Shown here piece after piece: positions 1 to 36,129 of a stretch of 36,129 bases of DNA. The notes under the pieces are model-generated. The model did not search any database, was not told the DNA's origin, and saw only the letters and a list, made by a program, of their open reading frames with translations. The stretch lies in contig JAACDW010000025.1 in NCBI GenBank assembly GCA_009936775.1, forward strand, positions 1 through 36,129, read 5' to 3'. Each line of letters starts with the position of its first letter. Positions within the stretch are counted from its first letter, which is position 1. Both the position numbers and the translations under genes were made by a program. This stretch comes from Pseudomonadota bacterium (GTDB lineage Bacteria > Pseudomonadota > Gammaproteobacteria > Pseudomonadales > Azotimanducaceae).

Positions 1-1700
1 AAGACAGTCGCGCTAAGCGTTGGGATGCGTATGTCTCTTTTGACGTTAGCGAAACCTTGAACGTTAAGTACACCTACAGCGACGGCGACACCTCGCAGAT
101 GTACATCAAAGAATACGATTACTCAAACCAGCAGCCTTCCGCCAGCGATGATCTTGTATCCCTCGACGGTGGGGTCGCGTACATGAATCGATTTGGTGAG
201 CTGCCGTATGATTACGATGAGACATCTCACGAAGTGTTAATCACCTATTCGCCTAATGACAAGCTGACGATTCAGGGTGGCGCATTTCAATACGCCAACG
301 GCACACGTTGGGCAGTTATTCGAAATGAGCTGAATAATCCCTGGAGAGACGGTACTGCGGACGAGCAGTGGTCGACCTACGACGGTCCTGACACGCACGC
401 ATGGGGCGCGGTAACGGGTATGAACAGCTTCTCCAGCTGCCAAGAGGGGCTTGAGGCTTTCAACGCAGCTTATAGCTGGTTTAGAACCAGCGCTGAGCAG
501 GCGGCAGCGGAAGGCGCTACCACCTGGTATACCTGCCCAGAAGGCGACTATCACACGCAGAATGTCTACTACGGCACAAGAGCTAAGCAAAAGAGCCAAG
601 CTGTATTTGCTAATGTTGACTACACAATTAACGAGACTTGGGCCATTTCAGCGGGTCTGCGCTATGTAGAGGACGAGAAGCTTCAGAGCCTGCAAGGCCA
701 ACAAGGCTTTTTCTGTACTGGATTCCTTCAAGCAGGTCCGGCATGCGCTGGATACGACAACGGTGGTTTCGACTACCCTAATACTTGGGACGCGGTTGTT
801 GGCCAAGCAACGTTAGAGTATACGCTGCCGAACGACAGCCTGCTTTACGGCCGCCTGTCGACGGGTCACCAAGCTGGTGTATTCAATCGAGAAGAGAACG
901 GTCAAGTCTTTGCACAGGACTGGTCAAACGAATCAAACCTGATGAACTTTGAAGTTGGTGCAAAAGGTTTTGCTATGGACGGGCGTCTGCAGTACGCACT
1001 TGGCGCTTACCTGATGCAATACGACGACATGCAGATTGAAGCGTTTCAGCCTGCGCCAGATGGGTCGTCCATGCCGATAACGTCTGAAACTCCCATTGTT
1101 GAGTATGCTGGCAACATCGGAAAAACTGATGTGTGGGGTGTTGAGTTTGAGTACGCCTACGCATTGAACGATCGCATGCGACTCATGGGTTTCTACGCTT
1201 ATCAGGATTCAGAACTCGGACAGCATGAATCTGTTGTCGCTGGTGATCCAGATGCACAATGGGACTACCATGAACACCTAGATGAGCAGACCGGTATGAT
1301 GCGTACAAGCCCATACCAGCTGCCTGCAGACCAGACCGGTAACCAATTGCCAAATCAGCCTAAGCATAAGGCTGCGGCGACTCTCAGCTACGATTATCCG
1401 CTAACCGGCGGGTCTTCGCTGACCTTCTACGGCACCTACAATTACATCGCAGAAGCGTATCCGACGATTGCTAACGTTGAGTTGTATAAGATGCCAAGCT
1501 ACTCGCGTTTGGACCTCTCAGCTTCTTGGTTTAGCAGCGACGAGTCCGTAAACGTACAGTTTTTTGTGAACAACGTGCTAGACGAAATCGGCATCAATGA
1601 GTTCATGATGGACGGTAACTTAGGAGGAAACCTTGCTCTGGCTCAGCTGACTAATCATCGGTACATGGGACTTCGAGTGAGATACACGCCTAACTTCTAG
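1..1700 (+). CDS. TonB-dependent receptor, C-terminal part (5' end outside window)
   Basis: The reading frame is open from the first bases of the window (frame starting at base 3), so the ATG-like start in the ORF track is not the real start and the N-terminal plug is missing. The visible ~565 residues have the alternating aromatic/polar strands of an outer-membrane barrel. The last strand ends in a terminal Phe (VRYTPNF), as expected for Bam-dependent insertion. A late SYSRLDLSASW...VNVQFFVNNVLDE segment is typical of the final strands of TonB-dependent receptors. Such proteins import siderophores, vitamins or oligosaccharides using TonB energy; the substrate cannot be told from this part. 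A strong terminator follows directly. The family call is confident, the substrate unknown. Confidence 0.9.
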   Translation, partial: DSRAKRWDAYVSFDVSETLNVKYTYSDGDTSQMYIKEYDYSNQQPSASDDLVSLDGGVAYMNRFGELPYDYDETSHEVLITYSPNDKLTIQGGAFQYANGTRWAVIRNELNNPWRDGTADEQWSTYDGPDTHAWGAVTGMNSFSSCQEGLEAFNAAYSWFRTSAEQAAAEGATTWYTCPEGDYHTQNVYYGTRAKQKSQAVFANVDYTINETWAISAGLRYVEDEKLQSLQGQQGFFCTGFLQAGPACAGYDNGGFDYPNTWDAVVGQATLEYTLPNDSLLYGRLSTGHQAGVFNREENGQVFAQDWSNESNLMNFEVGAKGFAMDGRLQYALGAYLMQYDDMQIEAFQPAPDGSSMPITSETPIVEYAGNIGKTDVWGVEFEYAYALNDRMRLMGFYAYQDSELGQHESVVAGDPDAQWDYHEHLDEQTGMMRTSPYQLPADQTGNQLPNQPKHKAAATLSYDYPLTGGSSLTFYGTYNYIAEAYPTIANVELYKMPSYSRLDLSASWFSSDESVNVQFFVNNVLDEIGINEFMMDGNLGGNLALAQLTNHRYMGLRVRYTPNF

Positions 1701-1723
1701 CGTTGTTTGGCTAGAAAGTATGC

Positions 1724-1750
1724 AAAGGGGGCCATTGGCCCCCTTTTTTT
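1724..1750 (+). terminator. Rho-independent terminator after the TonB receptor
   Basis: A near-perfect stem AAAGGGGGCC/GGCCCCCTTT with a three-base loop runs into seven T residues, 24 bases after the receptor stop. It closes the upstream transcription unit. Confidence 0.9.
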
Positions 1751-1883
1751 GTCGCCGCCCTATTGGAAGCCGCAACGAGATAAAGTTGGCAGTGCTCGAA
1801 ACGGGTAAGCCCCAGACGAATAAATGAGCCCGCAACCGCTATGAATTGCTCTCAGACTCAACCCTAGTTCGGCGTTTCCAGTG

Positions 1884-2457
1884 ATGCAAAACACAGACTG
1901 GTGGTTGTTCGTTTTGTTGGGATGCCTGTGCGGTTCCAGTTTTCTGTTTGCAGAGGTTCGCTAGGCGTTTTAGTGTGCGTTTCGCATTGTGCTGTCTGAG
2001 CTGCTGGCTCGTACCCAATGCCACCCCAATAAATTGCTAATCTGCAATCTGTCGAATACGGCAATCTTAAATAATAACTTGCCCTCGCTATTGATTAGCC
2101 ATGCGCAGCAGACGATCGCGGGAGGATTTGCCACCCTTCTTACCGCCAATACGGTACTGCTTACTGTTGAGATCTCAGCGGCAGTGGTTCCCAGCAAAAA
2201 GTAAACCCTGAACACAGCGGTAGTGCGGCGACCGGGTGGCTAGTCGTCGATATAGCTGTGGGTTGTGAAAACATTTTTCAGATCTGTCAAAACGATGCTG
2301 GCAAACATCTGATTTTATTAGCAGCCTCGTTTTGTGCCTTTGTTGGCATTCGGGGCGAATTCAAGTTGGTGCAGGCACCAGCGCTTAGGTCAGCGACTGG
2401 CATGCGCACAGCCACTACGCTCGCAGGTGTGCAAAATACTAGGGGCTCGTCAGAGTG
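1884..2457 (+). pseudogene. Decayed EamA/DMT-family transporter (N-terminal half remnants)
   Basis: Three stretches on the plus strand read in order like the start of an EamA (drug/metabolite) permease. From 1884 (frame 3) the peptide runs through LLGCLCGSSFLFAEV, matching the usual first-helix LLxxxWGSSFLF pattern. It hits TAG at 1962 and again at 1971. The same frame then continues with AFRIVLSELL and ILNNNLPSLL...QQTIAGGFATLLTANT, like the family's LLNNxIPFxL...QxIASGLASILNATT. After a stop at 2202 the frame shifts, and 2258-2455 gives ILLAASFCAFVGIRGEF..ATGMRTATTLAG, like the family's fifth/sixth helices. The C-terminal half is absent and the remnant ends against the convergent aldolase gene. 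Stops, shortened loops and a frameshift mark it as dead. The homology call is from motif memory, not from an alignment. Confidence 0.7.
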
Positions 2458-3111
2458 CTAAATGAACCGTCCGTAACTTACTTTTTTTGCCCGCTCGAAA
2501 AATTCATCCCACTGTTCCTCAGTGAGTAGTTTGGGCTCGCCGAGTTGCCGCGTCAGCACATATTGCCGACACATAATTTCCAGCCGGTGCGCAAGGTTCA
2601 CTGCGCTCTTGAGGTTTTTGCCGCGGCAAATCATGCCGTGATTGCCCAGCAGACATGCTGTTCTGGTTGCTAGCGCCCGTGCTGCATCGTCACCCAGTGA
2701 CTGCGTGCCGAATGTCGAATAAGGCACGCAGGGCACATCGTTACCGCCGAATGAGCCGACCAAATAGTGGAAGCCGGGTAGCGGCATCAATTGTGAGGCC
2801 AGCGCCACGCAGTAATCTGAGTGGGTGTGCACTACTGCTTCAGCGCTTGGCTTTGCAAGGTACACGGCGGCGTGCATACGCCACTCGGATGAGGGTTTAC
2901 GGTCGCCTTCCCATTCACCATCCAATGACACACGAACAACGCTTTCCGGTGTGATGTTGTCGGCAGAGGCACCAGATGGAGAAATCAGCATGCCGTATTC
3001 AAAGCGACAGCTGAGGTTGCCTGATGACAATTCATTCAACCCAATCTGCTCAACGTATCGGTATTGCTCAGCTAGGTGTTCGCGTAACTGTTGTTCATTT
3101 TCAGAGGACAT
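2458..3111 (-). CDS. Class II aldolase/adducin family protein, OtnC-like
   Basis: This 217-residue soluble protein has the class II aldolase fold signature. Zn ligands are visible as H95-x-H97 (VVHTHSDYC) and H158 (GNHGM), with the acidic residue E76 in SSEWRMH. Length fits L-fuculose-phosphate aldolase and 3-oxo-tetronate-4-phosphate decarboxylase (OtnC). It lies 16 bases downstream of the OtnK-like kinase on the same strand, and kinase plus class II aldolase is the established pairing for catabolism of four-carbon acid sugars. OtnC is therefore the favoured reading: decarboxylation of 3-oxo-tetronate 4-phosphate to a triose phosphate. A generic sugar-phosphate aldolase remains possible. No dehydrogenase (LtnD/DtnA) or isomerase (OtnI) is seen in the window. 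Confidence 0.85.
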   Translation of the reverse strand: MSSENEQQLREHLAEQYRYVEQIGLNELSSGNLSCRFEYGMLISPSGASADNITPESVVRVSLDGEWEGDRKPSSEWRMHAAVYLAKPSAEAVVHTHSDYCVALASQLMPLPGFHYLVGSFGGNDVPCVPYSTFGTQSLGDDAARALATRTACLLGNHGMICRGKNLKSAVNLAHRLEIMCRQYVLTRQLGEPKLLTEEQWDEFFERAKKVSYGRFI

Positions 3112-3127
3112 AATTTACCTGTTGGTT

Positions 3128-4420
3128 TTATTCGTTTGCATCTGCTTCGCGCATGCGTTCAAGGGCTGTAAACATAAAGTCTTGGCCACCCAAGGCGCCA
3201 GCTTTCAGCACAAAGGACGTGGGTTCTGGGCCCGCCTGATGACAGTAGCCTCCGCTTAGGTTATCAAATGGTGCTACCTGCACTTGGGCGACGCCCAGCG
3301 ACGCGAAAACTTGACCCGATGTTTCGCCACCGGCGACCATAAACTTGCGTACGCCAAGCCGCTGCAAAATCACCGCTGCGTTGCCCAACAGTTCGTCCGC
3401 TAGCTCGGCGGCACCCTTTACACCTAATTCAGCTTGGGCGCGTTTCACGCCGTCGACATCGGCGGACGTCGTCACCGCTATGGGACCTTCGCCTAACCGT
3501 GGCGCGGCCCAATTTTCGAGTTCGGTTTCAAAGTGCTCTGTTGGGGCAAGCAAATCAATGCGATAAACTGGATGAGAGGCTTCAAAGTAATCCAATTGCG
3601 CTCTGGTTGCTTCGGCGCAGCTACCGGCGATGATCGCCTCGTAACCCGGTGAAGCTGGCAACAGGTGGGGTGTTTTGCTGGTTTGCGCAGTCTTCGCAGG
3701 GGCGGGGGCTGCGTCGCGCCATGCCCTGGCGAGAAACATAGGCAGGGCGTCCGCACCAGTTGTTAGCGGCCAGGCCAAGGTCAATTGCGCAATACTTGCC
3801 ACATCATCATTGTCCGCAGCATCGGTGACAAATAAACCAGTACCATCTGCAACCTGAGTATCGACGTACGCTTCTGCAGCTTCTTTGCCAGCAATGAGCC
3901 TGGAGTGGGGGATAACGCCTGCCTTGCCCTGGGTTTGTGCCGTCAGAACTTCCACTAAATTGGAATTCGTCATAGGGGTGACCGGATCAAAGCGTTTGCT
4001 GGACTCCCCCAGCATGATGTTGCCGAGAAACATCCGGCCCTGAAAAATTGTCACGCTGTATTCGGGAAACGCGGGGCAAAAAATTGTGCGGTCAGTGCCC
4101 AGCGTCGTCATCAGCGCCTCCGCAATGGGGCCAATGTTGCCTTCGTCTGTTGAATCAAAGGTCGCGCAATATTTGTAGTAGACTCTCTTGGCTCCGGCGG
4201 CGACAAGCCCCAACGCAGAGTTGTTGGCGTCCGCGACAGCGTCAGTTGGCGGGATCAGGCGGATTTTTCGACCAATTACTAAGGCTTCTGCACCGGACGG
4301 CACATCTGCGATTACCTCGGTGGACGTCACCAATGGACAGCGTACCCCCTCACGTTCGAGCAAGCTTGCGACCATCATGCCGCCGGTCAGGTCATCGGCA
4401 ATGACACCCAGTTCAATCAA
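3128..4420 (-). CDS. Four-carbon acid sugar kinase, OtnK-like
   Basis: The protein opens with IELGVIADDLTGG, the diagnostic N-terminal motif of four-carbon acid sugar kinases (3-oxo-tetronate kinase OtnK/DtnK/LtnK). The C-terminal nucleotide-binding domain has a GGETSGQVFASLG motif. The ORF track begins at 4567, but that adds ~49 residues with no family counterpart. A TTG at 4420 is preceded by AGGAG about eight bases upstream and gives 430 residues, the usual family length, so I choose it. An ATG at 4468 is the alternative. It likely forms an operon with the aldolase 16 bases downstream. The C-terminal region reads APFDNLSGGYCHQAGPEP where I recall many homologues having a GPEIDPGVP-like motif, so substrate preference may differ. 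Confidence 0.8.
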   Translation of the reverse strand: MIELGVIADDLTGGMMVASLLEREGVRCPLVTSTEVIADVPSGAEALVIGRKIRLIPPTDAVADANNSALGLVAAGAKRVYYKYCATFDSTDEGNIGPIAEALMTTLGTDRTIFCPAFPEYSVTIFQGRMFLGNIMLGESSKRFDPVTPMTNSNLVEVLTAQTQGKAGVIPHSRLIAGKEAAEAYVDTQVADGTGLFVTDAADNDDVASIAQLTLAWPLTTGADALPMFLARAWRDAAPAPAKTAQTSKTPHLLPASPGYEAIIAGSCAEATRAQLDYFEASHPVYRIDLLAPTEHFETELENWAAPRLGEGPIAVTTSADVDGVKRAQAELGVKGAAELADELLGNAAVILQRLGVRKFMVAGGETSGQVFASLGVAQVQVAPFDNLSGGYCHQAGPEPTSFVLKAGALGGQDFMFTALERMREADANE

Positions 4421-4750
4421 TGAGAGCTCTCCTAGAATCTTTGCTGAGCAGGGATCGGCATTTGATCCGCGCGGCACCATTAATCGCGCCAAAATATCGG
4501 CTTTGGCGCAATTGCAACGTTGCGCTGGAGCATAGAGAAGTTGCTCCTTTAAGTTCAAACCGAGCATTCAGGTTTGTCTGAAAGATCACCCAAAATGGCT
4601 GCGGCTGTGGATGAACTCGCCGAGACGACTTGCGCAGATCGGCGGCTGCACTGAACGGCTGGGTAATGGGTGAATGTCTGCCAGTTAGCGGTTGGAGCTT
4701 TTTGCCTCGGCACGTAATCTGAGCGACTTACAAGGTAAAGGAAGCGCGGC
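4421..4750. promoter_or_regulatory. Divergent intergenic region between otnK-like and cyclase genes
   Basis: About 330 bases separate the two divergent operons, so promoters for both should lie here. I see an inverted repeat TTCAG-N6-CTGAA at 4567-4582, a possible operator, but no convincing -35/-10 pair. The minus strand also carries a short SD-preceded ORF (AAAGGAG before MLQRNVAIAPK..., 17 codons). It could be a leader or chance. Nothing else is recognisable. Confidence 0.35.
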
Positions 4751-5566
4751 ATGTTCTCGTTGGACGGATATAAACTTGTTGATCTCAGTCCCCGAATTAG
4801 AGCTCGGGTGCATCGTGTTGATGGCACCATAGAAGAGGGTACAGTGGACCCTTACGGGCGTCCTTGGGTGATGCAGGAAGGCAGATTTGCCGGCGATAAT
4901 TCGCTCTACACCCTGTACTCGGCGCCTCAAGGCGACGCGGTATGGCATCAGGAAAGAATGACCTCGCATCACGGTGCACACGTGCAGGGCGGCAAAGGCC
5001 ATATCAGTCATTGGGTTGGCGCGTCGCCAGACATGCAAGGCCTTTGGGAGATGCCCGTGGAGACCTTGATGGGCGCCGCCGCCGTTTGCAATCTCTCCCA
5101 CTTGGAGCCGCGCACTTTGGGCGAAGGCGAAGAGTATCCGCTTGGTGAAGGCTATGCTCTACGCAGTAAGGCCGGAGAACTGCGCGGCGCAGAAATTAAG
5201 CCCGAGCATTTGGGCAACATTGCGCAAGGCGATATTGTGTTAATGACCAGTTCCCATGAAGGCTTGGAGCAACCTTGGTTGTCCCAGACTACGGTTGATT
5301 GGTTGATCAACGACCGTCAGATTAAAATGCTAGGGGTGAGCGCTACAGGTATTCAGTGGCAGTACGATCTTAAGCTGGCAGCGCCAGCAAACTCACCAAT
5401 CAGACGGATGTTGTTGGGGGCCAATGTGCCGATAGCCCACCCCTTGGTGAACATAGATCAATTGCAATCGGATCGAGTGTTCTATGTTGGGCTACCTCTG
5501 CGCATGCAGAAGTTTGAGGCAAGTTTTATCAGGGCAGTGGCGTATGAAGCCCCGGAGGAAGCGTAA
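4751..5566 (+). CDS. Cyclase-family (kynurenine formamidase-like) hydrolase, copy 1
   Basis: This 271-residue protein has the cyclase-family layout (PF04199: kynurenine formamidase KynB, isatin hydrolase). An N-terminal VDLSPRI strand is followed by the metal motif region SHHGAHVQGGKGH (residues 72-84). The family motif is HxGTHxDxPxH. Here H73, G75, H77 and H84 are kept, but the Asp is Gln79 and the Pro is lost. It contains an extra segment (about residues 105-130) relative to copy 2. The start ATG has AAGGAAG just upstream. Its stop overlaps the start of copy 2 by one base (TAATG), so the two are translationally coupled. The substrate is unknown; an amide or lactone bond is typical for the family. 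Divergent otnK/otnC suggests a shared catabolic theme, which is inference. Confidence 0.8.
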   Translation: MFSLDGYKLVDLSPRIRARVHRVDGTIEEGTVDPYGRPWVMQEGRFAGDNSLYTLYSAPQGDAVWHQERMTSHHGAHVQGGKGHISHWVGASPDMQGLWEMPVETLMGAAAVCNLSHLEPRTLGEGEEYPLGEGYALRSKAGELRGAEIKPEHLGNIAQGDIVLMTSSHEGLEQPWLSQTTVDWLINDRQIKMLGVSATGIQWQYDLKLAAPANSPIRRMLLGANVPIAHPLVNIDQLQSDRVFYVGLPLRMQKFEASFIRAVAYEAPEEA

Positions 5567-6306
5567 TGATCGATATGAAAAATACCCGCGTTGTCGATTT
5601 GACCTGGGAAATCACGTCCCGGCTGACACGATTGGACGGGTCCATAGAAGCGGGTACCCGGGATGTCTACAACATGCCTTGGATTGTGGAAGAAAGCATA
5701 AACGAACGTGACGGGACCATAGAGCATTTGGTTGGTAGTAATCGCCAGACCATTGCGGAATGGCCCATTGGTGGCGTCAGCGGGCATATGGGTTCGCACA
5801 TTCAGCTCGGTGTCGGCCACAACGACAACTGGACTTGCCTGCCCGAAGGCATGCTCGGCTTGTGGGATATGCCGCTCTCCACCTACTGTGGAGAAGCCGT
5901 GGTGTGCAAGCTAGACCATCTCGAGGGGCAGCCAATCTTGCCCGAGCATCTTGCCAACGTCAGAGAAGGCGACATTGTATTGTTGGGCAGCTCGCACAGT
6001 GGTGAGCAACAGCCCACTATCGTCGGCGACACCGCTGACTGGCTGGCAGAAGAAATGAAGATCAAGATGCTTGGCGTAGGCGTCCCCGGCATCTCTTGGG
6101 AAACCAATACCGACGCCCCCGAGCCAGGGAATTCGCCGACCCACCGCGCGATGACAGGGAACAACATCCCCATTCTGTATCCGTTGGTAAACATTGATAA
6201 ACTGACGCAGGAGCGCGTCTACGTGATGAGTTTTCCGTTGAACGTCGATCCGATGGAGGGCACTTGGGTACGTGCTGTAGCGGTGGAGGATACCTCCTCA
6301 GAGTAA
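5566..6306 (+). CDS. Cyclase-family hydrolase, copy 2 (paralogue of the preceding gene)
   Basis: The 246-residue protein is clearly paralogous to its upstream neighbour. Shared landmarks are VDLTWEI, the RLDGSIEAGTRD region, GLWDMPL, a GDIVLL/GDIVLM strand with SSH, and IKMLGVG. The metal motif is GHMGSHIQLGVGH (residues 73-85): H74, G76, H78 and H85 are present, with Gln80 replacing the family Asp, as in copy 1. The ATG overlaps the upstream TAA by one base and has GGAGGA seven bases before it; a second ATG three codons on is possible. Conservation of the same unusual Gln in both copies argues that it is functional. The pair may form a heteromeric enzyme or act on related substrates (inference). 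Confidence 0.8.
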   Translation: MIDMKNTRVVDLTWEITSRLTRLDGSIEAGTRDVYNMPWIVEESINERDGTIEHLVGSNRQTIAEWPIGGVSGHMGSHIQLGVGHNDNWTCLPEGMLGLWDMPLSTYCGEAVVCKLDHLEGQPILPEHLANVREGDIVLLGSSHSGEQQPTIVGDTADWLAEEMKIKMLGVGVPGISWETNTDAPEPGNSPTHRAMTGNNIPILYPLVNIDKLTQERVYVMSFPLNVDPMEGTWVRAVAVEDTSSE

Positions 6307-6386
6307 GCGGGGCGTTTGCTGGGCTAATCCGCTGTGCGTGAGCTGCGATAGGTCACCGCGGTTGAGGGTTAGGGAATAATACAAAA

Positions 6387-6713
6387 ATGAACAGACTTGG
6401 CTGCGTTGTTATTTTACTGTGCGCGACGGCTCAATCTACGCTTGCCGCGCAGCAGCAGACAGCGGTAACAGATATTGGTTTCTGGGCCGCAAAAGACTGT
6501 CGTAGTACAAGCAAAGCGGCGGGCATTTATAGCTACGTCTCTGGTGCCGCTATGCAGGCTGCCGATGCGGCCAACGAGGCCGGTCAGACAGAGCAATTGA
6601 AAGAGTCTTATGAATCTGCGCTGCTGTTCTCTCGGCTGTCTGCTAATTTGGCCACTACCTTCGAGGCTTTTTGTAAAAACAACCCCAAGCACGACGCCGA
6701 AGCTTCCGACTAG
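6387..6713 (+). CDS. Small secreted protein of unknown function
   Basis: I do not recognise the family. The 108-residue product starts with a basic residue and a hydrophobic stretch (VVILLCATAQSTLAA) that reads as a Sec signal peptide with cleavage near residue 21. This gives a mature protein of about 87 residues, mostly helical in composition, with two cysteines (CRST and FCKN) that could form a periplasmic disulfide. A weak AGGGAA lies about 11 bases upstream of the ATG. The gene sits 80 bases after the cyclase pair on the same strand and could be co-transcribed. No function can be assigned. Confidence 0.6.
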   Translation: MNRLGCVVILLCATAQSTLAAQQQTAVTDIGFWAAKDCRSTSKAAGIYSYVSGAAMQAADAANEAGQTEQLKESYESALLFSRLSANLATTFEAFCKNNPKHDAEASD

Positions 6714-6761
6714 CTGCGCGAGCGATTCCTGTGTCGTTGTATTCTAGTAGGAGACGTGTGA

Positions 6762-7118
6762 ATGCAGACCCATGAAGGCGGTTGCCACTGCGGCGCGGTG
6801 CGCTTCGCAGTAGAAATCGATTCACCAGTGACGGGCCTGTATCGTTGCAACTGCACGCTATGCCGTAAAAAAGGCATTGTCATGAAGGCGATACCGGACG
6901 CCGACTTCAGGTTGCTCTGTGGGGCCGAGCAACTCAGTCTTTACCAATGGAATAAACGCATCGCCGAGCATTTTTTTTGCACCATCTGCGGCGTCTATAC
7001 CCACCATCGCCGCCGCCGAGATGCCACCCAGTTCAGTATTAACATTGAGTGTCTAGATAATCAGCCGATGCCTTGTGAGGAAATGATTGGCCTCGCCAGT
7101 GGGCTTGAACACGATTGA
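6762..7118 (+). CDS. GFA/CENP-V-fold zinc protein
   Basis: This 118-residue protein has the GFA family cysteine pattern: GGCHCGAVRF at residues 7-16, CNCTLC in the 29-34 region, and a late CTICGVYTHH. These cysteines bind two zinc ions in glutathione-dependent formaldehyde-activating enzyme (Gfa) relatives. Most members of this broad family are not real formaldehyde enzymes, so catalytic activity is not implied. The start has AGGAG eight bases upstream. It is convergent with the enoyl-CoA hydratase gene, and the minus-strand terminator in between is nearly symmetric. Confidence 0.88.
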   Translation: MQTHEGGCHCGAVRFAVEIDSPVTGLYRCNCTLCRKKGIVMKAIPDADFRLLCGAEQLSLYQWNKRIAEHFFCTICGVYTHHRRRRDATQFSINIECLDNQPMPCEEMIGLASGLEHD

Positions 7119-7163
7119 GGTGGCTGGCGCTTGCGCAAGCGGCATTGAATGATTCTGCGGCAA

Positions 7164-7187
7164 CAAAAAAAGGGGCATGAAGCCCCT
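7164..7187 (-). terminator. Rho-independent terminator of the enoyl-CoA hydratase gene
   Basis: Read on the minus strand, AGGGGC-TTCAT-GCCCCT forms a six-base-pair stem followed by an uninterrupted T tract (A tract 7164-7171 on plus). It lies about 50 bases beyond the hydratase stop. On the plus strand the T tract is weak, so it mainly serves the leftward gene. Confidence 0.8.
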
Positions 7188-7236
7188 GTTTGCGTGCAGC
7201 GGATTTGTGCCGGCAAGCCGCTCTTCGGTGCCTGTT

Positions 7237-7998
7237 TTAGGTACCAGTCCAGTTTGGGGCGCGTTTTTCGGCAAAAGCAACCGGGCCTTCCTTGGCGTCA
7301 TTGGAACTGAATACCGACTTTTGCAGTGGTACCTGCATCTCCCAGAGCTTGTCTTCCTCGATACCGCTGGCGGCGGCTCGTACGAGGGATTTCGAGGCAT
7401 TTACAGCCAGTGGTGCGTTTTCAGCAATTCGTTCCGCCAGCGCAATTGCGGCATCAAGCGCCTCGCCTGATTCGGTTATGGCACTAAGCAGGCCAGCTTC
7501 CATGGCCTCTTCTGCGCTTATGGGTTCTCCCGTTAATGCCATTTCCATTGCCTTGGCGTAACCAACTCTGGCGGGCAGTCGGAATACGCCACCTGCCGCG
7601 GCAAATAACCCTACTTTTACTTCGCGGATACCGATTTTTGCACCCTTGGCAGCGACGATGAGGTCGCAGGTCAGCATAACTTCGCAGCCGCCAGCTAGGG
7701 CGAAGCCATTTACCGCCGCAATCAATGGCTTGTTGGCACCGCTGCGCACGAACTGATTCAGCGGGCCGATGTCTTCACCGCGGGCAAAGGCCTTGAGATC
7801 CATGCCGGCGCAAAAAGCCCTACCGTTACCGGTAATAACGCCCGCAGTTAAAGTATCGTCAGCATCGAGCTCTTGAACGGCAGTCCATAGGCCGTTGGAC
7901 AATGCGCCATTGATGGCATTCATTGCTTCGGGGCGGTTTAGCGTGATCACCAAGATGCGCCCGCGGCGCTCGACGATTACTGCTTGTTCCTCGCTCAT
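7237..7998 (-). CDS. Enoyl-CoA hydratase/isomerase (crotonase) family protein
   Basis: The 253-residue length is standard for crotonases. The oxyanion-hole segments are visible as FCAGMDLKAF (about 62-71) and AVNGFALAGGCE (95-106). The two glutamates used by true hydratases are both present: E106 in GGCE and E126 in IREVKVG, spaced 20 residues apart as in rat mitochondrial hydratase (E144/E164). Hydration of 2-enoyl-CoA in fatty-acid or similar acyl-CoA breakdown is likely, but crotonases vary widely in substrate. A strong AAGGAGAG lies just upstream of the ATG. It appears to be a single-gene unit ending in its own terminator. Confidence 0.88.
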   Translation of the reverse strand: MSEEQAVIVERRGRILVITLNRPEAMNAINGALSNGLWTAVQELDADDTLTAGVITGNGRAFCAGMDLKAFARGEDIGPLNQFVRSGANKPLIAAVNGFALAGGCEVMLTCDLIVAAKGAKIGIREVKVGLFAAAGGVFRLPARVGYAKAMEMALTGEPISAEEAMEAGLLSAITESGEALDAAIALAERIAENAPLAVNASKSLVRAAASGIEEDKLWEMQVPLQKSVFSSNDAKEGPVAFAEKRAPNWTGT

Positions 7999-8051
7999 TA
8001 CTCTCTCCTTAGTTTTGGGTCAGACCCGAGCATCGCATAACTGGCCGTGAA

Positions 8052-8077
8052 GCAAAACGCTGCCGTTCGGTAACAGC
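8052..8077 (-). terminator. Possible terminator of the metal operon
   Basis: On the minus strand GCTGTT-ACCG-AACGGC can pair over six positions with one G-U pair, followed by AGCGTTTTGCTT. It lies just after the CsoR-like stop. The T tract is interrupted, so this is only a candidate. Confidence 0.4.
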
Positions 8078-8083
8078 CCCCAC

Positions 8084-8344
8084 TTAGCGCTTCAAAACCT
8101 TGAGAAGTTCCTCGACTTTCGCATCGAAGTCGTCTGTTGCGGCTAATGACCCGCGAACGCAGGCGTTCAGGTGGGTCTCAAGAACCTTTCCCTCTACCGT
8201 TGAAAGTGCCTTCCTGATCGCCTTAAGTTGATTGAGGACGTCGACACAGTACTTTTCTTCTTCAATCATCTTTGCGACGCCGCGGACTTGGCCTTCGATA
8301 CGCCGCATATTGGGCAGCAACTGAGTATGGTTGGGGTGTTTCAT
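8084..8344 (-). CDS. CsoR-like metal-sensing repressor (DUF156 family)
   Basis: The real protein is the 86-residue C-terminal part of the long ORF, starting with MKHPNHTQ at 8344; the upstream 104 residues overlap the MerT-like gene out of frame. The four-helix DUF156 pattern is clear (RRIEGQVRGV near residues 14-23). The copper fingerprint of CsoR is complete: C33, H58 and C62 have the spacing of C36/H61/C65 in M. tuberculosis CsoR, and Y32 and E78 occupy the second-shell positions. This points to a Cu(I)-type repressor rather than RcnR (Ni/Co) or FrmR. It is the last gene of the operon it probably controls; a matching palindrome overlies the operon start at 9718-9734. Mercury or another soft metal is not excluded. 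Confidence 0.88.
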   Translation of the reverse strand: MKHPNHTQLLPNMRRIEGQVRGVAKMIEEEKYCVDVLNQLKAIRKALSTVEGKVLETHLNACVRGSLAATDDFDAKVEELLKVLKR

Positions 8345-8346
8345 AG

Positions 8347-8727
8347 TCAAAAAACTCGTGGAACGATGTAGGTAAACACAGTGGCAAAGCAAAACAGACC
8401 CACCGAGCCAAAGTAAATGTAACGCCCGCGCTGCCTCGTTTTCAAACATGCGCGCCCAAGCTCCGGGTCTGCCGGGCAGGGCATGCGCGCAGTCTTGTAG
8501 TTTAGCCAGCCTGCCAGCGTAATGCCCGCGAGTGCAGCCAAGGAAATCGCTACTTTGTGTTGAGAAAGCGTGATCAAAAACGGAAATACGGTCAACAAAC
8601 TGGCGAAGCTCGCGCCAGCCCCGAGTACGACAAACAACGAGGGTAACGCGCAGCAAATGAGCGTTGAAGACGAGGCAAAAAGAGAAAAATAGTTGGCGGT
8701 CTTGGTGTTGACTGTACTGGCGTTCAT
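8347..8727 (-). CDS. MerT-like inner-membrane metal transport protein
   Basis: This 126-residue protein shows about three membrane segments. The first contains a vicinal cysteine pair (ICCALPSLFVVLGAG, C25/C26) like the TM1 cysteines of mercuric transporter MerT. A second pair, C84 and C94 (MPCPADPELGRAC), lies in a loop, again like MerT. MerT moves Hg(II) inward from MerP; here the neighbours fit copper or broad soft-metal handling, so the direction and ion are uncertain. The start overlaps the stop of the HMA gene by four bases (ATGA). The CsoR-like gene follows after two bases. The tight coupling supports one transcript. No merA or merR is seen. Confidence 0.75.
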   Translation of the reverse strand: MNASTVNTKTANYFSLFASSSTLICCALPSLFVVLGAGASFASLLTVFPFLITLSQHKVAISLAALAGITLAGWLNYKTARMPCPADPELGRACLKTRQRGRYIYFGSVGLFCFATVFTYIVPRVF

Positions 8728-9113
8728 ATTTTCTTTACCAGCACGTCGGTAACGTTTTGACCGTTGGCCAAGATTTTTTTCTCAATATCCTGCCGGTCGA
8801 CCAGAGCGTCAGGCGTATAGGCGATTAGCACTTGGCCATTGCCCAAATCTACATCGATTTTGGTTACCGTTTTGTCGCGCTTAAAGGTTTTTTCTATGCC
8901 TCTCGCGCAGAAATCGCAGACCATGCCTAACACGCTAACGACGGCAATTTGAGCGCTGCCCAGGCCGTTTGTAAATTGGTTAAGCCGGGGCTCATCGAAC
9001 TCGACCTGTTGGCCACTGATCTGATGTTGGTGTGTTGCATGGTCGTGTTGGTCGGCGATTTCCGCGAACCCTGGCGCAGCAACAAGTAACAGTATAAGTG
9101 ATAGTTTATGCAT
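8724..9113 (-). CDS. Periplasmic heavy-metal-associated (HMA) domain protein, MerP-like
   Basis: The 129-residue product has a Sec signal peptide (LILLLVAAPGFA, cleavage near residue 17) and a His-rich stretch (DQHDHATHQHQ, residues 21-31). It ends in an HMA ferredoxin-like domain (about 55-129) with the metal loop GMVCDFC (C66/C69), a variant of GMTCxxC. It probably captures a soft metal in the periplasm and passes it to the MerT-like partner whose start codon overlaps its stop. The His-rich N-terminus is an extra metal-binding site not found in classical MerP. It lies nine bases from the preceding outer-membrane protein gene. Confidence 0.8.
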   Translation of the reverse strand: MHKLSLILLLVAAPGFAEIADQHDHATHQHQISGQQVEFDEPRLNQFTNGLGSAQIAVVSVLGMVCDFCARGIEKTFKRDKTVTKIDVDLGNGQVLIAYTPDALVDRQDIEKKILANGQNVTDVLVKKI

Positions 9114-9122
9114 ATCTTTCCT

Positions 9123-9725
9123 CTAGAAACGTCGTACTAAATGAATGTCCCACTCGGCCTTAGGGTGATAGCCGAACTCCACCAGAAAGCCGCCTTTAAA
9201 AAATTTTAATACTGGATAGACGGACCAACTGTCATAGCCCGTGTTGTTGCGAGCTTTAATCATCAGCCAGGTGTGCAGGTCCCCGTACTCACCTACGTAG
9301 GGAGCTACCCCTAACTGCAGGTACTGGTCGTCGTAGTCACCCTTGCGGGTTTTGGTGTGTTGGTAACTAAAGCCCGCAAACCAGCGACGAGTCTCCCAGT
9401 CGCCGAATATGCCATAGAAATGTTCGTCCAAACCTCGAGAACTGAGGCCCGAATGCAAATACAAATTGCGCTGTGAGTGCCGGGTGTTCTTGCGGTTCAG
9501 TAGGTAGGTAGCTCGCGCATAGGCGTGGTCGCCATCGCCTTGTTTTTCGGTAATTGCTTCGATGCCCAGCGAGTACTTAAACGTGGGCGAGTAGTGGTAG
9601 TAAACCGAGTTCTTGTATCGATCAGAAAACCCCATGAGGGTGGAGCCGCCGGAGTAGGAGATAGGTCTTGCGGCCAAAATTGGCGACAACAGACAAAGCA
9701 GGATAGTGAAAGTTTTGATACCCAT
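9123..9725 (-). CDS. Putative outer-membrane beta-barrel protein of the metal operon
   Basis: I choose the ATG at 9725, giving 200 residues with a signal peptide (TFTILLCLLSPILA, cleavage near residue 18). The 73 extra residues in the ORF track are not signal-like and run through the promoter. The mature part is rich in Tyr, Trp and Gly in alternating strand patterns (YYHYSPTFKYSLGIEAI, RRWFAGFSYQHTKT) and ends in a C-terminal Phe (IHLVRRF). That is the hallmark of a small outer-membrane barrel of about eight to ten strands. I do not know a named family. As first gene of the operon it may admit or export the metal, or protect the envelope. No Shine-Dalgarno precedes the ATG; see the promoter entry. 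Confidence 0.65.
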   Translation of the reverse strand: MGIKTFTILLCLLSPILAARPISYSGGSTLMGFSDRYKNSVYYHYSPTFKYSLGIEAITEKQGDGDHAYARATYLLNRKNTRHSQRNLYLHSGLSSRGLDEHFYGIFGDWETRRWFAGFSYQHTKTRKGDYDDQYLQLGVAPYVGEYGDLHTWLMIKARNNTGYDSWSVYPVLKFFKGGFLVEFGYHPKAEWDIHLVRRF

Positions 9726-9760
9726 GGGGGGTATAATGGCAAGCCGGCTGTTTTTGTCAA
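9718..9760 (-). promoter_or_regulatory. Metal operon promoter with CsoR-type operator over the start codon
   Basis: On the minus strand a perfect -35 TTGACA (9755-9760) is followed after 16 bases by CATTAT (9733-9738), which predicts transcription starting near 9725-9727, at or next to the ATG. The palindrome ATACCC-N5-GGGTAT (9718-9734) has the half-sites and spacing of type-1 CsoR operators such as that of B. subtilis copZA (from memory). It covers the -10 edge, the predicted start site and the first codons. Apo-repressor binding here would block initiation; copper would release it. The mRNA would be leaderless. Confidence 0.7.
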
Positions 9761-10160
9761 TAAGTGAAACTTGCGATGCGGCGAAATTGCCTACTGGTTC
9801 GCTTTTGCGACGTAGTGGTGTCCAAGTGATCCTGTTTCGTTTGCCTCGCTCGCCGTTACCGGCTCCTGCAATAAGAGTAGGGCTCTTGTTTGGATCATCA
9901 CATGTGTGGGGGAGTCTGATGCGATGCAGATGATCTTCTTGCACGCGAGGCTGAACCAGATTCGCAGCCTATACAACCGCTCACCGTCGCTGCGGCAGGC
10001 CGACGCACAAATCACGCCGCTGTCGATTGCACCTCATCTGCTACTGAGACTTCGAGAGCGTAGCCGCTTATTATAACGTCGCCGACGAATGGTGTTTGTG
10101 GCAGCCTAAGTCGAGTTCCGTGCCACTGATGATGGAAAAAACAACTGAGGACACTACGCG
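9761..10160. other. Intergenic region with no confident gene
   Basis: About 400 bases separate the metal operon from the beta-propeller gene. The only coding candidate is a 50-codon plus-strand ORF (9924-10076), with GGAG nine bases before its ATG and an Arg/Leu-rich product resembling no known family. I treat it as probably spurious. A promoter for the beta-propeller gene should lie near 10060-10140 but no clear hexamer pair is visible. Confidence 0.4.
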
Positions 10161-12194
10161 TTGAATAAAATTTTGTTGCTTGTGCCTTGGATCATTTGCC
10201 TCGCCGTGGCCTGCGGTGGCGGTTCATCAGCTCCCACGGTGCCGCCTTTATTTGTGCCGCCTCCAGCTGGGTCTACGGGCCTATGGATAACCGGTAGCGA
10301 TGGAGATGGCTTGGTTGAGTACATTGCCAAGTTGAGTCGAGAGTCTGCCGCTAGAAACGCGTTTGGCGAACCGCTGGCGCTCGAAGCGGCGCCCGCAGCG
10401 GATGCGGTTGGTGGCACATTCTCCGGTACCTATACGTTGCAAGCCGAGGTAGATGAACACGACATTGTGAAATACGACGGCTCCACACTGGCAATTGCCC
10501 CGAGTCGCAGTGGCTGCTGCTTTGTTGTAGATACCTTCGCGCTGGAAGTTGATGAAGCCATGCAGACGCCAACTCCGTTGGAGTCGCAAATCAGGCTATT
10601 TACCACTGACGCGGTTGCCGGTAGCGCGAGACAGGCTGGCAGCATTGCCCTGCCCGAGGGCATATCGGCAGAAGGCATTTACTTAAATGACAACTCGTTG
10701 CAGGCGCTGCTGTCGACCTCTTGGTGGGGGTCTTTTGGTGAGCGGTTTACAGATCCTTTTTATTGGCGGGAGCAGACGGTAAGGCTTCAGTCCTACGATA
10801 TTACTAATCTGGATTCGCCGAGCTTGGTCAGCGAACTGCGCATTGAGGGCGGTTTGGTGGCTTCGCGCCGAGCGGGTGATGAGGTGTATCTTATTACCCG
10901 ACACACGCCAAATATTGATGGTCTTATCGCTTACCCCCAGACCGCGGCGCAAATTGCCAATAACCAAACGGCTTTGGCGGCTGTATCCGAGTCGAGTGTG
11001 CTGCCGCAAATCGTCATAGACGATGTGCCCATCACACCGTTCTCACTCGATGACTGCTACCGGGTTGACCAAGAGCACCCGCTGGCGGCCGATTTACCTG
11101 CCGATTCGGTTTTGACAACGCTGCTCACTGTGTCTGCATCGAGCGGCGAGATCCTGCGATCAGCCTGCATTTTGGAACCCGTCGGTGGCGTGTACGTGAG
11201 CAATGACAGCATCGCGTTGACCTATGTCCGTTGGGATGTCGAGTCTGCGACGACACTGGTGCATCTGCTGGATCGGCAGACATATGACTATCTTGGCTCA
11301 GAGGAGGTCCAAGGGGCGCTCTACTCAGGTGGTAACAACGACTTTCGCATCAGCGAGCACGAGGGTGTTCTGCGGCTGGTGACAACCGAGCGGACTGACA
11401 ACCCCGAGGATCAGTTTCAGCACCGCTTGTTTACGCTTCGGCCGGAAGCAGCGGCGCCCGAGCTTGAGGTATTGGGCGTGCTAGGCGATGCCCCGTCGGA
11501 GCGTATCGGTAAGGTTAACGAGGATCTTTACGGCGTCAGATTTACCGGGTCCCGGGCCTACCTCGTGACGTTCGAGCGTATCGATCCGCTCTATGTGGTC
11601 GATCTCTCCGAGCCAATGTCACCGACTATTGTGGGTGAGCTAGAGGTGCCTGGCTTTTCTGATCTGCTGCATGAGGTCAACGCTGAATTGCTGCTAGGCC
11701 TTGGCTCCAGCGAGCGTCGCTTCCCCAAGCTAGAGCTATATAATGTGTCCGATGTGAGCAACCCTGAGTCGCTCAGCTGTGTTGAGCTGGGCACCGTGCG
11801 CGCGGCCGGAGCCATGGTATTCGATGGCTGCGATGTGTTGGGGCCTGCTGAGTGGGAATGGAGCTACAGTCCAGCTCAATACAACCGCTACGCATTCACT
11901 TATTTAGCAGGTCAGGACACAGACCGTTTGACTGTGCCTTATTCGGCAGGGGGTAGAGTCGAGGGTGGTTATCAATCTGTCGACCGAGTTGCGCTGTTTG
12001 AACTTACCGATAAGACGACGCCAGCAGATGCGGCGCTAAACTTGGTTGGAGAGGTAGAACTTAACCCCGGCGCTGTAAGCGGTGACACCCGGGTAATCAT
12101 CGATACCGATGCGTTGTACGTGATTGCCCATTCGGACCTTTTGAGCGGTTTTTGGACTAACCCGGAAGCCGTTGCTCCCATCCCGGCGAATTAA
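10161..12194 (+). CDS. Beta-propeller domain lipoprotein (PF09826-like)
   Basis: The 677-residue product begins with a hydrophobic signal and a lipobox-like LAVAC (Cys18) followed by Gly/Ser, so it is probably a lipid-anchored envelope protein. The segment LQAEVDEHDIVKYDG matches the entry strand of the secreted beta-propeller domain family PF09826 (VEGVDEADIVKxDG). Repeated strand signatures such as LQSYDITN, LYVVDLSEPMSP and LELYNVSDVSNP mark successive blades. The function of the family is unknown. The start is TTG at 10161 with GAGGA nine bases upstream; no in-frame ATG precedes the lipobox. It appears to be monocistronic. Confidence 0.85.
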   Translation: MNKILLLVPWIICLAVACGGGSSAPTVPPLFVPPPAGSTGLWITGSDGDGLVEYIAKLSRESAARNAFGEPLALEAAPAADAVGGTFSGTYTLQAEVDEHDIVKYDGSTLAIAPSRSGCCFVVDTFALEVDEAMQTPTPLESQIRLFTTDAVAGSARQAGSIALPEGISAEGIYLNDNSLQALLSTSWWGSFGERFTDPFYWREQTVRLQSYDITNLDSPSLVSELRIEGGLVASRRAGDEVYLITRHTPNIDGLIAYPQTAAQIANNQTALAAVSESSVLPQIVIDDVPITPFSLDDCYRVDQEHPLAADLPADSVLTTLLTVSASSGEILRSACILEPVGGVYVSNDSIALTYVRWDVESATTLVHLLDRQTYDYLGSEEVQGALYSGGNNDFRISEHEGVLRLVTTERTDNPEDQFQHRLFTLRPEAAAPELEVLGVLGDAPSERIGKVNEDLYGVRFTGSRAYLVTFERIDPLYVVDLSEPMSPTIVGELEVPGFSDLLHEVNAELLLGLGSSERRFPKLELYNVSDVSNPESLSCVELGTVRAAGAMVFDGCDVLGPAEWEWSYSPAQYNRYAFTYLAGQDTDRLTVPYSAGGRVEGGYQSVDRVALFELTDKTTPADAALNLVGEVELNPGAVSGDTRVIIDTDALYVIAHSDLLSGFWTNPEAVAPIPAN

Positions 12195-12292
12195 CCTGCG
12201 ACGGTTGATGGCTTGGTGGGCAGGGCGAGTTGCAATGGTGGTGTAGTGCAATAGTCTGATGATCCATATCTGTAACAGCATGGTGCCAGCGC

Positions 12293-13027
12293 ATGGAGAA
12301 GGTGAGCCTAAAGGGATACATACGTGTGCCGCAGCATCAGTTGGCGGCAACGGAAGCCGAGCTGGAGCGTCATATCGCCCTAACTCGAGCCGAAGCAGGT
12401 TGCTTGTCATTTGCAGTCACTGCAAGCCCCCGTGATCCACTGTGTTTCGATGTGGCTGAAACCTTTGTCAGTACTGAGGCCTTCGCACTGCATCAGCAGC
12501 GCGCGCAAAGCAGTGCTTGGGGTGCCCTCACTCGGGATTTCCAGCGTCACTATGAGGTCAGTGGTTTAGATCCCGTAGCAGCCAGTAATGCCCAATACAT
12601 GCTGCAAGCCTTGAAGCTGGCCGACGCGGCAGGTGCAGCCGGTGAGGTGCCTGTCGGCGCTGTTTTAGTGCGCGATGACGAGGTGATCGGGCAGGGCTTT
12701 AACCAGCCGATTGCAGGCTGTGATCCAACAGCTCACGCGGAGATTGTCGCCTTGCGTCAGGGGGCACAGGATCAGCGCAATTACCGCCTGCCGGGCAGTG
12801 TGCTATATGTAACCATCGAACCCTGTTTGATGTGTGTTGGCGCCCTTGTGCACGCGCGCGTCGGGCGCGTGGTCTTTGGAGCACGGGAGCCGAAAGCCGG
12901 TGCGCTGTTGAGCCACTCATGGATTGATCAGCACCCCACAAATCATCGCTTCGAAGTGACCGGCGGCGTGCTCAGTGATCTGTGTGCCAGTCGCATGAGT
13001 GAGTTCTTTGCCGCCAAGCGACGTTGA
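12293..13027 (+). CDS. tadA: Fusion of an ABM-type domain with tRNA adenosine deaminase TadA
   Basis: Residues ~100-244 are a complete TadA: the zinc site and catalytic Glu HAE (148-150), PCLMC (177-181), and the GALLS region used in RNA binding. TadA converts A34 to inosine in tRNA-Arg(ACG), so it is essential. Residues ~1-92 (VSLKGYIRVPQHQL...AEAGCLSFAV...WGALTRDFQRHYEVSG) read like a dimeric ferredoxin-fold ABM monooxygenase domain (YgiN/quinol monooxygenase type). There is no stop and no internal Met start at the expected TadA N-terminus (QYMLQALKLAD has its only Met two residues in), so a real fusion is likely. The Shine-Dalgarno before the ATG is poor. The TadA part is very confident; the ABM part is moderately so. 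Confidence 0.88.
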   Translation: MEKVSLKGYIRVPQHQLAATEAELERHIALTRAEAGCLSFAVTASPRDPLCFDVAETFVSTEAFALHQQRAQSSAWGALTRDFQRHYEVSGLDPVAASNAQYMLQALKLADAAGAAGEVPVGAVLVRDDEVIGQGFNQPIAGCDPTAHAEIVALRQGAQDQRNYRLPGSVLYVTIEPCLMCVGALVHARVGRVVFGAREPKAGALLSHSWIDQHPTNHRFEVTGGVLSDLCASRMSEFFAAKRR

Positions 13028-13108
13028 GCTTGCCGGCGCCCTTGCACTGACTCGTCGGCGACATTGGTTTATCATGTGGCCTTTCTCAGCTCGCTATAGG
13101 CAAGCACC

Positions 13109-16100
13109 TTGAATGTGACTCCCAACTCTGTGCCGCCCCTGCTCCTTGATGGTCCCGCGGCGTTGTCAGTTTTCTCTCTCGCCAAAATTCAGACCAACGT
13201 ACCTGAGGTGGTTTACGCCGAATTCGTTCACTTGCTTCAGTTGCAGGAAGACCTAAGCGCCGAGCAGCTGCAACAGGTGCAACAGCTGCTGCATTATGGG
13301 CCAACCCAAGAATTGCCAGCGCGGCGGGGTGTTCGCGCGCTAACTGTGCTGCCTCGTAGTGGCACCATTTCAGCTTGGTCGAGTAAGGCTACCGACATTT
13401 TTGCACGTTGCGGTTTGCGCACGGTGCTGCGGGTAGAGCGGGGAGTGCGATGGTTTGTTGCAGATGGTGCCGATTCTGCCGGTTCTGCCAATGGGGCAAG
13501 CGTGAACCAGTCCGCTTTGTATGACCGCATGACCGAAGAATGCTGGACTGACGAATCTTTTAACGACTGGTTTTACCAGGCTGAACCCAAGCCAATGGCT
13601 CACGTGGCGTTGCTGGAAGACGGCTTGCCGGCTCTGCAGGAGGCCAATTCGCGACTTGGCTTGGCCCTTTCCGATGATGAATTTGACTACCTGCATAACG
13701 CCTATGTGGCTCTTGCGCGCAATCCTACTGATGTGGAACTTATGATGTTTGCGCAGGCGAATTCTGAGCACTCTCGACATAAGATTTTTAACGCCGACTG
13801 GATCGTCGACCAACAACCGCAAAGTCGCTCCCTATTCAGTATGATTCGTAACACGCATCGCCAGATCAATGGCGAAGGGATACTCAGCGCCTATAGCGAT
13901 AACGCAGCGGTGATAGCAGGGCCCCAGGCAGATCGCTTATGGGTCGATGGCAGCTCCCAGCGTTACGAGTTTGCGCCAGAACTCGCGCACATATTGATGA
14001 AGGTCGAAACTCACAATCACCCCACCGCCATTGCGCCGTTTGCGGGTGCGGCAACCGGTGCCGGCGGTGAAATTCGAGATGAGGGGGCGGTGGGGCGTGG
14101 CTCGAAACCAAAGGCGGGACTGACTGGTTTTACGACGTCGCATCTGAACCTGCCCGAGCTACCCCAGCCCTGGGAACTGGCAACGGGAAAACCCGAACAT
14201 ATGGTATCCGCGCTGGATATCATGCTCGAAGGCCCTATTGGCGCAGCCAGCTTCAATAATGAATTCGGCCGACCTGCAATTAGCGGTTATTTCCGCACTT
14301 TTGAGTATCAGGCGTCGGCTGACGAGCCGGTGCGGGGTTACCACAAGCCGGTGATGATCGCTGGCGGTGTGGGTAGCGTGCGCGACGACCACGTGCATGC
14401 AAAAGACTTCCCGCAAGCGACAGCGCTCGTCGTGCTGGGCGGCCCCGCGATGTTGATCGGTCTGGGCGGCGGCGCTGCCTCAAGTATGGCGTCTGGCAGC
14501 AGTTCCTCTGATTTGGACTTTGCCTCAGTGCAGCGCGGCAACCCTGAAATGCAGCGGCGCTGCCAAGAAGTCATTGATCGCTGTTGTGCATTAAATGAAG
14601 ACAACCCCATTTTGCTGATCCACGACGTTGGTGCAGGTGGTTTGTCCAATGCGCTGCCAGAGCTGATTCATGACGCCCATACGGGCGGGCGCATTGAACT
14701 GCGTGACGTGCTCAGCGCGGATGCCGGTATGAGTCCGCTGGAAATTTGGTGCAATGAAGCTCAAGAGCGTTATGTGCTGGGAATAGCAGCGCAACAGCTG
14801 CAGGCATTTGAGGCTATCTGCGGTCGCGAGCGCTGCCCCTACGCAGTGGTAGGCCGCTCTGCCAGTGGCGGCCAGTTGCAGGTAACCGATGCTCACTTCG
14901 GCAACAGCCCGGTGAATTTGCCGCTGGACGTGCTGCTGGGCAATACACCTAAAATGACACGCACCTTCGATCGACAAGTAAAAGCTCTGCCTGCGCTGGC
15001 ACTGGCTGACATAGTGCTCGACCAAGCCATCGATCGCGTGCTGCATTTGCCAGCAGTAGCCAGTAAACAGTTTTTGATCACCATTGGCGATCGCAGCATA
15101 ACGGGCATGGTGGCGACCCAACCCATGATCGGGCCCTGGCAGGTGCCGGTAGCCGATGCAGCGGTCACTTTATCTGGTTACCGCACCTATGCAGGTGAGG
15201 CCTTTGCCATGGGCGAGCGCAGTCCGCTGGCGCTAATAAACCCCAGTGCTGCCGCTCGCATGGCGGTGGCCGAAGCGCTAACAAATATTGTCAGCGCAGA
15301 TATCGAATCGTTGGCACGGGTAGTGCTCTCTGCCAACTGGATGGCGGCAGCGGGCAGCAATACCGAGGAACAGGCACTGTTCGATGCGGTAGCCGCCGTC
15401 GGCGAGGAATTTTGCCCCGCCTTGGGTATCGCCATTCCCGTTGGCAAGGATTCTTTGTCCATGCAAACCCGCTGGCAGGACGAGCAAGGCGCGAAAGCCG
15501 TGGTGTCGCCGGTGACGCTTGTGGTGTCAAGTTTTGCCCCCGTAATCGATACCCGTCTGACGGTGACCCCTGAACTGCAGCTGCAACAGGACAGCGTGCT
15601 GGTGCTGCTCGATTTGGGCGCTCAGCGACTCGGTGGTAGCGCGCTAGCGCAGGTGTACGGCCAACTGGGTAACGCGGCCCCAGATGTGGAAGACCCTCAA
15701 GCTCTGAAAGCTCTGCTCAATCTTGCCATTGAGTGGAAGCGTCAGGGCAAAATTTTAGCCATGCACGACCGCTCAGATGGTGGGCTGTTGACAACCTTGC
15801 TGGAAATGGCTTTCGCCGGTCGCCTTGGGCTGAACATCGATCTGCCGAGAGATGCAGCAGTGCTGCCTACTTTGTTTAATGAAGAAATTGGCCTAGTACT
15901 GCAGATCGCGAAGACAGATTTGCCTGCCCTGCGCGCTGCCGCTCCCGCTGGGTGCAGTGTGGTGGCGCAGATTCGCAGTGACGAACAAGTCGTCATCCTA
16001 CAGGCCGGGCAGCAGCTGTACGCCGCCTCGCGTGGCGTTCTGCAGCAGCAATGGGCGCAAACCAGTTATGTGATGCAGCGTCGGCGCGATTCCACAGCAT

Positions 16101-16975
16101 GCGCTGACGAAGAGTTTGCCAGTGTTATGACGAGTCGCGACGACAATCCCGGGCTCAATGCGCGGCTCAGCTTCGATCCAAAGCAAATTCCTGCGGTCGT
16201 TGGCTTGACCTCACCGAGCATCGCGATTCTGCGCGAGCAAGGGGTCAATGGGCAGATCGAAATGGCTGCAGCTTTTAGTGCGGCGGGCTTCGACTGCGTT
16301 GACGTGCATATGACAGACCTAGTTTCCGGCTCGCGTAAGTTGACAGACTTTCAGGCCTTCGCCGCCTGTGGTGGCTTTTCCTATGGCGACGTACTTGGGG
16401 CTGGTGGTGGTTGGGCGAAAAGCGTGCTGTTCGACACAAGGCTGCGCGAACAGTTTGCCGAGTTCTTTGCCGCTGACACCCTTGCGCTGGGTATTTGCAA
16501 CGGCTGCCAAATGCTTTCCCAGCTGCGGATGCTTATCCCCGAAGCCGAGCATTGGCCGACTTTTGTGCGCAACCGCAGCGAGCAGTTTGAGGGCCGTACC
16601 GTAATGGTGCGCATAGAAGACGGGAGCAGCCCCTGGCTGGCCGATATGGCCGGCAGTGTAATGCCTGTGGCGGTAGCCCACGGCGAGGGACGCCCGGAGC
16701 TTAGTAACGCCGCCGCAGCAGCACTTGTACAGCGACAGCAGGTTGCTCTGCGTTACGTGGATGCAGGCCACAATGTGGCCGCCTTATACCCGGATAACCC
16801 CAACGGTGCCCCGGGCGGATTGGCAGGTCTTACTGCAGCACAGGGTCGGGTGCTGGCCATGATGCCTCATCCCGAGCGTGTCTACCGCAGCATTCAAAAT
16901 GTGTGGAGTGATCCGGCTTGGCAGGAAAATGGGCCTTGGCTGCGTTTGTTCCGTAACGCTCGCCGCCTGTTTTAG
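13109..16975 (+). CDS. purL: Phosphoribosylformylglycinamidine synthase (single-chain PurL)
   Basis: This 1288-residue protein is the large proteobacterial PurL. It makes formylglycinamidine ribonucleotide from FGAR, ATP and glutamine in step four of purine synthesis. The order is an N-terminal PurS-like region, a linker, then two AIR-synthase-like halves containing [18 protein letters not shown] and [16 protein letters not shown]-terminal class I glutamine amidotransferase follows, with the nucleophile in [10 protein letters not shown] and the His/Glu pair in MMPHPERV. The start is TTG at 13109; GTG at 13115 is an alternative, and neither has a strong Shine-Dalgarno. Length matches E. coli PurL (about 1295). 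Confidence 0.97.
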
Positions 16976-17413
16976 TCCGCTAACCGAGACACCGATCTCG
17001 CCCCAGGAATCTCCTTTCGTCACTCGCGGCGAGTGAGTTCGCTGACAAAATTTCGGCCACATCTAACGAATTTGCAAAAAGATGTTGCATCAAACCTAAA
17101 GCACTAATGCTGCTCGGAGTTCGAAGCACACAGCGAGGCGCGAGGATACGGTCTTTCTCTACTAGGCGGATCATTGACTTTTTTTCACAGTGTTTTTGCT
17201 ATTTGTTGCCAACGGATGCGGCGCCGAGCTGGATGGCGCAACTGAGGAATTAGCGAACGACGGTGAACGCGATGACCTACACTTCGGCGGCCCCGAAACA
17301 CAGTCACTGATTCGCCTCGATGATCAGTGGCGCGAAGCCAATGACCGCAGGGCACGGTGCAAATTAGGAAAGATATGGCTGCGTATGTCTGATAAGTAAC
17401 GCTCGCGACCGGC
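16976..17413. other. Intergenic region after purL, no confident gene
   Basis: This 438-base gap holds a seven-base-pair hairpin TCACTCG-CGG-CGAGTGA at 17020-17036, not followed by T residues. It also holds a 69-codon GTG-initiated ORF (17190-17399) whose start reads VFLLFVANGCGAELDG, vaguely like a lipoprotein signal but too short. Its product is rich in charged residues and resembles no family I know. I do not call it a gene. Confidence 0.4.
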
Positions 17414-17959
17414 TTACGCTGAGCGGCGACGAAATTCTAAATTCTCATAATGCACCGGGAACGATTGAGCTGCTCGATCGGCAAAATAATGCTTTAGCGT
17501 GGCGTTGATGACAGGAAAAGCCAATTCATCCCACGGAATGTCCTGTTCGCGGAAGAGTGCAACGTCCAATGATTCAGAGCCGCTACTAAACGTTGGTCCA
17601 AGCAAATCGGCTTTGAAAAACATATAAACCTGAGAAATGTGTGGCAGGCTGAAAACGGTATAAAGTTTCGCGTTGGCAACCTCTGCATTGGCCTCCTCCA
17701 TGGTTGCCCGAGCGCCGCCATCTGCGGCTGTTTCGCCGTTCTCCATAAACCCCGCAGGCAGCGTCCAATAGCCGCGACGTGGTTCTATCGCCCGTTTGCA
17801 TAACAGTACCTGATCGCCCCAGATGGGCAGGGTGCCTGCAACGATCTTGGGGTTCTGGTAATGGATGGCGCCGCAGTTATTGCAAACCGCGCGCTCTCTG
17901 GTGTCGTCTTCCGGCACTTTGTAATCTACGGTTGCGCCGCAGGCGCTGCAAAATTTCAT
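17414..17959 (-). CDS. Zinc-ribbon Nudix hydrolase with altered Nudix box
   Basis: I start at the ATG at 17959 (MKFCSACG), giving 181 residues; the ORF-track extension upstream has no family counterpart. A zinc ribbon (C4/C7, C26/C29) precedes a Nudix fold. The Nudix box spans residues 70-92: G70, E76, R84, E88 and E89 are kept, but the residue after R84 is Ala85 instead of the consensus Glu, and the late Gly is Asn91. In MutT the residue equivalent to Ala85 is the proposed general base, so activity may be altered or may use another residue. TATACT ends seven bases before the ATG, suggesting a leaderless transcript. The likely substrate class is a nucleoside diphosphate derivative, but unknown. 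Confidence 0.85.
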
Positions 17960-18127
17960 AAAGCCAGTATACCTATTTGTGACAGTGGCTGGCATCGCTT
18001 GCGCGCATTGTTGTAGTGGTTGGTGCAAGGGTTCATTACCATGGCTGAGACGCAGATGCCGGGGGACTGCGAGATTGCAAAAAGACCGCTGTTGTTGTGA
18101 ATGGGTAAACGCCGAGGAGGGCGGACA

Positions 18128-18682
18128 ATGTTGTACGAGCTAGACGGAAAAAAGGTGCGCGCAGAGGGCGATTATTGGGTGGCCGATTCCGCGGTAGTGG
18201 TTGGTAATGTGCTGCTCAAACAAGATGCCAGTGTTTGGTTTAATGCGGTCGTGCGCGGTGATAACGACTTGATCACCATCGGCGAGGGTTCCAATGTGCA
18301 AGATGGCTCTGTGCTGCACACTGACCCGGGCCATCCACTCGTGATTGGTGCGCATGTCACCATTGGGCATAAAGTCATGTTGCACGGCTGCGATATCGGA
18401 GAGGGGTCGCTTATCGGCATTAACGCGGTGGTGTTGAACGGCGCAAAGATTGGCAAAAATTGCATTGTTGGTGCCAATGCACTGATTACCGAAGGCAAGG
18501 AAATTCCGGATAACTCCATGGTCATGGGCTCCCCAGGTAAGGTGGTTAAAACACTAACCGATGAGCAGGCCATGGGTATTCGTATTGGCGCTGCCCACTA
18601 TGTGCAAAATGCCAAACGCTTCAAGGCAGGGGTGGTGCTGCAAAGCGCCGCTCAAGCGGCTGCCAGAGCGGCAGCAGATTAA
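18128..18682 (+). CDS. Gamma-class carbonic anhydrase family protein (left-handed beta helix)
   Basis: The start at 18128 is preceded by GAGGAGGG, better than the track start at 18101, and gives 184 residues. Hexapeptide repeats run through most of the chain (for example [43 protein letters not shown]). The three zinc histidines of the gamma-CA family are present as H64, H81 and H86. Members (YrdA/PaaY type) form trimers; some hydrate CO2, many have no proven activity. It lies 21 bases upstream of purT on the same strand, so the two are probably co-transcribed. Confidence 0.9.
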
Positions 18683-18703
18683 GGCGTGGTGGAAGGAAAG
18701 ACT

Positions 18704-19903
18704 GTGACTGTCAATTCGCCGATAACGCTTGGTACTGCGCTGACCCCCTGTGCAACCAAGGCAATGATGTTGGGCAGCGGTGAACTTGGCAAGGAAGTGG
18801 TGATCGAACTGCAGCGTATGGGAGTGGAGGTTGTTGCAGTAGACCGATACGCCAACGCCCCGGCAATGCAGGTGGCCCATCGCAGCCATGTCATCGATAT
18901 GCTCGACGGCACAGCCTTACAGCAGATTATCGAACTGGAATCTCCGGACTTGGTGGTACCGGAAATTGAGGCTATCGCCACACCAATATTGGAGCAGATG
19001 GAGCAGTCTGGGCTGCGAGTGATTCCCACCGCGACGGCGGCGCGACTGACGATGGATCGAGAGGGCATTCGGCGGTTGGCCGCCGAGAAGTTAGAGGTGC
19101 GAACGTCGCCCTATCAATTTGCCGACAACGAAGCGGCCTATCGCCAAGCGGTTGCAACCATTGGTCTGCCGTGCATCGTCAAGCCGGTGATGTCCAGTTC
19201 TGGCAAGGGGCAGTCGACGCTGCGAAGCGAGGACGATATCGATGCGGCTTGGCAGTACGCGGTGGCCGGTGCTCGCGGTGCTGGCGGCACAGTGATCATC
19301 GAGGGTTTTGTTGATTTTGACTATGAGATTACGCTGCTGACCGTGCGGCATCGTGATGGCACCAGCTTTTGTGCTCCCATCGGTCACCGCCAGCAGGGGG
19401 GTGACTATCAAGAATCATGGCAGCCCCAGCCCATGTCGGCTGAGGCTCTGGCGCAAAGCCAAGGGATTGCCGAAACGGTGACCACAGCCCTGGGCGGTTG
19501 GGGATTGTTTGGCGTGGAATTTTTCATCAAGGGCGACGACGTCTATTTTTCTGAGGTCAGTCCGCGGCCCCACGATACCGGCATGGTCACCCTGATCAGT
19601 CAGGATCTGAGTGAATTTGCTCTCCACGCGCGGGCCATATTGGGGCTGCCGATCCCCAACATTCGCCAGCTAGGACCAGCGGCATCAGCAGTGGTACTGG
19701 CCCACGGCCATTCCCGGTCGTTATCTTTTGGCGGCCTCGAGCAGGCGCTGGCAGAACCAGATACTCAACTGCGCCTATTCGGCAAGCCTGAGGTGGCTGG
19801 TGAGCGCCGTGTCGGCGTTGCTCTAGCCCTGGGCGATTCACTGGCAGACGCCCGGTCGAAGGCGCAGCGCTCGGCGACTGCGGTCACAGTGAATCTGGGG
19901 TAA
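18704..19903 (+). CDS. purT: Formate-dependent phosphoribosylglycinamide formyltransferase PurT
   Basis: The protein closely follows E. coli Pur[25 protein letters not shown] at the start (seen in shorter pieces), [27 protein letters not shown], the ATP-grasp segment [12 protein letters not shown], and [25 protein letters not shown] at the metal/ATP site. It makes formyl-GAR from GAR, formate and ATP. I pick GTG at 18704 because GGAAGG sits seven bases before it, giving 399 residues (E. coli 392); GTG at 18686 is the track alternative. It follows the gamma-CA gene closely. Confidence 0.96.
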
Positions 19904-19940
19904 AGCCGGTTTAGGGTGCATTTTGGGACGGTCAGACCTA

Positions 19941-19966
19941 GCTTGGTTTTTGTGAAAAGGCCAAGC
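19941..19966. repeat. Hairpin after purT
   Basis: GCTTGG and CCAAGC flank TTTTTGTGAAAAGG, so the stem can extend inward through T-A and G-U pairs to about 11 positions. No T tract follows on either strand, so it is not a standard terminator. It may be a 3'-end stabiliser for the purT message. Confidence 0.35.
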
Positions 19967-20071
19967 AGTCAGCGCGGGGGTTGCAATGCCCGAGTGGGGC
20001 ATTATAGTCGCGCTATGGGAAGTACCTGTTACAGCGAAAAATATGCGCCTACCGAGCTTGCTCGGAGCGCT

Positions 20072-20149
20072 GTGCTGACTGGTGCACCACTGTCTGACGC
20101 GCTGCTTCTTGCGCTACTTCTGCTGCCGGGGCTCCGGCACAACTCTTAA
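20072..20149 (+). CDS. Possible leucine leader peptide upstream of leuA
   Basis: A 25-codon ORF starting at GTG 20072 (GGAG just upstream) encodes ALLLALLLLPGLRHNS at its end: eight leucines within twelve residues, including a CTA codon. It sits about 130 bases before leuA on the same strand. Leucine-rich leader peptides control leu operons by attenuation in enterobacteria. A TTGCAA-N16-TATAGT promoter (19981-20008) lies upstream. A six-base-pair hairpin (TGCCGG-GGCT-CCGGCA) overlaps the last codons. Against this, no T-rich terminator is seen before leuA. A second promoter-like pair, CCGACA-N16-TATGAT (20188-20215), lies downstream and would bypass it. The longer track ORF (19916-20149) shares this frame. 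Confidence 0.4.
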   Translation: MLTGAPLSDALLLALLLLPGLRHNS

Positions 20150-20277
20150 CACCCTAGGGCCACGCCCAACCTAACCTTGAAGAAATCCGACACAGCCTCG
20201 GATGTCCGTTATGATAGTTCAGATAACGCCAGTGCTATATGAGTGGCAGGGCCTTCTGGCAAAACAGAGTGAGAGTT
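20150..20277 (+). promoter_or_regulatory. leuA upstream region with hairpins and possible promoter
   Basis: Between the leucine-rich ORF and the chosen leuA start lie two perfect six-base-pair stems: ATCCGA-N7-TCGGAT (20184-20202) and CGTTAT-N10-ATAACG (20208-20229). CCGACA/TATGAT spaced by 16 bases could be a promoter with start near 20222. The stretch 20140-20195 is C-rich and G-poor, as Rho loading regions often are. Either reading is inference. Confidence 0.35.
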
Positions 20278-21969
20278 ATGAGTAGTCACCCAACCAGCGG
20301 TCGCGCTGTCGGCGCGATGCCTTTTGAAAAGTACAAAGCCTTTGCGGCCGTCGATCTGCCAGATCGCCAATGGCCGAGCAAGGTGCTCACCCAAGCCCCG
20401 CGTTGGTGCAGTGTGGATCTACGCGACGGCAACCAAGCGCTGATCGATCCCATGAGCGTCGATGAAAAAATGCGTCTGTGGGACCTCTTGCTGGAAGTTG
20501 GTTTTGCCGAAATTGAGGTGGGTTTTCCTGCTGCATCCCAGCCGGATTTTGACTTTATTCGCCGCATCATTGACGAAGATCGAATACCGGACGACGTCCA
20601 TATTCAAATTCTTTGTCAGGCTCGCAAAGAGTTGATCGAACGTTCGGTAGAGGCGCTGGAAGGCGCGCCGAACGTAATTTTCCATCTCTACAACTCCACT
20701 TCGGAGCTACAGCGGCGGGTGGTTTTTGGTATGGACCGGCAGGGTATTATCGACTTGGCCGTTGACGGCACGGCACTCGTGCGCGAAGGCTTAAAAAACT
20801 TCGCTTCCAATGTGACCTTTGAATATTCGCCGGAAAGCTTTACCGGCACCGAGCTAGATTTCGCGACAGATATTTGCACGGCGGTGGCTGATACTTGGGG
20901 AGCGACACCTGAAGCTCCCATGATTATCAACTTGCCCAGCACTGTAGAGATGTCGACGCCGAATATTTACGCAGACCAAATCGAATGGTTTTGCCGCAAC
21001 TTTCCGCGTCGCGACAGTGCGGTTATTAGTCTGCACACCCATAACGACCGGGGTACCGGCGTGGCGGCGACAGAACTTGGGCTGATGGCTGGTGCTCAGC
21101 GGGTGGAAGGCACGTTGTTTGGTAATGGCGAGCGCACCGGAAACTGCGACCTTATCACCATGGGCATGAACCTGTTTAGCCAAGGCATTGATCCCACGCT
21201 GAACTTTCAGCAGATGCCGAAAATACGCGAGGTGGCAGAGTCGGTGAACAAATTGGCGGTTCCTGAACGTCACCCCTATGCTGGTGAACTGGTGTTTACC
21301 GCGTTTTCTGGTTCTCACCAAGATGCCATTAAGAAAGGCATGTCGATGGTAGATCGCAGTTCCTGGGAAGTACCTTACTTACCCATTGACCCTGCGGATG
21401 TGGGCAGTTCCTACAAAGAAACCATCCGGGTTAACAGCCAGTCCGGCAAGGGTGGGGTGGGCTTTATGCTGGAAGAGCATTATGGCTTGGCTCTGCCCCG
21501 TGATTTGCTGGTGGAATTCAGCAGCTATGTCCAAAAGCTTACCGAGTCCCTCGACCGTGAAGTCAAAACAGACGAAATATATCAGTGTCTGCTCGATACC
21601 TATGTGGTCGATAGCGAGCCCTACCGTCTGGTGGATTACGATTTGCTACCCGGCCGCGAACAAGATCAACGCTGTGTCGCTCGAGTTGGTGCATCAGACA
21701 ATGTGCTCACCATTGACGGCGAAGGCTCCGGCCCTATCGAAGCCTTTGTTACCGCGCTGGGGGAAACGCTAAACGAACCCGTTACTGTGCTGAGCTATCA
21801 GGAAGTAGCCATGGGCACAGGGAGCGATGCGCAAGCGATATGCATTGTCTCTATCGAGGACAGAGAAGAAGGTCGGCGCTGCTATGGACTGGGCCTGAGT
21901 CGTAACACCACGACCACGGCATTCAATGCCATCATCTCAGCCATGAACAGGCGCTGGCGCCAGGCCTAA
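20278..21969 (+). CDS. leuA: 2-isopropylmalate synthase (long, Pseudomonas-type)
   Basis: The first enzyme of leucine synthesis joins acetyl-CoA to 2-oxoisovalerate. I start at ATG 20278 (MSSHPTSG) because GTGAGAG lies just upstream; the track start at 20239 adds 13 residues without support. The 563-residue length fits the LeuA type II class. The TIM-barrel shows the metal/substrate motif WCSVDLRDGNQALI and the HxH pair in SLHTHNDRGTG. The GNGERTGNCDL loop and a C-terminal regulatory domain (about residues 440-563) for leucine feedback follow. It stands alone; no leuB/C/D are adjacent. Upstream leader candidates are described separately. Confidence 0.96.
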   Translation: MSSHPTSGRAVGAMPFEKYKAFAAVDLPDRQWPSKVLTQAPRWCSVDLRDGNQALIDPMSVDEKMRLWDLLLEVGFAEIEVGFPAASQPDFDFIRRIIDEDRIPDDVHIQILCQARKELIERSVEALEGAPNVIFHLYNSTSELQRRVVFGMDRQGIIDLAVDGTALVREGLKNFASNVTFEYSPESFTGTELDFATDICTAVADTWGATPEAPMIINLPSTVEMSTPNIYADQIEWFCRNFPRRDSAVISLHTHNDRGTGVAATELGLMAGAQRVEGTLFGNGERTGNCDLITMGMNLFSQGIDPTLNFQQMPKIREVAESVNKLAVPERHPYAGELVFTAFSGSHQDAIKKGMSMVDRSSWEVPYLPIDPADVGSSYKETIRVNSQSGKGGVGFMLEEHYGLALPRDLLVEFSSYVQKLTESLDREVKTDEIYQCLLDTYVVDSEPYRLVDYDLLPGREQDQRCVARVGASDNVLTIDGEGSGPIEAFVTALGETLNEPVTVLSYQEVAMGTGSDAQAICIVSIEDREEGRRCYGLGLSRNTTTTAFNAIISAMNRRWRQA

Positions 21970-22018
21970 CGTGAACGCCGCGAGCATCAAGGGGTCGAGC
22001 ACTTGTGCAGCGCCCCGA

Positions 22019-23323
22019 TTAGGATGCGGTCTGGTCTTCTGGATCAGACTCTAACGGATCGGCCTCCGCCGCAGACTGCCGGCGAATGGTCAGGGATTTA
22101 ACAATGTTGTCCTTAATTTGCAGCGTTTCGATCTGATACTCTCCCACCCGCAAGCAGACATTGGTTTCCGGAATCGTCTCTAGGTGTTCAAGTACAAAGC
22201 CGCTAAGGGTTTTCGGTCCGAAGGTCGGTAGGTCCCAGCGCAGTGCCCGATTAATATCGCGCAGCACGGCCATGCCATCAATGACATAGCTGCCGTCATC
22301 TTGAGGCGAAATTTCAGGCATGTTGGCCGCGTAGTCGCTGGTGAACTCGCCAACAATTTCTTCCAGTATGTCCTCCAAGGTCACAATGCCCTGAACGTCG
22401 CCATATTCGTCAACGACGAGCGCTAGACGCTGCTTTTCTTTTTGAAAGTTAAACAACTGGGTATGCAGTGGGGTCGCTTCTGGTACGTAGTACGGTTCTC
22501 GGGTCAGCTGCAGCAAATCTGCCTTGGTAAAATCCTCACTGAGAATCAATCGAGAAACCCTTCGTAGATGCAAAATGCCAAGTACATTGTCGAAGTTTTC
22601 TTTATAAACCGGCAGCAGCGTGTGTTGCGATGCCGCCACACCAGACATGATGGTGCCTAGTTCTTCATCAATATTGATAGCCACGATTTCTGCCTTGGGC
22701 ACCATGATGTCATCGACGGTGACCGATGCCAGATCCAAAATACGCGTCAGCATTTTTTGGCGCTCGCCTACGGATGTGGCCCCTTCGTCCACTACGGTCT
22801 TCAGTTCGTCAGTGGTCAGCTGGTCATCGTCTTTGCTGGCGGGTAAAAACGGTGCCACCAGCGCGTTACTAACGACGTTGATTAAGGTCACAACGGGCAT
22901 CAGTACTCTTTGCAGCGGTTGTAGCACATATACCGCTTTCAGCGCCCAATTCTCAGGGCGCTCCGCAGCCAGAGTCTTTGGCGCGACTTCCGCGAAAATC
23001 AAAAATACGATGGTCAGCACCCAAGGCGCCAATAGCACACCGGTATCGCCGATAAGCTGAAAACCAATAACCGTTGCAACCGTGGCCGCAGAGAAGTTCA
23101 CCAGATTGTTGCCCACCAAGATAACGCCGAGTAGGCGGTCTTGGCGCTGGAGCATTGCATCAGCCTTCTTTGCACCGCGGTTACCGCGTTTTACGAGGTG
23201 CCGTAAACGGTAGCGGTTTAGTGCCATCATGGCGGTTTCGGTGCCGGAGAAATACGCCGAAAGCAAAATCATCAAGCCGATACTGAGCAGCAAATAACTG
23301 GTTGGAATCGCGTTTATGTCCAT
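22019..23323 (-). CDS. corB: CNNM/CBS-domain membrane protein, HlyC/CorC family (CorB/YfjD type)
   Basis: The 434-residue protein has an N-terminal CNNM (DUF21) membrane domain with about three to four helices and the motif SAYFSGTETAMMALNRYRL. A pair of CBS domains follows (about residues 200-330; DIMVPKAEIVAI, VVDEYGDVQGIVTLEDILEEIVGEF), then a C-terminal CorC_HlyC domain. The family is linked to magnesium transport or Mg/cobalt resistance; E. coli YfjD/CorB is the named relative and is also located near ypjD and ffh. It is transcribed leftward behind ypjD with a 25-base gap and is convergent with leuA. Confidence 0.9.
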   Translation of the reverse strand: MDINAIPTSYLLLSIGLMILLSAYFSGTETAMMALNRYRLRHLVKRGNRGAKKADAMLQRQDRLLGVILVGNNLVNFSAATVATVIGFQLIGDTGVLLAPWVLTIVFLIFAEVAPKTLAAERPENWALKAVYVLQPLQRVLMPVVTLINVVSNALVAPFLPASKDDDQLTTDELKTVVDEGATSVGERQKMLTRILDLASVTVDDIMVPKAEIVAINIDEELGTIMSGVAASQHTLLPVYKENFDNVLGILHLRRVSRLILSEDFTKADLLQLTREPYYVPEATPLHTQLFNFQKEKQRLALVVDEYGDVQGIVTLEDILEEIVGEFTSDYAANMPEISPQDDGSYVIDGMAVLRDINRALRWDLPTFGPKTLSGFVLEHLETIPETNVCLRVGEYQIETLQIKDNIVKSLTIRRQSAAEADPLESDPEDQTAS

Positions 23324-23348
23324 TTGAGGCTGAGTCGCTTGCAGGTCT

Positions 23349-24191
23349 TTAGAGTAGGTATTCGAGAACGAACTTGCTACCCAGATAACCCAACAGCAGC
23401 AGGGCGAAGGCGGCTAAATTCCAGCGGACACCAGTGACGCCGCGCCAACCAAAGAGGTGGTGGCCGGTCAAAAAACCGGCATAAACTAACCATGACAGGG
23501 TGGTCAGTACGGTGTGGTGAACTAAGCGCTGATCAAACATGTCCTGTAGAAACAAAACCCCGGTGGCGATGGATAGGGTGAGCAGACCAAGCCCCAGCCA
23601 GAGCATGGTGATAAATAAGTCTTCCATGCTTTCCAGTGGCGGCAAAATGCCCAATAAACCGCTGCGTGGAGAACGCAGTCGCCGCTCCTGAACCCCAATC
23701 AGCAACGACTGCAGGGCGGCAGTCATCAGCGCAGCGTATGCACTGATAGACAGCAAAATATGCCCGATCTGCACCGAGTCTAGAGCAATTGGTTGCGTGC
23801 GGCCTTGAGGCAGCACGGCTAGCGCAACAACGCTGGCTGCGGCTATCGGTAAACACAGTAACAGTAGGTTGTCGGCGCGCACCCGCACCGCACTGAGGGC
23901 AATGACACCAACCATCACGCAGGTCACCAAGTTGCTTACTCCCAGTAAGCTTAGCGTCAGTGTCGTATCCGGTGCTTGCTGCACCAAGGTGTTGTTGATC
24001 ACGACCAGCTGAGCCGATAACCCAACGAAGGCGGCGACGACGGCATAGAAGGAGACTGCGCTGGGTGCCACGGCGCCTGTCGGCTCGTGAGCTTGCTGTA
24101 AACGCGTGTCGAGGTGTCGCCACAATAACCAAAAGGCTGCTGCATAAAAAAACAACGCAGCCGCGTAGGCGATAGAAGTGATGTTGTTCAT
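23349..24191 (-). CDS. ypjD: Inner membrane protein YpjD (CcsA/HemX-like)
   Basis: I choose the ATG at 24191 (MNNITSIAYAAALFF), preceded by GAAGG, giving 280 residues. The ORF-track start 15 codons upstream adds a basic, non-membrane segment. About eight hydrophobic helices are visible and the late FGWRGVTGVRWNLAAFALLLLGYLGSKFVLE matches the C-terminal helix of the cytochrome c assembly-like family (seen as short motifs). The function of YpjD is not established; distant similarity to CcsA/CcmC suggests heme handling. Its position upstream of corB and divergent from the ffh side copies the E. coli ypjD-yfjD/ffh neighbourhood. Confidence 0.88.
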   Translation of the reverse strand: MNNITSIAYAAALFFYAAAFWLLWRHLDTRLQQAHEPTGAVAPSAVSFYAVVAAFVGLSAQLVVINNTLVQQAPDTTLTLSLLGVSNLVTCVMVGVIALSAVRVRADNLLLLCLPIAAASVVALAVLPQGRTQPIALDSVQIGHILLSISAYAALMTAALQSLLIGVQERRLRSPRSGLLGILPPLESMEDLFITMLWLGLGLLTLSIATGVLFLQDMFDQRLVHHTVLTTLSWLVYAGFLTGHHLFGWRGVTGVRWNLAAFALLLLGYLGSKFVLEYLL

Positions 24192-24426
24192 GGGACCTTC
24201 ACGTGCGTGGCAAGTTCGGCTTCTGACGATACCCAAACAGGCGGCCGCGTGATTGCTTTAGGAGCCTTTCTTAGCGTCGATATGTGTTAAGTGTGTCACA
24301 ACGACGCGTTGCGGTGAAGCTTCGGCGTAGCGGCAAAAATACACATTTGGTATACCCCTACGCGTTTCGCCGCCTGCCGCTGTATTTGGCATTGCAATCA
24401 AAATTACAACAAAAAGGGAGGGTGAT

Positions 24427-25902
24427 ATGAATCGGGCACTGGATATTGTGGTTTGGCTCACAGACTTATTTGTATTGCTCGTGGGTTTGACAGTTTTAGG
24501 GATCCTTTGCATCTATGTGATTGACCGGTTCCAAACCACTCACTCGTTGCGGCGTAACTTTCCGGTGCTCGCACGCTTTCGCTACCTGTTTGAAGATTTG
24601 GGCGAATTTTTCCGGCAGTACTTTTTTGCCATGGACCGTGAAGAACTGCCGTTTAATCGTGCCGAGCGCAGTTGGGTCTACCGCGCCGCCAAGGGCGTTG
24701 ATACTACTGTGGCTTTTGGCTCGACTCGGGACCTACGTCCCACCGGGTCGGTACTGTTTGTAAACTGCGCTTACCCAACACTCGAGGAGGATGCTGTTCC
24801 TCCTAAAACACTGGTTTTTGGTCCTGATGCCAAACACCCCTACGAAACTGCTGCATTTTTCAATGTTTCCGGCATGAGTTACGGCGCAATCAGTCGGCCT
24901 GCAATAACAGCCTTGTCCACCGGAGCGGCCAAAGCCGGCATTTGGATGAATACCGGCGAGGGCGGTTTGTCACCGGCCCATATTGCTGGTGGCGCCGACA
25001 TTGTGTTCCAAATTGGCACGGCCAATTATGGTGTGCGTGATAGCCAAGGCCAGCTTGATGAAGCCAAGCTGGCAGAGGTGGCCGCGCATGCACAGGTGCG
25101 CATGTTCGAGATCAAACTCAGTCAAGGGGCTAAACCGGGCAAGGGGGGTATTCTCCCGGGTGCCAAGGTGACGGCTGAAATTGCACGTATTCGAGCCATT
25201 CCCGAGGGCGAGGACTCCATCAGCCCGAATCGGAATCCGGCCATCAACAATACAGAAGATCTGTTGGCTGCCATCGATCGAGTGCGTCGGGTGACGGGTA
25301 AGCCCGTGGGCTTTAAATCGGTGATTGGTGCCTATGGCTGGCTTGATGAACTGTGCGCGTTGATCGCGCAGAAAGGACATGAGTACGCGCCTGATTTTAT
25401 TACCATCGACAGCGCTGACGGCGGTACCGGTGCAGCGCCTGCCAGCCTTATTGATTACATGGGTCTACCGCTCAAGGAGAGTCTGCCGCTTGTCGTCGAC
25501 ATACTGACCCGCCACGGTCTGCGTCAGCGCATTCGAGTCATTGCAAGCGGCAAGTTGACCAGCCCGGGACAGGTGGCTTGGGCCATGTGTGCGGGGGCTG
25601 ATGTGGCAGTTTCCGCTCGCGGGTTTTTGTTCTCTCTCGGTTGTATCCAAGCACTGCAGTGCAACAAAAATACCTGCCCGACCGGCATTACAACCCACAA
25701 TCCAAAGCTGCAGCGTGGCTTGGTGGTAGAAGACAAGGCGGAACGGGTGGCCAATTACGCGACAACCCTGATGCATGAGGTAGAGATTATTGCCCACTCC
25801 TGCGGGGTTACCGAGCCTCGGGCGCTAGACCGCGTGCACTGTCGTCAGGTCATTGAAGACGGCACTTCGGTGTCCCTTTCGGACCTTTACGGAGAGGGTT
25901 AA
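24427..25902 (+). CDS. FMN-binding glutamate synthase family protein (membrane-anchored)
   Basis: The 491-residue protein starts with one membrane helix (WLTDLFVLLVGLTVLGILCIYVI), followed by the GltB central domain 2 barrel. Hallmarks are MSYGAISRPAI, NTGEGGLSPAH, KLSQGAKPGKGG, IDSADGGTGAAP and a 3Fe-4S-type cysteine set CIQALQC-x4-CPTGI. It has no glutamine amidotransferase domain, so it is not a complete glutamate synthase. Such stand-alone proteins (YuxE/GltB2-like) have no well-settled role. A strong AGGGAGGG precedes the ATG. It sits between ypjD and ffh, with the ffh start 58 bases downstream. Confidence 0.92.
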   Translation: MNRALDIVVWLTDLFVLLVGLTVLGILCIYVIDRFQTTHSLRRNFPVLARFRYLFEDLGEFFRQYFFAMDREELPFNRAERSWVYRAAKGVDTTVAFGSTRDLRPTGSVLFVNCAYPTLEEDAVPPKTLVFGPDAKHPYETAAFFNVSGMSYGAISRPAITALSTGAAKAGIWMNTGEGGLSPAHIAGGADIVFQIGTANYGVRDSQGQLDEAKLAEVAAHAQVRMFEIKLSQGAKPGKGGILPGAKVTAEIARIRAIPEGEDSISPNRNPAINNTEDLLAAIDRVRRVTGKPVGFKSVIGAYGWLDELCALIAQKGHEYAPDFITIDSADGGTGAAPASLIDYMGLPLKESLPLVVDILTRHGLRQRIRVIASGKLTSPGQVAWAMCAGADVAVSARGFLFSLGCIQALQCNKNTCPTGITTHNPKLQRGLVVEDKAERVANYATTLMHEVEIIAHSCGVTEPRALDRVHCRQVIEDGTSVSLSDLYGEG

Positions 25903-25923
25903 CGCAACAGCCAGCTCTCGCGC

Positions 25924-25929
25924 TATACT
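25924..25929 (+). promoter_or_regulatory. Possible ffh promoter -10 element
   Basis: TATACT lies 31 bases before the ffh ATG, in the short gap after the glutamate-synthase-like gene. No good -35 is visible at 16-18 bases, so this is weak. Confidence 0.3.
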
Positions 25930-25959
25930 GATCTTCGAGTAACCAAGCACAATAGACTT

Positions 25960-27357
25960 ATGTTCGAGAGCTTATCCGACCGGCTTTCCCACAGCCTGAA
26001 AAAGATCACCGGCAAAGCCCGGCTCACAGACGATAACATTGCTGAGGCCCTGCGTGATGTGCGGTTGGCACTGCTTGAAGCCGACGTTGCCTTGTCCGTG
26101 GTTAAAGGCTTTGTTGAACAGGTGCGCAGCAAGGCGTTAGGGCAAGCGGTGACCTCGGCGCTTAACCCCAGTGAGGCCTTCATTAAAATCGTTCACGATG
26201 AGCTAGTGCACATCATGGGCGATGCCAACGACGCACTGAATCTGGCCACCAAGCCGCCAGCGGTCATTCTTATGGCTGGTTTGCAAGGTGCCGGTAAAAC
26301 CACCACGGTCGCTAAACTGGCGCGCTTGCTGAAAGAGCGAGAGAAGAAAAAGGTTGCCGTTGTGAGTGCCGACGTCTACCGCCCGGCGGCGATCGCTCAA
26401 CTGCAAACCTTAGCTGACGAAGTGGGTGCCAGCTTTATTGAGTCTAATGCAGACGAAAAACCCGCCGACATTGCGCAGCGCGCGCTGGCCGAAGCCAACA
26501 AACAATTGGCCGATGTGCTGATTCTCGACACCGCAGGTCGGTTGGCTGTAGACACGGAAATGATGGCCGAAATACAGGCCCTGCATCAGATCATAAAGCC
26601 CATCGAGACCCTGTTCGTTGTCGACGCCATGACAGGCCAAGATGCAGCGAATACCGCAAAGGCGTTCAACGACGCACTTCCCTTGACCGGCATAGTGCTC
26701 GCGAAAACTGACGGCGACGCCAGAGGCGGCGCGGCGCTCAGCGTTCGCGCGATTACCGGCAAACCCATTAAGTTCATGGGTATTGGCGAAAAAACCGATG
26801 GCCTAGAGCCGTTTTATCCTGACCGCCTCGCTTCGCGCATTCTGGGTATGGGCGATGTGCTGTCGCTTATCGAGGAAGCCGAGCGCAAGGTTGATAAAGA
26901 CAAGGCCCAACGTCTTGCGAAGAAAATGCAGAGCGGGCGCAAGTTTGACCTAGAGGACTTTCGCGACCAACTGCAGCAAATGGATAACATGGGCGGTGTT
27001 GCCGGCATGATGGACAAGCTGCCAGGCATGGGGCAAATACCTGAGGCAGCCAAGGCCAAGGTAAACGACAACCAGTTCAAGCGCATGGGCGTCATCATTG
27101 ATTCCATGACGGTGAAAGAGCGGCAGTTTCCGGATTTGCTCAATGGCTCGCGGAAAAAACGCATTGCCGACGGGAGCGGTACACAAATTGCGGACGTTAA
27201 CCGCTTGCTCAAGCAGCACAAGCAGATGCAAAAGATGATGAAGAAGGTCAGCCGCAAGGGCGGTATGCAGCGCATGATGCGCGGCGTGCAGGGAATGCCC
27301 GGTATGCAGATGCCTGGCGGTCCGGCTGGCTTGCCACCGGGTATGCGGCGGCGTTGA
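25960..27357 (+). CDS. ffh: Signal recognition particle protein Ffh
   Basis: The 465-residue GTPase binds 4.5S RNA and targets nascent inner-membrane proteins to FtsY. The N domain (residues 1-90) is followed by the G domain with GLQGAGKTTT (P-loop), DVYRPAAIAQL, DTAGR and TKTDGDARGG. The C-terminal M domain (about 300-465) is rich in methionine (KLPGMGQIP, MQKMMKKVS, RMMRGVQGMPGMQMPGG) and binds signal peptides and RNA. The gene begins the conserved ffh-rpsP-rimM-trmD-rplS run. Confidence 0.98.
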   Translation: MFESLSDRLSHSLKKITGKARLTDDNIAEALRDVRLALLEADVALSVVKGFVEQVRSKALGQAVTSALNPSEAFIKIVHDELVHIMGDANDALNLATKPPAVILMAGLQGAGKTTTVAKLARLLKEREKKKVAVVSADVYRPAAIAQLQTLADEVGASFIESNADEKPADIAQRALAEANKQLADVLILDTAGRLAVDTEMMAEIQALHQIIKPIETLFVVDAMTGQDAANTAKAFNDALPLTGIVLAKTDGDARGGAALSVRAITGKPIKFMGIGEKTDGLEPFYPDRLASRILGMGDVLSLIEEAERKVDKDKAQRLAKKMQSGRKFDLEDFRDQLQQMDNMGGVAGMMDKLPGMGQIPEAAKAKVNDNQFKRMGVIIDSMTVKERQFPDLLNGSRKKRIADGSGTQIADVNRLLKQHKQMQKMMKKVSRKGGMQRMMRGVQGMPGMQMPGGPAGLPPGMRRR

Positions 27358-27526
27358 TCGCAGCGGTTTTGAGCACTTGCGCCGGCGGTTCGTTGCTATA
27401 TCATACCGCGCCTTCCAGTCACGCAAGCATGCGGCACTGAACGAATACAGGTGCTTTACCCCGACGCCAACAGCGCAGCAGCGCGGGCATTAAGGTTAAA
27501 GCTGCGGAAAACACGAAGAGATTACT

Positions 27527-27790
27527 ATGGTAACAATCCGTCTTGCCCGACACGGCGCGAAAAAAAGCCCGTTCTATCACATCACTGTTGCAGATCGCTC
27601 ATCCTCTCGGGACGGCCGCTTTGTAGAGCGCGTTGGCTTTTATAATCCAGTAGCAAAGGGACAGGCCGAGGTGCTGCGCCTTGATTTAGAACGCGTTGAC
27701 TACTGGATGGGCGTAGGCGCGCAGCCTTCCGAGCGCGTCGCTAAGTTGATCAAGCAAGCACGTAAGCAAAGTGAAGGAGCCGCAGCCTAG
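27527..27790 (+). CDS. rpsP: 30S ribosomal protein S16
   Basis: The 87-residue product ([19 protein letters not shown]..., ...[15 protein letters not shown]..., ...[21 protein letters not shown]) is a full-length S16, an assembly protein of the small subunit. It starts 170 bases after ffh, leaving room for its own promoter; the spacer contains an AT-rich TATATCATA near 27400. A terminator-like hairpin follows at 27865. Confidence 0.98.
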
Positions 27791-27864
27791 GGCAGCGGTG
27801 GGCCAGTTGTCGTGTACAGGCGGTGGCCTAGGCGACAACACACGAAGCGGATGTTGATGCAAGG

Positions 27865-27890
27865 GCGTGGCTTCTAAGCCGCGCTTTTTT
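27865..27890 (+). terminator. Terminator/attenuator-like hairpin between rpsP and rimM
   Basis: GCGTGGCT-TCTA-AGCCGCGC pairs over eight positions (one G-U) and runs directly into six T residues. It lies 75 bases after rpsP and about 40 bases before rimM, inside what is usually one operon, so it probably reduces expression of rimM-trmD relative to rpsP. Confidence 0.75.
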
Positions 27891-27930
27891 ATGCCTGAAC
27901 GAATGACGTAGATCTTGAGAAGAAAGCTCG

Positions 27931-28476
27931 ATGAGTGAGACAACTGCGCTTTACGCTGGGTCGTCGACCATGGTCGTGGTGGGCAAACTAGGCCGTCCCT
28001 ACGGCGTACGTGGCTGGCAAGTGCTGCATTCGTTTACCGAGCCAGCGGCCAATCTGTTTGCTTATACTCCGTGGTATCTGCAACGCGCTCCGAATGCGGG
28101 TTGGACGCTGATTGCCGAACGCGACAGCAAGCCACACAAAGACGCCTACGTCGCGCAGATCAATGGCATTGCCGACCGTGACCAAGCGCAATTACTTAAC
28201 GGCGCCTTAATAGGCGTGACGCGAGGCAGCATTCCTGAGCCGGAACTGGACGAATATTGCTGGCACGACTTAATCGGCTGTGTTGTGACCAATAAAGAGG
28301 GCACAGTACTGGGCGCCGTCAGTGAACTGATGGAAACCGGTGCCCACGCGGTTTTATGCGTGCGGCGCGCTGATTCAAAGCGCGATCTGCTGGTGCCCTT
28401 TACGCAAGAATACGTAGTCGAGGTCAATGCGCAGAGCAAACAACTGCGTGTTGATTGGCAGGCAGACTGGTCGTGA
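27931..28476 (+). CDS. rimM: Ribosome maturation factor RimM
   Basis: The 181-residue protein helps late 30S assembly and binds S19. The N-terminal motif VVGKLGRPYGVRGWQVLHSFTEP and the C-terminal PRC barrel region with LVPFTQEYVVEVN are diagnostic. It lies 140 bases downstream of rpsP, with a terminator-like hairpin in the gap, and ten bases before trmD. Confidence 0.97.
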   Translation: MSETTALYAGSSTMVVVGKLGRPYGVRGWQVLHSFTEPAANLFAYTPWYLQRAPNAGWTLIAERDSKPHKDAYVAQINGIADRDQAQLLNGALIGVTRGSIPEPELDEYCWHDLIGCVVTNKEGTVLGAVSELMETGAHAVLCVRRADSKRDLLVPFTQEYVVEVNAQSKQLRVDWQADWS

Positions 28477-28486
28477 GCAAGCAGCT

Positions 28487-29266
28487 ATGTGGTTAGGGGT
28501 TTTAACGCTGCTACCAGAGATGTTTGCTGCGGTTACTCAAGAGGGGGTGTTTGCCCGAGCCTTGTCCGCTGGAAGCCTGAGTCTTGAGTGTTTCAACCCC
28601 AGAGACTTTACCGAGGATAAACACCGTACCGTCGATGACCGGCCCTACGGAGGCGGCCCCGGTATGGTGATGATGGTCGAGCCGCTGCAAAGAGCGTTAG
28701 ATGCCGCCAAAGCCAAGGCACCCAAGGGCACCCAAGTCATACTCATGAGCCCTCAGGGACAGCGTTTCGACCAGCAAATGGCAATAACGGCGAGCCAGCA
28801 CGCCGGTCTGATTCTGATTTGTGGCCGCTATGAAGGAATCGACGAGCGCTTTGTCAGCCAGTACGTGGATAGCGAGTGGTCGGTAGGGGACTACGTGCTC
28901 AGTGGTGGTGAGCTACCGGCGATGACGGTTATGGACGCCATTTCTCGGCACTTACCGGGAACCTTGGGCAATCAACGGTCGGTTATTGATGAATCACACC
29001 TTGATGGAACGCTCGATTACCCTCACTATACGCGCCCTGAAATTGTCGGCGCGCAAGTGGTGCCGTCACAACTGATGAGTGGCGATCACAATCGCACCAA
29101 GCGGTATCGGCGTGCTTTGGCACTGCAAAGAACCTTGGAACGCCGCCCGGATTTATTGACGGGTAGGCTTTTCGATCCGCTAGACAGGCAATTACTAACA
29201 GCAGCTGCGCTGCAGCTCGGTCCGCACACTGTGGAGGAAGAACGTGAGAAGAAACAAGATCATTGA
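28487..29266 (+). CDS. trmD: tRNA (guanine-N1)-methyltransferase TrmD
   Basis: Methylation of G37 in tRNAs prevents +1 frameshifting. I start at ATG 28487 ([13 protein letters not shown]); the ORF-track start at 28427 lies inside rimM and adds 20 unrelated residues. The SPOUT trefoil knot is visible: [27 protein letters not shown] and [14 protein letters not shown]. The 259-residue length is standard. Its 3' end overlaps rplS by 23 bases. Confidence 0.97.
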
Positions 29267-29594
29267 AGAAATCGAGAACAGCCAACTTAAGGACGTTCCC
29301 GAATTCAGCCCTGGCGACACAATCAGTGTGCAGGTGCGGGTAAAGGAAGGTAGCCGCGAGCGTTTGCAGGTATTCGAGGGCGTGGTTATCGGCATTAAGA
29401 GCCGTGGCCTGAACTCATCCTTTATCGTGCGTAAAATTTCTCACGGCGTTGGCGTCGAGCGTACGTTTCAAACGCACAGTCCGCTGATCAGCAGCATTGA
29501 AGTGAAGCGTCGTGGCGATGTACGCCAAGCCAAACTTTACTACCTGCGAGAGCGCTCAGGTCGTTCGGCACGCATCAAAGAAAAGATCAACTAA
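29244..29594 (+). CDS. rplS: 50S ribosomal protein L19
   Basis: The 116-residue product ends with the family signature [21 protein letters not shown]...[11 protein letters not shown], so it is L19, located at the 30S/50S interface. The start is GTG at 29244 with GGAGGAAG just upstream. It lies within the end of trmD (23-base overlap), which implies coupled translation. A strong terminator follows. Confidence 0.97.
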
Positions 29595-29596
29595 AG

Positions 29597-29645
29597 AGCG
29601 AGCGCCTTCGCTCGATCGAAAAGGCCAGCATTGCTGGCCTTTTTT
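29597..29645 (+). terminator. Rho-independent terminator after rplS
   Basis: A nine-to-ten-base-pair stem AAAGGCCAGC/GCTGGCCTTT (29620-29642) with a very short loop runs into a T tract. A smaller hairpin, CGAGCG-CCTT-CGCTCG, precedes it. It ends the ribosomal-protein operon. Confidence 0.92.
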
Positions 29646-29823
29646 GTTGCAGGTGTCTTTTGTCGCTGTCCTCTTTCGTCACAGGTGCATTGCCAGTTTG
29701 CCGCTGGCGTAATCCTTAGCTGCCTATCGCGCTCGATTTTGAAACCCAGTTTTGCCAACCCGCGCGCGAAATGCCGCTGCTGTCGTGTCGAAAAAAAACA
29801 ACAGATGTGCCATGTTGCCCGTC

Positions 29824-30726
29824 ATGGTTAATGCAGTTGCCTCGACAGATGAAATCGATCGCTACCTAGAGACACTTTGGCTCGAGCGTGGCCTGTCCGA
29901 AAACACATTGGCCGCCTATCGACGGGACCTCGCCTTTACCGCACAAGCGCTGGCCACTCAGGGCATTGACCAATTGACTGTGGCGCAGACCACAAATTGG
30001 CTCGATGTGCTCGCGCTGCGGCATGAGCGCAAGCTTAGCCCGCGCAGTACGGCCCGTTGGCTGAGCACACTAACAGGCTTTTATCGTCAGGCAGCTTTGC
30101 AACAGCGTATTGTCAGCGATCCCACGCAACAAATAGCTCACCCCAAGCTGGGCCGTACCTTACCTGGTGCCTGGAGTATGTCGCAGGTAGACGCCTTGCT
30201 GCAGGCTCCCGATGTACAGACACCGCTAGGCCTGCGCGACCGCAGTATGCTCGAAGTGCTCTACGCCAGCGGCTTGCGCATTACCGAACTGGGGACTCTA
30301 GAACTGACCAATGTAAATCAACGCCAAGGGGTGATTCGGGTGATGGGTAAGGGTGGCAAGGAACGCTTGGTACCTGCAGGAGAGGCGTCGTTAGCCTGGC
30401 TGGCACGCTACCTGCGCGATGCACGCCCAACCCTGCTACCGCATGGCGGGCCAATGCTATTTCCCAGTCGGCTAGGGCGCACTATGACCCGACAAACGTT
30501 CTGGCACGCGATAAAGCGCTATGCGCTGCTGGCGGGTATTGACCAAAAGGTCTCGCCGCACACCCTACGTCATGCATTTGCCACCCATCTCGTGGATAAT
30601 GGCGCGGACCTTCGAGCAGTGCAGATGATGCTTGGTCACGCAGATTTATCGACGAGACAGATTTACACCCATGTGGCCAATCAGCGTTTAAAAAACCTCG
30701 TGCTAGAACATCATCCACGCGGGTGA
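29824..30726 (+). CDS. xerD: Tyrosine recombinase XerD (chromosome dimer resolution)
   Basis: XerD works with XerC at dif under FtsK control. I start at ATG 29824, giving 300 residues (E. coli 298); ATG 29812 and the track start 29752 are alternatives, and none has a strong Shine-Dalgarno. The SAM-like core-binding domain covers residues 5-95. The catalytic set is complete: R152 (LRITELG), K176 (GKGGKER), H246 and R249 (HTLRH), H272 (LGHADLSTRQIYTH) and the nucleophile Y281. The gene position upstream of dsbC is standard in Pseudomonas-like genomes, which supports XerD over a phage integrase. Confidence 0.94.
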   Translation: MVNAVASTDEIDRYLETLWLERGLSENTLAAYRRDLAFTAQALATQGIDQLTVAQTTNWLDVLALRHERKLSPRSTARWLSTLTGFYRQAALQQRIVSDPTQQIAHPKLGRTLPGAWSMSQVDALLQAPDVQTPLGLRDRSMLEVLYASGLRITELGTLELTNVNQRQGVIRVMGKGGKERLVPAGEASLAWLARYLRDARPTLLPHGGPMLFPSRLGRTMTRQTFWHAIKRYALLAGIDQKVSPHTLRHAFATHLVDNGADLRAVQMMLGHADLSTRQIYTHVANQRLKNLVLEHHPRG

Positions 30727-30775
30727 TATGCAGGCCTCAGCGCCTCGCCCCCATTTGTCAGCTACAGGACTACTC

Positions 30776-31615
30776 ATGCCTAATTTAGCCTTAAAACTGT
30801 TTGCGACTCGCTCTTATCGCTCCACTCGCCTGATCGGCCTGCGTCTGTCGGGCCGGGTCGGACTTGTTATGCTCCTCGGTCTGTTTACCATGTTTGGGCA
30901 GGCTGCCGCTGGCCCAGATGTGACCCAAACACAGCTGGACGCTGCAGTTGCCAAGCTGCAAGAGATCCGACCGGACCTACCAATTCATGAGGTTTATCCC
31001 ACTGCGGTAGACGGATTGTTTGGCGCTGATTTTCCAGACGGTGCCACTATGTACATTACGGCAGACGGCAAATACATGATCGTTGGTGATATGTATGCCA
31101 TCGGTAACGAGCTGTCGAATGTTTCGGAACAGCGACGCACGCTGCAGCGCAAGGCCGCCATTGCACAGGTATCGCTTGCCGATATGGTGGTCTTTCCGGC
31201 CAAGGGTAAGCCACAGGCGGTCATCAACATTTTCACCGATGTGGACTGCGGCTACTGCCGTAAGCTCCATAACGAAATCGATCAGTATGCAGAACTGGGT
31301 ATCGAGGTCCGCTACCTGGCCTATCCGCGTGAGGGGTTAGAGTCCGTCACCGCCGATACCATGCGCTCGGTTTGGTGCTCGAGCGATCCTGCCGCAGCGC
31401 TTACCCGAGCGAAGAACAGCCAGCGGATCGCCCAGCGTAACTGCCCAGACGATCCTGTCGATGAGCAATACGCGCTAGGTCGTCGGCTTGGCGTGAGCGG
31501 AACACCCTCAATTATCACCGACGATGGGGTTATGCTGCCGGGCTATGTGCCTGCTGCCCAATTGGCCCTACGCCTTGGTTTGAGTGTTCAACAGCTGCCT
31601 GAGAGAGAATTTTGA
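30776..31615 (+). CDS. dsbC: Thiol:disulfide interchange protein DsbC
   Basis: This periplasmic disulfide isomerase has an N-terminal dimerisation domain and a thioredoxin domain with active site CGYC (in FTDVDCGYCRKLH) and cis-Pro loop SGTPSI. A further cysteine pair (WCSS, NCPDD) matches the structural disulfide of DsbC. I prefer ATG 30776 (AGGA upstream), giving about 279 residues. The signal peptide is unusually far in (LVMLLGLFTMFGQAAA, cleavage near residue 40). The track start at 30728, one base after the xerD stop, cannot be excluded. Its stop overlaps the hom start by four bases. Confidence 0.92.
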   Translation: MPNLALKLFATRSYRSTRLIGLRLSGRVGLVMLLGLFTMFGQAAAGPDVTQTQLDAAVAKLQEIRPDLPIHEVYPTAVDGLFGADFPDGATMYITADGKYMIVGDMYAIGNELSNVSEQRRTLQRKAAIAQVSLADMVVFPAKGKPQAVINIFTDVDCGYCRKLHNEIDQYAELGIEVRYLAYPREGLESVTADTMRSVWCSSDPAAALTRAKNSQRIAQRNCPDDPVDEQYALGRRLGVSGTPSIITDDGVMLPGYVPAAQLALRLGLSVQQLPEREF

Positions 31616-32898
31616 GAGAAGTAAAGTTAGGAATCGCTGGCCTTGGCACCGTTGCGCAGGGCGTATTTGCTCTTATCCAACGTAATGGCGCGCTGATACG
31701 GCAGCGCAGTGGTGTATCGCTGCGCGTCGTCAGAGTTGCCAGCCGCAGCGCGAAGCCTGAAATCGACCTGCAGGGAGCCACCTTCAGTACGGCTGTGAGC
31801 GATCTGCTGCAAGATCCAGAAGTCGACGTTATTTTAGAGTTGATGGGCGGTCAGGATACTGCTCTTGAGTTGATCCGCAGCGCACTGGCCGCCAACAAAC
31901 CCATTGTGACCGCCAATAAGGCTGTACTGACCGCCCACGGCAATGAGTTGACCGCAGGGCAGGGCGCACATTTGCTGCGTTTTGAAGCCTCAGTGGCCGG
32001 AGCCATCCCCATTATTCAAGGGATTGGTGGCGGCTTGGCCGCGAATCGGCTTAACTCTCTTGCTGGCATCATCAACGGCACCTGCAATTATATTTTCGGC
32101 GAAATGGAAGCCAATCAGACCCCGTTTGATGAGGTTCTTGCCGAAGCCCAACGCTTGGGTTATGCAGAGGCGGATCCCAGTTTCGATATTGACGGCATTG
32201 ACGCAGCGCACAAACTGACCATTTTGCTGGCCTTAGGCTTTACCGGCCAATACGACCTTTCTACCGTATTTGTTGAAGGCATTCGGCACATAACGGTGGC
32301 GGATATTCAGTTTGCCAAAGAACTTGGTTACCGCATCAAACACCTTGGCATCATCCTAAATTCCGACGCCGGCGTTGAAGCCCGCGCGCACTGCGCCCTT
32401 GTGCCCAATGATGCACTGTTGGCGCATGTGAACGGGGTACTAAACGCCGTGCAGATCAATAGCGACGGGGCAGGGGAAACTCTGTTCAGCGGGCCCGGGG
32501 CGGGTGGCGAGGCCACCGCGTCGGCTGTGCTGTCCGATGTCATAGCTCTTGCGCAGCAGGGCTCGCAGAAGAATGCGCGAGAAGCCGCAGAGGCTGTCAC
32601 CACCGCCCCTACCCTTATACCCATGAGCCAAGTCAGTAGCGCCAATTACCTGCGCATTCCAACGCTTGACCGCCCGGGTGTTTTCGCCCAAGTGACTCAA
32701 GCCCTGTCTGAATTTGCCATCAGCATTGATGCAGCCATTCAGCACGAAGCGTCCTCATCGCAGCCGGTTGTCGACATCGTACTGCTCACCGACAGCGTGC
32801 TTGAAGAAACCATGAATGCGGCACTGCAGCGTCTGCAAAGTCTCGACATCGTCGCTGCGGACATTGTTCGGCTGCGAGTCGCGCCGGCGGCGCTTTGA
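31612..32898 (+). CDS. hom: Homoserine dehydrogenase
   Basis: The 428-residue enzyme reduces aspartate semialdehyde to homoserine. Visible are the NAD(P) motif GLGTVAQGVF, VTANKAVLTAHG, the catalytic region AEADPSFDIDGIDAAHKL, and a C-terminal ACT domain (RIPTLDRPGVFAQVTQAL) for feedback control. The start is TTG at 31612, sharing TTGA with the dsbC stop; GAGAGA lies upstream. In Pseudomonas-type genomes thrC usually follows; here recJ follows directly with another TTGA overlap. Confidence 0.96.
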   Translation: MREVKLGIAGLGTVAQGVFALIQRNGALIRQRSGVSLRVVRVASRSAKPEIDLQGATFSTAVSDLLQDPEVDVILELMGGQDTALELIRSALAANKPIVTANKAVLTAHGNELTAGQGAHLLRFEASVAGAIPIIQGIGGGLAANRLNSLAGIINGTCNYIFGEMEANQTPFDEVLAEAQRLGYAEADPSFDIDGIDAAHKLTILLALGFTGQYDLSTVFVEGIRHITVADIQFAKELGYRIKHLGIILNSDAGVEARAHCALVPNDALLAHVNGVLNAVQINSDGAGETLFSGPGAGGEATASAVLSDVIALAQQGSQKNAREAAEAVTTAPTLIPMSQVSSANYLRIPTLDRPGVFAQVTQALSEFAISIDAAIQHEASSSQPVVDIVLLTDSVLEETMNAALQRLQSLDIVAADIVRLRVAPAAL

Positions 32899-34610
32899 GC
32901 GCTAGCCCGGTGCGTATTGAGCAGCGGCAGGCGTCTAATTCTCTGGGCCTAGACGATGACCTGCTAGGGCGCGTGTATGACGCCCGTGGCATTGAAGATT
33001 CCCAGCAGTTAGAGCGCGGTCTCGGCAAGCTGCTCTCACCCGCAGACTTACCGGATATTGAACGCGCCGTCCAGCGTCTGGCCGAGGCCCTTGAGCAGAA
33101 CGAAAAAATTCTCATCGTCGGCGATTTTGATGCCGATGGCGCCACCTCGGTGGCGCTGTGTTTGTTGGCCCTGCGCGCGATGGGTGCACTGCAGGTGGAT
33201 TTTTTGGTCCCCAATCGTTTCGACTACGGCTACGGTCTGTCACCGGAAATTGTGCAGCTGGCGGCAGCCATGGAACCCAATGTGATCGTCACAGTCGATA
33301 ACGGCGTTGCCAGCGTCGATGGCGTGGCGCTGGCAAACGCATCGGGTATTGATGTCATCGTTACCGACCACCACTTACCCGGCGACGTACTGCCCGATGC
33401 CCACGCCCTCGTGAACCCCAATGTGGGCAACAACAACTTCGCTAGCAAGGCCATGGCTGGGGTTGGCGTTGCTTATTATCTGCTCAGTTGGCTACGCCAA
33501 ACCTTACGCCAGCGCGACTACTTCAGTTCCCGAGGCATCCCAGAACCCAATATGGCCCAATACCTTGATCTGGTTGCCTTGGGCACGGTGGCCGATGTGG
33601 TTCCGCTGGATCAAAACAACCGCATCTTGGTACATCAGGGCTTGCTGCGTATGCAGCGCGGTATGGTCCGGCCCGGAATAGCGGCGCTGGCAAGAGTCGC
33701 TAAGCGCGATCTGACAACCCTGTCTGCTGCAGATGTGGGATTTGCCATCGGTCCGCGCTTGAATGCGGCAGGGCGTTTGCAAGATATGAGTGTGGGCATT
33801 CGCTGCCTCGTCACCGATGACCTTGCAGAAGCCGGGCAGTTGGCAGCGGCGCTGGATGGTTTGAATCAAACTCGTCGAGACATCGAGCAGGGCATGATTA
33901 CCGATGCAGAAATGATCCTCACCCAAATCACTCCGTCCCCAGATGCAACCGGTATCGCTGTCTACCACGAGAGCTTCCATCAGGGCGTGGTGGGTATTGT
34001 CGCTGGTCGCTTGAGAGAAAAATTTCACCGACCTGCCATTGTCTTTGCCGACGCCTCGGACACGTCAGACGAACTCAAGGGTTCTGCTCGCAGCATCGAA
34101 GGCCTCAACATACGCGACGTTCTCGACAGCATCGCCACCCGCCTGCCGGGGATGCTGCTGAAATTTGGCGGGCATGCCATGGCCGCAGGATTAAGCATCA
34201 AGCGCGTGCACCTGCCACGCTTTCAAAAAGCCTTCGATAAAGCCGTTAAAGCTGCGGTCACCGCCGACATGCTGGATGCGGTGCTTCTTACCGACGGCGC
34301 ACTAACCTCAGAGCAGTTAAATCTCGACACGGTGGTGAAACTCGCCGACGCGGGACCTTGGGGTAATGGCTTTGCTGAGCCGCAATTTGTCGGCGAGTTC
34401 AAACTTGTGAATCAACGGGTAGTAGGCCAGGACCATTTACAACTGGTACTGGGATTTAATGACCGGCTCATCGACGCCATCGCCTTTCGTCAAGCGCCGC
34501 TTCAAGGCCAGCCCGAGGAGGTCAGAGTGGTCTACAAACCGGCTCTGAATGACTACGCCGGACGGCAAACCCTGCAGCTGATGGTAGAGTACCTAGAGCC
34601 GATGTCTTAG
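32895..34610 (+). CDS. recJ: Single-strand-specific 5'-3' exonuclease RecJ
   Basis: The 571-residue protein has the DHH phosphoesterase motifs: IVGDFDADGATSVAL, VTDHHLPGD, LGTVADVVPL and GPRLNAAGRL. The later DHHA1 domain includes KFGGHAMAAG, and an OB-like C-terminus follows. It resects DNA in recombination and mismatch repair. The start TTG at 32895 overlaps the hom stop by four bases and has no clear Shine-Dalgarno, so it probably depends on translational coupling. Confidence 0.95.
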   Translation: MSASPVRIEQRQASNSLGLDDDLLGRVYDARGIEDSQQLERGLGKLLSPADLPDIERAVQRLAEALEQNEKILIVGDFDADGATSVALCLLALRAMGALQVDFLVPNRFDYGYGLSPEIVQLAAAMEPNVIVTVDNGVASVDGVALANASGIDVIVTDHHLPGDVLPDAHALVNPNVGNNNFASKAMAGVGVAYYLLSWLRQTLRQRDYFSSRGIPEPNMAQYLDLVALGTVADVVPLDQNNRILVHQGLLRMQRGMVRPGIAALARVAKRDLTTLSAADVGFAIGPRLNAAGRLQDMSVGIRCLVTDDLAEAGQLAAALDGLNQTRRDIEQGMITDAEMILTQITPSPDATGIAVYHESFHQGVVGIVAGRLREKFHRPAIVFADASDTSDELKGSARSIEGLNIRDVLDSIATRLPGMLLKFGGHAMAAGLSIKRVHLPRFQKAFDKAVKAAVTADMLDAVLLTDGALTSEQLNLDTVVKLADAGPWGNGFAEPQFVGEFKLVNQRVVGQDHLQLVLGFNDRLIDAIAFRQAPLQGQPEEVRVVYKPALNDYAGRQTLQLMVEYLEPMS

Positions 34611-34652
34611 ACTGAGCGCCGCGCACATCACACCCGAGACAAGAAAAACTTC

Positions 34653-35751
34653 ATGGCTGAAATCACCGGCATCCGCGAATACTTAAAAGACCTACAGGAG
34701 CGCGATGCAGCGCTTCGGGGGTATCTTTGACTTCGAGGAAAAGCGCGAGCGGCTGCAAGAAGTAGAGCTGGAACTGGCGGACGGGGAGGTATGGAATGAC
34801 CCCGAGCGCGCCCAGCAGCTAGGCAAGGAGCGGGCGTCCCTTGACCAGGTAGTGGGCCTGCTCAGTACCCTTGGCGACAGCCTTACTGACCTCTCCGAAT
34901 TGGCCGAAATGGCCAGCGATGAAGCCGACCAAAGTGCCCTCGATGATGTGGCAACTGAACTGCAGGGTCTTGAAGGCCAGTTGGCGGCGCTAGAGTTTCG
35001 ACGTATGTTTCAAGGGGTACTAGACGGCGCCAATTGCTATTTGGAAATTCAGTCAGGGTCTGGCGGCACCGAAGCCCAAGACTGGGCCGAAATGCTGCTA
35101 CGCATGTACCTGCGCTGGGCCGAGCAGCGCGGTTTTGCGGTGGCGGTTACAGAGGTTTCCGAGGGCGATGTGGCAGGCATTAAAAGCGCCTCAGTGATGA
35201 TTAGCGGCGAATACGCCTACGGCTGGCTGCGTACCGAAACCGGCGTACACCGATTGGTGCGCAAATCGCCGTTTGATTCCGGCAATCGTCGGCATACCTC
35301 CTTTGCCTCGGTTTTTGTGTCTGCAGAAATAGACGACGACATAGAGATCGAAATTAATCCGGCAGATGTTCGGGTTGACACCTATCGAGCCAGCGGCGCA
35401 GGCGGCCAGCATGTGAACCGTACAGACTCGGCAGTACGGCTTACCCACCTGCCCACCAATACCGTTGTACAGTGTCAAAGCGAGCGCTCTCAGCATCAAA
35501 ATAAAGACAACGCTTACAAGCAGTTGCGTGCCAAGCTCTATGAGCTGGAGCTGCAGCAGCGGCGCGCAGAACAGCAAGCCATCGAAGACGCCAAGGCGGA
35601 TATCGGCTGGGGCAGCCAAATACGCAGTTACGTACTGGATCAGTCTCGTGTTAAGGACCTGCGTACCGAGATCGAGCGCACAGATCCGACCAAGGTGCTC
35701 GACGGTGACCTAGACCCATTTATGGAAGCCTGCTTGAAAGCCGGACTTTAG
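34653..35751 (+). CDS. prfB: Peptide chain release factor 2, with programmed +1 frameshift
   Basis: The true start is ATG 34653 ([12 protein letters not shown]), absent from the ORF track. After 25 codons the frame meets TGA at 34728-34730 in the context GGGGG-TAT-CTT-TGA-C, the classic RF2 autoregulatory slip site with an internal Shine-Dalgarno-like G run. A +1 shift at CTT joins 34653-34727 to 34729-35751, giving 365 residues, identical in length to E. coli RF2. The stop-codon-reading SPF tripeptide ([11 protein letters not shown]) and the GGQ loop ([12 protein letters not shown]) are present. The residue equivalent to position 246 is Ala, the active form, rather than the Thr of E. coli K-12. 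Confidence 0.96.
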
Positions 35752-35782
35752 CCCTGCGCCACTAAGATTCAGAAGGAAAATC

Positions 35783-36129
35783 ATGAGCGAAGAAAGAGAT
35801 GTATTACTCAATCGTCGGGCCAAGATGGAAGCTTGGCTGGAGAAGAGTAAGGTCTATCGAAACGATTTTCGGCGTCAGGCGCTGGCGGCAGACCTGCAAA
35901 GCAATTATGCCAACCAAGACAAAGCCGGCTTGGCAGAGGCCGGAGTGCGTACGGCGGTGGCTGGCAGAGTCATGCTGCGGCGCGTTATGGGTAAGGCCAG
36001 CTTCGTTACCCTGCAAGATGTTAGCGGGCAAATTCAGTGTTATCTCACCAAGAACGACCTGGGCGACGACGAATACGAAGACTTTTCCCAGTTTTGGGAA
36101 ATGGGCGATATCGTCGGCGTTAGCGGCAC
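35783..36129 (+). CDS. lysS: Lysyl-tRNA synthetase, N-terminal part (3' end outside window)
   Basis: From ATG 35783, with AAGGA seven bases upstream, the frame stays open to the window end and is therefore missing from the ORF track. The visible 115 residues match the N-terminal OB-fold of class II LysRS (LLNRRAKMEAWLEKSKVYRNDF, VAGRVMLRRVMGKASFVTLQDVSGQIQCYL, seen as short motifs). prfB-lysS adjacency is the classic gammaproteobacterial arrangement. Confidence 0.95.
   Translation, partial: MSEERDVLLNRRAKMEAWLEKSKVYRNDFRRQALAADLQSNYANQDKAGLAEAGVRTAVAGRVMLRRVMGKASFVTLQDVSGQIQCYLTKNDLGDDEYEDFSQFWEMGDIVGVSG

Follow-up and report, generated by a model that had tools for sequence, protein, structure and literature searches.

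The window, i.e., the whole stretch of 36,129 nucleotides that was analyzed, carries two adjacent paralogous genes, cycA and cycB, together with a kinase gene and an aldolase-family gene located on the other strand:

2458-3111, minus strand: FucA/OtnC-like member of the class II aldolase family, partner of the kinase; PF00596, 166 bits
3128-4567, minus strand: OtnK-like 3-oxo-tetronate kinase (SBD_N and NBD_C domains), divergent from cycA; NF043035, 333 bits for a cut-off of 350
4751-5566, plus strand: cycA, KynB/cyclase-fold protein of 271 amino acids; orthologues in all 27 loci of the collection
5554-5568, plus strand: cycA-cycB junction, with a GGAGG Shine-Dalgarno motif within the 3' end of cycA and a TAATG stop/start overlap
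5566-6306, plus strand: cycB, KynB/cyclase-fold protein of 246 amino acids; PF04199 match

The stop codon of cycA and the start codon of cycB have one base in common (junction sequence GGAGGAAGCGTAATGATC) and translational coupling of the two genes is expected. The encoded proteins share 39% identity over 267 aligned columns (E = 7e-66). A preliminary description of this DNA had reported two translationally coupled, diverged tandem paralogues with motif residues H73/H77/Q79/H84 and H74/H78/Q80/H85, and all of this, ORF coordinates included, was recovered. When each gene is compared with its closest relative, dN/dS is about 0.06 for CycA (dN 0.10, dS about 1.5) and about 0.04 for CycB (dN 0.07, dS about 1.8). 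Purifying selection acts strongly on both genes.

Profile searches place the two proteins in a known superfamily. CycB matches Pfam PF04199 just above threshold (23.9 bits, cut-off 23.1); CycA has no Pfam match by itself. Aligned to ordinary cyclases with hhalign, CycA and CycB reach probabilities of 98.6 and 99.0%, respectively, and the values obtained for CycA, CycB and both combined range from 98.6 to 99.3%. In Foldseek, the AlphaFold model of CycB, which is poor around the metal motif, matched 3krv, 8hmo, isatin hydrolases and KynB with a probability of 1.00; the CycA model was unusable (pLDDT 34). Among sequences of solved structures, isatin hydrolases are the nearest to CycA and CycB (E values from 2e-4 to 2e-3). 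CycA and CycB thus belong to the PF04199 cyclase superfamily and have the KynB fold, as established by profile-profile match and, for CycB, also by the model. Against the KynB equivalog TIGR03035, the two proteins score 12.4 and 22.9 bits, for a cut-off of 223. The host genome also encodes one ordinary PF04199 protein with an HNGTHMDAPWH motif, showing that the host uses the standard form as well.

The metal motif reads H73-H-G-A-H77-V-Q79-G-G-K-G-H84 in CycA and H74-M-G-S-H78-I-Q80-L-G-V-G-H85 in CycB. In profile alignments, the glutamine falls on the column of KynB Asp56, a residue strictly conserved across 336 KynB-like sequences (PMC4243253). A set of 65 ordinary PF04199 proteins was drawn from the host's class, one of them (L035) from a separate search; in this set the column contains 60 Asp, 4 Glu, one gap and no Gln. 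The glutamine is invariant in 37/37 CycA and 36/36 CycB sequences, which argues against chance; none of these 73 sequences shows the acidic residue or the proline of the HxG[T/A]HxDxPxH motif. Replacement of histidines is found in ordinary PF04199 branches, where glutamine occupies the two motif His positions in 13/65 and 10/65 sequences. In CycA and CycB the later histidine is at +11 from the first one, not +10. Because of the profile-profile alignment and of their invariance, His84 and His85 are identified as the equivalents of the catalytic His60 of KynB, with a one-residue insertion. His87 of CycA, which phmmer aligns to the SHW of isatin hydrolase, was considered for this role and rejected, since CycB has Asn there, His84/His85 are invariant and hhalign prefers them. 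An Asp hidden at the site by the MAFFT alignment was also rejected, the column being anchored on its left by HxGxH. The loop that follows HxGxH contains no conserved acid common to CycA and CycB.

The Gln motif is therefore genuine and strongly conserved, and it differs from the motif variants so far described for the KynB fold. The distinct subfamily suggested in the preliminary description is borne out by a 100/100 branch apart from the ordinary cyclases. Gln is absent from the 65 ordinary proteins and is the residue at the Asp column in every pair member, with no other Asp at the site. As for the Asp-to-Gln change itself, its location on the Asp56 column stands; its wording needs revision in view of a third type of sequence. 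Among 201 genomes of the host family, three loci (L171, L173, L174) contain a single gene without partner, having an HxGxHTE motif:

L171, 6017-6808: unpaired Glu-type cousin
L173, 3111-3908: unpaired Glu-type cousin
L174, 4775-5572: unpaired Glu-type cousin

Like the pair, these cousins belong to the same family (full-length HMM scores of 265-313 bits), have the one-residue insertion and resemble CycB in the His and Tyr of their second site. Unlike the pair, they have Glu for Gln and are single genes. At the scored positions, Glu to Gln is the only difference between them and CycB, and the codons, GAG/GAA in the cousins and CAG/CAA in the pair, are one base apart. Because the unpaired cousins carry Glu, the change is better seen as the loss of an acidic ligand through Glu (GAR to CAR). 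In an unrooted tree, CycA, CycB and the single type are three lineages joining near one point. Rooting by ordinary cyclases was tried and set aside, because of a long-branch warning with the root falling inside the CycB sequences. With an outgroup too distant for rooting, the glutamine may have arisen once, before the split of CycA and CycB, or twice.

The two copies are not equivalent. In the hhalign register, the places of KynB His161 and Glu173 are taken by His193 and Tyr205 in CycB, and by Arg218 and His230 in CycA; neither protein has this second-zinc ligand pair. None of the six scored positions varies in CycB over the family. In CycA, Arg or Lys stands for His161 and His or Gln for Glu173, and Tyr even replaces His77 in two sequences. 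CycA has thus lost the His of the second site and, in some sequences, one of the first site, whereas CycB keeps both; no sequence of either protein lacks the first motif His or the catalytic one. Given the invariance of CycB and the variation of CycA, CycB seems to be the subunit on which catalytic constraint acts in full, and CycA a partner whose own site is being lost. Judging from these residues, the binuclear zinc site described for KynB is not expected to form in CycA or in CycB, since both proteins have lost the bridging Asp as well as the Glu.

In the genome collection, the pair was found at 27 loci, always in the order cycA then cycB, with 58-90% identity to CycB. The paralogous pairs of loci L175-L180 are likewise ordered, and some genomes have two pairs, or one pair and the single type. 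Among the 201 host-family genomes, no complete CycA or CycB was found as an orphan, the exceptions being truncations at contig ends. Co-occurrence of the two paralogous genes is thus obligate throughout the 27 loci, the 201 genomes and the paralogous pairs, and such strict pairing would fit a heteromer. A sample of the order yielded one further genome, again from the same bacterial family. Beyond that family, the samples of the phylum and of the class gave no close homologue, the one weak match being an ordinary cyclase. In these searches, the pair is thus confined to a single bacterial family.

The gene neighborhood is also conserved. The aldolase gene adjoins the pair in 23/27 loci, and the kinase is present too in 21 of these. 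Kinase, aldolase, cycA and cycB follow one another on one strand at 17 of the 27 loci; at four, kinase and aldolase are convergent downstream of the pair; at two, the aldolase stands alone at a contig end, the kinase being cut off. The divergent arrangement of the window is a third orientation. In L002, about 6.6 kb of the same contig separate kinase and aldolase from the pair. Genome-wide, the kinase occurs in 26/29 CycB-bearing genomes versus 11/172 others (Fisher p = 7e-21 over the 201 genomes, relatedness being ignored). The paralogous pairs of L175-L179 are not beside a kinase and have different neighbors, which suggests that the pair is a portable unit and that the substrate link is limited to one lineage of pairs. 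With regard to named functions, the aldolase stays under all NCBIfam cut-offs (OtnC, 116 of 250 bits; FucA subfamily, 178 of 264 bits). The real start of the kinase is probably the TTG at 4420, behind AGGAG, because kinase orthologues begin there. The ATG start (window 3128-4567, minus strand) gives about 50 extra residues absent from relatives; the TTG start leaves about 330 bases ahead of cycA.

Several other features were observed in these neighborhoods. A second kinase and class II aldolase pair, without cyclase genes, lies at 17083-19037 of L107, the longer contig to which L012 belongs; a distance of about 8 kb separates it from the kinase and aldolase linked to the cyclases, and the L018 locus has a second kinase gene at its end. 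In L175 (2855-6550) and L176 (6162-12246), the paralogous Gln-type pair accompanies a C45/AAT-family acyltransferase-like protein (PF03417); glyoxalase-like and thiamine-diphosphate enzyme-like proteins, assigned by eye, are also nearby, and not a kinase. Related PEP-utilizing/PPDK-domain proteins stand on either side of the pair in L002 (2168-5002, plus strand; 6832-9642, minus strand), and other loci have similar proteins close to the pair or to the single type. A family of about 200-230 amino acids, with GEFGS-x-x-W-x-x-AC near the N terminus and no Pfam or NCBIfam match among the members tested, recurs by cyclase-pair, single-cyclase or kinase genes. In several genomes, YejABE-like transporter genes lie close to the kinase or to the cyclase pair, SBP_bac_5 being confirmed in L110:

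L110, 797-1477, plus strand: GEFGS-x-x-W-x-x-AC family
L173, 4313-4924, minus strand: GEFGS-x-x-W-x-x-AC family
L174, 3602-4357, plus strand: GEFGS-x-x-W-x-x-AC family
L180, 9060-9722, plus strand: GEFGS-x-x-W-x-x-AC family
L107, 13649-15526, plus strand: YejABE-like transporter genes
L110, 1512-5584, minus strand: YejABE-like transporter genes
L179, 116-4196, plus strand: YejABE-like transporter genes

We tentatively propose, at slightly less than an even chance, that CycA and CycB form a heteromeric KynB-fold hydrolase, with CycB as catalytic subunit and CycA as its partner, opening a lactone, an ester or an amide upstream of the kinase. The gene of a KynB-fold hydrolase would have duplicated into cycA and cycB, giving two unlike subunits of one enzyme. 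CycB, which keeps both motif histidines, the catalytic-base histidine and the second-site histidine, would perform catalysis, one divalent metal being held in a mononuclear, charge-neutral site formed by His74, His78 and Gln80, with His85 as the base that activates water. CycA would mainly complete the dimer, and the Arg or Lys at its second-metal position (Arg218) may provide a positive charge binding the carboxylate of an acidic substrate. Hydrolysis would then supply a C4 (oxo)acid to the OtnK-like kinase and the class II aldolase. Amide, ester and lactone hydrolysis are the reactions known in the PF04199 family (PMC6117287, PMC4243253, PMC5341072), and a C4 oxo-acid is a product on which the kinase and aldolase could act. 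KynB itself is active as a dimer in which each active site receives a contribution from the partner (PMC4243253), and an active, metal-stimulated PF04199 esterase has Gln at both His positions (QxxxQxDxxxH; PMC5341072). It should, however, be noted that this esterase, MGS0169, keeps and needs its Asp, so that loss of the Asp could mean loss of metal and activity.

An alternative reading is that metal-dependent hydrolysis was lost and that the pair consists of pseudoenzymes or binding proteins, for instance a sensor or a chaperone for a pathway intermediate. The sole acidic ligand is indeed gone in both proteins, KynB Glu173 is replaced by Tyr in CycB and His/Gln in CycA, Asp56 is strictly conserved in KynB-like sequences (PMC4243253) and MGS0169 activity depends on Asp133 (PMC5341072). 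Nevertheless, the four histidines and the glutamine of CycB are invariant in all sequences scored, with the low dN/dS given above, and retention of a catalytic-base His is unexpected for a mere binding protein; we consider such a loss of function improbable. Somewhat better placed, though still unlikely, is the possibility that CycA and CycB are independent homodimeric KynB-fold metal hydrolases acting on related substrates, with Gln, as a conservative replacement, still binding Mn or Zn and co-location reflecting no more than a shared pathway. Conservation of the first motif His and of the catalytic His in both proteins would agree with it, KynB and isatin hydrolases are homodimers (PMC4243253, PMC6117287), and partial coordination of Mn by Gln219 of LaIHA means that amide ligands occur in the fold (PMC6117287). 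Two independent enzymes fit less well with a 1:1 pairing that is strict in every lineage, paralogous pairs included, with the marked asymmetry of the second site and with the His77-to-Tyr change of some CycA.

The pair could also carry out a non-hydrolytic step missing from the tetronate pathway, such as an OtnI-type isomerization of 2-oxo- to 3-oxo-tetronate. OtnI belongs to PF01261; no PF01261 protein was found in the host genome (93.9% complete), although 13/14 control genomes have one, and an OtnK-like kinase with its aldolase-family partner is present. In the known four-step pathway, the OtnI isomerase is required and comes ahead of the kinase (PMC12540250). This isomerase hypothesis has to face the incompleteness of the genome, kinase and aldolase scores under the curated OtnK/OtnC cut-offs, so that the substrate may not be tetronate, and the second kinase and aldolase pair without cyclases in L107. 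Moreover, no isomerase is known in the KynB fold, and we consider this explanation highly improbable. Returning to the heteromeric hydrolase, since no PF01261 protein was found, one may speculate that the entry point into the pathway differs from the OtnI route, a lactone being opened straight to the kinase substrate. A more precise version, to which only a small probability is given, is that the heteromer, composed of a catalytic and a degenerate paralogue and having a neutral His-His-Gln center, delivers 3-oxo-tetronate directly to the kinase, e.g., from a hydroxytetronic-acid-type lactone. If so, these bacteria would need neither tetronate dehydrogenase nor OtnI. Two full-score NAD_binding_2 dehydrogenases are encoded elsewhere in the host genome.

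The literature gave nothing relevant on a cyclase-kinase-aldolase system. The pair with its kinase and aldolase suggests that uncultured marine Gammaproteobacteria have a route for the catabolism of sugar acids or lactones that is still undescribed. The acidic ligand was a supposed fixed point of the KynB fold, and this clade removed it in both members of the pair. Side by side with surviving Glu cousins in the same bacteria, the Gln clade represents a natural experiment on the role of the carboxylate; it may also inform on how a homodimeric enzyme turns into a heteromer.

Among characterized systems, KynB (BaKynB, PDB 4CO9) shares with the pair its fold and an HxGxHx-acid...H site in which His50, His54 and the catalytic His60 are conserved. 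It differs by Asp56, Gln in the pair, by His161/Glu173, which become His/Tyr in CycB and Arg-Lys/His-Gln in CycA, and by a single gene instead of two unlike paralogues, with an identity of about 18-24% at most. The isatin hydrolases LaIHA, LaIHB and RsIHA (5NNA, 4J0N, 5NMP), the best sequence matches among solved structures, illustrate a mononuclear Mn version of the fold; unlike the pair, their HxG[T/A]HxDxPxH motif keeps the Asp. Their second position is Gln219 in isatin hydrolase A and Ala224 in LaIHB, and Tyr or His in the pair (PMC6117287). In place of their GLQC/GLAS motif, CycA has I-A-H-P-L and CycB I-L-Y-P-L. Finally, MGS0169 and trans-dienelactone hydrolase (PF04199, QxxxQxDxxxH) resemble the pair in bearing Gln in the metal motif, and this PF04199 branch is still an active metal-dependent esterase/lactonase (PMC5341072). 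Asp133 of MGS0169 is needed even in this Gln-Gln-Asp context (PMC5341072). In these enzymes two His are changed to Gln and the Asp is kept, whereas the pair shows the reverse, both His being kept and the Asp being replaced by Gln.
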